The notes under the pieces: generated by a model
Databases searched by the model: none
The model's input: only the letters and a program-made list of their open reading frames with translations
Told to the model about the DNA's origin: nothing
Source: an uncultured Erythrobacter sp.
GTDB lineage: Bacteria > Pseudomonadota > Alphaproteobacteria > Sphingomonadales > Sphingomonadaceae
Direction: 5' to 3'
Assembly (NCBI GenBank): GCA_947488325.1
Contig: CANKYZ010000003.1
Coordinates: 372,001-436,000 of the forward strand
Length of the DNA stretch: 64,000 nt
Program-made: the position numbers and the translations under genes
Part shown: positions 1 through 64,000 of the stretch, piece after piece
How the letters are laid out: each line of letters begins with the position of its first letter
Numbering within the stretch: the stretch's first letter is position 1

Positions 1-1
1 C

Positions 2-1384
2 AATGTCTTCGTCGCCTCGAACGAGAAAGAGGCACAAACGCAGGCGGGCGACGGCATCACGCTCACCCGCGACAGCGACGTCCTCGACACATGGTTCTCC
101 TCAGCCTTGTGGCCCTTTGCCACGCTAGGTTGGCCGGAAGAAAACCAACCGCTGCTCGACAAGCACTTCCCCAACTCACTGCTGATTTCCGGCTTTGACA
201 TCCTGTTCTTCTGGGATGCGCGGATGATGATGATGGGGCAGTACAATATGGGCACCGCGCCCTGGCCCAAACTCTATTTGCACGGTCTCGTCCGCGCCGC
301 CGACGGCTCCAAAATGTCTAAGTCGAAAGGCAATGTCGTCGATCCGCTTGGCCTGATTGATCAGTTTGGCGCGGACGCGCTGCGCTTCTTTATGGCGGCG
401 ATGGAAAGCCAGGGCCGCGACATCAAAATGGATGAAAAGCGGGTCGAAGGATACCGCAATTTCGCGACCAAGCTTTGGAATGCTACCCGGTTCTGCCAAT
501 CCAACGATATCGGAGCATCAAGCGTGTTGAAGGCTCCGCGCGCGCGCCTCGCGGCAAATCAATGGATCATCGGTGAGGTGCAATCGGTTTGCGAAGAGAT
601 TGAAGCAGCAATGGCCGATCTGCGCTTCGACGCGGCCTCCAATGCGATCTATCAATTCACTTGGAGCAAGTTTTGCGATTGGTATCTTGAGCTGATCAAG
701 CCGGTTTTTAACGGTGAGGCGGACAACCCCGCTGCAATAGAAACCCGCGTGGTTGCCGGTTGGGCGCTCGATCAAATCTTTGTGATGCTGCACCCGTTCA
801 TGCCCTTTATCACCGAAGAATTGTGGCATGCTCAGGCGACGCATAGCGGGGACAAAAGGAAATACGATCTCATCACGGCAAGCTGGCCAAGCCCACGCGC
901 AGAAATCTCCAAAGAGGCAACCGATGCAATTGACTGGGTAATCGACCTCACCACCAATGTTCGCAGTGCCAAGAATGAGCTGGGTATCCCACCCGGCGCC
1001 AAATTAGCGGCGTTCCTGCCTAGTGCCTCTGGCATTGCGGCAAGCACACTTGCACGATCTTCTGCTGCAATCGAACGCCTTGCCCGCCTGACACCGGTGA
1101 CTATTGGCGAAGCCCCCGAAGGCCCTGCCATGCAAGTGACCGCAGGCAGTGACGTATTCATCGTCCCACTAGAAGGGATCATCGATATCGCGGAGGAAAA
1201 GGCGCGTCTCGAAAAGGCGCTGGTCGCATCACAAAAAGAGGCCAAATCGCTCGAAGGAAGGCTGTCCAACGCCAATTTCGTCGAACGCGCTAAGCCCGAA
1301 GCGGTCGAGAAAGCCAAAGCCGACTTCGCGCACCATTCAGCGGAGGTTGGACGGTTAGAAGAAGCGCTAGGGCGGCTCAGTTAA
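2..1384 (+). CDS. valS: Valyl-tRNA synthetase, C-terminal part (5' end outside window)
   Basis: This is the end of a class Ia aminoacyl-tRNA synthetase that charges tRNA-Val in the cytoplasm. The frame is open from base 2, so the start lies upstream. The visible part opens with the ValS-typical stretch [14 protein letters not shown] and then carries the signature GSKMSKSKG, which closes over the adenylate. An anticodon-binding helical domain follows ([21 protein letters not shown]). The last about 70 residues are a Lys/Glu/Ala-rich coiled-coil arm, the usual C-terminal tRNA-binding arm of ValS. The stop TAA is directly followed by the GTG of queE, so the two are probably cotranscribed. Identification is firm; only the N-terminal half is missing. 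Confidence 0.97.
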
Positions 1385-2119
1385 GTGTCATTGATCCTCG
1401 CCACAGACGATGCAGGCGGTCCTGAAATCTTCGCCTCTCTACAAGGTGAAGGGCCGAGCATCGGCATGCCGGTCGCCTTTATCCGGCTGTCGCGTTGCAA
1501 CCTTGCCTGCATCTGGTGCGACACGCCCTATACGTGGCATTTCGACGATGATGAGCGCCCGCACCGCGATGGCGTGACCTATGATCGCAAGGCTAATCAA
1601 GTCACGTTAAGCACCGAGGGCGCCGCCGCTAAGATTACGGCGCTTGGTCAGAATCGCCTCGTCATTACGGGCGGGGAACCTTTGCTTCAGGCCAGCGCAC
1701 TGACCGAAATGCTCGAACATTTACCGGACATCAGCGTAGAGATCGAAACCAACGGTACGGTAAAGCCGCCGGCGCGGCTCGACATTCGGGTCGATCAATA
1801 CAATGTCAGCCCCAAATTGGCGCATTCGGGTAATTCCGCAAACCTTGCCCTCATTCCAGAGCGACTCGACGAATACGCAGCCGACCCGCGCGCCTATTTC
1901 AAATTTGTGATTGCCGATTCGCAAGACGTTGATGAAGTTCTGGAGTTAAAGCGACGATATCGTTTTCTGTCCGATAAAACCTTCCTGATGGCCGAAGGAA
2001 CGGATGTTAAAGATTTGAAAGGTAAACAGAAATGGTTGAGCAAACTATGTCTGGATCACGGATTACGCTTTTCAGATAGGTTGCACATTCACCTTTACGG
2101 CGACACGCGCGCCACCTAG
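1385..2119 (+). CDS. queE: 7-carboxy-7-deazaguanine synthase
   Basis: QueE is a radical SAM enzyme that turns 6-carboxytetrahydropterin into 7-carboxy-7-deazaguanine in queuosine precursor synthesis. The protein has 244 residues. The cluster cysteines C38, C42 and C45 (CNLACIWC) form the CxxxCxxC radical SAM motif, and FASLQGEGPSIG at residues 16-27 is the family N-terminus. The SAM-binding TGGEPLLQ motif follows. The start is GTG, immediately after the valS stop (TAAGTG), which suggests translational coupling. The other que genes are not in this window. The TIR-receptor gene begins 22 bases downstream on the same strand. Confidence 0.95.
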   Translation: MSLILATDDAGGPEIFASLQGEGPSIGMPVAFIRLSRCNLACIWCDTPYTWHFDDDERPHRDGVTYDRKANQVTLSTEGAAAKITALGQNRLVITGGEPLLQASALTEMLEHLPDISVEIETNGTVKPPARLDIRVDQYNVSPKLAHSGNSANLALIPERLDEYAADPRAYFKFVIADSQDVDEVLELKRRYRFLSDKTFLMAEGTDVKDLKGKQKWLSKLCLDHGLRFSDRLHIHLYGDTRAT

Positions 2120-2141
2120 TATTCATGTAGGGGCAAGGTTC

Positions 2142-3941
2142 ATGGATATTTTCATCAGTTATTCTCGGGCAGACCGAGAACGTGTCGATTACATCGCCAA
2201 GGCACTCCAGGCCGAAGGCTATGACGTCTGGTGGGATCGCGATATTCGAGCGGGCGAAGAATTCGACCATGTTATCGATAAAGCGATCAAAAGCTCGAGC
2301 GCGATTGTCGTGGTGTGGTCGAACCAGTCAATCAACAGCCGTTGGGTCAAAGAAGAGGCCGAAGACGGCGTCGAAGCCGACACTTTGGTGCCAGTTACGA
2401 TTGATCCGGTCATTATCCCGCGCGGTTTCCGGCGGATTCAGGCTGCTGAATTGCAAGACGGCGGCGACAATCCCACACAAAGTGTGAACTGGCCGGAATT
2501 CCTCGACAGTATTAGGAAAATTGCGGGCGAATCCAAAGCTCTACCCGAAGGTACATCACCCAAGACCCCGGCTGAGCTGCTTCAGGACATAACGTCCTCA
2601 GCAGATGGGCAAGCTACGACCGCTGCTAGCACTACGAGCAACGGGTCAACTCTGCCTGTTTGGAAGCGCTATTGGCCGATGGCCGCTGGCGTTGTCGGTG
2701 TAATCGCGGCTGGATTGCTCGCTTTACAAATGTTCAGCGGCGGGCCCAGCGCTCCTCCACCGCCAGGTGATATGACCCCGGTTGTGCTTGGCATCTATCC
2801 GAATGAGAGTTTCGGCATCGATCAGGCTGACGGCTTACGAGCTGCATTCAGCGATACGCCATCTGTTATGGTCCGCGACCTCGCAGCATCGCTCGACGCG
2901 ATGAAGGGGCGGAATGCACCTGAGCTGATCGAAGGGCTTAAGACAAACCTAGCGCAGCGAAATGTTATCGCCATTGTTGGCCCTTCCATCACCGAATTCA
3001 CGCCCGAAGTGCTGCGCGTGGTAGAAGAAAGCGGGCGTCGTCCGGCGATTGTTCTGACAACCGCATCATCGCGGCGGAACATCGGTTGGGATGAAAGCAC
3101 CCTTCCGATTTTTCGCGTTGGATCAGGAATGGATGAACGCGCGGATCAATTTTCGCGATTGGCGCAAAACACTGTCGCCAGCGGGGTCGAGTTGATCATG
3201 CTGTATGAATCGGTGCCCAATTCTGACGATTTGACCTATGGTGAACTGTTCTTCCAACGCATTACCGAACGCCTGCCCCAATGGCAGGAATGGTCCAATC
3301 AAAACCGTGTCCGCAGCATTTCTTATGTTCGCGGTGAAATCATGGAAAAGGCATCATTGCCGCGGATCCGGCCCATCTTTGACCAAAACAAGATGATCAT
3401 AGTGGTCGGTCTAAGCAGTGATTACCGCGAACTGGTCGAAAACCTTTATCGTGCTGATGATGAACCACGGGCAGCGCTATTGGGCGGTTGGAATTCGAGC
3501 AAAGCAGTTCAGCAGATCAGCCGGGAAATGGACATTCAGCATACTCGTCTATTCGATATGACGGACGTTTATCGCAGCCCCGCTGACACGCGCGGCATGC
3601 CGGATTCGGTGCGTTTTCAAGAAACATTTGGCATTCTGACCCCTGCTCTAAGGCAAGAAGCGGTTGCATATGATTCCGGCCTCGTCATCAAACAGGCTGT
3701 TACCCAAATGGAAGGCGATGTGACTGCCGAAAAGTTGATCGAAATACTGCGCGGCCAGCGCTTTAACGGCGTGACTGGAGAGATCGCCTTTAGCGGCGAT
3801 GGCCCAAATTGGGGCCAGAACAGCGGTCAGGCCGGTGGAATGCGTCCACTCTACAATCTGCACTACAACCCCGCCGCTACGAATTGGCTTGAGATTGAAA
3901 GTTTTGATGCTCTGTTGGCGCGGGAAGTTGCTAGCAATTGA
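2142..3941 (+). CDS. TIR domain - transmembrane - periplasmic-binding-like receptor
   Basis: This 599-residue protein has three parts. Residues 1 to about 130 are a TIR domain opening with DIFISYSRADRE. It keeps the WDRDI loop at 31-35 and the RWVKEE helix at 67-72; E72 sits where the catalytic Glu of NAD-cleaving TIR enzymes such as SARM1 lies. A Ser/Thr-rich linker leads to one membrane helix at about 178-198, preceded by K175 R176, so the N-terminus should be inside. From 212 to the end is a type I periplasmic-binding-fold domain of the Leu/Ile/Val-binding kind (AIVGPSITEF, FNGVTGEIAFSGDG). There is no N-terminal signal peptide. I infer a membrane receptor that senses an extracytoplasmic ligand and signals through TIR. 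It lies 22 bases after queE with AAGG close to its ATG, so it is probably in the valS-queE transcript. The ligand and enzymatic activity are unknown. Confidence 0.85.
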   Translation: MDIFISYSRADRERVDYIAKALQAEGYDVWWDRDIRAGEEFDHVIDKAIKSSSAIVVVWSNQSINSRWVKEEAEDGVEADTLVPVTIDPVIIPRGFRRIQAAELQDGGDNPTQSVNWPEFLDSIRKIAGESKALPEGTSPKTPAELLQDITSSADGQATTAASTTSNGSTLPVWKRYWPMAAGVVGVIAAGLLALQMFSGGPSAPPPPGDMTPVVLGIYPNESFGIDQADGLRAAFSDTPSVMVRDLAASLDAMKGRNAPELIEGLKTNLAQRNVIAIVGPSITEFTPEVLRVVEESGRRPAIVLTTASSRRNIGWDESTLPIFRVGSGMDERADQFSRLAQNTVASGVELIMLYESVPNSDDLTYGELFFQRITERLPQWQEWSNQNRVRSISYVRGEIMEKASLPRIRPIFDQNKMIIVVGLSSDYRELVENLYRADDEPRAALLGGWNSSKAVQQISREMDIQHTRLFDMTDVYRSPADTRGMPDSVRFQETFGILTPALRQEAVAYDSGLVIKQAVTQMEGDVTAEKLIEILRGQRFNGVTGEIAFSGDGPNWGQNSGQAGGMRPLYNLHYNPAATNWLEIESFDALLAREVASN

Positions 3942-3975
3942 GTTAGCGGGACCGGCTTAGGCAGTATTGGCCAAA

Positions 3976-5661
3976 TCAGCCCTGTGAACGCCAGCGCAAC
4001 ACAACGCGTTCAACCAGCTCTTCTTCGCCGCCGCCGCTGTTCCACAGCTCAGCAAAGCTGGGGTCTTCCGATGCAGGACGTTTGTGCTCTTCGAGATTGT
4101 CAAAGCTCACACGGATTGGGATCGCGACGCCTTCTCCGCAAATGATAACCTCTCGGTTGCGTAAGGCGGGGATGGAATCGAGAAATCCGCGCGCGCCCTC
4201 GGGCATGGCAGCCTTCACGAATGCTTGATCACGGTCATTGTTGAGCCGCATAGAAAGGATGGTGCCGCATTGTGAAAGCACACCTTCGGCCAGATCCGAG
4301 GGACGCTGGGTAATCAGGCCCAAAGAAATTCCGTATTTCCGGCCCTCTTTGGCAATCCGGCTGAGAATTTTTGCCACAGAGGAACCGTCTGAGTTTTTCT
4401 CATTCGGAACGTAACGGTGCGCCTCTTCGCAAACGAGCAGGATAGGGCGGGTTTTTTCCTCCCGGCCCCAGATTGCAAAGTCGAACACCAAGCGGCTTAA
4501 CACAGCAACAACCGTTGAAGTGATGTCAGATGGCACGCCCGACACGTCGATGATGGAAATTGGCTTTCCATTGCCCGGCATACGGAACACTTTAGAAATG
4601 AAGTCGGCCATCGTGTCGCCAACCAACATGCCAGAGAACATGAATTGATAGCGTGGATCGTTCTTGATCTCGTCCAGTTTCCCTTTGATCCGCATAAACG
4701 GGGCAGAGGAAGTCGCTTTGTCGAGCTTACCCATCTCGTCCTGCAACCTCGTAGAAAGATCAGACAATAGGTAAGGGATTGGCGAATCGACGGTGATTTT
4801 GCCCATCGTTTCCGCCAGCCGGTTTTTAGAGCGGGCGTGCAACAGACACTTGGCAAGAATATCCATATCGACCTGGCGTTCATTGCCATCGCTGGTCAGC
4901 AGCACTTCGCAATGCTCCTCAAAATTCATCAACCAATAAGGCATTTGCAGATTGGAAACATCCAAGATTTGTCCAGTCTGGCGGAATGCAGCGGAGTATT
5001 CGCCGTGAGGGTCGACCATTACGATGTGGCCTTCAGGTGCGGCCTCGCAAATACGATGCAGGATCAATGCGGCGCTGGTTGATTTACCGGTACCGGTCGA
5101 TCCGAGCAAAGCAAAGTGTTTGCCTAACATCGCGTCGATATACAGGCCGGCACGAATATCTTTGGTCGGGAACACCGTCCCGATTGTTATGTTGGCACGG
5201 CCATCACTTGCATAGATTTGTTCAAGATCTTTGGTGGTCGCAGGATAGATTAGAGCCCCGGGAACCGGATAGCGCGTCACGCCGCGTCTAAATCCATGAA
5301 TCCGACCGGTTAGTTTTTCTTCTGCGCCTTCGCCAAGAAAGTCGATATGCGCAATGATGCCAGCTTCGTTGCGGCGGTCTTTGCGTTGGTCGCGAACGTT
5401 GGCGAGCAACCAGGAATCTCCAATGCGGATTTTGATCTGACTGCCGACCTGCCCTGCCAATGCGATCGAGCGGTCTTCGTCTTCCATACATTCGTTTAGA
5501 CGCTGTAGGTCGAGTGCAATTTGAGAGCCCGCACCCGAAATTTCCAAGACCACGCCGATTGGCTGAGTGGCATTGTTCGACTCCGCTGCACCTGTATTAT
5601 GCGCAGTAGTATCAGCAGAATTGTCCGCCGATGCGAAATTGTGGTTACCCATATCGGTCAT
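3976..5661 (-). CDS. HerA-like ATPase (DUF87 family)
   Basis: This 561-residue protein belongs to the HerA/FtsK-type hexameric ATPases. An Asn/Ala-rich N-terminus is followed by a beta-barrel-like HAS region (about 33-135), then the RecA-type core. Walker A is GSTGTGKST at 187-195, Walker B is ILLVCEEAH at 407-415, and LITQRPSDL at 449-457 is the HerA sensor segment. HerA translocates DNA and normally works with the nuclease NurA in end resection, or with effectors in defence systems. No NurA-like gene is beside it. It runs convergent to the TIR receptor, with 34 bases between the two stops. The start ATG has AGGAACACCGA upstream. Similar stand-alone ATPases are common in sphingomonads, so a housekeeping role is also possible. 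Confidence 0.85.
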   Translation of the reverse strand: MTDMGNHNFASADNSADTTAHNTGAAESNNATQPIGVVLEISGAGSQIALDLQRLNECMEDEDRSIALAGQVGSQIKIRIGDSWLLANVRDQRKDRRNEAGIIAHIDFLGEGAEEKLTGRIHGFRRGVTRYPVPGALIYPATTKDLEQIYASDGRANITIGTVFPTKDIRAGLYIDAMLGKHFALLGSTGTGKSTSAALILHRICEAAPEGHIVMVDPHGEYSAAFRQTGQILDVSNLQMPYWLMNFEEHCEVLLTSDGNERQVDMDILAKCLLHARSKNRLAETMGKITVDSPIPYLLSDLSTRLQDEMGKLDKATSSAPFMRIKGKLDEIKNDPRYQFMFSGMLVGDTMADFISKVFRMPGNGKPISIIDVSGVPSDITSTVVAVLSRLVFDFAIWGREEKTRPILLVCEEAHRYVPNEKNSDGSSVAKILSRIAKEGRKYGISLGLITQRPSDLAEGVLSQCGTILSMRLNNDRDQAFVKAAMPEGARGFLDSIPALRNREVIICGEGVAIPIRVSFDNLEEHKRPASEDPSFAELWNSGGGEEELVERVVLRWRSQG

Positions 5662-5795
5662 TCGGTGTTCCTAAGCCTCTTGGCGATAGCCAACTAATGC
5701 CCCGCCGGATTCTTGTGATCCGGTCGATTTCTCAATCGATGCTTTTGCAGGAACGAGGTTAAGATCGGGTCAACAATTTCAGTTCGGAAGGCCGG

Positions 5796-6560
5796 TCAGG
5801 ACTTGGAGAATAACCTGCCGGTGAGCCAACCCATGCCAACAGATAGGAAGATTGCGCCCAGGCCATAAAAAAGTGACCAGCGCTGCGATGCATACACGAC
5901 AGTGCCTTCAAGTCCGACTTTTACGACCTCAATATCCGCAGTCGCACTGGCCAAGACCCGGCCATCTGCGATGGCAAAAGTTTCGGCGGTGTACTGGCCA
6001 GTCGTCACATTGGAAGGCAGGATAATACGTGCCTGATAAAGCACGCCTTCGCTAATTCTAACTCCGTCAGAATCCTCCTTATAGAGGCCAAGCCGCTCAC
6101 GCGTTTCAACCAATCCATTGGCGAACCGCGTCTGCTCTTCAGGTTCGATCTGACCGGTAGGGCTGAGCTGAATGAACTCTGTTCCGAGTTCGTAAATTGC
6201 CGCCGTACGCGGGTCTACAATATCCTCAATTGGACGCGATGCAGCAACCGCAAAAAACGACGGCGCGGATTGAAAATCGCTGGAACCAGAATTCATCCAA
6301 ATGCCAACAATACGTTCTTTTTCACGCAATCTAATTCGTTCCGCAGGGCCTTTCAGAACAACAACGATATCATATTCTGTGCGGCCTGCTGGCCCGGCTG
6401 GGTTAATTACCGCTCCGTAAAGCAGCAGGTTTGCACCTGTGAAACCCTGACGAACCTCAATCCGTGACTGGCTGACTTCTGGCACCAATAAAGGTTCTCT
6501 CTGCCCCATGAGGAACGGGGCGAGCATTAGCAGAGCGATCAAGGTCCACGAACGCTTCAC
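5796..6560 (-). CDS. TIGR02186-family membrane protein
   Basis: This 254-residue protein matches the uncharacterised family found beside TauE/SafE exporters in alphaproteobacteria. It has an N-terminal signal peptide (RSWTLIALLMLAPFLMG), an extracytoplasmic beta-rich body (IEVRQGFTGANLLLYGAV, YDIVVVLKGP) and one C-terminal membrane helix (about 228-248) ending in a short basic tail. It should be anchored in the inner membrane with its bulk in the periplasm. The start is GTG and overlaps the TauE stop by GTGA, so the two are translated together. By association it may assist anion or sulfur-compound export. No catalytic motif was recognised. Confidence 0.8.
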   Translation of the reverse strand: MKRSWTLIALLMLAPFLMGQREPLLVPEVSQSRIEVRQGFTGANLLLYGAVINPAGPAGRTEYDIVVVLKGPAERIRLREKERIVGIWMNSGSSDFQSAPSFFAVAASRPIEDIVDPRTAAIYELGTEFIQLSPTGQIEPEEQTRFANGLVETRERLGLYKEDSDGVRISEGVLYQARIILPSNVTTGQYTAETFAIADGRVLASATADIEVVKVGLEGTVVYASQRWSLFYGLGAIFLSVGMGWLTGRLFSKS

Positions 6561-7471
6561 AACGGACTGACTGTATAAATCTCATCAGGCTGTACGCCGA
6601 GCCCATAGAGCATCCGCAGCGCAACCAGGAGTACGATCCCGGCAAGTACGAGCCGCAGCACCTCAGGCCGCGCCTTCATCGCAATTTGCGTACCAAATTG
6701 AGCGCCCAGAACAGAACCAAGCAACAATAGACCCGCAAGCACGATGTCGACTGACTTTGTCGTCAGTGCATGCGTCATGGTTGTCACCATCGTCACGAAT
6801 AGGATTTGAAAAAGCGAAGTGCCCACCACTACATTGCCGCTCATCCCCAAAATGTAGAGCATAGCCGGTACAAGAATGAAGCCCCCGCCAACCCCCATCA
6901 GCATCGTCAGAATCCCAACAAGGACACCTAAGATTAGCGGTGCAATGGGTGAAATATAAAGACCCGAACGATAGAAACGCAATCGGTAAGGTAAGCCAGC
7001 GACCAGGGGGTGATGGCGTCGCTTGCGTGGGCTTGCATCACCCTTTTTACGGTTCGGCAACAGGGAATCGAATGCTTCGCGCATCATCAAAGATCCGATT
7101 GCACCGAGGAGAACTACGTAAAGAAAACTGATCACAACATCGATCTGTCCCCATGCTTGAAGCAATCGGAACAGGCCGGCGCCAATCAGCGCGCCAACCA
7201 CTCCGCCGCCAACCATGACCATCCCCATCCGATAATCGACGCCATTGCGTTGACCATGTGCGATAACACCGGAAACGCTTGCGCCAGTTACCTGTGTCGC
7301 AGCAGATGCCGCAGCGACTGTTGGTGGGATCCCATAGAAGATCAAAAGCGGCGTCGTCAGGAAACCGCCGCCCACTCCGAAAAGGCCGGACAAGATGCCG
7401 GTAAGCCCGCCCAAAAGAACAATGAACAGACCGTTCACTGACAGATTCGCAATGGGCAGATAAACATCCAT
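6557..7471 (-). CDS. Sulfite exporter TauE/SafE family permease
   Basis: An inner-membrane permease of about 304 residues with two homologous halves, each holding the family's glycine motif: GLFGVGGGFLTTPLL near the N-terminus and MGVGGGFILVPAM in the second half. Around eight membrane segments can be read. The family moves sulfite, sulfoacetate or related organosulfur anions out of the cell. I place the start at the ATG giving MDVYLPIANL; an upstream ATG would add nine residues with three cysteines (MCCCGSRTG), which looks unnatural. The downstream partner of the TIGR02186 family overlaps it by four bases. The substrate is not determined by the sequence. Confidence 0.88.
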   Translation of the reverse strand: MDVYLPIANLSVNGLFIVLLGGLTGILSGLFGVGGGFLTTPLLIFYGIPPTVAAASAATQVTGASVSGVIAHGQRNGVDYRMGMVMVGGGVVGALIGAGLFRLLQAWGQIDVVISFLYVVLLGAIGSLMMREAFDSLLPNRKKGDASPRKRRHHPLVAGLPYRLRFYRSGLYISPIAPLILGVLVGILTMLMGVGGGFILVPAMLYILGMSGNVVVGTSLFQILFVTMVTTMTHALTTKSVDIVLAGLLLLGSVLGAQFGTQIAMKARPEVLRLVLAGIVLLVALRMLYGLGVQPDEIYTVSPL

Positions 7472-7539
7472 ACCAGTCCGACTACCGCAGCAGCACAAAA
7501 GTGGGAAGGTGAAGTGTGGCCCCGATCCCCGAATGCGCG

Positions 7540-8724
7540 CTAAAACCGTGTCGAAAGTGTCGCAGCAAAACCCGAATTCGGGGCTGCATCACCTGCAACC
7601 CGTTCTCGCCAGTCTACCGATATGCGCGCTGGTATATCTCCGACTGTCATATCAACACGCAGGATAGGTCCGACATCAAGCCTGCTCGCATCTCTTTGTG
7701 CCCCGCCCCACGCACCGCCGCCAAGGCTGAAGCGCACTGGTTGATTTCTCGGACCTTCAAAGCTCACGACTTCGCGCGAAATTGCAGCTTGCCCGTCGAC
7801 AAAGGCAGTATCTGCATTCCCGCCTACAAAACCCGCACCAGCATAAGCTTCGACTCGCAAATCAAGGGGCAAACTCACGGCTGGCAATTCTGTCACCCCA
7901 TAAGCAGCAGGGCGAAGTTCCGTCCCAAACGTATTTTCTGTCACACGGAGTTCAGCAGCTAGCCGCACGGGAATTGCACCGAGAGGGCGTGCAGATACCC
8001 CGCTAGCAATTTCGGTTTCTCCATCAGGCACGAATGCACGGTAGGCGCGAACATAGGCACGTGGATCGTACTTCGATCCAGGCAAGGCACGAAATTGCAA
8101 GTTTGCACCAACCTGGCTCGCTCCATAAACTGGCACGCGCCCTTGCGAAATGGATGCTGATCCAGAGCCCGCACGGTAAAATGCAAAGGCGTCAAGTGAC
8201 CAACGATCAGCTCCATTACCCAGAGCCATGATTGGCGGCGCCACCCGATTAACCGCGGTGGAATTTGCAATTTGATTGGCTACGGCGCCGTCCACTTGCC
8301 GCCCCATCCGTGATGCTTCAATTATTCCCCCAGCACTTTGCGACCAATCCACTTGAAATGCGGCAGCCATCAGAAAGCTATGTCCGGCGGCGATTACTGG
8401 GCTGGCTCCGAGCGTGTGAACATCAACCGATGAATCCGGACGACTTACTAGTGGCAACGCTGCGCGACCTCGCGAATTGCCCTCCAAAATGTGTTCAAGT
8501 GATGGCGGTACAAGACTCTCATCAAGCTCCAACTCGGAGCCTGAGCGCTCTTCATGACCGTCCGGGCCCTGAGCGAACAACAATTCGGCGACGGGCAGAT
8601 CAAATCCTTCAATAGGAAAGGGACTTTCCCAAAGCATCGCTCTGCCCGAGACCCAAACGCCGGCCAACAAAGCCAACATGGCTAGCGGCCCGCCTCGCCT
8701 GCGTGATACAGAATGCTGTGTCAC
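7540..8724 (-). CDS. Probable outer-membrane beta-barrel protein, NfrA C-terminal-like
   Basis: This is a 394-residue secreted protein with an N-terminal hydrophobic segment (LAMLALLAGVWVSGRAML). Its second half is rich in alternating beta strands and ends in ...ATLSTRF, a C-terminal Phe typical of outer-membrane barrels. Phrases such as SARPLGAIPVRLAAELRV, FVDGQAAISREV and SRLDVGPILRV recall the C-terminal domain of phage N4 adsorption protein A (NfrA), which pairs with the glycosyltransferase NfrB. It lacks the long TPR region of NfrA. The start is GTG and overlaps the upstream glycosyltransferase stop by GTGA. I infer an export or anchoring partner for a surface glycan. The family assignment is by eye and moderate. 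Confidence 0.6.
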   Translation of the reverse strand: MTQHSVSRRRGGPLAMLALLAGVWVSGRAMLWESPFPIEGFDLPVAELLFAQGPDGHEERSGSELELDESLVPPSLEHILEGNSRGRAALPLVSRPDSSVDVHTLGASPVIAAGHSFLMAAAFQVDWSQSAGGIIEASRMGRQVDGAVANQIANSTAVNRVAPPIMALGNGADRWSLDAFAFYRAGSGSASISQGRVPVYGASQVGANLQFRALPGSKYDPRAYVRAYRAFVPDGETEIASGVSARPLGAIPVRLAAELRVTENTFGTELRPAAYGVTELPAVSLPLDLRVEAYAGAGFVGGNADTAFVDGQAAISREVVSFEGPRNQPVRFSLGGGAWGGAQRDASRLDVGPILRVDMTVGDIPARISVDWRERVAGDAAPNSGFAATLSTRF

Positions 8725-10151
8725 ACGCCCGCAGCCTTCATTTGCTGGTCGCGAGTTCGAGTTTGCTCAACACGCGCAGGGTGACGGCTGTGCGGAGTTT
8801 TGTCCCATTCAACAGCACGACCAAGAAGAGTGCGCGAATAAGCTGATACCGCGCGGCGTCCGGCCATAATCGCCACCACGTTGGTCAATGGGATGCGCAA
8901 CACTGCCAAAACGCCTTCAGCAAAGCCATAATTGCGAACCGTAAAGGCAAAGCGCCAAGCAACACGCCAAAGGAAAAACCCAAGATTAACGATCAATAAT
9001 GCAACCAATTCAGGACTAAGCGGCGTCGGGTCCGCCACGGCGAAAGATACGGCAATTGAAATCAAAATGGTCAGGGCAAGCAGAATGTATCCCAGCAACA
9101 GCACTAAAGCAGTCAGCGGCCCCCGCCGGTCGCGCGCACGCATCCAGCCCTCTATCACTCCGCCCGACCAGCCAGTTCGATCCCACCCTTGCAATGCAAT
9201 ACCGTGAACCCAACGCGTTTTCTGGCGAACAATGTGGTCCAGACGCGACGGGAAATAAGCGCGTGTCGCAATCAGTAAATCGTCTTCACCGCGAGCGCGC
9301 ACAAACCTGCCCGTTCCGCCCATTTCCGCGATGGCAAGGCCTAACTCATAATCTTCCGTCAGTGATTCCCGCTCAAATGGAGTGTTATCTGCCCGCCTTT
9401 TGCACAACTGATCCAGCGCATCTCGCGATATTGCGCATCCCACTCCCGCCGCCGGGAGAGCTGCACCAACGGCGCTACGCACGACCATCCCTTTGCCGTG
9501 CGCTTCGGCGAATTCCTCGCAATAGTGGCTGCCCAGCCAGTTTCGACCGCCTTGCGGCAGCGGTTCAACCGGAAGCTGAGCGAAATCAGCACCATCACCA
9601 ATAGCAGCGTCTAACAGGCCCAGCCCTGCAGGATCGACCATATCTTCTGCATCATGGAATATGATTGACGCGAATTGGTGCCCAGTTCGTTGCTCATCCG
9701 CAACCAGCGCGTCGTAAAGACGGTTCAAACAATCGGCTTTTGTGCTTGGCCCCTGACGATCATGGATCACCAATCGTAGACGAGCATCACCACAAGCGCC
9801 GCGCATTGCTGCTTCGAAAGTTGCAGGATCATTGCGGTAGATGCCAATATACAGCCGAAGATCATCTTGGGGCCAGGCACCCAGGAGATGTCCAATCGTC
9901 TCAGTGATGACTTCGGCTTCTTGCCATGCAGGTACAAAAACTGCCGCTTTGCCATTGAGCGACCGCGACTGAATTTCACTGCGCCGAACACGCGGAGTGC
10001 GTGTGCGACCAGTCACCCTGAGCCACAGCCACGCTAAATCGACCGCCAGATCATCCAGCGCTCCGATCAAAAAGAAAATACCTGCGAATAGCAGCAGTTC
10101 GTGCTGAATCACAGCAAGCCACTGCCACACATCCCAGTCAATAATAGACAA
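8721..10151 (-). CDS. NfrB-like family 2 glycosyltransferase
   Basis: This 476-residue inner-membrane enzyme has a hydrophobic N-terminal segment (about 15-45) and a cytosolic GT-A domain. The domain includes AVFVPAWQEAEVI, the acidic HDAED at 166-170, LTED at 264-267 and the processive-synthase motif QKTRW (QxxRW) at 310-314. Two or three membrane helices follow, at about 345-415. The order matches NfrB, part of the phage N4 receptor glycan machine, but the C-terminal MshEN-type c-di-GMP domain of NfrB is absent. The start appears to be TTG (TTGTCTATT), with a GGGAG upstream. The stop overlaps the barrel gene, so both form one operon. The product is inferred to be an exported polysaccharide of unknown composition. 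Confidence 0.8.
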   Translation of the reverse strand: MSIIDWDVWQWLAVIQHELLLFAGIFFLIGALDDLAVDLAWLWLRVTGRTRTPRVRRSEIQSRSLNGKAAVFVPAWQEAEVITETIGHLLGAWPQDDLRLYIGIYRNDPATFEAAMRGACGDARLRLVIHDRQGPSTKADCLNRLYDALVADEQRTGHQFASIIFHDAEDMVDPAGLGLLDAAIGDGADFAQLPVEPLPQGGRNWLGSHYCEEFAEAHGKGMVVRSAVGAALPAAGVGCAISRDALDQLCKRRADNTPFERESLTEDYELGLAIAEMGGTGRFVRARGEDDLLIATRAYFPSRLDHIVRQKTRWVHGIALQGWDRTGWSGGVIEGWMRARDRRGPLTALVLLLGYILLALTILISIAVSFAVADPTPLSPELVALLIVNLGFFLWRVAWRFAFTVRNYGFAEGVLAVLRIPLTNVVAIMAGRRAVSAYSRTLLGRAVEWDKTPHSRHPARVEQTRTRDQQMKAAGV

Positions 10152-10240
10152 GACGACCCATCTCCCTGCGGGGAAATCAGACTAACGCGCCCGGTTTAAC
10201 CTTGCAACCGCTATGACTTTTCTGAAAAGGAGCGCGCACT

Positions 10241-11476
10241 ATGTCCAACAATAAAAACCCGACCGCCACTCCGCTCCGCCGTCTTATAGCGCCAGTGCGT
10301 GCATTATTTGTTGGGGACGCGTCCGCAGGGATTTTGCTGATCCTAGTTGCTGCGGCAGCGATGCTGGCGGCAAATTCACCGTTTGCGGACGAATATAAAG
10401 ACCTCTTCTACGGCAAACTGCCATGGACACCGATCCCGAAATTGTATGACCTACATCTATGGATCAATGACGGCCTGATGGCGATATTCTTCTTTGTTGT
10501 CGGACTGGAGGTTAAACGAGAACTGATATCCGGTTCACTCGCGGACCCCGCAGCTCGGCGATTGCCTATGGTGGCTGCTCTGGCCGGAATGCTAGCCCCA
10601 GCAGCTGTCTTCATGATGGTTTCAGGCGGAGGCGATTATACCAGCGGGTGGGCCATTCCTGCTGCAACCGATATCGCATTTGCAATGGGTGTATTGGGAC
10701 TGCTTGGCAACCGAGTGCCAACATCATTGCGGCTGTTCCTTTTAACCGTTGCAATTGTTGATGATATTGGCGCTGTAATGGTCATTGCGGTGTTTTATAC
10801 GCCTACGATCGAAATGATATGGCTGGTGGCAGCCGTTGTAGTGTTTGGCCTGATGGTCGGGCTAAATAGGATGCGGGTCAGTGTTCTCTGGCCATATATC
10901 CTTATGGCTGTGGTCCTATGGTATTGCGTGCTCAACACAGGCGTACACGCAACGATTGCAGGGGTTTTGGCCGCATTGACAATCCCGTTGCATCGACGCG
11001 ATGGCAATTCCATGCTTGAAAAGCTTGAGCACAATTTGGCTCCTTGGAGCGCCTATCTGGTGGTGCCGGTGTTTGGTTTTGCTAATGCTGGAGTTGCTTT
11101 GACGGGTATGGGAGCAGATGCCTTGCTCGCTCCACTTCCTATCGCGATCGCAGCCGGCCTAGTCATCGGGAAGCAAGTCGGAATATTCACGACCGTGTTT
11201 ATCGCTGACAAGTCCGGCTTCGCGCCGCGCCCAGAGAACGCAAATTGGCCAGAGATATGGGGTATTTCGATATTGTGCGGGATCGGCTTTACCATGAGCC
11301 TGTTTATCGGCGGACTCGCCTTTCCGAATCAGCCTGCATTTATTGAAGAGGCGAAGATTGGCATCCTTGCCGGATCGGCGGTTTCGGCAATAATCGGCTT
11401 TATTGTTCTGCGCTTAACAACGAAGCATCCTGATTCGGAGTGTATTGATCAAGGCCACTTGCCCAGCGAACCGTAA
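10241..11476 (+). CDS. nhaA: Na+/H+ antiporter NhaA
   Basis: NhaA exchanges internal Na+ or Li+ for external protons across the inner membrane. The 411-residue protein has the usual length and about twelve membrane segments. The paired transport aspartates are seen in AIVDDIGAV (D174, D175), and the unwound helix motif ATDIAFA lies at 142-148. The N-terminal VGDASAGILL and the FFFVVGLEVKRE segment are family hallmarks. The ATG has a strong AAAAGGAG site upstream. It stands alone, divergent from the glycosyltransferase operon, with an 89-base gap. Such an antiporter fits a marine habitat. Confidence 0.96.
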   Translation: MSNNKNPTATPLRRLIAPVRALFVGDASAGILLILVAAAAMLAANSPFADEYKDLFYGKLPWTPIPKLYDLHLWINDGLMAIFFFVVGLEVKRELISGSLADPAARRLPMVAALAGMLAPAAVFMMVSGGGDYTSGWAIPAATDIAFAMGVLGLLGNRVPTSLRLFLLTVAIVDDIGAVMVIAVFYTPTIEMIWLVAAVVVFGLMVGLNRMRVSVLWPYILMAVVLWYCVLNTGVHATIAGVLAALTIPLHRRDGNSMLEKLEHNLAPWSAYLVVPVFGFANAGVALTGMGADALLAPLPIAIAAGLVIGKQVGIFTTVFIADKSGFAPRPENANWPEIWGISILCGIGFTMSLFIGGLAFPNQPAFIEEAKIGILAGSAVSAIIGFIVLRLTTKHPDSECIDQGHLPSEP

Positions 11477-11525
11477 AATCGCAGGCCATCCGGCCTAACC
11501 CGACCAAGAGTTTCTAACCAGAATT

Positions 11526-11558
11526 GAACACGGGACGCCTTACCAGCTTCCCGTGTTC
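11526..11558 (-). terminator. Hairpin around the stop codon of the VOC gene
   Basis: A perfect 10-base-pair inverted repeat (GAACACGGGA and its complement) with a 13-base loop encloses the stop codon of the VOC gene. Only a weak T-rich tail follows on the minus strand, so it may be a poor intrinsic terminator or an mRNA 3'-end stabiliser. Confidence 0.35.
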
Positions 11559-11977
11559 TCCATGCTTGCCCATGGCTCTTTTGGTTCCAGGCTGCCGTCC
11601 TGCAAAAGCTCAATCGAGATCCCGTCAGGCGTTTTAACAAAGGCCATATGCCCATCGCGCGGCGGGCGGTGTATGATGTGACCTGCATCTGCAATGCGCT
11701 GGCACGTCTCATAGATATTATCGACGCGGTAAGCGAGATGACCAAAATTGCGCCCGCCATCATAATGCTCGGCTTCGCTGTCATCTTCCGTAGGCCAATT
11801 ATACGTTAATTCGACTTCGGCCACACCCTCCTGCCCCGGCGCGGCGAGGAAAATGAGCGTGAAACGTCCTGCCTCAACATCAAATCTGCGCACTTCTTTC
11901 AACCCGATCAACTTAAAAAAATCGACCGTCGCCTGCGGGTTGGTGATGCGAATCATGGAATGGAGAAATTTGGTCAT
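11540..11977 (-). CDS. Glyoxalase I-like VOC family protein
   Basis: This 145-residue protein of the vicinal oxygen chelate fold resembles lactoylglutathione lyase, which converts the methylglyoxal-glutathione adduct to S-lactoylglutathione. The four metal ligands of glyoxalase I are present at expected spacing: H6, E56, H80 and E123 (LHSMIRI, AEVELTYNW, FGHLAYRV, ISIELLQD). The frame is open upstream, but MTKFLHSMIRI is the normal family N-terminus and has AAAGGA about ten bases ahead, so I start there. It could act on another dicarbonyl adduct. It is a single-gene unit. Confidence 0.88.
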   Translation of the reverse strand: MTKFLHSMIRITNPQATVDFFKLIGLKEVRRFDVEAGRFTLIFLAAPGQEGVAEVELTYNWPTEDDSEAEHYDGGRNFGHLAYRVDNIYETCQRIADAGHIIHRPPRDGHMAFVKTPDGISIELLQDGSLEPKEPWASMENTGSW

Positions 11978-12080
11978 CGAAGAATATCCTTTCGCAAAGC
12001 AGTTAGAGCCCAGTATCAATGGTCGCAAGTGACCAGTCGCAACGCTGACGCTTGACCAAGCACAGGGCCAAGCATCGACA

Positions 12081-12128
12081 TCAACGCAAAACGAAAAGGG
12101 CGCGGAACTCAATTGATCCCACGCCCCG
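12081..12128 (-). terminator. Possible terminator downstream of the TorF porin gene
   Basis: On the minus strand a G-rich half (GGGGCG) can pair with a later CGCCC that is followed by TTTTCGTTTT. The loop is long and the stem short, so this is a weak candidate for ending the porin transcript. Confidence 0.3.
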
Positions 12129-12175
12129 TTCCTCCCGCTTATCTGCGGGTTACTTCGAATATCTTCGCAAGCGAT

Positions 12176-13087
12176 TTAGAAGCTTGCAGATACGGTCAGG
12201 ACAAACGCATCGTCAGTGAAGGTTCCTGCCGGATCGATTAGCGCATCGCCCTCGACGCCAACATAAGCTGCGGTGAACGTCACCGGACCGGCAGCCAGAT
12301 CAGCACCAATTGACCAATCAAATGCCTTGCTGTCGCCGGTGAAGGTCAGAAACCCGTCAGTGTAGCCAAGATGGCCATTGATAGTGATCGGTGTATCCGG
12401 AATGCCGATGCCTACATCGGTATAGAGATACAGGTTATCAGTGCTGCCGAGTGATTCCTGATCAGGCGCATAGGCGATGCCGCCGGTCAGGGATGCAGGG
12501 CCGATCGAAACACCCAGTGAACCGTAGAATTCGACATAGTCAGTTGGTCCTGCCGCAGTGGGTGCATCCGGATAGAGATAACCGATGGCACCGACATCGG
12601 CAGTCACACCGTCAGCAATGTCGCCGCTCCAACCGCCGTAAACGTCAAGCTCGGTCGATCCAAAACCTACCGTCTGTTCGTCTAGGTTGGACGCCCATGT
12701 TCCAACATAGAATCCGGACGAATGGCTGACATCAAAGCCACCTTGAACGGCGAAATCGCCGCCAGAAAGATCAACACCGCGGAAACGGTATTCTGTAGTG
12801 AATGCGACATTTGCGGAAAACGTGAATCCACTTTCGCCGGCAAGGTCACTTGCAAAAGTACCATCAATTGGCTGACCGGCACGTTCGACCTGACTGGTCA
12901 AAACGGTGCCGGAGCCATCGACAGGTCGGGGATCAAGCGCAATCGACGCTGCGATCAAGTCTGCGCTGATAGAATCATCAACGACAGGTGCATCAGAAGA
13001 AACTTCTGATGCGAATGCTGGTGCTGCAGACAGCAGAAGACCAACGGAGATAGTTGCGGCGGAGAGGCCGCGGATGGACGTGAGCAT
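12176..13087 (-). CDS. TorF-family putative outer-membrane porin
   Basis: A 303-residue secreted protein with a clear signal peptide (LTSIRGLSAATISVGLLLSAAPAFAS). It has the family's opening strand FSANVAFTTEYRFRGVDLS, then repeated amphipathic beta strands, and ends ...VLTVSASF with the terminal Phe used for outer-membrane assembly. Members are small putative porins common in sphingomonads; their substrates are not established. I place the start at the ATG giving MLTSIRG, which has AGGAAG just upstream; the longer open frame adds 34 residues without a signal sequence. It is transcribed alone. Confidence 0.82.
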   Translation of the reverse strand: MLTSIRGLSAATISVGLLLSAAPAFASEVSSDAPVVDDSISADLIAASIALDPRPVDGSGTVLTSQVERAGQPIDGTFASDLAGESGFTFSANVAFTTEYRFRGVDLSGGDFAVQGGFDVSHSSGFYVGTWASNLDEQTVGFGSTELDVYGGWSGDIADGVTADVGAIGYLYPDAPTAAGPTDYVEFYGSLGVSIGPASLTGGIAYAPDQESLGSTDNLYLYTDVGIGIPDTPITINGHLGYTDGFLTFTGDSKAFDWSIGADLAAGPVTFTAAYVGVEGDALIDPAGTFTDDAFVLTVSASF

Positions 13088-13459
13088 TACAACTTCCTTG
13101 TTTATGTTGTTGCTTCGTCCCACCTGCACATTCGACGGCTGCGTATTATTATGAGCAATCTCTGTCGAATATGAAACAATCGTGCACATTTATGCTGCAC
13201 AGCACAAGAGAAATAACATGAGGCTTCGTATCTCTATCCAACAAGGTAGAGTGTTGTTGGATTTTTGCATCAGGTATGGTCTCCAACGAAGTGGCGCGAC
13301 AAATCCGCTTTGAGGCAAAGGAGCCACGCTCAGTTGCTGTTCAGGCTCCGTCAGACTAAAGGCACGCCTCCGAACGGCAGCACTCAGGCTCACGGTATAC
13401 TGCAGTGAGGTCAAACGGATTGGACGACTGACATTATCCAGACACAATAAAGAAAAATT
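13088..13459. promoter_or_regulatory. Gene-free divergent promoter region between porin and phosphatase genes
   Basis: These 372 bases separate the TorF gene (-) from the metallophosphatase gene (+). No convincing small gene was found on either strand; the longest minus-strand frame overlaps the phosphatase and starts inside it. The region should hold both promoters. One short inverted repeat, GTGCA...TGCAC with a nine-base spacer, lies at 13182-13200 and could be an operator. No strong hairpin or known RNA element was seen. Confidence 0.4.
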
Positions 13460-14263
13460 ATGTTCAACGCCCTCCGCAAAATGTTTCGCCCGCGACCCCA
13501 GCCTCAGCTTCCTGCTGTGCCGGATGGGACGCGCTATTATGTGATCGGCGATATTCATGGGCGTCTCGACCTTTACAGCGCGATGATCGGCGCGATCGAA
13601 CAAGACGATACATCCCGACCACCGGCAGACACGCAAGTTATCCTACTCGGCGATCTCGTTGATCGCGGGCCGGATAGTGCAGGTGTTATTGCGCGTACTC
13701 GCACATGGCAGGAACAAAGGGCCGTCCGCGTCCTGGCTGGCAATCATGAGGAAATGTTCCTCAATTCACTCAAGAAGCCCGAAGTCTTGCGGCATTTCCT
13801 AAAACATGGTGGGCGCGAGACAGTGCTGTCTTATGGCCTGTCTCGCAAACAGTTCAACGCTATGAATCTGGATGAATTGTTCGCGTTGATGCCGCAACTC
13901 ATCCCGCAATCGGACATCGATTATATGACCGATTTTGAAGAGATGATTGTCGCAGGCGATTATTTGTTTGTTCATGCCGGGGTCGACCCGGCAGTCCCGC
14001 TCGACCAGCAAAAGCGCAGTGATATGCTGTGGATTCGTGACCGCTTCCTCGACCATGAAGGTGCACTCGATAAAGTGGTTGTCCACGGCCACACGATCTT
14101 TGACCGGGTGATGGATTGCGGCAATCGAATTGGCATTGACACTGGCGCTTTTCGCTCAGGTGTGCTTACGGCCCTCGTGCTCGAAGACGACCAGAGACGT
14201 ATCCTTCAGGCAAGCCAAATTGATGGCGGTCCGATAGAGGTCTTTCAGGGCGAGCGGGCATAA
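13460..14263 (+). CDS. Serine/threonine-type metallophosphoesterase
   Basis: This 267-residue cytosolic protein belongs to the PPP-like calcineurin phosphoesterases. The metal-binding motifs are in order: GDIHGR at 30-35, GDLVDRG at 64-70 and GNHEE at 94-98, followed by HAGVDP and VVHGHT. These coordinate two metal ions for phosphoester hydrolysis. Bacterial relatives act as protein phosphatases or on diadenosine tetraphosphate; the sequence does not decide between them. The UDP-glucose dehydrogenase gene follows 67 bases downstream on the same strand, but there is no proof of a shared transcript. Confidence 0.88.
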   Translation: MFNALRKMFRPRPQPQLPAVPDGTRYYVIGDIHGRLDLYSAMIGAIEQDDTSRPPADTQVILLGDLVDRGPDSAGVIARTRTWQEQRAVRVLAGNHEEMFLNSLKKPEVLRHFLKHGGRETVLSYGLSRKQFNAMNLDELFALMPQLIPQSDIDYMTDFEEMIVAGDYLFVHAGVDPAVPLDQQKRSDMLWIRDRFLDHEGALDKVVVHGHTIFDRVMDCGNRIGIDTGAFRSGVLTALVLEDDQRRILQASQIDGGPIEVFQGERA

Positions 14264-14330
14264 ACAAATTTCGCGGTCATTTGGCGGCACAGATACAAAT
14301 TCACGTACAGGTTCATAGGGGCAATACGCC

Positions 14331-15641
14331 ATGAAAATTGCAATGGTGGGTTCTGGCTATGTCGGGCTGGTTTCAGGCGCATGTTTCGCCGATTTCGGCC
14401 ATGACGTTGTGTGTATCGACAAGGATCAAAGCAAGATTGACCGGCTGCACGACGGCATAATGCCGATATACGAGCCCGGCCTTGATGCGTTGGTCGAAAG
14501 CAATTTTAAGGCTGGTCGCCTGTCGTTCACCACCAGCCTTTCCGAAGGCATCAAGGGCGCTAGCGCAATCTTTATCGCTGTTGGCACTCCCAGCCGACGC
14601 GGCGATGGCCATGCTGACCTATCTTTTGTCTATGCTGTGGCCGCCGAAGTGGGCGAACACCTTTCCAACAATGCCGTCATCGTCACCAAATCGACCGTGC
14701 CGGTGGGCACGGGGGACGAAGTTGAGCGGATCATAAAAGATAGTGGCACCACGCGCACGTTCTCGGTTGTCTCCAATCCTGAATTCCTGCGTGAAGGTGC
14801 CGCAATTCGTGACTTCAAACGTCCTGATCGGATTGTAATAGGTGCCGAGGATGATTTTGGCCGGGACATCATGCACGAAGTGTATCGCCCGCTATTCCTC
14901 AATGAATCGCCAATCCTATTCACCGAACGCCGCACCAGCGAGCTGATCAAATACGCTGCCAATGCGTTCCTCGCGACTAAGATCACCTTCATCAATGAAA
15001 TGGCTGATCTGTGCGAAAAGGTCGGCGCTGACATTCAAGATGTCAGTCGAGGGATTGGCATGGACAACCGGATCGGTTCCAAGTTTCTTCATGCCGGGCC
15101 TGGTTATGGCGGATCATGCTTCCCCAAAGACACATTGGCATTGCTAAAAACGGCAGAAGATTATGACAGCCCAACACGCATTGTCGAAGCGGTCGTGAAG
15201 ACCAATGACAGCCGCAAACGGGCAATGGGCCGCAAAGTTCTGGATGCACTTGGCGGAGCCGAAAAAGCGCGCGGCAAGAAAGCAGGTTTGCTGGGCCTCA
15301 CCTTCAAGCCGAACACCGATGACATGCGCGATTCGCCTGCAATTGCAATTGCGCAGACATTGACCGACGCCGGTGTGATCGTTTCTGCTTACGATCCCGA
15401 AGGCATGGACATTGCCAAACCAATTATGCCCGATGTGGCCATGTGCGATGACCCTTATTCCGCGATCGAAGGGGTCGATGTCGTTGCAATCGTCACCGAA
15501 TGGGATGCGTTCCGCGCGCTAGACATGAAGCGGCTGAAAGAGCTTGTCGCTGCCCCAGTGCTCGTAGACTTACGCAATATCTACAATCCAGAAGACATGC
15601 GCGCCGCCGGTTTTACCTATGCAAGCATTGGCAGAAACTAA
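14331..15641 (+). CDS. ugd: UDP-glucose 6-dehydrogenase
   Basis: The enzyme oxidises UDP-glucose twice with NAD+ to UDP-glucuronate, a precursor of acidic surface polysaccharides and glycolipids such as sphingomonad glycosphingolipids. The 436-residue protein has the N-terminal Rossmann motif GSGYVG at 7-12, the substrate loop FLREGAAI, and the catalytic cysteine C263 in GYGGSCFPKD. The C-terminal UDP-binding domain contains GLTFKPNTDDMRDSP. Length and motifs are canonical. A plausible AGGGGC ribosome site lies upstream of the ATG. It stands next to other envelope genes. Confidence 0.96.
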   Translation: MKIAMVGSGYVGLVSGACFADFGHDVVCIDKDQSKIDRLHDGIMPIYEPGLDALVESNFKAGRLSFTTSLSEGIKGASAIFIAVGTPSRRGDGHADLSFVYAVAAEVGEHLSNNAVIVTKSTVPVGTGDEVERIIKDSGTTRTFSVVSNPEFLREGAAIRDFKRPDRIVIGAEDDFGRDIMHEVYRPLFLNESPILFTERRTSELIKYAANAFLATKITFINEMADLCEKVGADIQDVSRGIGMDNRIGSKFLHAGPGYGGSCFPKDTLALLKTAEDYDSPTRIVEAVVKTNDSRKRAMGRKVLDALGGAEKARGKKAGLLGLTFKPNTDDMRDSPAIAIAQTLTDAGVIVSAYDPEGMDIAKPIMPDVAMCDDPYSAIEGVDVVAIVTEWDAFRALDMKRLKELVAAPVLVDLRNIYNPEDMRAAGFTYASIGRN

Positions 15642-15840
15642 CCTTTTGCAAGCCGTTCCAAATGCAGACCCTGCTTAGAGTTACTTTAGCCAAGTCACAC
15701 ATTCCATTATACGTCTAAATTCGACGATCTGCGCAAGTGTATATCCCTAACGAAAAAAGTTGTGATGAAAGCTTGGGATTCGCCTCCTGATTATAGTAAT
15801 CTCCGACTCGAATAGGGATATTCAAGGCAAGGGGGCTTTC

Positions 15841-18800
15841 ATGACAAAACGTAGATTTCTTTCTGGTGTAGGCATTGTAGCGCTTTCCGGAGCGCTTGCA
15901 GCATCTCCAGCATATGCATCCGAAGATGAGGGAGCGGGCGATAGCAGTGCTGCAAATTCAATAGATGAGCGCGTTCAATTGCGCCTTGATCGCATTAACG
16001 AAGCTTCACGCGGGGGAAGTACCGCGGACGTTCAGGACGTATCTTCCTCTAATACATCTTCTCCCTATGTAGCAGCGACCAGCAATCCTGTGTCAGGCCC
16101 AGTCGACAAAACGGCTACTATGGTTGACAGTTTTGCTGGCATCCAATCTGATGCATACACCGCGACATTAAACCCTTCGATCAATCTCGCACTGCCGCGC
16201 TTTACCGGTGATATCAGCGCCATTGATACACGGCCTCACCCAGAGATCATTTCTCGCGATGATATCGGGCTTGAAGGCGGCGTTGATATCAACAACACTC
16301 AGCCATCAGTAGTACAAATTTTCAGCCAAAATAATGCGACGGGCGGCGTCTTCTTCAACTGCACCGGCAGTGTTATCAATCCGCGCACAATTCTAACGGC
16401 GGCGCATTGTGTTACTGCGTTCTCCTCTGAAGACTATGGTTTAGCAAGCACTGGGGCAGCACGCACTCAACTGATTTCGACCGGCGTAGACAGCTCCATT
16501 AGATTCTTTGAATATCTCGGAACTGGGGCAAATTACACAGATGGCGGCGTAGCGAGCAGTACCGACATAGTTATCCATGCTTCCTCAAACCTCGACAATG
16601 GCGCCTTGTCATTCCCATGGGCCGATGTGGCGTTGATCGCGGTTGATACGCCGATAACCGATGTACCTTCGCTGCCTATCTTGCTGACGCCGCTGACCGA
16701 GCTGACCCATGTAGTGCAAGTCGGTTACGGCAGTTTCGGCACAGCTGATTCCGCTTTGTTTAATGAGAATCTTCCAATCGGATTTCTGCGCCGTGTAGGT
16801 GAAAACATGCTCGGCGCGATTGCCTCGTCTGCAGACCTGATCGACACAATCGCTCCAGACTTCGCGCCCACCGCCATTTCGTTCGGCGAAACAACGCAAT
16901 CACTTTACTTTACCGATTTTGACAACCCAGACCGCGTAGGTCCCGGCGAAGATCGCTGCACCTTCGCCTCCGATGGGGCGATCAGTTGTGAGAGCCTTGA
17001 CGCCGTTCTATCGATTGATTGGTTTGACGGTGACGCATTGCCCAATGAAGTGGCAACGGCTGGCGGTGATAGCGGTTCGCCTCTGATCGCAGATCAACTT
17101 GGCGGTCCTCCTGTCATCACTGGTGTGCTGAGCGGTGGGTTCGACTTTTTTGGGATCGGCAACACATTTGGCGATATCAGTTTTTACAATCCGCTTTATC
17201 CATTCTTCCAATTCCTGAGCGAAAACACAGCCTACAAATATGTTTCGGCAGCGCGCGGCGATGGGGTGTGGTCGGACCCGACCCGCTGGACGCAGGATCT
17301 CGATCCGGGCTTTCTAATTGATGATGGAACTGGCACGCTGATCAATGGCCTGCCCGGCGGCACGGAACCCGGCGTCTATGAAACAGGGTCAAGCATTGGC
17401 TTGATTCTGGGCAATGATATTTCAGGCAATCCTGATATCAATTCGGTCGTCCTTCCACCCGAAGGAACACCGAATTTTGGCGGCAATACTCCTTCCAGTT
17501 CTGTGTTGGTTGGCCCCGGTTCAACCGGGTTTATCCCGCAAAACACCGATGGCACGCCTGGCACGGCATTTGAAAATCCTGCGCAATATTTCGAAGTTCA
17601 CCTTAATCGCCGTGGGACAACCACGGTTGATTTGGATGTTGAAATCGACCGGCTTGTAATCGATCATCGCAGGGCTGGTTTTGTCCTTCCTGATGAATGG
17701 GAATTCACCAGCATTATCGGGGTTGAGCAATTTGATGGATTCGCTGAGATCAACGGCACACTGAACACCTCAGTGTATACGTTGGCCGGCGGTGAGCTTG
17801 TCGGCGACGGCGGTACGATTAACACCAACGTGCTCTTCAACCTTGAAGGAATGCTGAGTGCTGGCGGTGCGAACTCGTTCGGATCGTTGGCCATCAATGG
17901 TGATTATGTCCAAACCAGCGGAGGCGCGCTTTGGAGCGATTTCTCAGTAGGACGCCGTGGTGCAGTCACGGCTGACAGCTATGACATTTCCGGCGTGGCG
18001 GTTCTCGATGGAGAACTTATTCTGTCCAGCCGAGATCGCCGTGTCCGATTTGGGACCGAATACACCCTTCTGACAGCGGACGAAATCGACGGTGATTTTT
18101 CAAACGTTACGTTTTTGAGCCGTTCGGCACTTTTGAGTGCAGAACATAGGATCGAAGACAATGAGATTGTCGTTGAGATCACAGCACGCAGCATCCGGGA
18201 TTTGCTGGGTAGAGGCAGTTCGCTGCGCTCACTTGGTACGGCGCTTGACACGCTACGCTCAGCGAATTTCGATCAATTCTCAGACATGTTCGCCGTCGTC
18301 GATAGCGCCACGTTCGATACGCTGGGATCAACATTGGCATCGCTGACCCCGGTCAGCGCATTCAGTCAGACCTTCACCGCAAACAGCTTCTCACAGCGTT
18401 TCACCGGTCAGATCGCGCAGCGTACACTTGCGCTTCGCGGCGGGTCGCGCGCTGCTGGCGCATTCTCGTCGGCGGGCAATGCCAGTTACGCATTGGTTGG
18501 GACAACACCCGGTGAGACGGGACCACTGGGCATCTTTGGGAGCGCTTCAGGCATCTATCTCAATGGTGGTCAGCAATCAGGCTTGCTTGGCAACGGTGCA
18601 GCTGGCTTTGACACATACGGCATTAATGGCGTGACCACTGGCGTGTTTGGCGCAAATGCGCTCGAACAAGCCTCGCTCACTCAAGCGGGCGAATTGACCA
18701 TTGGTGCCGACTTGCGGGTCGCCGAGGGCTTTAGCTTTGGCATCGCAGTATCAAATATTCGCAACAGCCAGCAATCAACCAGCCTATTCCAACCACAGGA

Positions 18801-19446
18801 AGATCGCAGCGAATCGGTGGCAATCTACGCCGCTTGGTCGCAAGGTAGTCTGTTCGCGGATAGTTATGCTGGCACGTCCAGCCAAGAATTTGGCGTCGAG
18901 CGATCTTCGCAAGGTGACTTCAGTGCTTCCTATGACAATGCGATTGGTCAATCCGATGGCAAACAAGTCTTTGGCGGAATGCGGTTTGGATATGCCGTTG
19001 ATCTGGCCGAAGGTATCGAAGTTGGTCCGGTTGTGAGCATGGACTATGTCCGCAATGCCATTACCGGATATGATGAAGTTGGCGCGAGCGCGTTCGGCCT
19101 TTCCGTCGCGGACCGCACCTTCACATCGATGGGCGCAAAGGCAGGCGCAATGGCATCGTTCGACATTCGAACCGGTGAGACGAGCTCGATTCGTGCCTTT
19201 GGTTCCGTCGCTTATGCACGCGAGTTGGCGGATACGGCGGATGTAGTGACTGCGCATTTCTTTGGTGCAGCTGATACTCCGTTCACGATTGCCAACCAGC
19301 TCGATCCGCAATGGATTGCGGTCAATGCAGGCGCTGAAATGGTCATTGGTCAGAACCTTAGCGCTTCTGTTTCGGTCACCTCTGACATGGGCCGCGGTGC
19401 TTTGTCGAATGATCAAGGGCGCCTCTCACTCAACTGGCGTTTCTAA
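15841..19446 (+). CDS. Autotransporter with trypsin-like serine protease domain
   Basis: This 1201-residue protein is built as a type Va secretion system. It has a signal peptide (RRFLSGVGIVALSGALAASPAYAS) and a disordered linker. A chymotrypsin-fold protease domain follows at about 150-470 with all three catalytic residues: H189 in LTAAHCV, D262 in ADVALI and S411 in GGDSGSP. A beta-helical or solenoid passenger (about 500-780) leads to a C-terminal autotransporter barrel at about 920-1201 ending ...LSLNWRF. The protease should be exported to the cell surface and may be released. AAGGGGG lies ahead of the ATG. It is a single gene with a likely terminator downstream. The targets are unknown. 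Confidence 0.9.
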   Translation: MTKRRFLSGVGIVALSGALAASPAYASEDEGAGDSSAANSIDERVQLRLDRINEASRGGSTADVQDVSSSNTSSPYVAATSNPVSGPVDKTATMVDSFAGIQSDAYTATLNPSINLALPRFTGDISAIDTRPHPEIISRDDIGLEGGVDINNTQPSVVQIFSQNNATGGVFFNCTGSVINPRTILTAAHCVTAFSSEDYGLASTGAARTQLISTGVDSSIRFFEYLGTGANYTDGGVASSTDIVIHASSNLDNGALSFPWADVALIAVDTPITDVPSLPILLTPLTELTHVVQVGYGSFGTADSALFNENLPIGFLRRVGENMLGAIASSADLIDTIAPDFAPTAISFGETTQSLYFTDFDNPDRVGPGEDRCTFASDGAISCESLDAVLSIDWFDGDALPNEVATAGGDSGSPLIADQLGGPPVITGVLSGGFDFFGIGNTFGDISFYNPLYPFFQFLSENTAYKYVSAARGDGVWSDPTRWTQDLDPGFLIDDGTGTLINGLPGGTEPGVYETGSSIGLILGNDISGNPDINSVVLPPEGTPNFGGNTPSSSVLVGPGSTGFIPQNTDGTPGTAFENPAQYFEVHLNRRGTTTVDLDVEIDRLVIDHRRAGFVLPDEWEFTSIIGVEQFDGFAEINGTLNTSVYTLAGGELVGDGGTINTNVLFNLEGMLSAGGANSFGSLAINGDYVQTSGGALWSDFSVGRRGAVTADSYDISGVAVLDGELILSSRDRRVRFGTEYTLLTADEIDGDFSNVTFLSRSALLSAEHRIEDNEIVVEITARSIRDLLGRGSSLRSLGTALDTLRSANFDQFSDMFAVVDSATFDTLGSTLASLTPVSAFSQTFTANSFSQRFTGQIAQRTLALRGGSRAAGAFSSAGNASYALVGTTPGETGPLGIFGSASGIYLNGGQQSGLLGNGAAGFDTYGINGVTTGVFGANALEQASLTQAGELTIGADLRVAEGFSFGIAVSNIRNSQQSTSLFQPQEDRSESVAIYAAWSQGSLFADSYAGTSSQEFGVERSSQGDFSASYDNAIGQSDGKQVFGGMRFGYAVDLAEGIEVGPVVSMDYVRNAITGYDEVGASAFGLSVADRTFTSMGAKAGAMASFDIRTGETSSIRAFGSVAYARELADTADVVTAHFFGAADTPFTIANQLDPQWIAVNAGAEMVIGQNLSASVSVTSDMGRGALSNDQGRLSLNWRF

Positions 19447-19474
19447 CCAAAAACCGCTTGATTTCAACTGAATA

Positions 19475-19516
19475 CCGCCGGGCTTTGCGCAACAAGCAGG
19501 GTCCGGCGGATTGTCT
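19475..19516 (+). terminator. Likely terminator after the autotransporter gene
   Basis: A perfect 7-base-pair GC stem (CCGCCGG with CCGGCGG) encloses a 21-base loop and is followed by a T-rich ATTGTCTT. It lies 28 bases after the autotransporter stop and before the separate GltB-like gene. Confidence 0.5.
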
Positions 19517-19590
19517 TATGGACCTCATTGTGTGTAACGCTTCCCAACATTCAAACGAAGCCTGATTGAACAGGCACAAGGAGGGTCTCA

Positions 19591-21072
19591 ATGAACGCCA
19601 TATTGGACGGATTAACGACGCTGTTCATATTTGCAGTGGGTTTGATCCTGCTAGGAATTGTTGTCCTATTTTTTATAGATCGCTACCAAACCAGCGACAC
19701 TGTTCGCCGGAACTACCCTGTCATCGGCAGGATGCGTTATGTCTTGTCAGATTTGGGGGAGTTCTTCCGGCAATATTTCTTTGCAATGGACCGCGAAGAA
19801 ATGCCGTTCAACCGCGCACAGCGCGAGTGGGTAAGCGAAGCATCCCGCGGCGTTTCGACCAATGTTGCCTTTGGCTCGACGCGAAATTTGGAGCCCGTTG
19901 GCACGCCCATATTCGTCAATTGCCCATGGCCAACCTTGGAGCAGAATGCTGTCGAATCCCGGCCAATGCGAATTGGCGAAGGTTCTGCACGTCATCCGTA
20001 TGATGCCCCGTCATTCTTCAACATCTCAGGTATGAGCTACGGCGCGCTTTCAACCCCGGCTGTGCGCGCGCTATCCAACGGAGCGGCAAAGGCAGGCTGC
20101 TGGATGAATACCGGCGAAGGTGGGCTGTCATCCTATCATCTCGAAGGGGGCTGCGACATTGTCTTCCAGATCGGCACCGCAAAATACGGCGTGCGCGATC
20201 CAGAAGGTAACCTGTCCGATGACAAACTGCGCGAAGTTGCTGCCCACGATCAGGTTCGTATGTTCGAACTGAAGCTCGCTCAGGGTGCAAAGCCCGGCAA
20301 AGGCGGAATTCTGCCAGCCTCTAAGGTCAATGAAGAGATCGCCCAGATTCGCGGTATCCCGGTCGGCGAAGCCTCAATTTCACCCAATCGTCATCCCGAT
20401 ATTGGGACGATCGACGAGCTGCTCGATATGATCGCACGCATTCGTGATGTCACTGGAAAACCAGTCGGATTTAAGACCGTGATTGGTGCCTATGGCTGGT
20501 TGCTCGAACTGTTCGAAGAAGTGAATCGTAGAGGTATCGAGAGCGCTCCGGATTTCATTACCGTTGATAGCGGCGATGGCGGAACCGGCGCGGCGCCACT
20601 GCCGCTTATCGACAATGTTGGGTTGACGCTTCGCGAGTCGTTGCCAATGCTTGTCGATCTGCGCGATCAGGCAGGTCTAAAAAACCGCATCCGGATCATC
20701 GCAAGCGGTAAGTTGGTTACGCCCAGCGATGTTGCAGGAGCAATCTGTGCCGGTGCAGACTTCACCATCTCAGCGCGGGGCTTCATGTTCGCTCTGGGCT
20801 GTATTCAAGCGATGAAATGCAACAGGAACACCTGCCCAACGGGTATCACCACACACGATCCTAAGCTTCAGCGCGGGCTCGACCCCACCAATAAGGCGGA
20901 ACGGGTCGCAAATTTCGTTAGGCAGATCCGCAAGGAAGTTGGGGTGATCGCGCATAGTGTAGGCGTGAACCACCCCCGCCAGATGAAACGGTTTCATGTC
21001 CGTTTGGTCCGTTCCGATGGACGCTCAGTGCCGCTGGATGAGCTCTATCCGCCGATTGTTGAGGCTGCCTAA
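19591..21072 (+). CDS. FMN-binding glutamate synthase family protein (GltB-like, membrane anchored)
   Basis: A 493-residue protein with one N-terminal membrane helix (about 8-30) and a domain like the FMN/Fe-S synthase domain of glutamate synthase. Visible marks are FNISGMSYGALS, the glycine-rich DSGDGGTGAAP, and the iron-sulfur cysteines C404, C410 and C415 (CIQAMKCNRNTC), which match the [3Fe-4S] spacing of GltB. It lacks the amidotransferase domain of GltB, so it cannot use glutamine in the usual way; the family's true reaction is not established. The ribosome site AAGGAGGG is strong. Its stop overlaps the convergent TspO-like gene by four bases. Confidence 0.85.
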   Translation: MNAILDGLTTLFIFAVGLILLGIVVLFFIDRYQTSDTVRRNYPVIGRMRYVLSDLGEFFRQYFFAMDREEMPFNRAQREWVSEASRGVSTNVAFGSTRNLEPVGTPIFVNCPWPTLEQNAVESRPMRIGEGSARHPYDAPSFFNISGMSYGALSTPAVRALSNGAAKAGCWMNTGEGGLSSYHLEGGCDIVFQIGTAKYGVRDPEGNLSDDKLREVAAHDQVRMFELKLAQGAKPGKGGILPASKVNEEIAQIRGIPVGEASISPNRHPDIGTIDELLDMIARIRDVTGKPVGFKTVIGAYGWLLELFEEVNRRGIESAPDFITVDSGDGGTGAAPLPLIDNVGLTLRESLPMLVDLRDQAGLKNRIRIIASGKLVTPSDVAGAICAGADFTISARGFMFALGCIQAMKCNRNTCPTGITTHDPKLQRGLDPTNKAERVANFVRQIRKEVGVIAHSVGVNHPRQMKRFHVRLVRSDGRSVPLDELYPPIVEAA

Positions 21073-21857
21073 ACGCCCAACCAATGTTTGCGGTTGTCTT
21101 TCATCACCAGGCCAGCGGTCATCGCTATTAGGACCAATATACCAGAAATGAGACAGGCCCACGCAATGCTCTGCGCCTCTTGCCCGCCGCGATAATAAAT
21201 CGCCGTAAGCGCCCAGCAGAACACCAGCGCATACCAAAGGTTTCCGCGCGACCTGAATGTAGCAATTGCAGCAATAACGCCGCCAATCACGATCATAGCC
21301 GCCGCGGCAAGCGGATAGGCAAAGCCTCCTCCGATGCCGTAATAGGCCAGCGTCGCAGAGATGTTCACGATGCTCGCGGCAGTCAACCATGCAGATAGAG
21401 CGCTGAGCACCAACGCAGCGAACCAACGTTCACCGGTGGTCAGGGTGTCCTCCTGAACCAACGCACGCAAGCACATCAACAGCCCGCCTAGTGATATAAG
21501 GATGATGATTGCCGAAATCGCAGTGAGGTTCGCAAACTGCGTATAGGTCGCCCATACTCCCTGCGCCGCCAGTGCCACCGCCGCTGACCATGCAATCCTG
21601 TTGATCAGCGCATTGTCCCGCTGCCCCGGAAGCGCCTGCCAAATCGCAAAAGCAGCCGAACCAAGGAAGAGCGGTCCCCAAATGGCAAAGGCCCAACCCG
21701 ATGGCGTGATCAGTGTTCGAATGCTGTCGGACCGATCGCCGATCGGTTCACCAAACCCAAGCTGAGGCAGAAACGTAGCACCAATTTGAATAAAGACGGC
21801 CAAGATCACAGCGAAGCGCTGGATGGCAGAGCGAGATATTGGGTCTGCTTGTGTCAT
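21069..21857 (-). CDS. TspO/MBR-like tryptophan-rich membrane protein
   Basis: An integral membrane protein of 262 residues with seven or eight helices. It contains GWAFAIWGPLFLG and a late WYALVFCWALTAIYY, which resemble tryptophan-rich sensory proteins. It is longer than classical TspO (about 160 residues) and belongs to the extended relatives. TspO proteins bind porphyrins and similar hydrophobic ligands; the role here is not known. I start at the ATG giving MTQADPISRS rather than 17 codons upstream. It converges on the GltB-like gene. Confidence 0.65.
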   Translation of the reverse strand: MTQADPISRSAIQRFAVILAVFIQIGATFLPQLGFGEPIGDRSDSIRTLITPSGWAFAIWGPLFLGSAAFAIWQALPGQRDNALINRIAWSAAVALAAQGVWATYTQFANLTAISAIIILISLGGLLMCLRALVQEDTLTTGERWFAALVLSALSAWLTAASIVNISATLAYYGIGGGFAYPLAAAAMIVIGGVIAAIATFRSRGNLWYALVFCWALTAIYYRGGQEAQSIAWACLISGILVLIAMTAGLVMKDNRKHWLGV

Positions 21858-21919
21858 AAAACACGAACGATACGCATCTCTCACAATTACTGAAACAACA
21901 AATAGCAAGGAAGCGACTT

Positions 21920-22360
<441 letters not shown>

Positions 22361-22405
22361 GAGAGCCGCTATAAAGAAACAGCGCGTATAAACAATGGGC
22401 GCCGG

Positions 22406-23065
22406 TTATGCGGCTTGAGCTTCTTGCTGAGTTTGATCGAGCGGGGCATCTTTACCCAACCACAGCGAACTTGCATCGTTCAGAGCTGCGACGCGGATCT
22501 CTTCTGCGATCCCGTCATTAGGCAGCGCGCGCGCCACCACCATTCCACCAACGCATAGGGCCGCCAAAGACAACGCCTTTTGCCGCGAAGCAGCGCCCGT
22601 CTCGGCTAGGTTGGCATCAAACAACGACACCATGCCTTCGAGCAGCTCTCTATAGCTTTCTTGCACTTTGGGGCCGGCACGCGGGACATCAGTTGCGTAG
22701 GCAATCAGCGGGCATTGATCCTCGGTTTGGGTCAAATGATCGCGTGACAGATAGGACTCAACCATTCGTTGCGCCATTTCCACCTGTCCCGCAGTAGGGT
22801 CAACGCCCGCCTCATCACGCCAAATTGCACCGCGACCATTAAGGAAACTCGCTGTAGCGGCGGCAAACACCGCCTCCTTGCTACGAAAATGTGCGTAGAA
22901 CCCGCCGCGTGTCAACCCAGCCTCCGCCATCAGCTGGTCGATCGTCACATGATCAAAGCCATGTCGATTGAACAATCGGCGAGCAGACTCAACGATCCGC
23001 GCGCGTACGTCCGATTTATGCTGTTTCGAATAGGGCAAGGTAGATCTCCAACTCGTGCTCTTCAT
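22406..23065 (-). CDS. TetR/AcrR family transcriptional regulator
   Basis: A 219-residue repressor-like protein. The N-terminal helix-turn-helix domain reads RARIVESARRLFNRHGF, then VTIDQLMAEAGLTRGGFYAHF, the classic TetR fold. The C-terminal ligand-binding domain resembles regulators that sense small organic electrophiles or drugs (CPLIAYATDVPR). An upstream in-frame ATG at 23101 lies inside a perfect palindrome, so I use the ATG at 23065, leaving the palindrome free as operator. The gene is divergent from the YciI-like gene, so it probably controls both itself and that gene. Confidence 0.88.
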   Translation of the reverse strand: MKSTSWRSTLPYSKQHKSDVRARIVESARRLFNRHGFDHVTIDQLMAEAGLTRGGFYAHFRSKEAVFAAATASFLNGRGAIWRDEAGVDPTAGQVEMAQRMVESYLSRDHLTQTEDQCPLIAYATDVPRAGPKVQESYRELLEGMVSLFDANLAETGAASRQKALSLAALCVGGMVVARALPNDGIAEEIRVAALNDASSLWLGKDAPLDQTQQEAQAA

Positions 23066-23078
23066 CTGCAATACATAC

Positions 23079-23110
23079 CATCTAAATATGTCCTTGAACA
23101 TATTTAGATG
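23079..23110. promoter_or_regulatory. Perfect palindromic operator between the TetR and YciI-like genes
   Basis: The arms CATCTAAATATGT and ACATATTTAGATG are exact reverse complements of 13 bases, separated by six bases (CCTTGA). The site sits 14 bases before the TetR start and 41 bases before the divergent YciI-like start. Position and symmetry are what a TetR dimer operator shows. It is AT-rich, unlike its surroundings. Confidence 0.8.
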
Positions 23111-23151
23111 ACTGCCAGCGTTGCGCTAGTTTCAAACCAAAGGAGAAACCT

Positions 23152-23469
23152 ATGCCCAAATTCGCTCTAATCTATCGCAATGCCTCGCCGCCGAGCACAC
23201 CTGAGGAAGGAAAAAAGCATGTGCAAGCCTGGATGGCGTGGTCAGCTGGTCTCGGCTCGGCGATGGTCGAGCCCGGAATGCCGTTTTCACAAACTGTTGC
23301 GGTCTCAAATTCTGGCGTGACAAAAGACATCGGCGCAAACGCGCTTAACGGCATCAGCATTGTCGAAGCCGAGGACTGCCATGCCGCCCGTGCAATGGCG
23401 GAATCTTGTCCCCATCTAAAGCTTGGTGGGGATATCGTCATCGGTGAGGGTATGGACATGCCGATGTGA
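23152..23469 (+). CDS. YCII-related domain protein
   Basis: A 105-residue cytosolic protein with a dimeric alpha-beta barrel fold of the YciI type: FALIYRNA at the start, a central GMPFSQTVAVS and a C-terminal GGDIVIGEGMDMPM. Some YciI-like proteins are dehalogenase- or hydrolase-like, but most have no assigned reaction. A very good AAAGGAG lies before the ATG. Its promoter region holds the perfect palindrome shared with the divergent TetR gene, so it is likely repressed by that regulator and induced by its ligand. Confidence 0.75.
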   Translation: MPKFALIYRNASPPSTPEEGKKHVQAWMAWSAGLGSAMVEPGMPFSQTVAVSNSGVTKDIGANALNGISIVEAEDCHAARAMAESCPHLKLGGDIVIGEGMDMPM

Positions 23470-23548
23470 TACAGTTGGCCGGGGCGCAGATCCCTCCACG
23501 CCCCGACCAATTCTAACCAGCGATCAATCCAGATCACGCTCTTTTTTG

Positions 23549-24241
23549 TTACTCTTCATCGGTTGAGAGCAAGAACTTCCAAATCAACGCCCCGATTGCC
23601 GCACCAATAAGCGGTGCGACCCAGAACAGCCACAGCTGCGGAACAGCTGCAGTATCAGCATAGAATGCCACACTTGTTGAACGCGCTGGATTTACCGAAG
23701 TGTTGGTCACCGGAATTGAGATCAGGTGGATTAGTGTGAGCGCAAGGCCAATCGCAATCGGTGCAAAGCCAGCAGGGGCCTTTGCCGAAGTTGCACCAAG
23801 GATCACAATCAGGAACCCAGCCGTCAGCACAATCTCAATCACCAAGGCAGAAGTCATTGAAAATCTGCCCGGTGATAATTCACCGTAGCCGTTGGAAGCA
23901 AAACCGCCTGCGTTGAAATCAGCAACACCGCTTGCAACAACAAACAGAACGCCAGCCGCCACGAACGATCCCAGCACTTGTGCAATCCAATATGGGATGA
24001 GATCACGCCAGCTAAAGCGCTTCGCCATTGCAAGGCCGAGCGAAACCGCCGGGTTAAAGTGCCCACCGGAAATACCTCCAACCGCATAGGCCATGGTCAA
24101 AACGGTCAGACCAAACGCCAAAGAGACCCCAACAAAGCCGATGCCCAATTCTGGAAAGCCTGCTGCCAGCACCGCTGATCCGCAGCCCCCAAATACAAGC
24201 CAGAATGTGCCGATAAATTCGGCTGCCAGTTTCTTCATCAT
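23549..24241 (-). CDS. aqpZ: Aquaporin Z
   Basis: A 230-residue water channel with six membrane helices. The two pore motifs are HFNPAVS (NPA at 63-65) and VNPARST (NPA at 184-186), with R187 as the selectivity-filter arginine. The selectivity filter and length match AqpZ rather than glycerol facilitators. Two adjacent ATG codons form the start, with GGGAGGG upstream. It is transcribed alone, towards the YciI-like gene. It should allow rapid osmotic water flow across the inner membrane. Confidence 0.93.
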
Positions 24242-24343
24242 TGCATGTCCCTCCCGTGGTGATTTACGTCTTTTTCCATGCAGAGCACATTTTTACCCGT
24301 TGCGGTGTATCCACTTGTAAAATGCATGATCCTTGAATGCTGA

Positions 24344-25075
24344 CTATCTGGTGGCTCCCCTATCTCGCTCTAGTAGCAAGTGCCATAATATCGCGCCCAA
24401 TTGCGCATCAGGCCTACCCTCGATCCTTTCCGGCCGCCAACGGCGTTCAAACGCCTCGATTGCCTTGCGCCCTTCGGTGATATCGTAACCGTATCGTTCG
24501 AGCGCGAGGACAAATGCGCCTTCGTTGTCGAAGGGATCAGTGCGCACCAACTTCTCCGGACAGGGCAAGCATAGACCGTATTCCGCCAGTCGATCCCACG
24601 GGAACAGCTCTCCGGGATCAATTTTGCGTAAAGGCGCGACATCAGAATGACCGACAACATTGGATCGTGGAATATCATATTGTCTCACAATCCGCGCAGC
24701 AAGCGGGACAAGAGCTTCAAACTGAACGTCCGTAAATTCGCGGTAACCGCCGCCATGTCCCGGATGGTCGAGCTCAATCCCAATGCTTGCCGAATTCACA
24801 TCCTTGATTCCACGCCAATAGGACGCGCCAGCATGCCATGCGCGCTTTTCTTCAGAAACGAGCTGCGTGACGGCGCCTTCTTCGCTGATGAGATAATGCG
24901 CGGAAACCCCGGCATCCGGATCGATTAGTCGGGCCAAAGCCGTCTCGATCGGTTTCATTTCAGTGTAATGAATCACCAGCATAGTGATCGGTAGCAAGCG
25001 GTCACTGAAATTGGGCGAAGGGACCACAGCATGGACCAGTTCGCTTTCTTCCATATCACGCCAATCAGCGTTCAC
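24344..25075 (-). CDS. N-acetylmuramoyl-L-alanine amidase (AmpD-like)
   Basis: A 243-residue enzyme of the amidase_2 family, which cuts the MurNAc to L-Ala bond in peptidoglycan or its recycled muropeptides. The motif MLVIHYTEM holds zinc ligand H36; E102 lies in IGIELDHPG; VVGHSDVAPLRKIDPG holds H143 and D153. There is no signal peptide, which points to a cytosolic recycling role like AmpD or to export by another route. The start is GTG, overlapping the chpT stop by GTGA; an internal ATG at residue 8 is an alternative. It is the last gene of an operon with the JAMM and chpT genes. Confidence 0.88.
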   Translation of the reverse strand: MNADWRDMEESELVHAVVPSPNFSDRLLPITMLVIHYTEMKPIETALARLIDPDAGVSAHYLISEEGAVTQLVSEEKRAWHAGASYWRGIKDVNSASIGIELDHPGHGGGYREFTDVQFEALVPLAARIVRQYDIPRSNVVGHSDVAPLRKIDPGELFPWDRLAEYGLCLPCPEKLVRTDPFDNEGAFVLALERYGYDITEGRKAIEAFERRWRPERIEGRPDAQLGAILWHLLLERDRGATR

Positions 25076-25725
25076 CCGATCATGCCCTCCGGCTCTGGCA
25101 GCACCGCGCCAAGCACTAAAGCTCCTTCACTAAGTTGATATTGGAGCCCGCCGCCCATTTCGTCGGCGAGCAAAGCGATCATATGCGCCGCCGCCGTACG
25201 GCTGGAGATTTCGGCCGAGTGCAGGTCACCTTGAAGCGCGCTTCCGATCGTTTCATCAAACGCGATCCGTGACCCGGTCGCACGTGCGACAATCTCTACA
25301 TTTCCGCCCAGCCGCTCTGCACCAATGTCGAGCGTACCGCCTCTTACCAACGCATCCAGTGCAATTTGCGAGAGATTCAGCAATACTTTTGCAGCAGGTT
25401 TGGGCAAGCTCGAACTCGCAATGGCCCAATTCAGCTCAACCCGCTTGGCATCAGAGGCCAAGGCGGCGATTACCTCCTGCACCTCCTCAACCGGCACAGC
25501 ATCGCCAAATCCACCTGCCGCACCAAAGGCAAGGCGAAAGAACTTAAGCTTATCTGTGCTAATTTTGGCACTCTGCTCCAACAATTCGACACAGCGCGCC
25601 CGCATTTCCGGGTCACGCTCGTCAGCGAGCAGTTCTAATCCGTTCGACAACGCTCCAACGGGGGAGAGCATATCATGGCAGAGCCGCGAACACATCAGCG
25701 CGGCAAGATCAGTTTGAGAAGTCAT
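25072..25725 (-). CDS. chpT: Histidine phosphotransferase ChpT
   Basis: ChpT passes phosphate from the hybrid kinase CckA to CtrA and CpdR in the alphaproteobacterial cell-cycle phosphorelay. The 217-residue protein has the dimerisation and phosphotransfer helix with H17 in SRLCHDMLSPVGAL, followed by a degenerate ATPase-like domain (KVLLNLSQIALDAL). It lacks kinase motifs, as the family does. The gene lies ten bases after the JAMM protease gene and overlaps the amidase gene, so all three should be cotranscribed. Confidence 0.9.
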   Translation of the reverse strand: MTSQTDLAALMCSRLCHDMLSPVGALSNGLELLADERDPEMRARCVELLEQSAKISTDKLKFFRLAFGAAGGFGDAVPVEEVQEVIAALASDAKRVELNWAIASSSLPKPAAKVLLNLSQIALDALVRGGTLDIGAERLGGNVEIVARATGSRIAFDETIGSALQGDLHSAEISSRTAAAHMIALLADEMGGGLQYQLSEGALVLGAVLPEPEGMIG

Positions 25726-25735
25726 AACGGTGTTT

Positions 25736-26167
25736 CTAGCTCTCGATTGAACTCATGGAAAGCTCCACAAAGCCCCCTTCCCCTAAGAGAAAGAACCTCA
25801 CACTCATTTCTGCGCCAGTTTCGCCCTGAACTGTTCCATAAATCGCCCAGATTGAACCCCAATTTGTGCTCACGGCAGATGCCAAAGCGGCATCGGTAGC
25901 CGATGGCCGGGCTGGGCCCACGGGGTGCGAGTGGAAATAACCGATCACTTGCGCTCCACCAGCGCGCGCGCAGCGATGCGCATCAATCAACGTTTGGGGA
26001 TCAATCTCAAAATGCGTTTCAGGCGTGGGATGAACGTTTTGAGCTTCACGGAAATCGGTGATCCGCTCACCTTCACCAAGCAGTATTCCACAGGCCTCTC
26101 GCGGGAAAGCAGACCGCGCTGCCGTTTCCATTTGATCCAGCACCCGTCTTGTCACATGAATATCCAT
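25736..26167 (-). CDS. JAMM/MPN-domain metalloprotease-like protein
   Basis: A 143-residue protein of the JAB/MPN family. The zinc motif is complete: E24 in REACGILLG and H79, H81 and D92 in FHSHPVGPARPSATD. Such bacterial proteins are isopeptidases or desulfurylating proteases acting near ubiquitin-like or sulfur-carrier proteins; the substrate here is unknown. I start at MDIHVTRRVL; an ATG six codons upstream (26185) would overlap the divergent rluD start, and the long open frame beyond is chance. It heads the operon with chpT and the amidase. Confidence 0.85.
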   Translation of the reverse strand: MDIHVTRRVLDQMETAARSAFPREACGILLGEGERITDFREAQNVHPTPETHFEIDPQTLIDAHRCARAGGAQVIGYFHSHPVGPARPSATDAALASAVSTNWGSIWAIYGTVQGETGAEMSVRFFLLGEGGFVELSMSSIES

Positions 26168-26183
26168 CGCGCATGGCTTTATC

Positions 26184-27149
26184 ATGTCCGGACAGGAAAT
26201 CATCACTGGCAACGTTTCTGCCTCTGCCCGCCTCGATAAGGCACTGGCCGATGCGACGCAGCTTTCGCGCGCACGTGTGCAAACCCTCATCGCCGAAGGA
26301 CAAGTGGAAGTGGATGGACAATCTGCCGTATCACCTTCTGCAAAAGCCCGCGCTGGTGCCGTGTTCCGGATCAGCGTCCCCCCCACCGTCGAGGCCGAAG
26401 CGAAACCACAGAAGATCCCACTCAATGTCACCTATGAAGACGAACATCTGATCGTAGTTAACAAACCTGCAGGAATGGTCGTCCACCCGGCAGCAGGCAA
26501 TTATGACGGTACGCTCGTTAACGCATTGCTCTATCATTGCGCCCAAAATGGAGGCGGCTCACTTTCTGGCATCGGCGGAGTCGCACGCCCCGGCATCGTC
26601 CACCGAATCGATAAAGACACATCAGGCCTGCTTGTTGTGGCAAAATCAGACGCCGCGCATGAAGGTCTCGCCGCACAATTTGCCCAGCACAGCGTCCACC
26701 GCCGCTATCTCGCCGTTTGCGGAGGCCATCCAAACCCGGCGAAGGGGACAATTAACGAGCGACTCGGCCGCAGCGACTCCAACCGCAAGAAAATGGCTGT
26801 ACTCGACAAGAATTCCTCACGCGGCAAACATGCGACCACCCATTATGAGCAAATTACGCGACTCGATTCGAGTGCGCTTATTGAATGCCGCCTTGAAACG
26901 GGCAGAACCCATCAAGTGCGCGTTCACTGCGCATCAATCGGCAATGCATTATTAGGAGACCAACTCTACGGCAAAACGCCTAAATCGTTGAAGCCCCTGC
27001 TTTCGCGGCTGAGTTTTGCCCGTCAGGCGCTTCACGCGGCAGAATTGGGGTTTTTGCACCCGATTCTTGACACAAACCTTAGGTTTAGCGCGGATTTACC
27101 GGACGATATGCAGGAACTAATCGACGAACTCGCACATTTTAATCGATGA
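26184..27149 (+). CDS. rluD: Ribosomal large subunit pseudouridine synthase, RluD type
   Basis: A 321-residue RNA pseudouridine synthase. An S4 RNA-binding domain spans about 15-65. The catalytic domain holds VVNKPAGMVVHP at 91-102 and HRIDKDTSG at 140-148, with D143 the expected nucleophile. Family members modify uridines in helix 69 (RluD) or other 23S rRNA sites (RluC); RluD is the better fit by length and motif, but site specificity cannot be read. The gene is divergent from the JAMM gene with almost no gap. Confidence 0.9.
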   Translation: MSGQEIITGNVSASARLDKALADATQLSRARVQTLIAEGQVEVDGQSAVSPSAKARAGAVFRISVPPTVEAEAKPQKIPLNVTYEDEHLIVVNKPAGMVVHPAAGNYDGTLVNALLYHCAQNGGGSLSGIGGVARPGIVHRIDKDTSGLLVVAKSDAAHEGLAAQFAQHSVHRRYLAVCGGHPNPAKGTINERLGRSDSNRKKMAVLDKNSSRGKHATTHYEQITRLDSSALIECRLETGRTHQVRVHCASIGNALLGDQLYGKTPKSLKPLLSRLSFARQALHAAELGFLHPILDTNLRFSADLPDDMQELIDELAHFNR

Positions 27150-27282
27150 AAGGTGCAACAAATTGCGCTGAACTATCGTATAACAGACAAATGCAACATA
27201 TATGCACTCACGTGGCCCAAGAGACCGGATGCCCATCAGGGGTCCGGCAAAAGCGGTCGACAAAAGAAAGGTATGGGAAACA

Positions 27283-28185
27283 GTGACCAAAGCAAAGTCC
27301 ACCGTCCCGGCGTTAAGCGGAGAGCAGAGCCTCAACCGCTATTTGTCGGAGATCAAGAAGTACCCGGTGCTGACGGCAGAGCAAGAATATATGCTCGCCA
27401 AGGCATATGCTGAACACGAAGACCCGCAGGCTGCGTCGCAGCTTGTGTCTAGCCACCTGAGGCTCGTTGCGAAAATCGCGATGGGTTACCGCGGCTATGG
27501 CCTACCCGTGTCCGATCTCATTTCCGAAGGGAATGTCGGCCTGATGCAGGGGGTAAAGAAATTTGAACCCGATCGCGGCTTCCGCCTCGCCACTTATGCA
27601 ATGTGGTGGATCAAGGCGTCGATCCAGGAATATATCCTGCGTTCGTGGAGCCTTGTAAAAATGGGCACGACCGCTGCGCAAAAGAAACTGTTCTTCAACC
27701 TTCGCCGGATGAAAAAACAGCTCGAAGCGTATGAAGATTCGGACCTGCACCCCGAAGACGTGACCAAGATCGCAACCGATCTGGGCGTGCCGGAACAGGA
27801 AGTGGTCAATATGAACCGCCGGATGATGATGGGCGGCGATGGCTCGCTCAACACACCAATGCGCGGCGGCGAAGAAGGTTCTGGCGAATGGCAGGATTGG
27901 CTTACCGATGATCGTCCGCTTCAGGATGAAACTGTCGCTGACGCCGAGGAAGCCGAAGTGCGCCACGGAATGCTGGTAGAAGCGATGGATTCGCTAAACG
28001 AACGCGAACAACACATTCTGACCGAACGTCGCCTGACGGAAAAACCGCAGACGCTCGAGGAACTGTCACAGGTCTACGAAGTGTCCCGCGAACGCATCCG
28101 CCAAATCGAAGTGCGCGCCTTTGAAAAGCTGCAAAAAGCGATGCAGAGGATTGCGGGTGAAAAACTGCTGCCGGGAATGGCGTAA
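27283..28185 (+). CDS. rpoH: RNA polymerase sigma-32 factor
   Basis: The heat-shock sigma factor directs RNA polymerase to chaperone and protease genes. The protein has 300 residues from the GTG start I chose (AAAGG upstream; first residues TKAKSTVPALSGEQSL); the longer open frame adds 27 residues unlike the family. Region 2 reads NVGLMQGVKKFEPDRGFRLA and ATYAMWWIKASIQEYI. The RpoH box is QKKLFFNLR. Region 4 ends with SRERIRQIEVRAFEKL. The convergent kinase gene stops three bases later. A matching promoter stands before clpP at 38.8 kb. Confidence 0.95.
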   Translation: MTKAKSTVPALSGEQSLNRYLSEIKKYPVLTAEQEYMLAKAYAEHEDPQAASQLVSSHLRLVAKIAMGYRGYGLPVSDLISEGNVGLMQGVKKFEPDRGFRLATYAMWWIKASIQEYILRSWSLVKMGTTAAQKKLFFNLRRMKKQLEAYEDSDLHPEDVTKIATDLGVPEQEVVNMNRRMMMGGDGSLNTPMRGGEEGSGEWQDWLTDDRPLQDETVADAEEAEVRHGMLVEAMDSLNEREQHILTERRLTEKPQTLEELSQVYEVSRERIRQIEVRAFEKLQKAMQRIAGEKLLPGMA

Positions 28186-28188
28186 GTT

Positions 28189-28815
28189 CTAGTCTGGCAA
28201 TCGGCGGACAAGTTCGTCGAACACAGAAACGTCGAAGCGCCGGGGGCTTGCCTCCGGCGCTTTGTCTTTGATCTCGGCCAACAATGCCAACGGTTCGGGA
28301 AAGCCCCAGCGAACTTGGTCGGGCAGAGTCTCGGACAGGGCTGAGAACCAATCCATCAAATGCGGCTGAAGCGCGAGGTGCTGGTCAAAGTTACCGCGCC
28401 GCTGCGTTGCATCGCCCTCTTTCTGAGCACGCGCGGCTTCTGGCGCGATTTGTTTGACCAGATATAGGTCGGCAAAGCAGAGGCGGCGTTTTTCGATAGC
28501 CTCACGCACAAAAGGAACGGCGATGTCAAATTTGTCTGGCCAATGGAAACCCGCCCGCTCCACACACCAAGAATAGTGAATTTTCATCGGATCAGTGTCG
28601 CAGATCGCAAAACCGTGCTTGGCCTCAATTTCCATTGCCAGTTGGAAACAGAAGGCATTGTGATCTGACCAAAACCTCGCGTGGTCGATCAGCGGAGCAT
28701 GCGAATCGAGCCTGCGCCCTTTAACCTCTACCTCAGACAGCCAGCGGCCATCGCCAAACCGTCGCGCAAAAGTGGTTTTCCCTGCCGCGCTGATGCCTTC
28801 TGCAACGATAATCAT
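28189..28815 (-). CDS. P-loop kinase-like protein (deoxynucleoside-kinase-like fold)
   Basis: A 208-residue cytosolic protein with Walker A GISAAGKTT at residues 7-15, right at the N-terminus, as in nucleoside and nucleotide kinases. ICDTDPMKIHYSW could be the DRS-like or Walker B region. No thymidylate or other named kinase motif was recognised, so the substrate is unknown. It starts 12 bases after the stop of the XRE-type regulator, on the same strand, so the two likely form an operon. It converges on rpoH. Confidence 0.65.
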   Translation of the reverse strand: MIIVAEGISAAGKTTFARRFGDGRWLSEVEVKGRRLDSHAPLIDHARFWSDHNAFCFQLAMEIEAKHGFAICDTDPMKIHYSWCVERAGFHWPDKFDIAVPFVREAIEKRRLCFADLYLVKQIAPEAARAQKEGDATQRRGNFDQHLALQPHLMDWFSALSETLPDQVRWGFPEPLALLAEIKDKAPEASPRRFDVSVFDELVRRLPD

Positions 28816-28827
28816 GTTCGGATCAAT

Positions 28828-29556
28828 TCACCGCCGCAGCCTACAAAAATCGCCTTCCAGCGCGATGTCCAGAAACCTGCGATATTGCGTAGACTTCGCA
28901 TCTCCATCGCTCACCAGCCCGAACTCCACTTCTGCAATCTGATCCATTGGCAGTAGCGCCACGGGGCACGATACCGGCACCAATTGCGACCCCTGTCCCA
29001 CTTGCAACGTAGAGAGCAGCCCGAACATCCGCCGCTCGCGCGTTGCACGGCCCAGCATGATCATGCGGTATTGGCCCACCTCGCTCGTCATCAAGTAAGT
29101 GTGACCCGACAGGTTCGGCATTGAGACAAAACCCGCCTGCTGAAAAGTCGCGTCCACGCGGTCGCTTTCGGCGAAGACTAGATGCCCCTTGGTCGTGCTC
29201 CAGCGGATTTCGGTGCGGTATGCGTAGACAGCGTTCTCCTCACCGAAACTGGCGCGCAGGGTTAAGTACTCGCCTTCGATCCATTGAACCGCCTGGCGAG
29301 CATAGGATCCCATTTCTTGCGGAGCGAGTGCGGGGCCAGTGGCCTCAACTTCAACCTCGTTACGCAAAGACACGCCAAGCGCTTCTTCCAACCGAACAAT
29401 CGTCGCCAAGGTAAACGGACGCCGCCCCGACATCGCCTTTTCCAACGTGGAAATGCTCAATCGCGCTGTTTCGGCCAATCCGGCTCGCGATATACGCCTT
29501 CGCGCAATCTCTTCACGAAGCCGAAATGCCACTTCTGCATTCTCAAAATCACTCAT
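28828..29556 (-). CDS. XRE-family helix-turn-helix regulator with C-terminal sensor-like domain
   Basis: A 242-residue protein. The N-terminal HTH (about 10-65) reads RRRISRAGLAETARLSISTL, then a recognition helix near KAMSGRRPFTL. About 150 further residues form a beta-rich domain (AVYAYRTEIRWSTTKGHLVF, YLMTSEVGQYRMIMLGRA) of unknown ligand. I start at MSDFENAEV, with CAGGGACTG upstream, not six codons earlier. The gene precedes the P-loop kinase and is divergent from the sortase target gene, so it could regulate either side. Confidence 0.75.
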   Translation of the reverse strand: MSDFENAEVAFRLREEIARRRISRAGLAETARLSISTLEKAMSGRRPFTLATIVRLEEALGVSLRNEVEVEATGPALAPQEMGSYARQAVQWIEGEYLTLRASFGEENAVYAYRTEIRWSTTKGHLVFAESDRVDATFQQAGFVSMPNLSGHTYLMTSEVGQYRMIMLGRATRERRMFGLLSTLQVGQGSQLVPVSCPVALLPMDQIAEVEFGLVSDGDAKSTQYRRFLDIALEGDFCRLRR

Positions 29557-29737
29557 CAGTCCCTGATACCCCATTGCTCACCCCTCTGTCCTGCACGTTT
29601 CCGGACAAATTCGGACAAATCCTCAAAGCGCGTCCTGACTGTCCACGAAGATGGCGGAAATCGGACATTCTTGACCGTGGCGCGCCACCGCTTGAACTGG
29701 AAAGGGGAATAGAATGTAACGATGAACGGAGGCTTAC

Positions 29738-31984
29738 ATGCGACGAATTACAAGACTTCCCGATAGAGACGGAATGGTAGCCATGCTCATATTGGGTGTA
29801 GTTGCGCTGCTCGTGGTCGCCGCAACAGCACTTGCGACGCGCGCTACGGCGAACCCCTCAGACCGCGCTGTCGCTCCCATAGAACCGACATCTGCCAATT
29901 ATGCGCCCGCCAGTTCTGAAGGAGGCCTGATTCTTCGGGGAGGCGATGTCGCCACCAGTGTGCCCGCAATGCGGCTTGGCACCGATATTGTCGCAGATGT
30001 CTCTGGCCAAACGGCGCGGGTGACGGTGACTCAGGCCTTCCGCAACACATCGGATGAATGGATGGAAGCAACCTACCTCTATCCTCTCCCCGATGATGGC
30101 GCGGTCGACACGCTCTCTATGGTGGTTGGAGACAGGATCTTCACCGGTAAGATAAAGCCAAAGGAAGAAGCGCGCGAGATTTACGACGAGGCGCTGGCAA
30201 ACGGACAGAAAGCCGGTTTGGTCGAACAGGCACGGCCCAACATGTTCCGCAATTCCATCGCCAATGTCGGGCCAGGAGAAACCGTACTGGTCCAGATTGA
30301 GTTCCAAACCCCAATCCGTCAAGTTTCCGGCGACTATTCTCTGCGCCTACCGCTAGTCGTAGGCCCGCGCTATATCGCAGGAAACGCCAACAATGGTGGT
30401 TCTTTGAGCCGCGCTGCTATGCTGGCGGGGGCCACAGATATTCTCGCTCCAACTGCCGACCCAAACATGGTCGCGCGGGCAGGAGGCGGGCTTAACCCGG
30501 TTGCCATCACCGTCAATCTTGATCCAGGTTTCACCGCTGAGATGATCTCCAGCCCCTACCATGCGATCAATATCGTCGATGGCGGTGCGGTAACAAAGAC
30601 AATCACGCTGGCAGATGGCGCTGTGCCGGCCAATCGCGACTTTGAGTTGCGATGGAGTGCTGCGGGAGGTTCGCCAAGCCTTGGCCTATTCCGCCAAAGT
30701 CATAGCGAGTTGGACTATGTGATGGCCACCATCACACCGCCTTCCACTCAGCAAACCGGTGCGGTGACTCCGCGCGAAATGATCTTTGTAGTCGACAATT
30801 CTGGATCGATGGCGGGGGATTCGATGCCTTCGGCACGACGGAGCTTGCTCTATGCGCTGGAGACATTGCGTCCGCAGGATCGTTTCAACATCATCCGCTT
30901 TGACGACACAATGACCGAATTGTTCCCAGATGCCGTGGCAGCGAATGCCACCAATATCGAACAAGCGAAGAGCTTCACGCATGGGCTGGAAGCTGACGGA
31001 GGCACCGAAATGCTGCCTGCATTATCCGCAGCTCTCGCGGGCGGTGTGTCCGCTCAGGGGGAGGAAATCGAAGGGCCAGTCCGACAGGTCATATTCCTCA
31101 CGGACGGCTCGTTATCAAATGAGACGGAGATGATGACAGAGATCAACCAGAACCGGGGCCGAAGCCGCGTGTTCATGGTCGGCATTGGCTCTGCGCCCAA
31201 CACATACCTGATGCGCCGCATGGCAGAGGCAGGTCGCGGCACGTTCACTCATGTCGGTATGGGCGAAGAGGCCGAAACGCAGATGCAGCGGCTGCTCGAT
31301 CGACTGGCACGGCCCGTTGCGACGAACCTGTCCGCAACAGTTGATGGCGGTAATATCGACTTTGCTCCACGCGATCTGCCAGACCTTTATTCAGGAGAGC
31401 CTCTCGTCCTGTTGGGTCGCACTCGGCACTTGTCTGGTACGCTAACCGTCAGTGGATTGATCGAAGACGAACGTTGGACCCAAACGATCAACTTGAACGA
31501 AGCAACTGAAAGCGACGTGGTGGCCAAGCTTTGGGGCTATCGCCGAATAGCCGAATTTGAAGCAGAACGTTGGTCTGGCCAAATGTCTCATGATCTGGCT
31601 GATATGGCGATCGAGGAGCTGGGAATGGACTTCCATCTCGTCACCGGGCGGACCAGTCTAATTGCAGTCGACGAAACGCCCAGTCGCCCAGACGGCGCCT
31701 TGCTTACACGCGAAGAATTGCCACTGCTTCTACCGGCAGGTTGGGATTTTGATCACCTGTTCGCTGCTCAATTCGTAAGTGGCAATCGAGATGTTCCGAT
31801 GCGCGAAGGCGATCGGCAACAGCGGCTGGAACTGCCAAACACATCGACTGGATATGTCCTCACCCTCAGTCTCGGCCTCCTGCTCCTCCTGTCAGGTGCA
31901 GCCGGATCAGTATGGTGGCGGCGTGAGCGAGAGCGGCTGGGTGACGGGTTCGCCTTGCACGGCCTCCAGCAGCAAGCTGCCTGA
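29738..31984 (+). CDS. Marine proteobacterial sortase target protein (VIT and VWA domains)
   Basis: A 748-residue surface protein candidate. It has an N-terminal membrane signal (MVAMLILGVVALLVVAATAL), a VIT domain at about 60-190 (VTQAFRNTSDEWMEATYLYP) and a von Willebrand A domain from about 345 with an intact MIDAS DNSGS (D353, S355, S357). The C-terminal sorting signal has LPNTS at 699-703, a hydrophobic helix at about 705-727 and the basic tail WWRRERER. This is the design of the target of class GN sortases. The ribosome site GGAGG is strong, and the stop overlaps the sortase ATG by one base (TGATG). Confidence 0.93.
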   Translation: MRRITRLPDRDGMVAMLILGVVALLVVAATALATRATANPSDRAVAPIEPTSANYAPASSEGGLILRGGDVATSVPAMRLGTDIVADVSGQTARVTVTQAFRNTSDEWMEATYLYPLPDDGAVDTLSMVVGDRIFTGKIKPKEEAREIYDEALANGQKAGLVEQARPNMFRNSIANVGPGETVLVQIEFQTPIRQVSGDYSLRLPLVVGPRYIAGNANNGGSLSRAAMLAGATDILAPTADPNMVARAGGGLNPVAITVNLDPGFTAEMISSPYHAINIVDGGAVTKTITLADGAVPANRDFELRWSAAGGSPSLGLFRQSHSELDYVMATITPPSTQQTGAVTPREMIFVVDNSGSMAGDSMPSARRSLLYALETLRPQDRFNIIRFDDTMTELFPDAVAANATNIEQAKSFTHGLEADGGTEMLPALSAALAGGVSAQGEEIEGPVRQVIFLTDGSLSNETEMMTEINQNRGRSRVFMVGIGSAPNTYLMRRMAEAGRGTFTHVGMGEEAETQMQRLLDRLARPVATNLSATVDGGNIDFAPRDLPDLYSGEPLVLLGRTRHLSGTLTVSGLIEDERWTQTINLNEATESDVVAKLWGYRRIAEFEAERWSGQMSHDLADMAIEELGMDFHLVTGRTSLIAVDETPSRPDGALLTREELPLLLPAGWDFDHLFAAQFVSGNRDVPMREGDRQQRLELPNTSTGYVLTLSLGLLLLLSGAAGSVWWRRERERLGDGFALHGLQQQAA

Positions 31985-32610
31985 TGCTCGCCGTTATCGC
32001 AAATCTGCGGAGAGAAGGGCGCGTGCCCGTGAAAGGAGGAATTCAGCGCGCCCTTCCTTTGTGGATATTCATCGCGGTTATGGTGGCCGGGGCAGCCTTC
32101 ACCACGCAGGCGCTTTACATTCCAGTAAAGGCGCAGGTCGCCCAAATCTTACTGACCCGCGCGTTTGACGCCAGCATTGAGCAGGGAACCCCGGTTAAAC
32201 CATGGAGCTGGGCCGACACTGCCCCGCTTGCGAGAATTAGCGTGCCGCACCTCGATGTGAAGGAGGTTGTCCTGTCGGGCGGATCGGGCGAAGCGATGGC
32301 TTTTGGACCAACCGCGATCCTCGATAATCCCGCCACCGGCATCACCGTGCTCGCCGCGCACCGAGATACGCATTTCGAATTCGTGCAAGGATTGGAACCC
32401 GGCGATGCAATCACAATGGAACGAATCGACGGGACCAGCGCGACCTTTCGCGTGCGCAATTTGCAAACCGTGCGGTGGGACGAGTTTGTCTATCCATACG
32501 ATGGCGGCGAAGGGCTGCTTGCACTCACCACTTGCTATCCTTTTGGCACACACACGCCCGGCCCGTTGCGTCGGGTCGCATGGGCTGAACGGATTGGGCC
32601 CGAGGGCTGA
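31984..32610 (+). CDS. Class GN sortase
   Basis: A 208-residue membrane-anchored transpeptidase of the Gram-negative sortase class. It has one N-terminal helix (LPLWIFIAVMVAGAAF), then the sortase barrel with the catalytic triad H126 (AAHRDTHF), C184 (TTCYPFG) and R196 or R197 (GPLRRVAW). It should cut the sorting signal of the protein encoded just upstream, its only evident substrate. Translational coupling by TGATG supports a fixed pair. Sortases are rare in Gram-negative bacteria, and the final attachment point is not established. Confidence 0.95.
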   Translation: MLAVIANLRREGRVPVKGGIQRALPLWIFIAVMVAGAAFTTQALYIPVKAQVAQILLTRAFDASIEQGTPVKPWSWADTAPLARISVPHLDVKEVVLSGGSGEAMAFGPTAILDNPATGITVLAAHRDTHFEFVQGLEPGDAITMERIDGTSATFRVRNLQTVRWDEFVYPYDGGEGLLALTTCYPFGTHTPGPLRRVAWAERIGPEG

Positions 32611-32646
32611 ATTCTTCAATCTATAACAAGTCGATTGCGAGACTGA

Positions 32647-33342
32647 GTGCGTCCCCTTAAATCTGCTGGCATGGCCCTTCGCATCGCTCGTATCATCGCC
32701 AAAGCAATCCTGTGGTTCATCGGGCTCAGCCTATTGCTGGTTATCGCATTCAAATGGGTTCCCGTCCCCGTCACCGCGACCATGTTGATGGACGAAAACG
32801 GGGTCACAAAGGATTGGGAAAGCCTCGACAATATCGACCCCAACCTTATCGCCGCCGTAATCGCAGCAGAGGATTCCAAGTTCTGCGAACATTGGGGCTT
32901 TGACACCGAGGCAATTGAGCAGGCCGCTCGCGAAAATGCAAAGGGTGGTCGCATTCGGGGCGGCTCCACCATCTCTCAACAAACCGCTAAAAACGTGTTT
33001 CTGTGGCAAGGCGGAGGCTATTTCCGCAAAGGCTTGGAGGCTTGGTTCACATTTTGGATCGAAGCGGTTTGGGGCAAAGAAAGGATTATGGAGGTTTATC
33101 TCAACGTCGCGGAAACCGGCATCGGCACCTATGGGGCAGAAGCGGGATCGCAGCGCTATTTCGACCACTCAGCCGCTCGGATGACCGCAGATGAGGCAAG
33201 CCGGATGGCTGTTGCCCTACCCAAACCCAAATCTCGGTCTGTGCGCAATCCCGGCGGCTGGCTCGCCAGACATGGAAACAGCGTTGAACGGCGCATTGGC
33301 ATCGTGAAGCGTGACGGATTGGACGCCTGCGTCTACGAATAG
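32647..33342 (+). CDS. mtgA: Monofunctional biosynthetic peptidoglycan transglycosylase
   Basis: A 231-residue family 51 glycosyltransferase that polymerises lipid II into glycan strands. One N-terminal membrane helix (about 18-37) is followed by the catalytic motif AAEDSKFCEHWGFD with E75, then RGGSTISQQTAKNVFL and ERIMEVYLNVAE. There is no transpeptidase domain, as expected for MtgA. The frame opens with GTG at 32647; an ATG eight codons later is an alternative start. It lies 36 bases after the sortase gene and five bases before the CDF gene, so it may share transcription. Confidence 0.94.
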   Translation: MRPLKSAGMALRIARIIAKAILWFIGLSLLLVIAFKWVPVPVTATMLMDENGVTKDWESLDNIDPNLIAAVIAAEDSKFCEHWGFDTEAIEQAARENAKGGRIRGGSTISQQTAKNVFLWQGGGYFRKGLEAWFTFWIEAVWGKERIMEVYLNVAETGIGTYGAEAGSQRYFDHSAARMTADEASRMAVALPKPKSRSVRNPGGWLARHGNSVERRIGIVKRDGLDACVYE

Positions 33343-33347
33343 AATTG

Positions 33348-34289
33348 ATGGGGCACGGGCACACACATTCTCACAGTGAAAACGACAGCGACTGCCATGG
33401 GCTGCATGATCGTCATGGGCATCATCATGCGCCTGCGGATTTTGGCCGTGCCTTCGCAATTGGAATCGCACTCAATGCCGGTTTTGTCGTGGTCGAGGCG
33501 ACCTTTGGCTTTCTCTATGGGTCGATGGCACTAGTTGCGGATGCGGGCCACAATTTGTCGGATGTGTTGGCATTGGTTCTCGCTTGGGGAGCTAGTATTG
33601 CGGCAAAGCGCGCACCGACTGAGCGGTTCACTTATGGCTTCAAAAGCTCCACGATTCTTGCCGCACTCGCCAATGCTCTTTTGCTTGCCGTCGCAATTGG
33701 CGCAATCCTATTTGAAACGGTCCACCGCCTTTTCGAACCGAGCGAACCACAGGGCATGGTTATAGTGATCGTCGCCAGCATTGGGATCGCGATCAACACA
33801 GCAACGGCCATGCTGTTTATGCGCGGTCAGGAGGATCTCAACATCCGCGGTGCATATCTCCACATGGCCGCCGATGCGTTGGTTTCGGCGGGCGTCGTGA
33901 TGGCAGGCTTCGCCATTCTCCTTACCGGATTTTGGTGGATCGATCCGCTTGCCAGCTTTGCGATTGTTGCGATGATCGTATGGGCTACTTGGGGACTTGC
34001 AAGAGACAGTATCAAGATGGGCTTGCTTGCAGTTCCTGCAAGGATTGACGTCGGAGAAGTACGAGCGCATTTGGCGGGTCTGGAGGGTGTTGAAGCTGTG
34101 CACGATCTGCATATCTGGCCGATGTCGACGACAGAGACTGCGTTAACTGCGCATATAGTGATGCCCGGCGCACCGTGTACCGACGCATTCCTGCGCGACA
34201 TTACAGATTCCCTTGAACAACGTTTTGGGATTGGCCATTCTACCATTCAGGTCGAACGTGACAGCAATTCATGCGGAACCGAATGCTGA
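33348..34289 (+). CDS. Cation diffusion facilitator family metal exporter
   Basis: A 313-residue inner-membrane protein that exports zinc or similar divalent metals in exchange for protons. The N-terminus is His-rich (GHGHTHSH...HGHHHAP), typical of zinc-linked CDFs such as CzcD and ZitB. Six membrane helices carry the metal-site motifs ADAGHNLSD and MAADALVSAG. A C-terminal cytosolic dimer domain follows (VEAVHDLHIWPM). I use the ATG at 33348 rather than the TTG one codon earlier. The end overlaps the start of the sigma-factor gene. Confidence 0.92.
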   Translation: MGHGHTHSHSENDSDCHGLHDRHGHHHAPADFGRAFAIGIALNAGFVVVEATFGFLYGSMALVADAGHNLSDVLALVLAWGASIAAKRAPTERFTYGFKSSTILAALANALLLAVAIGAILFETVHRLFEPSEPQGMVIVIVASIGIAINTATAMLFMRGQEDLNIRGAYLHMAADALVSAGVVMAGFAILLTGFWWIDPLASFAIVAMIVWATWGLARDSIKMGLLAVPARIDVGEVRAHLAGLEGVEAVHDLHIWPMSTTETALTAHIVMPGAPCTDAFLRDITDSLEQRFGIGHSTIQVERDSNSCGTEC

Positions 34290-34876
34290 TGACCGACGAT
34301 GGAAATGGCTCAGCAACAATCGCGCGTGAGCATTTACGGGCCGCGATGGTTCGCCTTGCCCAAGGAGATAGCGTTGCGCTTGAAGAAATTTACCAAGCAA
34401 CCCGAGTGAAACTGTTCGGGATTTGCTTCCGTATCTTGGGAGACCGGAAGGAGGCAGAGGACGCATTGCAAGACGTTTATGTAAATCTTTGGCAACGCGC
34501 AGACCGCTATGACCCCCATCGGGCAAGTCCCATTTCGTGGCTTGCCACTTTCGCACGCAACCGCGCAGTAGATCGCCTGCGCACAGGCAAAGTCCGAGGC
34601 GGATCAGTGCCTGTAGAGGAGGCAAACCCGTTGCCTGATGAAGCTCCTCTCGCTGATATGCTTTTGATCGACGCCGAGCGCTCCGCACAGATTCACACCT
34701 GCCTGTCTTCCTTAGACAAGAACATCCAGAATCACATCCGCGGCGCCTTTTTCGATGGATACACCTATGCAGAATTGGCCGATCATGCCGATGTGCCGCC
34801 TGGCACCATGAAAAGCTGGATTCGCCGTGGGCTGCAAAAATTGCGCACCTGCCTTGAAGCGAACGAAACATCATGA
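34289..34876 (+). CDS. ECF-type RNA polymerase sigma factor
   Basis: A 195-residue sigma-70-family factor with only regions 2 and 4. Region 2 reads GICFRILGDRKEAEDALQDV and WLATFARNRAVDRLR. Region 4 reads AFFDGYTYAELADHADVPPG with KSWIRRGLQKLR. The start is uncertain: ATGs lie at 34271, 34283 and 34289; the last overlaps the CDF stop as TGATG and gives MTDDGNG. The anti-sigma gene follows with a four-base ATGA overlap, and a fasciclin gene follows that. Together they resemble the SigK, RskA and fasciclin set of actinobacteria. Confidence 0.9.
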   Translation: MTDDGNGSATIAREHLRAAMVRLAQGDSVALEEIYQATRVKLFGICFRILGDRKEAEDALQDVYVNLWQRADRYDPHRASPISWLATFARNRAVDRLRTGKVRGGSVPVEEANPLPDEAPLADMLLIDAERSAQIHTCLSSLDKNIQNHIRGAFFDGYTYAELADHADVPPGTMKSWIRRGLQKLRTCLEANETS

Positions 34877-35640
34877 GCGACGAGAACCAAATCACCCCAG
34901 AGAACGAGACGCGCGATAATTCGATGATCGCAGCCGAATATGCTCTTGGCCTGCTAGAAGGAGAGGAGTTAATGAGCGCGCGTGGCAAGGCCGCCAGCGA
35001 TGAAACCTTCGCCGAAAGCAAAGCATGGTGGGACCACAAGTTCGCTCCACTGACCGATGAGATCGCTGGTATAGAACCTAGCCCACAGGTTTGGGCGCGT
35101 ATCTCCATCGAAGTGAACGGTGGGGCCGCCACAACCGGTGCCGAAGTCATTGATCTGCAATCGCGCCTGCGGCATTGGCAATGGACCGCCGCGATCACAT
35201 CCGCCGCCGCAGCAATATTAGTTGCGGTGATGGTCTTCGCTCCGGGCAGCGGCCTTCTCGCACCGCCAAACGCAGCCGATGCGCCTCAACTTGCCGCTTC
35301 AGACCCGCTTGTTGCTCAGGTACCAATTGGCGAAACCGGGTTGCGGCTCGATGTGACCTATGTGCCCGAAAGCGAACAAATGCTGATCGGTGCGATCGGT
35401 CTGATAGCGGACGGCGTGCACGATCATGAACTGTGGCTAGTGCCGGCCGATGGCAGCGCTCTGCAATCGCTCGGCGTGGTAACGCCTGGTGAAGTGCTCG
35501 CAATGGAACTGCCCGAGGACGTGACCCGCAATCTGGGCGACGGGGTTGAGCTGGTACTCACTCGCGAACCGATTGGCGGTAAGCCGAACGGGCAGGACGC
35601 AGGTCCTGTAGTCGCTCAAGGTACTTTCTCGCAGGTCTAA
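34873..35640 (+). CDS. RskA-like membrane anti-sigma factor
   Basis: A 255-residue protein with a short N-terminal cytosolic domain that should bind the sigma factor (SMIAAEYALGLLEGEELMSA and ESKAWWDHKFAPL), one membrane helix at about 102-122 (AITSAAAAILVAVMVFAP), and an extracytoplasmic RskA C-terminal domain (LVPADGSALQSLGVV, LVLTREPIGG). Such factors hold their sigma until the extracytoplasmic part is altered or cut. It overlaps the sigma gene as ATGA. The stop is followed by about 150 bases before the fasciclin gene. Confidence 0.9.
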   Translation: MSDENQITPENETRDNSMIAAEYALGLLEGEELMSARGKAASDETFAESKAWWDHKFAPLTDEIAGIEPSPQVWARISIEVNGGAATTGAEVIDLQSRLRHWQWTAAITSAAAAILVAVMVFAPGSGLLAPPNAADAPQLAASDPLVAQVPIGETGLRLDVTYVPESEQMLIGAIGLIADGVHDHELWLVPADGSALQSLGVVTPGEVLAMELPEDVTRNLGDGVELVLTREPIGGKPNGQDAGPVVAQGTFSQV

Positions 35641-35788
35641 CCCCGCGATATCACGCGCATTTTAATGCGTCTGATTACCTTACGAAACTAAATTCCCATC
35701 AAAATTGCTAGGCCCCGCATCTATCGCGAAACCGCTCCCGTAGTTCTTCATGCAAGACCGGGAGGGATTGCAGACAATGGAGAGATCA

Positions 35789-36364
35789 ATGACTGTAAAT
35801 CCGAAATCCCTTAAGACCGCACTCTTCGCTGCTGTTGTTGTGACAACCAGTTTAACAGCAATCGTAGCTGCACCAGTTGCCGCTCATCATCACACTTCTA
35901 GCGCAAGCCAACAGCAGGCTCCGAACATCGTCCAGACCGCGGTCAGAACCGGCGTACATCAAACGCTGGTTGCCGCAGTTCAGGCAGCTGGCCTAGTCGA
36001 CACACTTTCAAGCCCCGGCCCGCTTACAGTCTTTGCACCCACCGACACAGCCTTTGCCAAACTGCCAGGTGGCACTTTGGAAACTCTAGTTAAACCGGAG
36101 AACAAGGGCGCATTGACCGGGATCCTGACATACCACGCAGTTGCTGGCCGCGTAACGTCGAGCGACCTTGTTAGCCTGATAAACCGGCATGGCGGGGAAG
36201 CAAAGATTGAGACTGTTTCCGGCGATGAGCTGACTGCACGTCTTTCCGGCGACACGATTGTGATTACCGATGGCGCGGGTCGCGCCACTGCGGTCACAAC
36301 TGCAGATGTTGGGACATCCAATGGAGTTATTCACGTAACTGACGGAGTTTTCCTACCGGAATGA
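35789..36364 (+). CDS. Exported fasciclin-domain protein
   Basis: A 191-residue secreted protein with a signal peptide (LKTALFAAVVVTTSLTAIVAAPVAA), a His/Ser/Gln-rich spacer, and one FAS1 domain. The domain shows PLTVFAPTDTAFAKLP, GILTYHAVAGRVTS and GVIHVTDGVFLP. FAS1 domains mediate adhesion. Start options are ATG at 35750, 35777 and 35789; the last has GGAG six bases upstream and gives a clean signal peptide. It follows the sigma/anti-sigma pair and is probably a target of that sigma factor, as in the SigK regulon of mycobacteria. Confidence 0.88.
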   Translation: MTVNPKSLKTALFAAVVVTTSLTAIVAAPVAAHHHTSSASQQQAPNIVQTAVRTGVHQTLVAAVQAAGLVDTLSSPGPLTVFAPTDTAFAKLPGGTLETLVKPENKGALTGILTYHAVAGRVTSSDLVSLINRHGGEAKIETVSGDELTARLSGDTIVITDGAGRATAVTTADVGTSNGVIHVTDGVFLPE

Positions 36365-36433
36365 CCGTGCTTACCACTAGGTTAGCGCTGACTCACTCTT
36401 CCCCTCCCAACCCAGGTCAGCGTTAAAACCAAG

Positions 36434-36470
36434 CCCCGTCCGGCTTCGAACAGAAGTCGGACAGGGTTTT
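36434..36470 (+). terminator. Rho-independent terminator after the fasciclin gene
   Basis: CCCCGTCCGGCTTC pairs with GAAGTCGGACAGGG across a five-base loop (one G-T pair, one bulge) and is followed by TTTT. The complementary strand also shows an A/T flank (AAAACC before, GGTTTT after), so it may also stop clpX transcripts coming the other way. Confidence 0.75.
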
Positions 36471-36611
36471 GGTTAAGCAATCGCCGCATAACGAAATGGC
36501 GACACGCTTTGGGTCGCTAGAACACAGCTTAGCAGCAACCAAATTAGGCAAGCAGTGGGTAGCGTTTGAAGAGTCTAGCTTGCTCGGTATTGCCGAGCAC
36601 AAAAGAGACTA

Positions 36612-37874
36612 TCAGGCAGCCTCTTCCTTCGCATCACCGCCGTGAACTCGGACGGGGTCTTTCTTACCATCTACCACGTCCTTATCGATCACAATCTCCG
36701 TCACGCCTTCCATATCGGGAAGGTCGAACATCGTATCCAGAAGGATTGCCTCGACGATTGACCGAAGGCCGCGTGCGCCGGTTTTGCGCAAGATGGCACG
36801 TTCAGCAATGGCTTTAAGTGCTTCGTCTGTGAAGGTCAGATCGACATCTTCAAGTTCGAATAGCTTGCCATATTGCTTCACCAGAGCGTTCTTCGGCTCT
36901 TGCAGGATCGTCACCAGCGCATCGACATCAAGGTCATGCAAGGTCGCGATTACAGGCAGACGGCCAACGAATTCAGGGATAAGGCCAAACTTGAGAAGAT
37001 CCTCGGGTTCGCTCATTTCCAGCAGCTCGCCAACTTTCCGCTTATCCGGATCAGAAACATGCGCGCCGAAACCGATTGAACGTTTTTGCAAACGGTCCGC
37101 GATAATCTTGTCCAGACCCGCAAACGCACCACCGCAGATGAACAGGATATTTGTAGTGTCGACTTGCAGAAATTCTTGCTGAGGATGCTTACGCCCACCC
37201 TGCGGTGGAACAGAGGCGGTGGTGCCCTCCATCAATTTTAGCAGTGCCTGCTGCACGCCTTCACCCGAAACGTCACGTGTGATCGAAGGGTTTTCCGCCT
37301 TGCGCGTAATTTTGTCGATTTCGTCGATATAGACGATGCCGTGCTGCGCTTTTTCGACATTATAGTCAGACGATTGGAGCAGTTTGAGAATGATGTTCTC
37401 GACATCCTCACCCACATAACCCGCTTCGGTCAACGTGGTTGCGTCGGCCATCGTGAACGGCACGTCGAATGTCCGTGCGAGTGTTTGTGCAAGCAGCGTT
37501 TTACCCGTCCCGGTAGGACCGACGAGCAGAATGTTCGATTTCGCTAGCTCAACTTCGCCGGATTTGCCGGAATGTTTGAGCCGCTTGTAATGGTTGTGAA
37601 CCGCAACCGCGAGGTTCCGCTTCGCGGAATTCTGACCAATCACATAATCATTGAGCGTCGCAAATATCTCTGACGGCGTAGGGACTTCGCCTTCTTTCTT
37701 ACCGGCAATCCCCGCCTTGGTTTCTTCGCGGATAATATCGTTGCACAGTTCGACGCATTCATCGCAGATGAACACGGTCGGCCCTGCGATGAGCTTGCGC
37801 ACTTCGTGCTGCGACTTGCCGCAGAAGCTGCAATACAGGGTACTCTTGCTGTCAGATCCGCTCAATTTGGTCAT
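36612..37874 (-). CDS. clpX: ATP-dependent Clp protease ATP-binding subunit ClpX
   Basis: ClpX unfolds tagged proteins and feeds them to ClpP; in alphaproteobacteria this includes the cell-cycle regulator CtrA. The 420-residue protein has the N-terminal zinc domain with C15, C18, C37 and C40, Walker A GPTGTGKT at 119-126, Walker B VYIDEIDK, and the pore and sensor loops ([13 protein letters not shown] near the end). I start at [10 protein letters not shown], with AAGGACAATAGGA upstream; the longer frame adds 13 residues unlike ClpX. clpP lies 206 bases upstream on the same strand. Confidence 0.97.
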
Positions 37875-38080
37875 TCCTATTGTCCTTAAATCCGGGCGGA
37901 TGTGCAAAAACAACCACTTCCAGATTCGGCAACTCTATCTTGCGCAGCAGATGAATCAACTCACGGTTTAGGATTTTACGTCCGGTTACGTGGTTTTCGT
38001 GCACCATATATGCATAGATCACTGAAGGATTGGTAACCGCCGTCCCACTGCGGGGCGATTATCCTTCAATAGCTAAAGCC

Positions 38081-38785
38081 TTATTCCGGCGCGCCACCAC
38101 TGCCCTTATCGTCATCCGATTCTTCGTTTTCTGGCCGTGTCTCAAACACTTTATCAACCAGACCGAATTCCTTGGCCTCATCGGCTTCTAGAAAAGTGTC
38201 ACGATCCATTGCTGCCTCGATCACTTTGAGCGTCTTGCCAGTATATTTGACGTAAAGATTGTTCATTGACGCCTTGATACGCAGAATTTCGCGGGCCTGA
38301 ATTTCAATATCCGAAGCCATGCCGCGTGCACCGCCCGATGGCTGGTGGATCATGATCCGCGCATTGGGCAGAGCAACACGCATACCCGGTTCACCCGCAG
38401 CTAGAAGGAAGCTGCCCATCGAAGCAGCCTGCCCCATGCAAACGGTCGAAACGCGGGGCTTGATGTATTGCATCGTGTCGTGGATCGCCATGCCAGCCGT
38501 TACCACGCCGCCGGGCGAGTTGATATACATGCTGATCGGCTTTGATGGGTTTTCACTCTCAAGGAACAGCAGCTGCGCTGTAATAAGCGAAGCCATGCCA
38601 TCCTCGACCTGTCCAGTCACAAAAACGATGCGTTCGCGCAGAAGGCGGCTGAAAATGTCAAAGCTACGCTCCCCGCGACTAGTCTGCTCAACAACCATCG
38701 GAACGAGCGCGCCAGTAACCGGGTCGGTGGTGAATTGACCCTGTGCTCCATAAGTTTCGCCGTTATCGCCAAGCAGGTTGATCAT
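38081..38785 (-). CDS. clpP: ATP-dependent Clp protease proteolytic subunit ClpP
   Basis: The serine protease barrel of the Clp machine. The 234-residue protein shows the catalytic triad S122 (GQAASMGS), H147 (MIHQPSGG) and D196 (DRDTFLEA). A C-terminal acidic tail ([12 protein letters not shown]) extends the normal core by about 15 residues. The ATG has AAAAGGACC upstream. A heat-shock-type promoter can be read 29-59 bases before the start. clpX lies downstream in the same direction. Confidence 0.97.
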
Positions 38786-38813
38786 GAAAAAGGTCCTTTT
38801 AAGTCCGGAAAGA

Positions 38814-38844
38814 GTATGTCGGACGCTGCCTCGCAGGTTTCAAG
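38814..38844 (-). promoter_or_regulatory. Candidate sigma-32 promoter before clpP
   Basis: On the minus strand CTTGAAA is followed after 15 bases by CCGACAT. The first box is an exact sigma-32 -35 element; the second is a partial match to the -10 (CCCCAT). It lies 29 to 59 bases upstream of the clpP ATG, the right distance for a promoter. Confidence 0.55.
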
Positions 38845-38853
38845 GGGGAACCG

Positions 38854-40146
38854 TTATACCTTTGGGGAAAGGTCGACTGAACCCATGGTTTTTGGTGCCG
38901 GTTTATGTTGCAAACCGAATGCTCCGATAAGGCTAGGCTGCTTGCGCACCTGCTCAACGTCGGTCTTTCCGTTAAACAAAAGCCGTAAGAGCCCAAAACG
39001 GCGTATCAGCAGTTCATGAATGACAATGACTGTGCCCGCTGAAAGCAGCGTCAGGATCACGAATTCCACCTCAATCGGCCAATCGGTTCCGACCAGCATC
39101 ACCCCATAAATATAGATGAAGCAGTGGTGAAAGAGGTACATCGAAAGAGCGCAATCGGCGAGCCATGTGGTTCGCGGCCCGCCCTCGCTGAAGAAACGAT
39201 GGAAGAATTGCAAAATGAACAACACCAAGGTCCATATCGCCAACTGATTGAGGAACAACATCGCCATACCGATGCCAAAGCTCTGCTCAGCACTGGCATA
39301 GGGCTGGAAGAAGATTGCAGCCGCTGCGGCAAATGGCATCCACCAACGCCATTCGGTCAAAGCCGAAAGCAAGCGCGGCGAAAGCGCAGCCATTACGCCA
39401 ATCACAAAGAAGGGGAATTCGCCCATCAATTTGTACCAGCTCTGAAAACCAGGCGCCATGAGCTCATAGGAATTAGGAGCAAGGCTGGCCGAAGCATAAT
39501 TTGCTGTATTAACCGCGGCGAGAAAAATGAGACCAAAAGCAAAGGGAACACCGCCCGCGATTATCCCGCCAAACCGGTCACAAAGTTTGATTGCGATAGT
39601 TCGAATTTTCGTCGTTTTCGGCACAGCAACTTGAACCGCTGCGGCCAGTATGAACATTGGGAGAAGACTGACAAGAAACCACAGATGCAGCTGCCATGTA
39701 CCGTTGATCCAAACCTCAACGAAGGCTGAACTGCTCACCCAATGCAAAATCGGGCCTTCACCTCCAGCATCAGCCCAACGCAGATAATGCTCCAACATAT
39801 TGAAAGTCAGTGCGATCGCGATGAGCGGAATCGCGGTGCGTAGAAAGCGATTCCAGAGGAAATCAGCAGGCGAACGCCGAGTCAGCAACAAGACTGCAAA
39901 AAATCCACCAACAAAGAAGAAAGTCGGCGTGATAAACAGATGAAGTCCGAAAATTAGCCAGTCGAAAAACTCTGCGCGAACGGTGTTAGCCGTTATCCAT
40001 GGCCGAGCTGGCGCATAGACCGTTCCAGCATGCAACGCGACCGACAGGAACATCAACACCGAACGAGCACCATCAATGTCATGATAGTGCTTCCGCGGTG
40101 CCGGTTTCCCCGCAGACGTTATTGGCTCTGCTGCCGTTACTGTCAT
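38854..40146 (-). CDS. Acyltransferase family 3 membrane protein (OpgC-like)
   Basis: A 430-residue integral membrane protein with about ten helices. The N-terminus HDIDGARSVLMFLSVALHAG resembles the conserved start of acyltransferase_3 and glucan succinyltransferase OpgC proteins, with H at the end of the first helix segment as the likely catalytic region. Others transfer acyl groups to surface sugars. PTFFFVGGFFAVLLL and LFHHCFIYIYGVML are further membrane segments. The acceptor cannot be read. The gene precedes clpP on the same strand with a 68-base gap that contains the clpP promoter. Confidence 0.82.
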   Translation of the reverse strand: MTVTAAEPITSAGKPAPRKHYHDIDGARSVLMFLSVALHAGTVYAPARPWITANTVRAEFFDWLIFGLHLFITPTFFFVGGFFAVLLLTRRSPADFLWNRFLRTAIPLIAIALTFNMLEHYLRWADAGGEGPILHWVSSSAFVEVWINGTWQLHLWFLVSLLPMFILAAAVQVAVPKTTKIRTIAIKLCDRFGGIIAGGVPFAFGLIFLAAVNTANYASASLAPNSYELMAPGFQSWYKLMGEFPFFVIGVMAALSPRLLSALTEWRWWMPFAAAAAIFFQPYASAEQSFGIGMAMLFLNQLAIWTLVLFILQFFHRFFSEGGPRTTWLADCALSMYLFHHCFIYIYGVMLVGTDWPIEVEFVILTLLSAGTVIVIHELLIRRFGLLRLLFNGKTDVEQVRKQPSLIGAFGLQHKPAPKTMGSVDLSPKV

Positions 40147-40322
40147 TTTGATTCGGATATGTCTCGAATTTATAGGATAGGCCGATCATCTATCGCCTAT
40201 GCGTTAAATCCTAGTGCACAACGCCCGTCTGGCTCACGTCCGGTGCTGGGACGCGGTTTCGTGCAAAGGTTAAAACCGCCTGCCCTTGCCTTAACCTCGA
40301 TATTTGCTTCAAAGTGTCGGGC

Positions 40323-41873
40323 ATGAAAACAAATCTACTCATCGCGCCGCTCTTTTTGGGCACTTGCCTGGCCTCAGTCACTGTCGGCGCGGGGATTGCG
40401 GGCGCTCAAGAAACGGCGGAAGCCGATGTGCCGCACATGCACACATCGTTTGGCGAAACGATGGCGGTGACCGAATATCTCCTGCGAATCCAAGCGCTCG
40501 ACGATAACGGTCCGATGATCAACGCAGTTATTGACTACAATGTTGAGGCTCCGGTTGAAGCACGGCGGATGGCCGCCACGGGTATTTTGCGTGGCCGAAG
40601 CGTTCTGGTGAAGGACAATATTGAGACGAGTGAGTTTCCAACCACCGCTGGCAGCCTCGCCCTGTTAGGTAATCGAACGGGGCGTGATGCGCCCTTAATT
40701 GCCAACATGCGTGAAGCAGGTGGGGTGGTACTGGGCAAAACCAATCTTTCCGAATGGGCGAACATCCGCAGCAACGATTCGACCAGCGGGTGGAGCGCTG
40801 TAGGGGGTCTGACCCGCAATCCCCACGCGATTGACCGCAACGCATGCGGCTCATCTTCTGGCAGCGCAGCAGCGATCGCAGCTGGCTTTGCATGGGGAGC
40901 AATCGGGACAGAAACCAACGGTTCGATTACTTGCCCCGCATCGGTAAATGGAATCGTTGGATTTAAACCAAGTGTCGGACTCGTCAGTCGAACGCATATA
41001 GTCCCAATCTCCTCCACCCAAGACACCGCAGGACCGATGACAAAGAGCGTCAATGATGCGGCTATGTTGCTATCCGCCATGGCGGGCGAAGATTCCGCCG
41101 ACAGCGCGACAGTCGGAGTGCAGCGGGTCTCGAATTACTCGGCAGGGCTACACTCATCCACATTGGAAGGTGTGCGAATCGGCGTGATGCGCGATCAGAT
41201 CGGCAACAGCGACGCTGTGGCGCAAGTGTTTGAAACGGCTCTTTCAGACTTGGAGCGTGCCGGTGCCGTATTGGTCGACATCAGCTTTGAACCCGACCCG
41301 CAAATGTATTCCGACAGCTTCACTGTACTGTTATTCGAATTGCGCGAAGAGATGGGCAAATATTTACGCTCTATCCCAGAATTAGAAGAAGGCGAGACCC
41401 CGCGCAGTCTCGCTGATCTGATCGCCTTTAACGAAGCAAATACCGAGACCGAAATGCGTTGGTTCGATCAGGGTATTTTTCAAGTCGCTGAGGCCACTAC
41501 CGATCGTGAAGCCTATGAAACCGCGCGTGAAAATGCTGTGCGAATTGCTGGCGAAGAAACGCTCGACATTTTGCTGGCTGATAACAATGTGCAGTTCTTG
41601 GTCGCACCAACGCGCGGCCCGGCATGGATGAGCGACCTTGTTCTGGGTGACCAATTCAATAGCTCAATCGGTTTTGGTTCACCTGCCGCAATTGCAGGCT
41701 ACCCGCACCTTACCGTACCGATGGGCAGTGTAGAAGATCTGCCAGTCGGCATCAGTTTTTTTGGCGCAAAATGGTCCGATCACGATGTGCTGAAAGCAGG
41801 CGCTGCATATGAAAGGGCGCGGACAGCCACGCTGCCCACGCCCTCATTTCGTCGGTGGAAGCCGGGCGGTTAA
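40323..41873 (+). CDS. Exported amidase signature family protein
   Basis: A 516-residue protein with a signal peptide (LLIAPLFLGTCLASVTVGAGIAGA) and a complete amidase signature domain. The Ser-cisSer-Lys triad is K97 (LVKDNIE), S179 (CGSSSGSA) and S201 (TNGSITCPAS). Such enzymes hydrolyse amides of many kinds; this one should work outside the cytoplasm. I start at the ATG three codons after the GTG opening the frame, which gives the cleaner signal. The stop is 18 bases from the convergent trigger factor stop. Confidence 0.9.
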   Translation: MKTNLLIAPLFLGTCLASVTVGAGIAGAQETAEADVPHMHTSFGETMAVTEYLLRIQALDDNGPMINAVIDYNVEAPVEARRMAATGILRGRSVLVKDNIETSEFPTTAGSLALLGNRTGRDAPLIANMREAGGVVLGKTNLSEWANIRSNDSTSGWSAVGGLTRNPHAIDRNACGSSSGSAAAIAAGFAWGAIGTETNGSITCPASVNGIVGFKPSVGLVSRTHIVPISSTQDTAGPMTKSVNDAAMLLSAMAGEDSADSATVGVQRVSNYSAGLHSSTLEGVRIGVMRDQIGNSDAVAQVFETALSDLERAGAVLVDISFEPDPQMYSDSFTVLLFELREEMGKYLRSIPELEEGETPRSLADLIAFNEANTETEMRWFDQGIFQVAEATTDREAYETARENAVRIAGEETLDILLADNNVQFLVAPTRGPAWMSDLVLGDQFNSSIGFGSPAAIAGYPHLTVPMGSVEDLPVGISFFGAKWSDHDVLKAGAAYERARTATLPTPSFRRWKPGG

Positions 41874-41891
41874 CGTCCAGCTCTTTCCAAA

Positions 41892-43409
41892 TCAGTTAGC
41901 CTTCTTCGCAGCGGGCTTTTTAGCTGGTGCTTTCTTAGCAGCAGGCTTTTTGGCTGCTGGTTTCTTAGTCGCAGCCTTCTTGGCAGCAGCAGGCTTAGCT
42001 GCGGACTTCTTGGTAGGAGCCTTCTTCGCCGGTGCCTTTTTCTTTGGAGCAGCTTTCTTCGCTTTAGCGACTTCGGCTTCTTCTTCCGCTTCGATCGCAG
42101 CCTGAAGCTCTTCGACAGTCACTTCGCGCGTCGTGACTTCAGCCTGATCGAATAGGAAGTCGACGACCTTGTCTTCGTAGAGCGGTGCGCGCAGCTGAGC
42201 GGCGGCCATTGGGTCTTGCTGGATATACTGCATGAACCGTTCGCGGTCTTCTTCGCGATATTGCTGTGACGCCTGTTGGACCAACATCGACATCTCTTGC
42301 TGAGTGACTTCGACGCTGTTCTTTTGACCGATTTCGGAAAGCAGTAATCCCAGACGCACGCGGCGTTCGGCGATGCCGAGATAATCGTCTTTTTCGTCTT
42401 CGATCTGCTTCAGTGCCGCTTCGGGATCTTCTTCCTTCGCGGCTTCCTGTTGCAACTGAGTCCAAATTTGTTCGAATTCAGCATCGACCATAGTCGCAGG
42501 CACTTCGAAATCGTGACCAGCGGCAAGCTGATCAAGCAGCGAACGCTTCATTTGCGTGCGCGTCAGGCCAGCAGTCTGCTGTTCCAGCTGACCCTTCATG
42601 ATTTCCTGGAGCTTCTCGATACTGTCGAGACCCAAGTTTTTTGCAAACTCATCGTCGATGACGGTGTCAGTTTCGACCTTCACAGCTTTAACAGTGATGT
42701 CGAAAGTCGCATCCTTACCGGCAAGATGTTCCGCCTGATAATCGGCAGGGAATGTTACGGTGATTGTCTTCTCATCACCCGTCTTCGCGCCAATCAACTG
42801 TTCTTCAAAGCCGGGAATGAAAGTGCCCGACCCGATGACCAAGGCAGCGTCTTCGGCCTTGCCGCCTTCAAACTCTTCACCATCCAGCTTACCGATAAAG
42901 TCGATAATCAGCTGATTGCCCTCAGACGCTTTCTTGGTCTTAGCCGCGTCTTTGTAGCTCTTATTCTGCCCAGCGATACCTGTGATCGCTTCTTCGATCT
43001 GCTCGTCAGTTACCGGAACGACTAGTTTTTCAAGCTTCAGACCATCAGTGCTAGGCGTTTCAACAACCGGGAGCACTTCAAGCTCGACGCTAACCTCAGC
43101 ATCTTTGCCTTCTTCATAGCTTTCATTCAGCGCGATGCTTGGCTGCATCGCAGGACGAAGTTCTTCCTCTTTCAGCAGGCCATCGACCGATTCGCGAATC
43201 GTGTCGTTCAGCGTTTGCGCGTGCAGCTGCTCGCCGTGCATCTTCCTTACGAGGTTGGCTGGGACCTTGCCCGGCCGAAAGCCCGGCATTTTTATCTGCG
43301 GTGCGACTTTCTTGATCTCGGCGTCGATTTTCAACGCGATCTCGCCTGCCGTGATAGTGATCAGATAGCCGCGCTTGAGGCCCTCATTTGTGGTCTGCTT
43401 GGTTTGCAT
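41892..43409 (-). CDS. tig: Trigger factor with Lys/Ala/Pro-rich C-terminal tail
   Basis: The ribosome-bound chaperone and prolyl isomerase for nascent chains. From MQTKQTTNEG the protein has 505 residues. The ribosome-binding signature GFRPGKVP is at 43-50, the FKBP-like domain is at about 155-245 (GKLDGEEFEGG, FEEQLIGAKTGD), and a helical C-domain runs to about 445. Residues 449-505 are almost only Lys, Ala and Pro with a few Thr and Ser (repeated KKPAAKKAPA), like histone H1 tails; typical trigger factors end near 430-450. The start was chosen at the ATG after the tRNA-Leu gene; the open frame runs further back into the tRNA by chance. Confidence 0.96.
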   Translation of the reverse strand: MQTKQTTNEGLKRGYLITITAGEIALKIDAEIKKVAPQIKMPGFRPGKVPANLVRKMHGEQLHAQTLNDTIRESVDGLLKEEELRPAMQPSIALNESYEEGKDAEVSVELEVLPVVETPSTDGLKLEKLVVPVTDEQIEEAITGIAGQNKSYKDAAKTKKASEGNQLIIDFIGKLDGEEFEGGKAEDAALVIGSGTFIPGFEEQLIGAKTGDEKTITVTFPADYQAEHLAGKDATFDITVKAVKVETDTVIDDEFAKNLGLDSIEKLQEIMKGQLEQQTAGLTRTQMKRSLLDQLAAGHDFEVPATMVDAEFEQIWTQLQQEAAKEEDPEAALKQIEDEKDDYLGIAERRVRLGLLLSEIGQKNSVEVTQQEMSMLVQQASQQYREEDRERFMQYIQQDPMAAAQLRAPLYEDKVVDFLFDQAEVTTREVTVEELQAAIEAEEEAEVAKAKKAAPKKKAPAKKAPTKKSAAKPAAAKKAATKKPAAKKPAAKKAPAKKPAAKKAN

Positions 43410-43475
43410 GGGATTTGAACTGAAGCCTTCTTGAGCAAATGTATCGAATGTTCTGCGCATCACGCCGGGGCGAAT

Positions 43476-43560
43476 TGGTGCGGGCGAAGGGACTCGAACC
43501 CCCACATCTTACGATACTGGTACCTAAAACCAGCGCGTCTACCAATTCCGCCACGCCCGC
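43476..43560 (-). tRNA. tRNA-Leu (anticodon UAG)
   Basis: Read on the minus strand, GCGGGCG pairs with CGCCCGC as the acceptor stem. The anticodon arm is CTGGT, loop TTTAGGT, ACCAG, giving anticodon TAG for Leu CUN codons. A long variable arm and the T-loop GGTTCGAGTCC are present. The discriminator is A and the terminal CCA is encoded. The length is 85 bases with CCA. It lies just upstream of the trigger factor gene. Confidence 0.97.
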
Positions 43561-43711
43561 AATCTCTGAACGAAGCCGCGCGGGAAAGCCTTATCAGACC
43601 TCCCGCGCGTGTTCCGAAGCGCCTCTATAGGGCCTCTAGCAAAAGGGCAAGCGGGCATAGAGAATTCGATCCTGCTTGTTTCAACGTCGTCACATGATTA
43701 AGGGCGCGGCT

Positions 43712-44008
43712 ATGAGCGAAGAACAAAAAAGCGACACACCGCCCGATCATCTCTCGGTCAATCCACGCAGCCCGCATTTCGACGCTGAAGTGCTTCAGCG
43801 CGGAATCGGAATCCGTTTTAAAGATCGCGTGCGCAATGATATCGAAGAATATTCTGTTTCCGAAGGATGGGTGCGCGTACAAGCTGGCAAAACGGTTGAT
43901 CGTAAAGGGCAACCCCTGACGATTAAACTGAACGGGCAGGTTGAAGCATGGTTCGAAGATTTAGGCGACAATCCGCCAGTGCTGAAGAACACCGCGACAC
44001 AAGACTAA
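43712..44008 (+). CDS. DUF3297 family protein
   Basis: A 98-residue cytosolic protein of a conserved proteobacterial family of unknown role. It matches the family well: DHLSVNPRSPHFDAEVLQRG, then EEYSVSEGWVRV, KTVDRKGQPLTIKL and GQVEAWFED. I start at MSEEQKSD, with AAGGG eight bases upstream, although the frame continues 12 codons back. It lies between tRNA-Leu and der; the gap to der is 52 bases on the same strand. Confidence 0.85.
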   Translation: MSEEQKSDTPPDHLSVNPRSPHFDAEVLQRGIGIRFKDRVRNDIEEYSVSEGWVRVQAGKTVDRKGQPLTIKLNGQVEAWFEDLGDNPPVLKNTATQD

Positions 44009-44060
44009 GAGCGCGCTCTGCTTGCCTTACTGGCTCGCAAGGGCCACTTGGCAGGCAGAT

Positions 44061-45524
44061 ATGAAACCTCAAGTCATCATCATCGGACGCCCAAATGTGG
44101 GCAAATCCACTTTGTTCAACCGTTTGGTAGGCAAGAAGCTTGCCCTGGTCGATGATCAGCCGGGTGTGACTCGTGATCGTCGTATGGGCGACGCGGAAAT
44201 TGCCGGACTGCAATTCACAGTCGTGGATACCGCCGGGTGGGAAGATGAAAACGAGCTCACTCTTCCAGGACGGATGCGCAAACAGACCGAAGCTAGTCTA
44301 GAAGGCGCAGATGCGGCGATGTTCGTAATCGATGCACGAGCAGGCCTGACACCGCTCGACAATGAAATCGGGCGATATCTACGCGAACATAATGTCCCCA
44401 TCGTGCTGGTCGCCAACAAAGCCGAGGGTTCTTTAGGCGAAAGCGGCGTTTTCGAGGCCTATTCTCTGGGATTTGGCGAGCCAATCGCGGTCTCCGCCGA
44501 ACATGGTGAAGGAATTGCGGATCTGTTCGCGGGGCTTTGGCCGATCATTGGCGAGCAAGCCGATGCAGCTCAGGCTGCCGCAGAATTCGCAGATAGCGAA
44601 GAAGACGAAGATGAAGACGCGCCGCAAGGGCCGCTAAAGCTCGCGATTATCGGACGCCCTAACGCGGGAAAATCAACACTTATCAACCGGCTGCTCGGCC
44701 AAGATCGACTACTGACCGGGCCTGAGGCCGGAATCACACGTGATTCGATCGCTATTGATTGGGTTTGGACCAATCCCAAAGCCGGTCCGGACGAGGAGAG
44801 CGAACGAACCATTCGCCTGATTGACACGGCTGGCATGCGCAAGAAGCGCAACGTCGTTGAAAAGCTTGAAAAGCTCTCAGTCGCCGATGCTCGCCGCGCG
44901 ATAGATTTTGCCGAAGTTGTGGTGCTGCTCCTTGATGCAACGCAGGGGTTGGAGCACCAAGATCTCAAAATCGCCGCGCATGCTCTCGAAGAAGGCCGCG
45001 CATTGATGGTTGCGATCAACAAATGGGACGTCGCGGGAGAAATCGGCACGGACACGCCAAGCGGACTTTTCAACGGTATCAAAGCCGCGCTGCATGACGG
45101 TTTAGCACAGGTACGCGGTGTACCATTGTTCGCGGTGTCGGCCAAGACGGGCAAAGGGCTGAATACGATGCTGGCCGCCGCCTTTGAGTTACGCGACAAT
45201 TGGTCAAAGCGGGTTTCTACTGCTGCATTGAACCGCTGGTTCGACGATGCGCTCGACGCCAATCCTCCGCCAGCCCCCGGTGGCCGCCGGATTAAATTGC
45301 GCTACATCACGCAGGTCGGCACACGGCCCCCACGCTTTGTTATTTTCGGTTCACGATTGGATGATCTGCCAACCAGTTATGAGCGTTATCTGGTCAACGG
45401 CATACGCGCAAAGCTAGGCTTTGATGCCGTACCTGTGCGTGTTAGCCTCAAGTCACCCAAGAACCCCTACAATGCCAACAAAGGTGGTGGGGGCAATTAC
45501 AGTGGCGGATCGAACAAGACATGA
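44061..45524 (+). CDS. der: Ribosome-associated GTPase Der (EngA)
   Basis: Der has two GTPase domains in tandem and is needed for 50S ribosome assembly. The 487-residue protein shows GRPNVGKST in the first domain and GRPNAGKST in the second, with DTAGW and DTAGMRKK switch motifs, NKAE and NKWD guanine-specificity motifs, and a C-terminal KH-like domain (IKLRYITQVGTRPPRFVIFG). A Gly/Asn-rich end follows. I start at MKPQVIIIGRP rather than 13 codons upstream. The stop overlaps the DUF2721 ATG as ATGA. Confidence 0.96.
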   Translation: MKPQVIIIGRPNVGKSTLFNRLVGKKLALVDDQPGVTRDRRMGDAEIAGLQFTVVDTAGWEDENELTLPGRMRKQTEASLEGADAAMFVIDARAGLTPLDNEIGRYLREHNVPIVLVANKAEGSLGESGVFEAYSLGFGEPIAVSAEHGEGIADLFAGLWPIIGEQADAAQAAAEFADSEEDEDEDAPQGPLKLAIIGRPNAGKSTLINRLLGQDRLLTGPEAGITRDSIAIDWVWTNPKAGPDEESERTIRLIDTAGMRKKRNVVEKLEKLSVADARRAIDFAEVVVLLLDATQGLEHQDLKIAAHALEEGRALMVAINKWDVAGEIGTDTPSGLFNGIKAALHDGLAQVRGVPLFAVSAKTGKGLNTMLAAAFELRDNWSKRVSTAALNRWFDDALDANPPPAPGGRRIKLRYITQVGTRPPRFVIFGSRLDDLPTSYERYLVNGIRAKLGFDAVPVRVSLKSPKNPYNANKGGGGNYSGGSNKT

Positions 45525-46003
45525 TGCTGGAATTATTGACCGCTGGCGGCGATGTTTTTAGAGTTGATATTCTAGACCGTCTAGCTTCAACGACTCGGGT
45601 GCGGCAAGCGGTGGAGCTTAGCCTTGCGCCGGCATTTTTGTTGGTAGCCATCGGAAGCATCATGAATGTTATGATGGGACGATTGACTTGGCTTGCGGGC
45701 CGAATTGAGCGATTGGCAGAGCTCGTTGCTGCCGGGCGTCCTGAATCGTACAAGGAAGAGCTGGCTTGGCTGCGAATGCGGCGGCGGCTCGCCAGGTTTG
45801 CGATCAAATTTTCAACCGCGGCAGCTGTCGTCATTAGCGTAGAAATCGCAGTGTTATTCTTGTCTGCTTATGTTGAGACGCGAATTGGTACATTTATCGC
45901 GATTCTATGGGTGGTTACGATTGGTCTGCTCATTACCGGATTGGGCTATTTCCTGCGTGAGACGCTGGCAGCGGCTAATGGACCGCGCAAAGAAGACAAC
46001 TGA
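45521..46003 (+). CDS. DUF2721 family membrane protein
   Basis: A 160-residue membrane protein with three helices: about 34-52 (LSLAPAFLLVAIGSIMNVMM), 95-118 and 125-146. An Arg-rich cytosolic loop lies between them (RLTWLAGRIERLAELV, LRMRRRLARF). The family is conserved in bacteria and has no assigned function. Its ATG overlaps the der stop, so it is the second gene of that operon. A hairpin lies just after the stop. Confidence 0.8.
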   Translation: MMLELLTAGGDVFRVDILDRLASTTRVRQAVELSLAPAFLLVAIGSIMNVMMGRLTWLAGRIERLAELVAAGRPESYKEELAWLRMRRRLARFAIKFSTAAAVVISVEIAVLFLSAYVETRIGTFIAILWVVTIGLLITGLGYFLRETLAAANGPRKEDN

Positions 46004-46011
46004 GCGATCCA

Positions 46012-46043
46012 TAAAATAGGGCGGAACATTACTGCCCCGCCCC
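46012..46043 (-). terminator. Terminator-like hairpin after bfr
   Basis: GGGCGG and CCGCCC pair around a 12-base loop. On the minus strand the stem is followed by TATTTTATGG, so it fits the end of the bfr transcript. It also lies just after the convergent DUF2721 gene, where it could act both ways. Confidence 0.6.
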
Positions 46044-46071
46044 ATCAAACATCAAGATGAGCCAATCAGGC

Positions 46072-46554
46072 TTAGGCGTCGGCCACAGACTTACTTTGCA
46101 ACTGAACGTAGTTTTCTAGACCCATCCGTTCGATCATATCGAATTGCGTTTCTAGGAAATCGACATGCTCTTCTTCATTGGCAAGGATGCCCGCGAACAG
46201 ATCGCGGCTTACGTAGTCGCGCACGCTTTCAGCATACGCGACAGCATCGCGGAGCAACGGGATTGCGTCCTCTTCAAGAGCCATGTCGGCTTTGAGAATT
46301 TCGGCAACCGTTTCGCCCACGCGCAGATTGTGGATTGCCTGAAAGTTGGGAAGTCCATTGAGGAACAACACGCGCTCAGCCAGCTTGTCTGCGTGCTCCA
46401 TTTCCTCAATCGACTCCTTGCGCTCATATGCCGCAAGTTTGGTCACACCCCAATCGTCGAGCACACGGTAATGTAACCAATACTGGTTGATCGCCGTCAG
46501 CTCATTGGTGAGAGCCTTGTTGAGAAATTCGATGACTTTTGGATCGCCCTTCAT
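46072..46554 (-). CDS. bfr: Bacterioferritin
   Basis: A 160-residue haem-containing ferritin that stores iron in a 24-subunit shell. The ferroxidase ligands are all at their usual places: E18, E51, H54, E94, E127 and H130, and M52 is the haem ligand. The open frame runs 50 codons further, but MKGDPKVIEFLNKAL is the family start. The gene follows bfd on the same strand after 159 bases and should be controlled by iron. Confidence 0.96.
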   Translation of the reverse strand: MKGDPKVIEFLNKALTNELTAINQYWLHYRVLDDWGVTKLAAYERKESIEEMEHADKLAERVLFLNGLPNFQAIHNLRVGETVAEILKADMALEEDAIPLLRDAVAYAESVRDYVSRDLFAGILANEEEHVDFLETQFDMIERMGLENYVQLQSKSVADA

Positions 46555-46713
46555 GGCCGAAATATCCTTGCATTGGTTAGGGGACGCCAGATCAATTTCT
46601 GGCGGGTACGAAGCAATAGATACAGGCTCCGCACCCCAAATGGCAAGGCTTGAACTAACTTTTTCTTTTAAAATCAGTGCCTTGCGATCCGTTCGCAATA
46701 ACACATTTCAAAC

Positions 46714-46905
46714 TTATACTGCGACTTTTTCGCAAGAGAAGAGTGCCCGTTCCTGATCAATAATTTCCCCAGCTTTCACAAGGCATTGACCGCATTTGGG
46801 GGGTTTTCCGAGTGATTTATACGTCGCCGTGGCGTCACCCTCTGACTTAAGCGCAGCTTTGCGCAAGTCAGTTTCACGAATTGCGTTGCATATGCAAATA
46901 TACAT
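46714..46905 (-). CDS. bfd: Bacterioferritin-associated ferredoxin
   Basis: A 63-residue [2Fe-2S] protein that reduces and mobilises iron from bacterioferritin. The four cluster cysteines are C4, C6, C38 and C41 (YICICN and PPKCGQC), exactly as in Bfd. It stands upstream of bfr on the same strand. AGGAGTG lies 11 bases before the ATG, and a palindromic iron-box-like site lies 43 bases upstream. Bfd is normally made under iron starvation, which fits a repressor site here. Confidence 0.93.
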   Translation of the reverse strand: MYICICNAIRETDLRKAALKSEGDATATYKSLGKPPKCGQCLVKAGEIIDQERALFSCEKVAV

Positions 46906-46947
46906 GGGCGGTAATCACTCCTGCGAGTCGTTTGCAGAAACAACTTA

Positions 46948-46962
46948 TGCGAATTAATCGCA
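46948..46962. promoter_or_regulatory. Palindrome before bfd, possible Fur-type box
   Basis: TGCGA-ATTAA-TCGCA is a perfect inverted repeat with a five-base AT spacer, 43 bases before the bfd ATG. It looks like alphaproteobacterial Fur or related iron-regulator boxes, but the assignment rests on position and gene function only. Confidence 0.45.
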
Positions 46963-47133
46963 ATAGCAAGGGGAATTCTTAGCAATCTCGGATTCTATGC
47001 ACGAGGATGGCTTCGGAAATTTGTCGAGTTGCAGTCCAGAGTTTCATCCGTCAGACGATATTTTCGCATTGCTCCATTCGTTCGGGGTTCTAAGCTGATG
47101 GGAAATGAAGACTAATGGGATGAAGTGCACGTG

Positions 47134-47877
47134 ATGAGACATACCAACGGACTCGCTGGGGTTTGCAAGCTGGCGCTATTCGGTGCTGCCTACGCCCTGC
47201 TCAGCGCTTGCAGCCTAACGCCTGAGCAAGAAGCTGCCGCGATTGAGGAGGGAATCCTTTCAACGCCGGGCGCAGAGGAATTGTGGGCGACGATCAAAAC
47301 TGAGTACCCAGAAGATCTCGCGATGCTTGTGCAACAACTACAAGAGGCAGATGTCGCTGAGATCGGGAACGAAGAACTGGGCGAACAAATTGGTGCCGCA
47401 TGGCTTCGTGATTTCTTCAGCCGCATAGGTCCGGACTCAGTCAAAGCACCGGCTGCTGAATTGATCGTCTGGAGTGCAACAGAAGGCGAGCTATACACCA
47501 CGCTTCAGCGCAGCGCCGTCAACGAATGCGCCGCAATGACAATGGGTGAATGGATATTTGTAGACGCTGCAAACACCGTCGCCACAGCAGCAATCGCTAG
47601 GCGCAATGCCGCTATGGTGCGCGCGTCGGCAGCAGGACGAGACAACCCCCAAATCTATACCGAACCAGGCGAAGCCGACTTTAACCGTTTGGGTGACTCC
47701 ATTGCTTCAACTGGGCTTGATCCCGACCTTCAAGCGACATTGGGATCAGATGCCGCCATGGCTGCGCTGTCCCCAGCTGAACAATGCGAAATAGGTGTTG
47801 CCGTCTATTCGGGTCTCTCAGCACTTCCAGATGAGGAAGAGGTGGAATTGGCCGCCTATATGCTGTCCCCTGTTTGA
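47134..47877 (+). CDS. Hypothetical lipoprotein
   Basis: A 247-residue protein that I do not recognise. It has a lipoprotein signal: a basic start, a hydrophobic stretch (VCKLALFGAAYALL) and the lipobox LSAC, after which the mature chain begins with Cys. The body is Ala/Glu-rich and mostly helical by look, with three further cysteines and no named motif. The frame opens with GTG at 47125, but the ATG three codons later is the better start. It is a lone gene. It converges on the DUF418 gene with a short hairpin between them. Confidence 0.6.
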   Translation: MRHTNGLAGVCKLALFGAAYALLSACSLTPEQEAAAIEEGILSTPGAEELWATIKTEYPEDLAMLVQQLQEADVAEIGNEELGEQIGAAWLRDFFSRIGPDSVKAPAAELIVWSATEGELYTTLQRSAVNECAAMTMGEWIFVDAANTVATAAIARRNAAMVRASAAGRDNPQIYTEPGEADFNRLGDSIASTGLDPDLQATLGSDAAMAALSPAEQCEIGVAVYSGLSALPDEEEVELAAYMLSPV

Positions 47878-47914
47878 AACAGGTGGACGCGACGGCGCGC
47901 TGCCTTGTCTTTAG

Positions 47915-47935
47915 TTCGCAAATGGTGTTTGCGAA
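47915..47935. terminator. AT-rich hairpin between convergent genes
   Basis: TTCGCAAA and TTTGCGAA are exact 8-base reverse complements around a five-base loop, with A/T-rich flanks on both sides. It lies between the convergent lipoprotein and DUF418 genes and may be a weak terminator for both. Confidence 0.4.
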
Positions 47936-47938
47936 AAA

Positions 47939-49201
47939 CTAACGTCTGATCGGGAACATCTTCCGATAGGTCATGCACCTCCATAGCCATTCAAGTGGCC
48001 CATAACGGAACCGGTCCAGCCACGGCTTTGACCATGCGAGCATCAACACACAGGTAAGCGCGGTAACCAAGTAAAGTTGTGGTCGGTTAAGCTCACCAAA
48101 CAGGCCCAAAGCCCAACCGTGAAACACGAACATCATCACGATAGATGTGCCGAGATAATTGGTGAAAGCCGCACGGCCCGCAGCGCGAACACGCTCGGCA
48201 AGCCAACCATTCCAGGCCGGCGAATACGTCACCAATAGAGCGGCAATTCCCAAAACCATAAACAACTGCGGAATTGCGCTCCATCCGACAAAGGCTGCCA
48301 GCATTCCGTAGTAGGTGAAGCCGGTGGATTTCAACCAGAGGCCGATCGCAAGACTTAGACTTCCGCCACCAAGCAGCCCGGCCCAACCCCATCGAAGCAT
48401 CTTACCTCGCTCAATCGCTCCGCCAAAAAACCCTAAACGATAAAGCCCCATCCCGATCAACATCAAAGGCAATGTTTCAAAACTGAAGAGAAACACATTA
48501 GCAGGAATATCAATAGCATGTTCTGATAATCGATGCCCCACAAGGCCACCGAAATCACCACTTTGTTTCAATTCTGCTTCTACCATACTGTCCTGAAGCA
48601 CCTCAGTTTTAGCCCCCAACATTTCAACGCGAGCCTCGGCAAATGGCGGTGTTTCTCCCAATTCTGTGTCCACCGCCATGAACGGGAATGACAATGCCAC
48701 AGCGTAGAAGATTGCTCCTGCGAAAAAGCCCGCAAGGCCCAACCCGAACTGCGCCTTCGCCGACAATCGCATCATCGCAACGACGACGAAGCCAATCAGT
48801 GCATAATACAGCAGGATGTCGCCCATCCAGATCAAAAAGAAATGTATCAGGCCAAAGAAACCCAGCACCGCCAGCCGCCAAATTTGCAACCAACGTGTTG
48901 ATCCTCTTGCCCATGCCCGTTCCATAAACAGGTAAAGCCCCGCGCCGAACAACAGTGTAAAAAGACCGCGCATTTTGGTGTCGATCAGTACATATTGCAG
49001 GACCACCATCCAGTCAGATGCAGCGCCATGATCGGCCAGGAATGCATCGGGATACATATAAGCGCTAAACGGTTGACCAAATGCGACGATATTCGCAGCC
49101 AAAATGCCCATGACAGCAATTCCGCGAATGAAATCGAGGCTGCTAATCCGGTCTATAACTTTGACTGGCGCAACTTCGCCGAATTCAGCGGTATCATTCA
49201 T
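47939..49201 (-). CDS. DUF418 family membrane protein (YeiB-like)
   Basis: A 420-residue membrane protein with about ten helices. It has the family start RISSLDFIRGIAVMGILAAN and the C-terminal DUF418 segment AAFTNYLGTSIVMMFVFHGW and YGPLEWLWRCMTYRK. YeiB-like proteins are thought to transport or modify envelope compounds, but the function is not known. The ATG has AGGGGAA upstream. No partner gene lies next to it; the gene behind it is a SPOR protein 120 bases away on the same strand. Confidence 0.85.
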   Translation of the reverse strand: MNDTAEFGEVAPVKVIDRISSLDFIRGIAVMGILAANIVAFGQPFSAYMYPDAFLADHGAASDWMVVLQYVLIDTKMRGLFTLLFGAGLYLFMERAWARGSTRWLQIWRLAVLGFFGLIHFFLIWMGDILLYYALIGFVVVAMMRLSAKAQFGLGLAGFFAGAIFYAVALSFPFMAVDTELGETPPFAEARVEMLGAKTEVLQDSMVEAELKQSGDFGGLVGHRLSEHAIDIPANVFLFSFETLPLMLIGMGLYRLGFFGGAIERGKMLRWGWAGLLGGGSLSLAIGLWLKSTGFTYYGMLAAFVGWSAIPQLFMVLGIAALLVTYSPAWNGWLAERVRAAGRAAFTNYLGTSIVMMFVFHGWALGLFGELNRPQLYLVTALTCVLMLAWSKPWLDRFRYGPLEWLWRCMTYRKMFPIRR

Positions 49202-49321
49202 GGTCGTTCCCCTGATCCCTATGCCCCCATAGTAGCAGGCAGCAGGGTCAGGGGAAGTGCTATGTCACAGACCGTCGATGCTGGCCGATTAAGCGCAAGT
49301 TCCGGGCAGAGAACTCGAAGC

Positions 49322-50299
49322 TCAGTTACCAGCAACCACGCACGCTTGGCCTTGCCGTTTCAAAGCGTCACACGCACGTTGTGCATCTGTGCGGCTGCTG
49401 AAACCGACAGCTTGGAGCCGGGTGATATTGCCGCTTGGAACAAGCGCTTTTCGTGCTCCGTTCAGCGCCGGGTTTAATGAGAGTTGCGACCAAAGGCGGT
49501 CGGCATTTCCGCGCACGCCAAACGCGCCAAGTTGGACACGCCAGTTACCGCTCAGGCGTGCTGACGAAACTGACTGCGCCGAAACAGCTGGGGCTGGCTG
49601 GATCGCCTGAGCTGCACGAACTTGCGCAGGGCGAGTCGGCTGATTTACCGACGATTGCTGTGTACCCAGATCAATTGCTGCCAATTCTGCTGCTCGGTGC
49701 TGCGCGGCCTGCGCCTCCAAATGGCGGGCAAAAGATTGGGCTTGCTGGCGTTGAGCAAGCGGCACGTAACTATCCATCTGACCGAGTGCGGCGCTCGCCT
49801 GCGGAAGGCCAGCACCATTGGCCAATGTCATCAATGCATAGGCTCGGACCCAGTCCTTTTGCGCGTAATCTGCATTAAAATGCGCAAGGCCCAGAACATA
49901 TTGCGCGCGTGGATCGCCGCGATCTGCAGCGGCACGAATTAGCGGCATCGCGCTTTCCTGCTCACCTTGTTGAAACAAAAGCAATCCATAATTGTCAGCA
50001 GCCTTGATATGCCCCTTATTCGCTGCCTCTGCGTACAATGCGCGGGCGCGGGCGACATCCGTATCGACTCCGCGGCCCAATCGATAGGCCTGAGCCAGAT
50101 TGAACAACGCGTCGGCATCACCATTTTGTGCTGGGCCGCTCCATTCAGAAACTGCAGTGGTGTAATCGCCCATACTCCAGGCATCGACGCCCGCCTTCAC
50201 ATCAGCAGCGGCTGGCGCTGCAATCATAGCAAGCGCAGCGACGCTTGCACCAAATGTGAAACGAACAAGAGCTGATGAACGATTGATGCGAATTAGCAT
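49322..50299 (-). CDS. Secreted Sel1/TPR-repeat protein with SPOR domain
   Basis: A 325-residue protein with a signal peptide (VRFTFGASVAALAMIAAPAAA). Sel1-type helical repeats lie at about 40-185 (ALFNLAQAYRLGRGVDTDVA, AQYVLGLAHFN), followed by a Gln/Ala/Pro linker and a C-terminal SPOR domain at about 250-325 (NWRVQLGAFGVRGNADRLW ... LQAVGFSSRTDAQRACDAL). SPOR domains bind glycan strands stripped of peptides, which are enriched at division sites. It is divergent from the ParA gene, with 268 bases between, and resembles in layout the TPR-SPOR lipoprotein two genes further on. Confidence 0.87.
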   Translation of the reverse strand: MLIRINRSSALVRFTFGASVAALAMIAAPAAADVKAGVDAWSMGDYTTAVSEWSGPAQNGDADALFNLAQAYRLGRGVDTDVARARALYAEAANKGHIKAADNYGLLLFQQGEQESAMPLIRAAADRGDPRAQYVLGLAHFNADYAQKDWVRAYALMTLANGAGLPQASAALGQMDSYVPLAQRQQAQSFARHLEAQAAQHRAAELAAIDLGTQQSSVNQPTRPAQVRAAQAIQPAPAVSAQSVSSARLSGNWRVQLGAFGVRGNADRLWSQLSLNPALNGARKALVPSGNITRLQAVGFSSRTDAQRACDALKRQGQACVVAGN

Positions 50300-50567
50300 T
50301 TTAGCTGCACTCCTTCGGGCGTGAATAGTACAAGTTATAGTGAACGAATGGTTAGCATTTCGTTGCCATCACACCCACTGCACAATTGCCCGCGCGCAAA
50401 ATCCCTTTGAACCATCAATTAGGATTTGTTTTTGCACAGTTCAAAGCTTTGCCGAGGATTAAGTAACAACCCACGTTAACTTAAAATTAGGGGTAGTCTG
50501 CGAATTCCTAACTCATCCAGTCGCATTTGGGCGGCGAAACAGGTCAATTTTCAGGGGGACCCTAGCG
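50300..50567. promoter_or_regulatory. Divergent promoter region before SPOR protein and ParA genes
   Basis: These 268 bases separate a minus-strand SPOR gene from the ParA gene. No gene was seen in it. It is AT-rich in the middle and should hold both promoters, but I could not assign boxes with confidence. Confidence 0.35.
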
Positions 50568-51299
50568 TTGCGTGTACTAGCTTTAGCATCGCAGAAAGGC
50601 GGATCAGGGAAAACTACCCTATCCGGCCATCTCGCCGTTCAGGCACAGCGCGCAGGCGCTGGCCCGGTCGTCTTGATCGACATCGACCCGCAAGGTTCGC
50701 TCGCCGATTGGTGGAATGAACGTGAAGCGGAATATCCCGCATTCGCTCAAACCACTGTATCGCGTCTGGCGAATGATCTTGCGGTTCTACGTCAACAAGG
50801 CTTCAAGCTCGCTGTCATTGATACACCGCCTGCCATTACAATGGCGATCCAATCGGTAATCGGTGTGGCAGAATTGATCGTCGTTCCGACCCGCCCCAGC
50901 CCGCATGATTTGCGTGCTGTTGGTGCCACAGTTGATCTGTGTGAGCGTGCTGGCAAACCACTGGTTTTTGTCGTCAACGCGGCAACACCCAAGGCCAAAA
51001 TTACATCGGAAGCAGCCGTTGCGTTGTCGCAGCACGGCACGGTTGCACCAATCACTCTCCACCACCGCACCGATTTCGCTGCCTCGATGATTGATGGCCG
51101 CACTGTGATGGAAGTTGATCCGGAGGGTCGCAGCGCTGCTGAAATGACCGCGCTCTGGAAATATATCTCAGATCGGCTTGAAAAGAACTTTCGCCGCACT
51201 GTGTTTGCAGCGCCCGGTACCGGGCCAGGCACAGCGCATGCGCAATCCAACGGGGTCAGTCGCCCTGGTGGCGGTTTTGGCCGCCGAGTGGCTCAGTAA
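50568..51299 (+). CDS. ParA/MinD-like ATPase
   Basis: A 243-residue protein of the deviant Walker A family. The motif KGGSGKTT is at 10-17, IDIDPQGSLADWW is at 38-50 and VIDTPPA lies further on. Family members position DNA, division proteins or other cargo on membranes or nucleoids. It starts with TTG, with AGGGGG upstream. The C-terminus has a Gly/Arg tail (GVSRPGGGFGRRVAQ). A ribbon-helix-helix-like gene follows 12 bases later, then a SPOR lipoprotein. It is not beside parB or an origin, so it is not the main chromosome partition ParA. Confidence 0.88.
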   Translation: MRVLALASQKGGSGKTTLSGHLAVQAQRAGAGPVVLIDIDPQGSLADWWNEREAEYPAFAQTTVSRLANDLAVLRQQGFKLAVIDTPPAITMAIQSVIGVAELIVVPTRPSPHDLRAVGATVDLCERAGKPLVFVVNAATPKAKITSEAAVALSQHGTVAPITLHHRTDFAASMIDGRTVMEVDPEGRSAAEMTALWKYISDRLEKNFRRTVFAAPGTGPGTAHAQSNGVSRPGGGFGRRVAQ

Positions 51300-51311
51300 G
51301 GAGCGCGCGGT

Positions 51312-51788
51312 ATGTCCGATGCCAGCTTTGCCTCGCTAGGACCGACTTTGCTCGCCCGTAAGGGCGGCGCGAAACCTGCAATGCGTCCACAACTTGGTCC
51401 ACTGCCCGAAATGGTGGCGGACGAACAGCTCGAAGATCTCGGCTGGAATGACATGGGTCAAGATGAAGATGATCAAGAACAAGGGCAAACCGCCGAAATT
51501 GTCTCGATCAACCCTTCGGTAAAACGCGAAGTCGCCAGCCAAGACAATTCAGAAGATGCAGCGCCGACAAAACTGAATTCTGCCAAAAAGGGCACTGGAA
51601 AAGAGAGTAATCCGGCACGCCGCGCGGCTTTTACTCTGCGGCTCGACACAGATCGTCACCTCAAACTGCGCCTTGCCGCCACTATGCAAGGTATCAGTGC
51701 GCAAGTTCTGGTGACCCAAGCTCTCGATGCGACTTTGAGCAAAATCGATGATCTCGATGCGCTCGTGATCCGTATGAAACGTACCTGA
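51312..51788 (+). CDS. Ribbon-helix-helix-like protein paired with ParA
   Basis: A 158-residue protein that I do not recognise by name. The first 100 residues are acidic and low in structure (DMGQDEDDQEQGQTAEI). The C-terminus (about 103-145) reads RRAAFTLRLDTDRHLKLRLA then GISAQVLVTQALDATL, the strand-helix-helix outline of MetJ/Arc-type DNA-binding proteins. It lies 12 bases after the ParA gene and 63 bases before the SPOR lipoprotein gene. I infer a DNA- or partner-binding adaptor for that ParA, perhaps an analogue of ParB. Confidence 0.65.
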   Translation: MSDASFASLGPTLLARKGGAKPAMRPQLGPLPEMVADEQLEDLGWNDMGQDEDDQEQGQTAEIVSINPSVKREVASQDNSEDAAPTKLNSAKKGTGKESNPARRAAFTLRLDTDRHLKLRLAATMQGISAQVLVTQALDATLSKIDDLDALVIRMKRT

Positions 51789-51851
51789 CATATCCGACAA
51801 CCAACCGAAATTAAGATGCAGACTATCATGGTTAAATTAGAGGAAACGCAC

Positions 51852-53339
51852 ATGGCCAGCCGTAATAAGAGCTTTTCCAGCAACCTCTCGAAGGGTCCAA
51901 AAATGGGCCTGTTCATGAGCACCGCACTTGCCAGCATGGCTCTCGCCAGCTGCACCGCATCTGCGCCGCCAGCAGAAACATCGTTTGCTAAAGCGCAAAC
52001 TGCGCTAGAAGAGGGCAAAGTTGATCGCGCGATTACCCACGCCGAAGCCGCTGTTTTGGCAGCACCTCGCAATCCTGGTTACCGCTCAATTTTGGGAGCT
52101 GCCTATCTTGAAGCAGGTCGATTTGCGTCTGCTTCTACAGCATTTGGCGAAGCCATTGAACTGGGCGACAGTGATGCTCGAACCGTGCTCAGCTACGCGC
52201 TGACAAAGGTAGCTTTGGGCGATAATTCATCCGCCCTGGCCAAACTTTCAGAATTTGAAAGCGACATCCCTTCAGCGGATCTCGGTCTTGCCTTGGCGCT
52301 TGCCGGTGAACCCGAGCGCGGCGTCCACTACCTGATCAATACCGTTCGCAATGGTGAAAACAGCGCCAAAGCTCGTCAAAACCTCGCCTATGCTTATGCG
52401 CTTGCGGGTAATTGGCCTGCTGCGCGCGTTATGGCCGCAGAAGATGTGCCCGCTAACCAGCTGGATGCAAGGCTCTCCGATTGGGCTGCAACTGCCCGCT
52501 CAGAGGATTACCAAATCCGCGTGGCCACCCTGCTCGGCGTTGAGCCGGTTAGCGATGGCGGTCAGCCACAACACCTCGCTCTTGCGAACTTCCCAAGCCA
52601 ACCGATGATGGTTGCTGAGGCGGAAGAAATGCGCGCTGATGAAGTCAATGCCGACGTCGCCATCGCGACAGTTGAACCGCGCGAAAGCGAAACGTTGGCC
52701 TTTGGGATTGATGGTATCGACACAGTCGATCCGACCCCAACACAGCAAGATCCGATACGCGTTGCCGCTGTTCCGGCTCCGACCGCCAGCCCGCGAGCTG
52801 TCTCAAGCCCAATCATACAGCCTATTACAAGTTCTGCACCGGCTCCGGTTTCAAACCCTGTGGTTGCTCCAGCAGTATCAATGCCTGCGGTCGCCGCCGC
52901 TCCAACTCGCGGCCTGCCACGATTTGTCTCGAGCGCTGTCATTCAAGACGTGCCAGTGTCCGCACCTCGGGCACGGCCCGCTCCGACACGTGTGACAGCA
53001 CCTGCTCCGCAACGCCGAACAGTCGTCGCAACCGGCGATTCTGCAACGCATCTGGTCCAGCTGGGCAGCTTTAGCACTCGCGTTATGGCCGAAAGCAAAT
53101 GGAACGAGATGAAACGGCGTTTCCCACAGCTTGCTGCTCACGATGTCGTGATCACTCAAGCACAGGTCAATGGTCGCACATTCTTTCGGGTAGCCGCAGC
53201 TGGTTTCGGCCAGCGTTCAGCCCGCACCATGTGCAATTCGGTCAAGTCTTCCGGTGGTGGTTGTTTTGCCTATGCCGCATCCAGCCCGCCAGCAGGCGCG
53301 GTTGATCGCGGTGTCAGGATCGCAGCGCGCACCCGATAA
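51852..53339 (+). CDS. TPR-repeat lipoprotein with SPOR domain
   Basis: A 495-residue envelope protein. The signal ends in the lipobox LASC (MALASCTAS), so the mature protein is lipid-anchored. TPR-like repeats run over about 40-210 (AQTALEEGKVDRAITHAEAA, AKARQNLAYAYALAGNWPAA), followed by a long Pro/Ala/Val-rich linker and a C-terminal SPOR domain at about 405-480 (HLVQLGSFSTRVMAESKW). I start at MASRNKSF, with GAGGAA upstream. It should span the periplasm to bind peptidoglycan. It is the third gene of the ParA cluster and has a terminator after it. Confidence 0.85.
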   Translation: MASRNKSFSSNLSKGPKMGLFMSTALASMALASCTASAPPAETSFAKAQTALEEGKVDRAITHAEAAVLAAPRNPGYRSILGAAYLEAGRFASASTAFGEAIELGDSDARTVLSYALTKVALGDNSSALAKLSEFESDIPSADLGLALALAGEPERGVHYLINTVRNGENSAKARQNLAYAYALAGNWPAARVMAAEDVPANQLDARLSDWAATARSEDYQIRVATLLGVEPVSDGGQPQHLALANFPSQPMMVAEAEEMRADEVNADVAIATVEPRESETLAFGIDGIDTVDPTPTQQDPIRVAAVPAPTASPRAVSSPIIQPITSSAPAPVSNPVVAPAVSMPAVAAAPTRGLPRFVSSAVIQDVPVSAPRARPAPTRVTAPAPQRRTVVATGDSATHLVQLGSFSTRVMAESKWNEMKRRFPQLAAHDVVITQAQVNGRTFFRVAAAGFGQRSARTMCNSVKSSGGGCFAYAASSPPAGAVDRGVRIAARTR

Positions 53340-53375
53340 TTTCAGAGATTCCTGCTTAAGGAATTCAGCGAAACT

Positions 53376-53410
53376 GCTCCTGGTGGCTCAGGCTAGCGGG
53401 AGCTCTTTTG
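53376..53410 (+). terminator. Terminator after the TPR-SPOR lipoprotein gene
   Basis: GCTCC and GGAGC pair around an 18-base loop, followed by TCTTTTG. It lies 36 bases after the gene stop, between convergent genes, and ends the ParA cluster. Confidence 0.6.
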
Positions 53411-53418
53411 TATCTGCG

Positions 53419-54654
53419 CTATAGCGCAACTTCGACCCCGCCTTTGATCAGTGTTCTAACCCGACCCTGAGCACCGTGCCGGTCAAAAGGCGTGTTATCA
53501 GCTGTCCCCTCCATCTTGCGGCGATCAATGATCCAAGGGGCTTCGGGATCTACGATCACAAGATCGGCCTCAAGACCGGGCTCAATAACCCCGGCTGGCA
53601 CACGCAACAGTTTGGCAGGGTTCGCGGATAATAAATCAAAGGCACGAGCCAAATCAATTACGTCTTCGCGCACAAGATTCATTACCATCGCCAGCAAGGT
53701 TTCCGCCCCGGCCATGCCTGGCTCAGCGTCGGCAAAGGGCAGTCTTTTTCCCTCGGGTCCGCACGGGTCGTGGCCACTGGATATGACATCCACAACACCA
53801 TCACCAATAGCTTTTCGCGCTGCCTGCCGGTCGGCTTCAGAGCGCAAAGGCGGTGAAAGCCGGGCAAATGTGCGGAAATCGGCAGTCGCCAGGTCGGAGA
53901 GCATGAAATGTGCCGGGGTGATCCCGCAGGTGATTCCCACACCTCGGGCCTTGGCGCCGCGGATCAAGTCAAACCCGGCAGCAGTCGTGACCTGGCGGAA
54001 GTGAATTTTGGCGCCAGACATCTCGGCCAAGGCAATATCGCGGGCTAACGCGAGTGGCTCGGCATTGGCAGGCGCACTGGGCAGCCCAAGCCGGGTCGCA
54101 ATCTCGCCGGAGGTGGCAGCAGCGCCTCCCACCAATGCGCCGTCTTCAGGATGAGCAACCACGATCAGATCAAGCATAGCAGCATATTGGAGCAGCCGCA
54201 GCATGACGCTGCTATCTGCGATCCAGCGCCTACCGGTTGCTACACCGCGCGCACCAGCATCGCGCATCATCGCGATTTCTGCGAGTTCAGTCCCATTAAG
54301 AGCACATGTCGCAGCAGCAAGGGGATGGACCCAAAGGTCTGGCTTACCGCTTTTGGCGACATAAGAAATGCGGCTAGGATAATCGAGCGGCGGCGATTGA
54401 TCTGGCATCAGCGCAGCACGAGTGATCCCGCCAAAGTGGAATGCAGGCTTATCGATAGCAAAGACACCCAGATCGACGATGCCGGGCGCTATCAGCTTAC
54501 CCTTGGCATGAATTATGGTGTCGCCATCTTGCGCATCAACATCAGCGCCAACCGCCTCAATGAGGCCGTCAACCACTCGTATAGCGCCAGCATCAACACT
54601 ACCGCCGCGAACGATCTGACCGCCGATGATTGTAAGAGGTTTTGCCTGCTTCAT
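53419..54654 (-). CDS. Dihydroorotase-like protein with degraded active site
   Basis: A 411-residue amidohydrolase-fold protein next to pyrB. True dihydroorotases carry an HxH zinc motif after the GxxD strand; here the equivalent stretch reads [14 protein letters not shown], without either His. Further on, the usual histidine reads IHFRQVTTA, and the catalytic Asp region reads [12 protein letters not shown]. So it is probably inactive, like the PyrC' partner that stabilises aspartate carbamoyltransferase in Pseudomonas. A working dihydroorotase must lie elsewhere. The start at MKQAKPLT overlaps the pyrB stop as ATGA. Confidence 0.85.
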
Positions 54655-55694
54655 GACCAGCCTTCCATGCCGCGTGCCGACCTTGTCAGCACATCCAGGC
54701 ACGCCATGCGGATCGCCACACCCATCTCCACCTGCTGAGTGATGATCGATCTTTCCAGCATGTCTGCAACCTCGCTATCGATCTCGACACCGCGATTCAT
54801 CGGACCGGGATGCATGACCAACGCGTCCGGCGCGGCCCGATCCAGCCGTGCTTTGGTGAGACCGTAAAGGTGGTGGTACTCACGTTCAGAGGGAATGAAC
54901 TGCCCAGCCATCCGTTCAGATTGTAGCCGCAGCATCATCACAACATCAGTCCCGGCAAGGGCGGCGTCAAAATCGTGGAATGGTTCCGCCCCCATCGCCT
55001 CCACACCTGCGGGCATCAATGCTGGCGGCGAACATAGCCGAACAGTTGCGCCTAACGCTTGAAGACACAGCATGTTCGAGCGCGCCACCCGGCTGTGCAG
55101 AATATCTCCGCAAATCGTAACAGTGCGTCCAGTGAAGTCCTCGCTTGCCTCACCGCGTTTTACCAACGCATGCCGCAATGCGAGTGCGTCGAGCAAGCCC
55201 TGTGTGGGATGTTCGTGTTGGCCGTCGCCTGCATTCAAGACCGGGCAATCGACCTTATCTGCGATCAGTTGAGTCGCACCGCTCGACCCATGCCGGATCA
55301 CAATCGCATCCGCGCACATAGCGTTGAGCGTGATCGCAGTGTCGATCAGGGTTTCACCCTTCTTAACCGAACTTTGCGCCGCATGCATGTTAACGACATC
55401 CGCCCCAAGCCGTTTGCCCGCGATCTCAAAGCTGAGCAGCGTGCGCGTCGAGTTTTCAAAGAAAGCGTTGATGATCGTGAGCCCACTCAGCAAGCTGGCA
55501 TGTTTGGCGCTCTGGCGATTGAGTTCAACCCACTGCTCAGCCTGCGCGAGCAGGTAGAGAATCTCATGCCGTTCAAGTTGACCTATACCGGTGAGGTCGC
55601 GGTGCGGGAATGCAAGTCGTCCTGCGGGAAAACGGTTGTCTGTTTCGATCGCCGCTTGGGTCAGCTGCGCTTCTTTGCTGGTTGAATTGTCCAT
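54651..55694 (-). CDS. pyrB: Aspartate carbamoyltransferase catalytic subunit
   Basis: PyrB joins carbamoyl phosphate and aspartate, the committed step of pyrimidine synthesis. The 347-residue protein has the carbamoyl phosphate motif [13 protein letters not shown] and the [10 protein letters not shown] segment. An N-terminal extension of about 30 residues precedes [13 protein letters not shown] start at MDNSTSKEA; the open frame runs 13 codons further back. The dihydroorotase-like gene overlaps its end by four bases, and the two products probably form one complex. Confidence 0.95.
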
Positions 55695-55824
55695 CAAAAC
55701 CACGCCTCTAGTCGAGGGTTGTGCAACGCTCAACCCAAATGAACGTGCTTCCCCATGGAAGTTTGGTGTTATGATGTCTATCTTATTTGACTAGCAACCG
55801 CCACGAACAGGGAATCTGGATATC

Positions 55825-57720
55825 ATGAGCTTTATTGGCAAAGCATGGAAAGTCATTGTCGGGATCAAGGACACTTTGGTCCTGATCTTTATGCTGCTGT
55901 TCTTTGTGGCTCTCTTCAGCATCCTTTCTGCGACGCCAAACCCCGGTCAGGTCCGCGAAGGCGCTCTGTATATCGATCTAACCGGCTATGTCGTCGAAGA
56001 ACGCTCCACAGTCGATCCGTTTGCTACGCTGTTAAGCGGTGAAGCGCCGCCAATCGAACATCAGGCACGCGATCTGGTTCGCGCCCTCGACGCTGCGGCA
56101 GGTGATGACCGGATCAAGGCCGTCGTTCTTGATATGACCGCTTTTGTCGGCGGTGGGCAAGTTCATTTGCAAGCAATTGGCGAGGCAATGGACCGTGTCC
56201 GCCAGGCCGAAAAGCCAGTCCTGACCTACGCGATTGCCTATGCCGACGATCACATGCACCTTGCCGCACATGCGAGCGAAGTTTGGGCCGATCCGCTGGG
56301 CGGAGCACTGATCGCGGGCCCAGGTGGAAGCAACCTGTATTATGCCGAACTCCTCGATCAGTTGAACATCAATGTCCGCGTATTCCGAGTCGGAGAGTTC
56401 AAGTCTGCAGTCGAACCCTATCTCCTGAGCAGCGCATCAGATGCAGCGCGTGAAAACCGCGCGAGCCTGTATGGCGCGTTGTGGGAGGAATGGCAGGCTA
56501 ATGTAAGTAAGGCACGCCCTAGGCTAGAGCTTGATCGGGTGACCATCGACCCTGTTGCATGGATCGAAGCGTCTTCGGGCGACCTTGCCAATGCTGCTCT
56601 GGAAGCGGGGCTGGTTGATCAACTTGGCGACAGGGTCGAATTTGGCACGCGTGTGGCTGAAATCGCTGGCGAAGACAGCTTGAGCGACACACCAGGCTCC
56701 TATGCCAAAAGCGATCTTTCCCCATTCTTGGCCGATGTTGGTTCAGGCAACGGAAGCAGTGATAATCAAATCGCAGTCATCACCGTTGCCGGTACAATCG
56801 TAGATGGTGACGCAGGACCGGGAACCGCGGGCGGCACCCGCATTTCAAACCTACTCGACCAGGCAATTGGTGATGACGAAATCAAGGGGTTGGTCGTACG
56901 GGTGGATTCCCCGGGCGGTTCAGTGCTTGCATCGGAAGAGATTCGTCGTGCGGTTGAGCGTTACCGCGCAAAGGGTATCCCGGTTGCTATCTCGTTCGCC
57001 AATGTCGCTGCCAGCGGCGGGTATTGGGTCGCCACAGCCGGTGACCGGATATTCGCTCAGCCAGAAACCGTTACCGGATCTATTGGCGTCTTTGCCGTAC
57101 TGCCCACATTTGAAGATGCGTCCGCAGAAATCGGTGTGAACGCCGATGGCTATCGCACAACACCTTTATCAGGACAGCCCGACCTCATCGCCGGGCTAAG
57201 CCCCGAGGTTGATGCAATTCTGCAGGCTAGCGTGGAAGACACCTATTCCGACTTTCTCACGAAAGTTGGCGCGTCACGCGGAAAAACTCCTGAACAGATC
57301 AATGAAATCGGTCAGGGCCGTGTTTGGGACGGCGGCACGGCACGCCAGCTCGGTTTAGTTGACCAGTTCGGAGGGATCGAAGAGGCACTTAGCTGGGTTG
57401 CAAAGGAGGCCGGAATTGAAGGGGATGACTGGAGCTCTCGGTACCTTGGCGCGCAAGTCGCAAATTACGATTCAATCATCCGCCAGCTCGCAACCAGCGC
57501 AGTCGCCCCTGCCCCGCAATCGCGCGGCGGCGACCTGTTCGCAATGGCAGCACAGCAAAGAGAGGTGGTTTTGAGCCAGCTAACAAGTGACGCACGGCGC
57601 ATGGTCGGAGCACAGGGAATTCAGGCCTATTGCCTAGAATGTCCAGCGCAACCGAGCCCGGTAAACGCGCGTGAGGCTAGCAGTCTGATTGAATTGCTCG
57701 GAGCGTGGTTCACACGCTAG
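55825..57720 (+). CDS. sppA: Signal peptide peptidase SppA, 67K type
   Basis: SppA is a membrane serine protease that degrades cleaved signal peptides. The 631-residue protein is the long, two-domain form. It has one N-terminal membrane helix (TLVLIFMLLFFVALFSIL) and the Ser-Lys dyad K193 (GEFKSAVEPY) and S397 (AASGGYWVA). The second domain reads GLVVRVDSPGGSVLASEEI. Length matches the E. coli form (618). It is divergent from pyrB, and no partner gene overlaps it. Confidence 0.95.
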   Translation: MSFIGKAWKVIVGIKDTLVLIFMLLFFVALFSILSATPNPGQVREGALYIDLTGYVVEERSTVDPFATLLSGEAPPIEHQARDLVRALDAAAGDDRIKAVVLDMTAFVGGGQVHLQAIGEAMDRVRQAEKPVLTYAIAYADDHMHLAAHASEVWADPLGGALIAGPGGSNLYYAELLDQLNINVRVFRVGEFKSAVEPYLLSSASDAARENRASLYGALWEEWQANVSKARPRLELDRVTIDPVAWIEASSGDLANAALEAGLVDQLGDRVEFGTRVAEIAGEDSLSDTPGSYAKSDLSPFLADVGSGNGSSDNQIAVITVAGTIVDGDAGPGTAGGTRISNLLDQAIGDDEIKGLVVRVDSPGGSVLASEEIRRAVERYRAKGIPVAISFANVAASGGYWVATAGDRIFAQPETVTGSIGVFAVLPTFEDASAEIGVNADGYRTTPLSGQPDLIAGLSPEVDAILQASVEDTYSDFLTKVGASRGKTPEQINEIGQGRVWDGGTARQLGLVDQFGGIEEALSWVAKEAGIEGDDWSSRYLGAQVANYDSIIRQLATSAVAPAPQSRGGDLFAMAAQQREVVLSQLTSDARRMVGAQGIQAYCLECPAQPSPVNAREASSLIELLGAWFTR

Positions 57721-57813
57721 AATTACGGGTAATTGCGCTTGATTCAATATCTTGAATGCACCTGAATGAAGCTCGCATCGGTAGCGTGTGCGCAATAGAC
57801 GCTAACGCCAATC

Positions 57814-57873
57814 TGGTAGAGCACACCCTTCACACGGGTGGGGTCGCAAGTTCAATCCTTGCCGCGCCCACCA
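57814..57873 (+). pseudogene. 3' fragment of tRNA-Val (anticodon CAC)
   Basis: From TGGTAGAGC to the final CCA this matches a normal tRNA: anticodon arm CACCC, loop TTCACAC, GGGTG; T-arm GCAAG TTCAATC CTTGC; and the 3' acceptor strand CGCGCCC, A, CCA. The 5' acceptor strand GGGCGCG and the first D-stem half are missing; the bases before it do not pair properly. A 60-base 3' piece like this is what integration at a tRNA gene leaves behind. No intact copy was seen in the window. Confidence 0.7.
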
Positions 57874-57914
57874 TCCTTGAACATTTCAGATAATACTTGC
57901 CCTCAGAATTTGGT

Positions 57915-58061
57915 TCAACGGCTTACGTCGTCAACCAATTCACGAGCCAGAGATAGCTCGAACAAAGCTTGCTCTCTCGAAGGGTTGTCGTTCGCAGTTT
58001 CGATGGCAGGTCCGCAAGTTGCCGGTTGCGAACCTGAAGCTTTTCGAATTACGATTTCCAA
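57915..58061 (-). CDS. Possible small protein after kdgK (48 residues)
   Basis: A short frame follows kdgK on the same strand, starting with TTG 11 bases after the kdgK stop and with AAGGCGAG ahead of it. It reads EIVIRKASGSQP at the start and ANDNPSREQALFELSLAREL near the end, and ends at TGA. Composition looks protein-like, with a helical amphipathic C-terminus, but no family was recognised and TTG starts are uncommon. It could also be the remnant of an older gene beside the tRNA fragment. The rest of the 57.72-58.07 kb gap shows nothing else. Confidence 0.3.
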   Translation of the reverse strand: MEIVIRKASGSQPATCGPAIETANDNPSREQALFELSLARELVDDVSR

Positions 58062-58072
58062 TTCAGCTCGCC

Positions 58073-59104
58073 TTAGCGGACCACGCGACCAGATCCATCA
58101 CCGCCCATCAATTTTTCAACTTCAGGCACAGTGACGCGATTGAAGTCGCCTAAAATTGAGTGTTTCAGGCAGCTAGCTGCGACTGCAAATTCAAGACTTT
58201 TCTGGCGTTCTTCATAAGCGTTAAGGCCATAGATAAGCGCAGAAGCAAAGCTATCACCGCCGCCGACCCGATCAACAATGTCAGTCATTTCGAACCGGCG
58301 TGAAAGTTTGAAACCGCCATCACGGGTGCGCAGGCATGCCGACCAACCATTGCGATCCGCGCTAAAGCTCTCACGCAGAGTAATCGCGATTGTGCTCATC
58401 TGCGGATAGATATCGAGAACCTTAGCCGACAGTGCTTCGTATTTCGCTGTATCGAGTTCCGCCGACTCCACATCCACATCAACCGAGATGTCGAGCGACT
58501 TTTGGCAGTCTTCTTCATTGGCAATGCCAACGTCGACATATTTGACAAGGTCACGCATCACTTCTGGTGCAGTCTTGCCATATTTCCAAAGCTTGCCCCG
58601 ATAGTTGAAGTCGCACGAGACAGTAACGCCAGCCGCCTGCGCAGCCTTTACACATTCAAGGCTCAGATCCGCCGCTGATTGGCTTAGCGCGGGTGTGATG
58701 CCGGTGATGTGCAGCCACTTTGCGCCGTTGAAAATCGCTGGCCAGTCGAAATCACCCGGACCTGCTTCACAGATTGAGGAACGATCACGGTCATAAACCA
58801 CCTTTGATGGGCGCTGGTTCGCACCCGCTTCCAAGAAGTAGATGCCGATCCGGTCACCGCTACGGTGGACCATGGCGGTATCGACGCCAAAACTGCGCAA
58901 TTCGCGGATAGCCGCCTCGCCAATATCGTTGTCCGGTAGAACGCTCACAAAACCGGCGTTCAACCCGTAATTGCTCAACGCAACCGCAACATTCGCTTCG
59001 CCGCCACCAAAGGTTGCTTCAAAATTCGGGGATTGAAAAAAACGTTCATTGCCTGGCGTTTTGAGCCGGAGCATGATTTCGCCAAAAGATAGAAATTCAG
59101 CCAT
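58073..59104 (-). CDS. kdgK: 2-dehydro-3-deoxygluconokinase (KDG kinase)
   Basis: A 343-residue ribokinase-family enzyme that phosphorylates KDG to KDPG. The start is [11 protein letters not shown], with [12 protein letters not shown] at 32-43 for sugar binding and the catalytic GGGDSF at 281-286 (D284). An insertion around 200-225 is longer than in E. coli KdgK. It is the last clear gene of the alginate operon, 16 bases after eda. Identity rests on family motifs and on its place beside eda. Confidence 0.92.
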
Positions 59105-59120
59105 TGGGAGGAACTTTCGT

Positions 59121-59759
59121 TCAGCGCACAGAGCGGGCTATCGCCACAGCCTCTTCCGCTAGGTTAGTGATTTTGGAATAGTCGCCTACTGCAACCGCGT
59201 CCTTTGGAGTAAGCCAGCTGCCACCGCATGCGAGAACGCTGGGTAGAACAAGAAATTCGGAAAGATTGCTCGTTGACACTCCGCCAGTGGGCATAAAGCG
59301 CATTTCGCGGAAAACAGAACTGAATGCCTTTAACATCGGCACTCCACCAGCAAGACTCGCTGGGAAGAACTTCACTTCGCGCAGGCCCAATGCATAGGCG
59401 CGCTGCACCTCTCCAGCAGTCATGGTGCCCGGGAAGAAGGGTATCCCTTCATCCAGGCAATAACGAGCAATGTCATCGACTAAGCCGGGCGACACGATAA
59501 ACTCTGCTCCGCTTGCCACCACAGACTTCGCCTGATCGACGGTCAAGACGGTGCCAGCGCCGACGATCAATCCCTCAGTTTCAGCCAGAATCGCTTCCAT
59601 GCCACGTTGGGCATCATCGCTACGCATAACGACTTCGATCACACTAAGCCCGCCGGCGCCCAGCGCCTCGGCTGTCTTCACAGCTCGCACCGCGTCGTTC
59701 TCGCCAATAAGCGGAACGACCGGTGCTGCTGCCAAACGCTCAGAAAGCGTGTTGCTCAT
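59121..59759 (-). CDS. eda: KDPG aldolase
   Basis: The enzyme splits 2-keto-3-deoxy-6-phosphogluconate into pyruvate and glyceraldehyde 3-phosphate. The 212-residue protein has E42 (IEVVMRS) as general base and K130 (REVKFFPAS) for the Schiff base, at the same spacing as in the E. coli enzyme. I start at MSNTLSERL, with GGAG six bases upstream; the frame continues six codons back. It lies 24 bases after the reductase gene and is cotranscribed with kdgK. It is the last catabolic step of the alginate pathway here. Confidence 0.95.
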
Positions 59760-59783
59760 TTCTGTCTCCGTGCCCAATGCGGC

Positions 59784-60536
59784 TTACGAGAAGGCGAGAC
59801 CGCCATTGATATCGATATTCGTCCCGTGGATAAACGAAGCTTCTTCAGACGCAAGATAAGCAACAGCATCAGCGGTTTCCTCAGCATGCCCCTGACGACG
59901 CAAAGGCGTCGAATTAGACACATTTTCACGCACCGCATCAGGCGTGAATTTGTCATGAAAGCTGGTCGCGATCATGCCGGGGCAAAGTGCGTTAACGCGA
60001 ATACCTTTAGGGCCAAGCTCTTTCGCAAGTCCGCGTGTCATAGTCATGACGGCGCCTTTCGATGTGGCATATGCAATCGCGCCGCCGCCGCCGCCATCGC
60101 GGCCCGCAAGGCTTGCAAGGTTCACAATCGCAGACCCTTCGCTCATGAACGGCACGGCGGCCTTACAAGAAAGGAATGTCGACGTGACATTGAGTTGCAT
60201 GACGAAGTTGAAGAACTCCTCATCCATCTCTGCCAAAGTTTTACGTGCGACTAGACCGCCTGCATTGTTGACGAGAATGTCAATCTTGCCTCCAAATGCT
60301 TCACAAGAAGCAGCGATCAACGCGTCAACATCCGCAGGTTTAGTCACATCGGCTTTAACCTTGATGCCTTTACCGCCAGCAGCTTCGATAGCTGCAACTG
60401 TGGCATCTGCGTCTGCTTCATTGCTGTTGTAATTGACGACGACACTTGCACCTTCAGACGCAAGCTTGACGCAAACCGCCCGTCCAATATCGCGACTGCC
60501 GCCAGTTACAACTGCCACTTTACCAGCAAATTTCAT
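59784..60536 (-). CDS. SDR family oxidoreductase, likely DEH reductase
   Basis: A 250-residue short-chain dehydrogenase. The cofactor motif TGGSRDIG is at 11-18, NNAG at 90-93, and the catalytic S142, Y156 and K160 (YATSK) are present. In alginate clusters this position is held by the reductase that turns 4-deoxy-L-erythro-5-hexoseulose uronate (DEH) into KDG, as in Sphingomonas A1. The place between the transporter and eda supports the same role here. The coenzyme cannot be settled by reading; other sugar or keto acid substrates are possible. Confidence 0.85.
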   Translation of the reverse strand: MKFAGKVAVVTGGSRDIGRAVCVKLASEGASVVVNYNSNEADADATVAAIEAAGGKGIKVKADVTKPADVDALIAASCEAFGGKIDILVNNAGGLVARKTLAEMDEEFFNFVMQLNVTSTFLSCKAAVPFMSEGSAIVNLASLAGRDGGGGGAIAYATSKGAVMTMTRGLAKELGPKGIRVNALCPGMIATSFHDKFTPDAVRENVSNSTPLRRQGHAEETADAVAYLASEEASFIHGTNIDINGGLAFS

Positions 60537-60566
60537 TCAGTTTCCCCTTCAGGAATTTAGTCGGCT

Positions 60567-61865
60567 TCAGGCCGTTTTTGGTTTCAATGGTTTAATTTCA
60601 CCGCACAGCAGCCAGACACTGGCAATTGCCGTTAGCGCCAACGCAGCACCAAGGACGAAAACGGAATAGTAATTGGCGCCGGCAGTCATAATCGGCACTA
60701 AGAATGTCAACGCCGCAGCACTCAGTTTTGCTGCCATGCCAGAGATGCCAGACAAGGTCCCGACTGTGCCCTTACCATAGAGGTCGCTTGGCAGTGTTTG
60801 AACATTGCCAATTGCAGTCTGAAAGCCAAACAGGATGATGAACATCAACGTCAGAGCTATCCACGGTGTAACCGCGACGGACAACGCCAAAAGCGCCGGC
60901 AACATTATTAGGCAACCCAGTGTGATCGTAAACTTCCGTGTCTTATTTACGCTCCAACCCACCTTGAGCCGATTCTGCGCAAGCAGGCCACCAAACCATG
61001 CACCAAGCATTGCACCCACATAGGGCAACCACCCAGACGCAACCAAGTCCTTAATATTGAAATTAAAAACCTCAAACAAGTAGGTCGGAATCCAGATGAT
61101 AAACAGCCACCAAATCGGGTCAATTGCCGCGGAGGCTATAATTACACCCCAACTTTCCTTGCGCGCCAAAAGCTCGCCAGTGGGTGGATTGTAACCGTCA
61201 TCGGCGTCAGTTGCACCTTCGACCTTTTGACCGCTGAGAATATACTCTCGCTCTTCGTCTGAAAGCCAGTCGTGACTTTCAGGTGGCCCTTTCACAATGA
61301 ACCACCAAGGGACCAGCCAAACCAGACCAACAAGACCAACAAGAATAAAGATCAGCTTCCAATCGAAATAGAACGCCAGATAGCCGATCAGTGGGATCGA
61401 GATAATTCCGCCAATGGCTGCACCTGAATTGAATATCCCCTGCGCAAGCGCACGTTCCTTTGTCGGGAACCACTCCGCATTTGCTTTCGCCGCACCCGGC
61501 CAGTTACCTGCCTCCGCGACACCCAAAACAGCCCGGAAAAAACTGAAACTAAGGACACCTTGGGCAATTGCGTGCGCCGCAGTCGCTAACGACCAAACAC
61601 CAATCGATAGTACGAAACCCAATCGAGTCCCGATCCAATCAAAAATCTTTCCGAAGATCGCTTGACCCGCGGCATAAGCAAAAATGAACACGGTGCTGAT
61701 AATACCCAAGATGTACTTGTGCCCATCGGCATCCATGTCGGGAAACAAATCAGGGGCGATGTACTCTGGCCACAAGACGTTGATCGTCTGACGGTCGATG
61801 TAATTGATAATTGTCGCGATTGCGACAAGGCTAACCACCCACCATCTAAGTCCTTGCATCCTCAC
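60567..61865 (-). CDS. MFS hexuronate transporter-like permease
   Basis: A 432-residue major facilitator with twelve membrane segments, of the anion:cation symporter (ACS) branch that includes ExuT. It starts WWVVSLVAIATIINYIDRQT, with the loop 2-3 motif GKIFDWIGTRLG. The insertion WLSDEEREYIL is common in sugar-acid carriers. It probably imports unsaturated uronate or DEH. The start is GTG, with GGGGAA six bases upstream, or the ATG two codons later. It follows kdgF after two bases in the alginate operon. Confidence 0.88.
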   Translation of the reverse strand: MRMQGLRWWVVSLVAIATIINYIDRQTINVLWPEYIAPDLFPDMDADGHKYILGIISTVFIFAYAAGQAIFGKIFDWIGTRLGFVLSIGVWSLATAAHAIAQGVLSFSFFRAVLGVAEAGNWPGAAKANAEWFPTKERALAQGIFNSGAAIGGIISIPLIGYLAFYFDWKLIFILVGLVGLVWLVPWWFIVKGPPESHDWLSDEEREYILSGQKVEGATDADDGYNPPTGELLARKESWGVIIASAAIDPIWWLFIIWIPTYLFEVFNFNIKDLVASGWLPYVGAMLGAWFGGLLAQNRLKVGWSVNKTRKFTITLGCLIMLPALLALSVAVTPWIALTLMFIILFGFQTAIGNVQTLPSDLYGKGTVGTLSGISGMAAKLSAAALTFLVPIMTAGANYYSVFVLGAALALTAIASVWLLCGEIKPLKPKTA

Positions 61866-61867
61866 AA

Positions 61868-62230
61868 TTAGTTCCCCTCACTCAAAAAGTCTTCGCGCAC
61901 CGGGCTGAATGAATCCAGCAGTGCCCCCGTTTCGAGACATACCAATCCGTGCTCAAGATGCGGGGCAATGTATGTACTATCACCCGCTTCCAAAACGCGT
62001 TTTTCGCCATCGATAAAGACTTCGAATTTACCACTTTCAATATAGGTCGTTTGGCTGTGGGGATGCGTGTGCACATCGCCGACAGAACCCTTTTCGAGCC
62101 AAACCCGAACGAGCATTACTTCAGGTCCATAGCCTAGGATTTGACGAGAGATGCCTCCCCCCAAATCCTCTTTCAGCGTTTCCTTTGCAACCACAAAGGG
62201 CGGACTTGCCGCGCTCACCAGTGTCGCCAT
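61868..62230 (-). CDS. kdgF: KdgF-like cupin, unsaturated uronate linearising enzyme
   Basis: A 120-residue one-domain cupin. The metal-binding motif HTHPHSQ is at 54-60, with a later H91 and H94 (PHLEHG). KdgF opens unsaturated monouronates from alginate or pectin lysis to the linear keto form, the step after the lyase. The gene sits between the PL17 lyase and the transporter, with gaps of three and two bases, which fixes its role well. Other cupins of this size have other roles, but the context is specific. Confidence 0.9.
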   Translation of the reverse strand: MATLVSAASPPFVVAKETLKEDLGGGISRQILGYGPEVMLVRVWLEKGSVGDVHTHPHSQTTYIESGKFEVFIDGEKRVLEAGDSTYIAPHLEHGLVCLETGALLDSFSPVREDFLSEGN

Positions 62231-62233
62231 TTT

Positions 62234-64000
62234 CTAGTTTTCCTCTCCGGTGAGTGTGATCACCGCAGCAAATCCCGTCCAAGCGATTGACTCGCCATCA
62301 AGCGTGACGGTGTGCGCCTGCTCTGGTTCGGGATTGTGCGATACGGCGATCGAGTATCGCTGCCCTGATTCCAGGGTCAGGCGCAAAATATCCAATCCGT
62401 CGATACGGTCATGATCAAGGCTGGCAATTAGGCTGCGGCTATCGAGCGTTTGTTCGGCTGCACCATCATAGCTGCCATGCGCTTCGATCAGGCTGACAAA
62501 GCTAGCCTCACCTTCACGCTGCGCGCGCAGCATAAGAAGCGGTTCGCGGCGAAGATTGAATTCAGGATCATTCGCTCCGCTTTCGCCCAATACTGCTGTT
62601 AGAGGGCCGTTCCCGGCGAACCGGTAGGTGTAGAAACGTCCATCGAGTATCCATGTAAGCGCACCCGAACCGTCGGCGATTTCTGCCTGAGCATCCACCC
62701 AGATATGCTGATAGCCATTCTCCGTACCCAGCACAGGTCGTTCTGCAACCTTGCCTTGCATATCGAAATCATACTCCATGATATGGCCGGAAAAATGCAG
62801 CGGCAGATCGTATTGATGTGCTTCACCGCTGCTCGCATGAACGAGGTCAATGATCACGGGCGCTTCAAGCCCAGGAATATCTGGCATCAGCATCGTACGG
62901 CGCATATTTACACCGGGATAGGCGCTGTCGATCTGTGCACTGGTGACCTGAAGGCCGGGTGCATCTGAGAAATACAATTGCTCCGGCCAATTTGCATCAG
63001 CGACCCGAACATCGCCGTCAAAATGACTGCGCTCGTCCACGACCAGTGTGTTATGCGCCACAGACGTTTTCGCCCACGTCGTATTTTCAGGCAGGTATCT
63101 GCCACCGCGCTTTGCCACAATGTTCAGGAATCGGGCAGCGCCGTAATCACGGACAATCTCATTGCCATTGTCGTAGAGCTGAAAGGCAAGCTTGTCGAAA
63201 TGACCGTGCCCCATGCCTTGCGAACTGTTTTTGGCGATCAGGACCGTCGCAGGTTCACCTTCAGCATTGGCCGTGCCCTGCCGCAATATAGCGACTGCGC
63301 CTTCATCGCCATTGGGACCATCTGTAAGCAGCAAGGACTGGAATGGAAATGGAGCAGCTTCGCCAGCAGCCAGGTCGCTAGCGACGCGCATCCCGTTCGC
63401 GGTCAGTACAGTTCGCCCTTGGAATTCCGCAACCGACAGCAGCGAAGGATCGCCTGTTTGCGCATAAGCAATCGCGATACCGTCATAGAGTTCCGCAGTG
63501 CGCAGGCTCTTATCCCGAATTGCATCGTTGAACGGGAAGAAATATCCACGATAGCTCAGTTGCACTGTAGTGCGCAGAGCCTTCAACAAGATACCATCAC
63601 GATGTTCGAAAATCTTGCGCTCTGGCTCATTACGTTCAACTGCATCGGCAAAGACTAGGAAGGGCAGCAACGCAAAACGCTGATAATATGGACCCTCGGT
63701 ATAATAACCATCAGGCGAAAAAAGTAGTTCGGTCTGACGGATAAAACCAGCTTCCCCGCTTTTGTTTGATCCCATCAACGCGCGTTCGACCATGTCCTGA
63801 TCGCCGAGTAAATAACCAGTCATCCCAACACCAGCGGTAGCCCATGTTGCATGGTTATGGATGCGGTCAAACGTATTGGCCGATTCAACCGAAAGAAAAT
63901 ACACAGCCGGACGGAAGACGTTATCATCGATGTTCTGACGATCATCGACGCTCAACGTATCGCGAATATCGCCGTAGCCCTGCACCGCATGGACCAGCCA
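62234..64000 (-). CDS. Oligoalginate lyase, PL17-type (5' end outside window)
   Basis: The frame runs off the right edge, so the start is not seen; the part here is about 588 residues. It shows NHATWATAGVG, whose Asn-His pair is the catalytic-site motif of PL17, and YYTEGPYYQRFALLPF with the catalytic Tyr region, in an alpha-barrel domain. A heparinase II/III-like beta-sandwich domain follows (NSSQGMGHGHFDKLAFQLYD). PL17 enzymes cut alginate oligomers exolytically to unsaturated monomers. The first visible codons read WLVHAVQGYGDI, and a GTG inside them is not a start. It heads the visible part of the alginate operon. Confidence 0.92.
   Translation of the reverse strand, partial: WLVHAVQGYGDIRDTLSVDDRQNIDDNVFRPAVYFLSVESANTFDRIHNHATWATAGVGMTGYLLGDQDMVERALMGSNKSGEAGFIRQTELLFSPDGYYTEGPYYQRFALLPFLVFADAVERNEPERKIFEHRDGILLKALRTTVQLSYRGYFFPFNDAIRDKSLRTAELYDGIAIAYAQTGDPSLLSVAEFQGRTVLTANGMRVASDLAAGEAAPFPFQSLLLTDGPNGDEGAVAILRQGTANAEGEPATVLIAKNSSQGMGHGHFDKLAFQLYDNGNEIVRDYGAARFLNIVAKRGGRYLPENTTWAKTSVAHNTLVVDERSHFDGDVRVADANWPEQLYFSDAPGLQVTSAQIDSAYPGVNMRRTMLMPDIPGLEAPVIIDLVHASSGEAHQYDLPLHFSGHIMEYDFDMQGKVAERPVLGTENGYQHIWVDAQAEIADGSGALTWILDGRFYTYRFAGNGPLTAVLGESGANDPEFNLRREPLLMLRAQREGEASFVSLIEAHGSYDGAAEQTLDSRSLIASLDHDRIDGLDILRLTLESGQRYSIAVSHNPEPEQAHTVTLDGESIAWTGFAAVITLTGEEN

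Follow-up and report, generated by a model that had tools for sequence, protein, structure and literature searches.

Does a single bacterial gene couple a signal from outside the cell to a TIR domain within it? To our knowledge, characterised bacterial TIRs respond to cues inside the cell. The question is raised by an intact open reading frame of 599 codons, with an ATG start, in a 64,000-nucleotide stretch of DNA from an uncultured Erythrobacter sp. (hereafter the window; source assembly of 3.27 Mb in 14 contigs), whose product, here called the TIR-PBP protein, joins a TIR domain through a linker and one membrane helix to a type I periplasmic-binding fold (Table 1). We find that this is a real, conserved and unusual receptor architecture. 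The domain observation is solid, and the balance of evidence favours a TIR-helix-Venus-flytrap receptor with a putative NAD output and a putative ligand.

Table 1 Features of the TIR-PBP locus (positions in the window).
Feature	Position	Strand	Basis
queE, 7-carboxy-7-deazaguanine synthase-like radical SAM	1385..2119	+	upstream neighbour, 16/16
G-run upstream of start codon	2130..2133	+	16 loci compared
TIR-linker-membrane helix-type I periplasmic-binding-fold gene (599 aa)	2142..3941	+	ORF, Pfam, homologues
TIR domain, residues 1-130	2142..2531	+	Pfam TIR_2 E 4.5e-25; model; PDB match
W68 codon, Trp near E72	2343-2345	+	alignment
E72 codon, aligned with catalytic Glu of NAD-cleaving TIRs	2355..2357	+	alignment
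Variable linker rich in Ala/Pro/Thr/Ser	2532..2660	+	pairwise identity 0.23 over residues 131-172, 16 homologues
Juxtamembrane W-K-R motif	2661..2669	+	alignment of 16 homologues
Single membrane helix, residues 180-198	2679..2735	+	hydropathy scan, mean hydropathy 2.07
Predicted extracytoplasmic type I periplasmic-binding (Venus-flytrap) domain, residues 208-599	2763..3938	+	Pfam, model, fold matches
Convergent HerA-type ATPase gene	3976..5661	-	Pfam, neighbour in 16/16 loci

Domain architecture and the TIR domain

An earlier note on this DNA, made from the letters alone, had read an N-terminal TIR domain and an outer type I periplasmic-binding domain from the frame and proposed looking for the same domain order in relatives. 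Both domains were borne out, the first by a TIR_2 (PF13676) match at residues 3-109 (88.9 bits against a cut-off of 28) and by its modelled fold, the second by a Peripla_BP_6 match and by fold matches at E of about 1e-11 to 1e-12, and the same order recurs in 16 full-length homologues. These comprise 15 of the 114 genomes of the genus, the window's own included (all 114 searched, full-length homologue at E ≤ 1e-60), and G122, from another genus of the family; the homologues are 44-85% identical to the window protein, and two uncultured Erythrobacter sp. records show 82-84% identity over it. TIR_2 matches all 16 at E ≤ 0.01 in a profile search. In the full-length AlphaFold2 model of the monomer (mean pLDDT 79.3, pTM 0.64), the TIR and outer domains are mostly confident, and the linker and membrane helix are left unmodelled.

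Functionally, the residue of most interest is E72, whose aligned counterpart in PdTIR and AbTIR is the Glu of the W-x-x-x-E motif. The earlier note had placed it at the catalytic-Glu position and asked whether it is conserved: E72 is invariant in all 16 homologues, as are W68, D32 and a large share of the TIR domain, and in a wider alignment, with 23 TIR rows drawn from these and further bacteria, E72 is retained in 23 and W68 in 22. This Glu is important for TIR NADase activity, and in SARM1 the Trp neighbouring it contacts the ligand (PMC7075850, in excerpt); since the same excerpt puts the catalytic Glu in more than 70% of all TIR domains, the presence of E72 alone is no proof of catalysis. 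Modelled by itself, the domain (mean pLDDT 91.4) adopts a TIR fold whose top PDB match by Foldseek is the AbTir TIR domain with bound 3AD (E 2.7e-6). Below it, the best 50 listed interleave scaffold-type TIRs (a Hydra Toll-related receptor, which ranks second, MyD88 and TLR15) with NADase TIRs (SPARTA and SARM1, in part with NAD). Because scaffold-type TIRs match the model about as well as NADases do, the fold alone cannot choose between them; we regard the window TIR as a putative NADase type.

Linker, membrane helix and predicted topology

Mean pairwise identity among the 16 homologues is 0.77 in the TIR domain and 0.58 in the outer domain, and the linker (0.23) is nearly free to vary in sequence over residues 131-172. 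Conservation returns at the juxtamembrane motif, which reads WKR in 14 homologues, WKK in one and WRQ in one, with W-(K/R) directly before the membrane helix in all 16; a Pro-rich stretch follows the helix in most. A hydropathy scan found one main membrane helix in each of the 16, with an extra weak hydrophobic stretch within the outer domain of two. The helix had been described before as positive-inside, and that description holds for the single helix and for its flanking K+R residues (two to four on the TIR side and none or one on the other, 16/16), but by net charge for only 14 of the 16, in which the TIR side is the more positive; the other two misfit the rule. By the positive-inside rule, then, the TIR domain is predicted to be cytoplasmic and the outer domain periplasmic.

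Fold and candidate ligands of the outer domain

The Peripla_BP_6 profile matches residues 490-553 of the window protein (E 3.2e-7; 30.8 bits, just under the cut-off of 31.7) and 15 of the 16 homologues at E ≤ 0.01, and at the same threshold Pfam's ANF_receptor matches eight of the 16, falling below its cut-off in the window protein (12.7 bits versus 25.4). Structurally, the full-length model gave 354 Foldseek matches in the PDB at E ≤ 0.001, which identify a two-lobed type I binding fold; the best 50 of them comprise binding proteins, ectodomains of receptors, LpoA and a single bacterial protein without a name. The leucine-bound ABC binding protein 4q6b leads (E 2.7e-12), natriuretic-peptide receptor ectodomains follow (1t34, 8tg9 and 1dp4; E 7.3e-12), and further matches include other binding proteins, calcium and glutamate receptors and LpoA (5vat_A, E 1.2e-9), which thus ranks below the Leu-binding protein and the receptor ectodomains. 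Since all three kinds of protein match, a leucine-like ligand is not established, and the earlier label "Leu/Ile/Val-binding" is to be taken as the name of a superfamily and not as a demonstrated ligand preference.

Conservation and kinship point to no particular ligand either. Cleft-facing positions after strand ends are invariant in 14 of 54 cases versus 67 of 322 positions elsewhere, which is not a significant enrichment (P 0.25), and with this P value we make no ligand claim. An outer-domain profile run against 398 genomes sampled from the phylum (E ≤ 1e-12) found nothing beyond the window gene, so that the domain is an orphan and kinship gives no lead to its ligand. A single further Peripla_BP_6 protein was found in the window's genome; it matches LppC and is LppC/LpoA-like, and kinship between it and the outer domain was rejected, as profile comparison with hhalign was not significant (E 0.38). 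The gene for this resident protein adjoins, on our reading, an rsmI-like gene, with no Liv transporter setting. Near the TIR-PBP gene itself, Liv-type permease or ATPase genes are absent from the window neighbours between 107 and 13189.

Genomic context

The TIR-PBP gene follows queE at a gap of 22 bp in the window and of 20-29 bp in all 16 loci (measured in G122, whose start codon is unclear, to the first aligned codon), and probably shares the queE transcript. The G-run before its start codon, GGGG to GGGGGG in 15 homologues and GGGAG in the other-genus copy from G122, is likely a Shine-Dalgarno element; a simple sigma-70 scan over 1300-4100 turned up no promoter-like site on the + strand, a negative that carries no weight in either direction. 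Farther upstream, the distance between valS and queE ranges from 0 to 5271 bp across loci, valS standing directly upstream of queE in some genomes only. Of the valS-queE transcript in which the gene had been thought to ride, the queE linkage therefore stands and the valS linkage falls, and with the latter we rejected valine sensing, a reading that the position of a Liv-type fold downstream of valS had suggested.

Downstream, the gene ends 34 bp before the stop codon of the convergent HerA-type gene, and all 16 TIR-PBP genes stand between queE and HerA. HerA was found in 95 of 100 sampled genomes of the genus (80 of the 81 good ones), and of the best 30 HerA loci 12 carry the TIR gene, with queE adjoining HerA in the other 18. 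Because HerA is core and adjoins queE in gene-less loci, neither of the two can be called a partner specific to the TIR gene, and a TIR-HerA defence pair was rejected. PADLOC HerA models match the window HerA strongly (1.3e-116), but its 274 bits fall short of the equivalog cut-off of 850 for HerA-linked anti-phage systems, and the gene is convergent besides.

The ten window neighbours encode ValS, QueE, HerA, Alph_Pro_TM, TauE, a glycosyltransferase, an NhaA-type antiporter, a glyoxalase, Gcw_chp and one family-less protein. A PADLOC search of these proteins (107 to 13189, E ≤ 0.001) gave no match beyond the HerA models and a viperin model, the latter to QueE as a fellow radical-SAM protein (4.6e-6). 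PADLOC matches of the TIR-PBP protein are confined to residues 2-98, NCBIfam Thoeris ThcB4 gives 34 bits against a cut-off of 220, and no whole-protein match with partner genes places it in Thoeris, CBASS or another known TIR defence system. When the 15 other loci were compared for relatives of the window genes, they repeated the window gene order as far as compared; a downstream companion gene of 257 aa, intact in three of the 16 loci and broken in a fourth, was not counted in the system.

Distribution and origin

Beyond the genus, matches are few (the family, order, class and phylum genome samples overlap). Among 347 genomes of the family (E ≤ 1e-40, with at most three candidates from each genome scored), the four matches are the window's genome, two known genus members and G122, and among 396 genomes of the order the 11 matches are again only from the same genus and G122. 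Eight of 385 genomes of the class match at E ≤ 1e-30, and apart from the window gene these matches cover the TIR part only (query positions 2-197 at most), the proteins continuing into several membrane helices or into WD40-like, MORN, TolB/TPR-like or formylglycine-enzyme-like segments (MORN by Pfam, the others on our reading).

Among these is a second TIR-one-helix protein of the window's genome, 337 aa long, with no Pfam-recognised outer domain. PF13676 itself is common, occurring at E ≤ 0.001 in 86 of 149 genomes sampled from the family, and other TIR-linker-one-helix proteins, in these and other Proteobacteria, carry an outer TPR, SH3, YARHG or Lcl_C domain; we read a TolB-like segment before the TPR in proteins of the TPR type. 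The window gene is thus the Venus-flytrap-sensor version of a TIR-one-helix layout. In a census of TIR genes (30 loci, less the window gene and G122, leaving 28), a TIR frame was obtained in 17 loci, the 11 without one being probably due to the search pattern, and we draw no percentage from these counts. Census frames without a detected helix also occur, with what we read as FHA-, hydrolase- or TolB/TPR-like tails.

No relatives were found in viral contigs, and plasmids gave three records with TIR-part matches only, so a mobile or phage origin was rejected. In a FastTree tree of HerA from 16 genomes with the gene and 18 without it, the 15 carriers within the genus cluster, and three genomes that lack the gene (G056, G078 and G020) fall inside that cluster. 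We picture the gene as an old insertion with later losses, an optional passenger at a fixed site, probably of the queE transcript. The constant, non-mobile role first proposed for it is accordingly right about the fixed chromosomal site, but the gene is present in only 15 of the 114 genomes and its ectodomain has been exchanged at least once.

Divergence, constraint and exchange of the ectodomain

No part of the locus other than the linker diverges as much as the outer domain. Over the 120 pairs, mean DNA identity is 0.78 in valS, 0.70 in queE, 0.73 in the TIR part, 0.61 in the helix plus ectodomain and 0.79 in HerA. Divergence can be extreme between otherwise similar loci: G089 and G024 share 90% protein identity in ValS, 80% in QueE, 77% in the TIR domain and 92% in HerA, and 46% in the ectodomain, near the 37-43% seen between the genus and G122.

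One pair runs the other way. G030 and G067 are 70.7% identical in queE DNA, 73.3% in the TIR part and 81.4% in HerA, and 93.9% in the helix plus ectodomain; in 150-base windows the identity climbs at the equivalent of about position 2672 of the window and drops after the stop codon. Within the gene, a single breakpoint fits best at residue 174, which is the W-K-R Trp, with 64.5% of 543 sites identical before it and 93.9% of 1263 after it (log-likelihood gain 118). When the mean of the queE and TIR identities is subtracted from the ectodomain identity, the difference averages -0.099 across the 120 pairs (sd 0.058) and is about +0.22 in this one; dS is 2.56 (saturated) in the TIR part versus 0.23 in the outer domain. 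This is a helix-plus-ectodomain swap onto a different TIR, one clear case in 120 pairs, and as each locus lies in the interior of a long contig (341 kb and 3.1 Mb) a contaminant is unlikely. A possible second case is G053, in which valS and the TIR, as well as HerA in the HerA tree, group with G089 and G021, the ectodomain is nearer the window's type, and queE is nearest that of G030. Tree tests were borderline, the grouping of G067 with G030 being rejected by the TIR part at p 0.0496 with HerA at p 0.073, and that of G053 with G089 and G021 giving p 0.048 for the outer domain and p 0.12 for the TIR part; the step in DNA identity, rather than these tests, is the real evidence for exchange.

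Evolutionarily, the protein is nonetheless constrained. Nei-Gojobori dN/dS is 0.013-0.034 in the TIR domain and 0.022-0.047 in the outer domain for the three pairs with dS of about 1.1 or less in both (L005/L006, L011/L012 and L013/L102); in the other five pairs dS was saturated in one or both domains. Such low values in close pairs argue for constraint and not for ongoing positive selection.

Proposed function and alternatives

We posit, at a probability of roughly 0.55, that the TIR-PBP protein is a one-pass inner-membrane receptor that gates TIR activity and NAD+ cleavage. The periplasmic Venus-flytrap domain would bind a ligand, whether a small molecule or a cue derived from the envelope or from a protein, and binding would alter the packing of two or more ectodomains, as in natriuretic-peptide and class C receptors; the change would travel through the single helix, so that the cytoplasmic TIRs could enter the assembly that NAD-cleaving TIRs need, and the TIR would cleave NAD+, either making an ADP-ribose-type signal or lowering NAD. 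Self-association is needed for activity in SARM1 and plant TIRs, and bacterial TIR assembly is poorly characterised and may differ (PMC8635717, in excerpt). The observations behind this reading are the domain order, the one main helix with its K+R bias, the invariant E72 and W68, the AbTir match, both modelled folds and the recurring TIR-one-helix layout, as well as low dN/dS in close pairs, the fixed place behind queE and the one cassette exchange; topology, dimerisation, ligand, catalysis and the direction of signalling are inferred. Weighing against the receptor are the scaffold-TIR matches, the cleft test (P 0.25), the two of 16 homologues with misfitting net charge, the LpoA match and the orphan state of the ectodomain.

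The diversity and exchange of the ectodomain make a role in conflict or recognition plausible and are not what a purely housekeeping role would predict. The protein could instead be an envelope-level conflict receptor, its ectodomain sensing phage, competitor or non-kin cells and its TIR depleting NAD+ to stop growth, with ectodomain types diversifying and swapping because the recognised partner varies. The outer domain's divergence far beyond that of its neighbours (46% in G089-G024), the clear swap and the possible one in G053, patchy presence in 15 of 114 genomes with gene-less loci elsewhere, and the link of bacterial TIR NADases to antiviral defence (PMC8635717, in excerpt) all lean this way. 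Even so, we think it unlikely: the site is fixed behind queE in 16/16, the ten neighbours lack PADLOC matches beyond core HerA and the viperin model on QueE, PADLOC matches of the protein itself stay within residues 2-98, viral contigs hold no relative and plasmids only the TIR part (three records), and dN/dS in close pairs is that of constraint. A fixed site without recognised defence genes, together with low dN/dS, argues for a resident physiological role. In its boldest form, a doubtful idea, the gene would be a bacterial counterpart of Toll-like receptors, with a TIR output fixed behind queE and old, divergent helix-plus-Venus-flytrap cassettes swapped between lineages at the W-K-R hinge and the gene end, turning strain-specific recognition of a phage, competitor or kin cue into NAD cleavage.

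A non-enzymatic protein of envelope maintenance, in which a scaffold TIR and an LpoA-like protein-contact domain would aid cell-wall or envelope assembly, could draw on LpoA among the best 50 fold matches (5vat_A), the LppC/LpoA-like identity of the genome's only other Peripla_BP_6 match, the unenriched cleft-side loops and the scaffold-type TIR matches, but seems quite improbable given the invariant catalytic Glu and Trp, the higher rank of the Leu-binding protein and receptor ectodomains, the insignificant profile comparison with the resident LpoA-like protein (E 0.38) and the 99 of 114 genus genomes without a match, which mean that it is not a general wall factor.

If the receptor reading is true, a TIR and an outer binding domain on one helix would couple external signals directly to NAD metabolism, in the outside-to-TIR layout that animals use for Toll-like receptors. 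The receptor is small and encoded by a single gene, and G030 and G067 are natural chimeras that carry a shared ectodomain on different TIRs.

Comparison with known systems

Among the matches listed from open-licence PMC papers, titles and abstract openings do not describe a TIR-helix-PBP architecture. The EACC1/caspase two-gene systems resemble it in that a conflict-type component is joined to a membrane helix and a downstream extracellular PBP domain, and differ in that the constant part is caspase- or cyclase-type with an EACC1 partner; the section on these systems in PMC7159879, as excerpted, does not include a TIR-helix-PBP protein. Toll-like and IL-1 receptors likewise have an outer ectodomain, one helix and an inner TIR that signals by TIR association (PMC8635717 and PMC7075850, in excerpt). 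The window protein falls outside that family, being bacterial and of predicted type II orientation, with its TIR at the N-terminus (residues 1-130), of putative NADase type, and a C-terminal ectodomain of periplasmic-binding fold instead of LRR or Ig.

AbTir, PdTIR and the SPARTA TIR-APAZ proteins share with the window protein the TIR fold and the W-x-x-x-E motif with its catalytic Glu, whereas the input of the window protein is predicted to be extracytoplasmic; we know of none among them in which one helix connects the TIR with a periplasmic-binding domain. The Peripla_BP_6 branched-chain amino-acid binding proteins of ABC transporters share the outer fold, but the window protein is predicted to be anchored by an N-terminal helix and is fused to a TIR, with no ABC transporter family nearby. 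Natriuretic-peptide and class C receptor ectodomains show the same type I periplasmic-binding fold in membrane receptors, at 9-16% sequence identity to the window protein in the alignments listed; the natriuretic-peptide receptor is one-pass, like the window protein, and the outputs of these receptors are a guanylate cyclase or a G-protein module where the window protein has a TIR. Finally, in actinobacterial Ser/Thr kinases with an extracytoplasmic substrate-binding domain, a cytoplasmic output, one helix and a periplasmic-binding domain follow one another, with a kinase in the place that the TIR holds in the window protein.

Exchange and flanking sequence at the TIR locus

From an evolutionary perspective, the helix-plus-ectodomain portion of the TIR gene (equivalent of window 2661-3941) was swapped by recombination between genomes G030 and G067, since its DNA is 94% identical between their loci (L050 versus L048), whereas the TIR-encoding part, queE, valS and HerA are only 71-81% identical. 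At the same queE-HerA site, the gene-less genome G007 carries a duplicate 22-residue queE tail adjoining HerA, which is possibly a scar of insertion or loss.

Directly 3' of the TIR gene, a gene for a 257-aa protein was present in three of the 16 loci with full-length homologues and broken in a fourth, with the space in the remaining 12 being too small for it. The protein has a hydrophobic stretch at its N-terminus, and no Pfam family scored above its cut-off. This protein also weakly resembles window 47242-47850 (23%, E 8e-5).

In G122, from another genus of the family, the reading frame lacks any ATG, GTG or TTG upstream of the TIR domain as far back as the previous stop in that frame (L105/L085), and the sole start-like codon is an ATA after a purine-rich stretch; the other 15 TIR genes start with GTG (7), ATG (5) or TTG (3), with a G-run upstream. 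To judge from these starts, translation may perhaps be weak or coupled.

Positions of features at the TIR locus and of other TIR proteins
Feature	Locus or contig	Position
257-aa protein gene	L044	9668-10438
257-aa protein gene	L046	9360-10130
257-aa protein gene	L047	7191-7964 (-)
257-aa protein gene, broken	L043	9720-10386
Duplicate queE tail	L080 (G007)	~3489-3554, between HerA and queE
Second TIR protein, window's genome	G000:C10 (L054)	53872-54444 (9864-10877)
TIR_2 cluster, example	G175, contig C1	953067-957359
TIR_2 cluster, example	G175, contig C1	996412-1003526
TIR-linker-one helix-swapped outer domain	L035, L039, L128, L138, L040, L034, L037, L015-L031	

Recurrence of the layout

The order of TIR, linker, one helix and a swapped outer domain recurs in these and other Proteobacteria, with SH3, YARHG, Lcl_C or TolB-like/TPR domains outside (Pfam check covering L020, L023, L028, L034, L035 and L040); for some TolB/TPR members, a hydropathy scan gave no helix above threshold. 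The second TIR protein of the window's own genome likewise runs from TIR through a linker and one helix to ~145 residues of unassigned outer domain, and similar tails, judged by eye, occur at L036, L038, L041 and L042. The 2.2-Mb genome G175 contains 14 TIR_2 matches, several of them clustered, representing a local expansion of TIR proteins.
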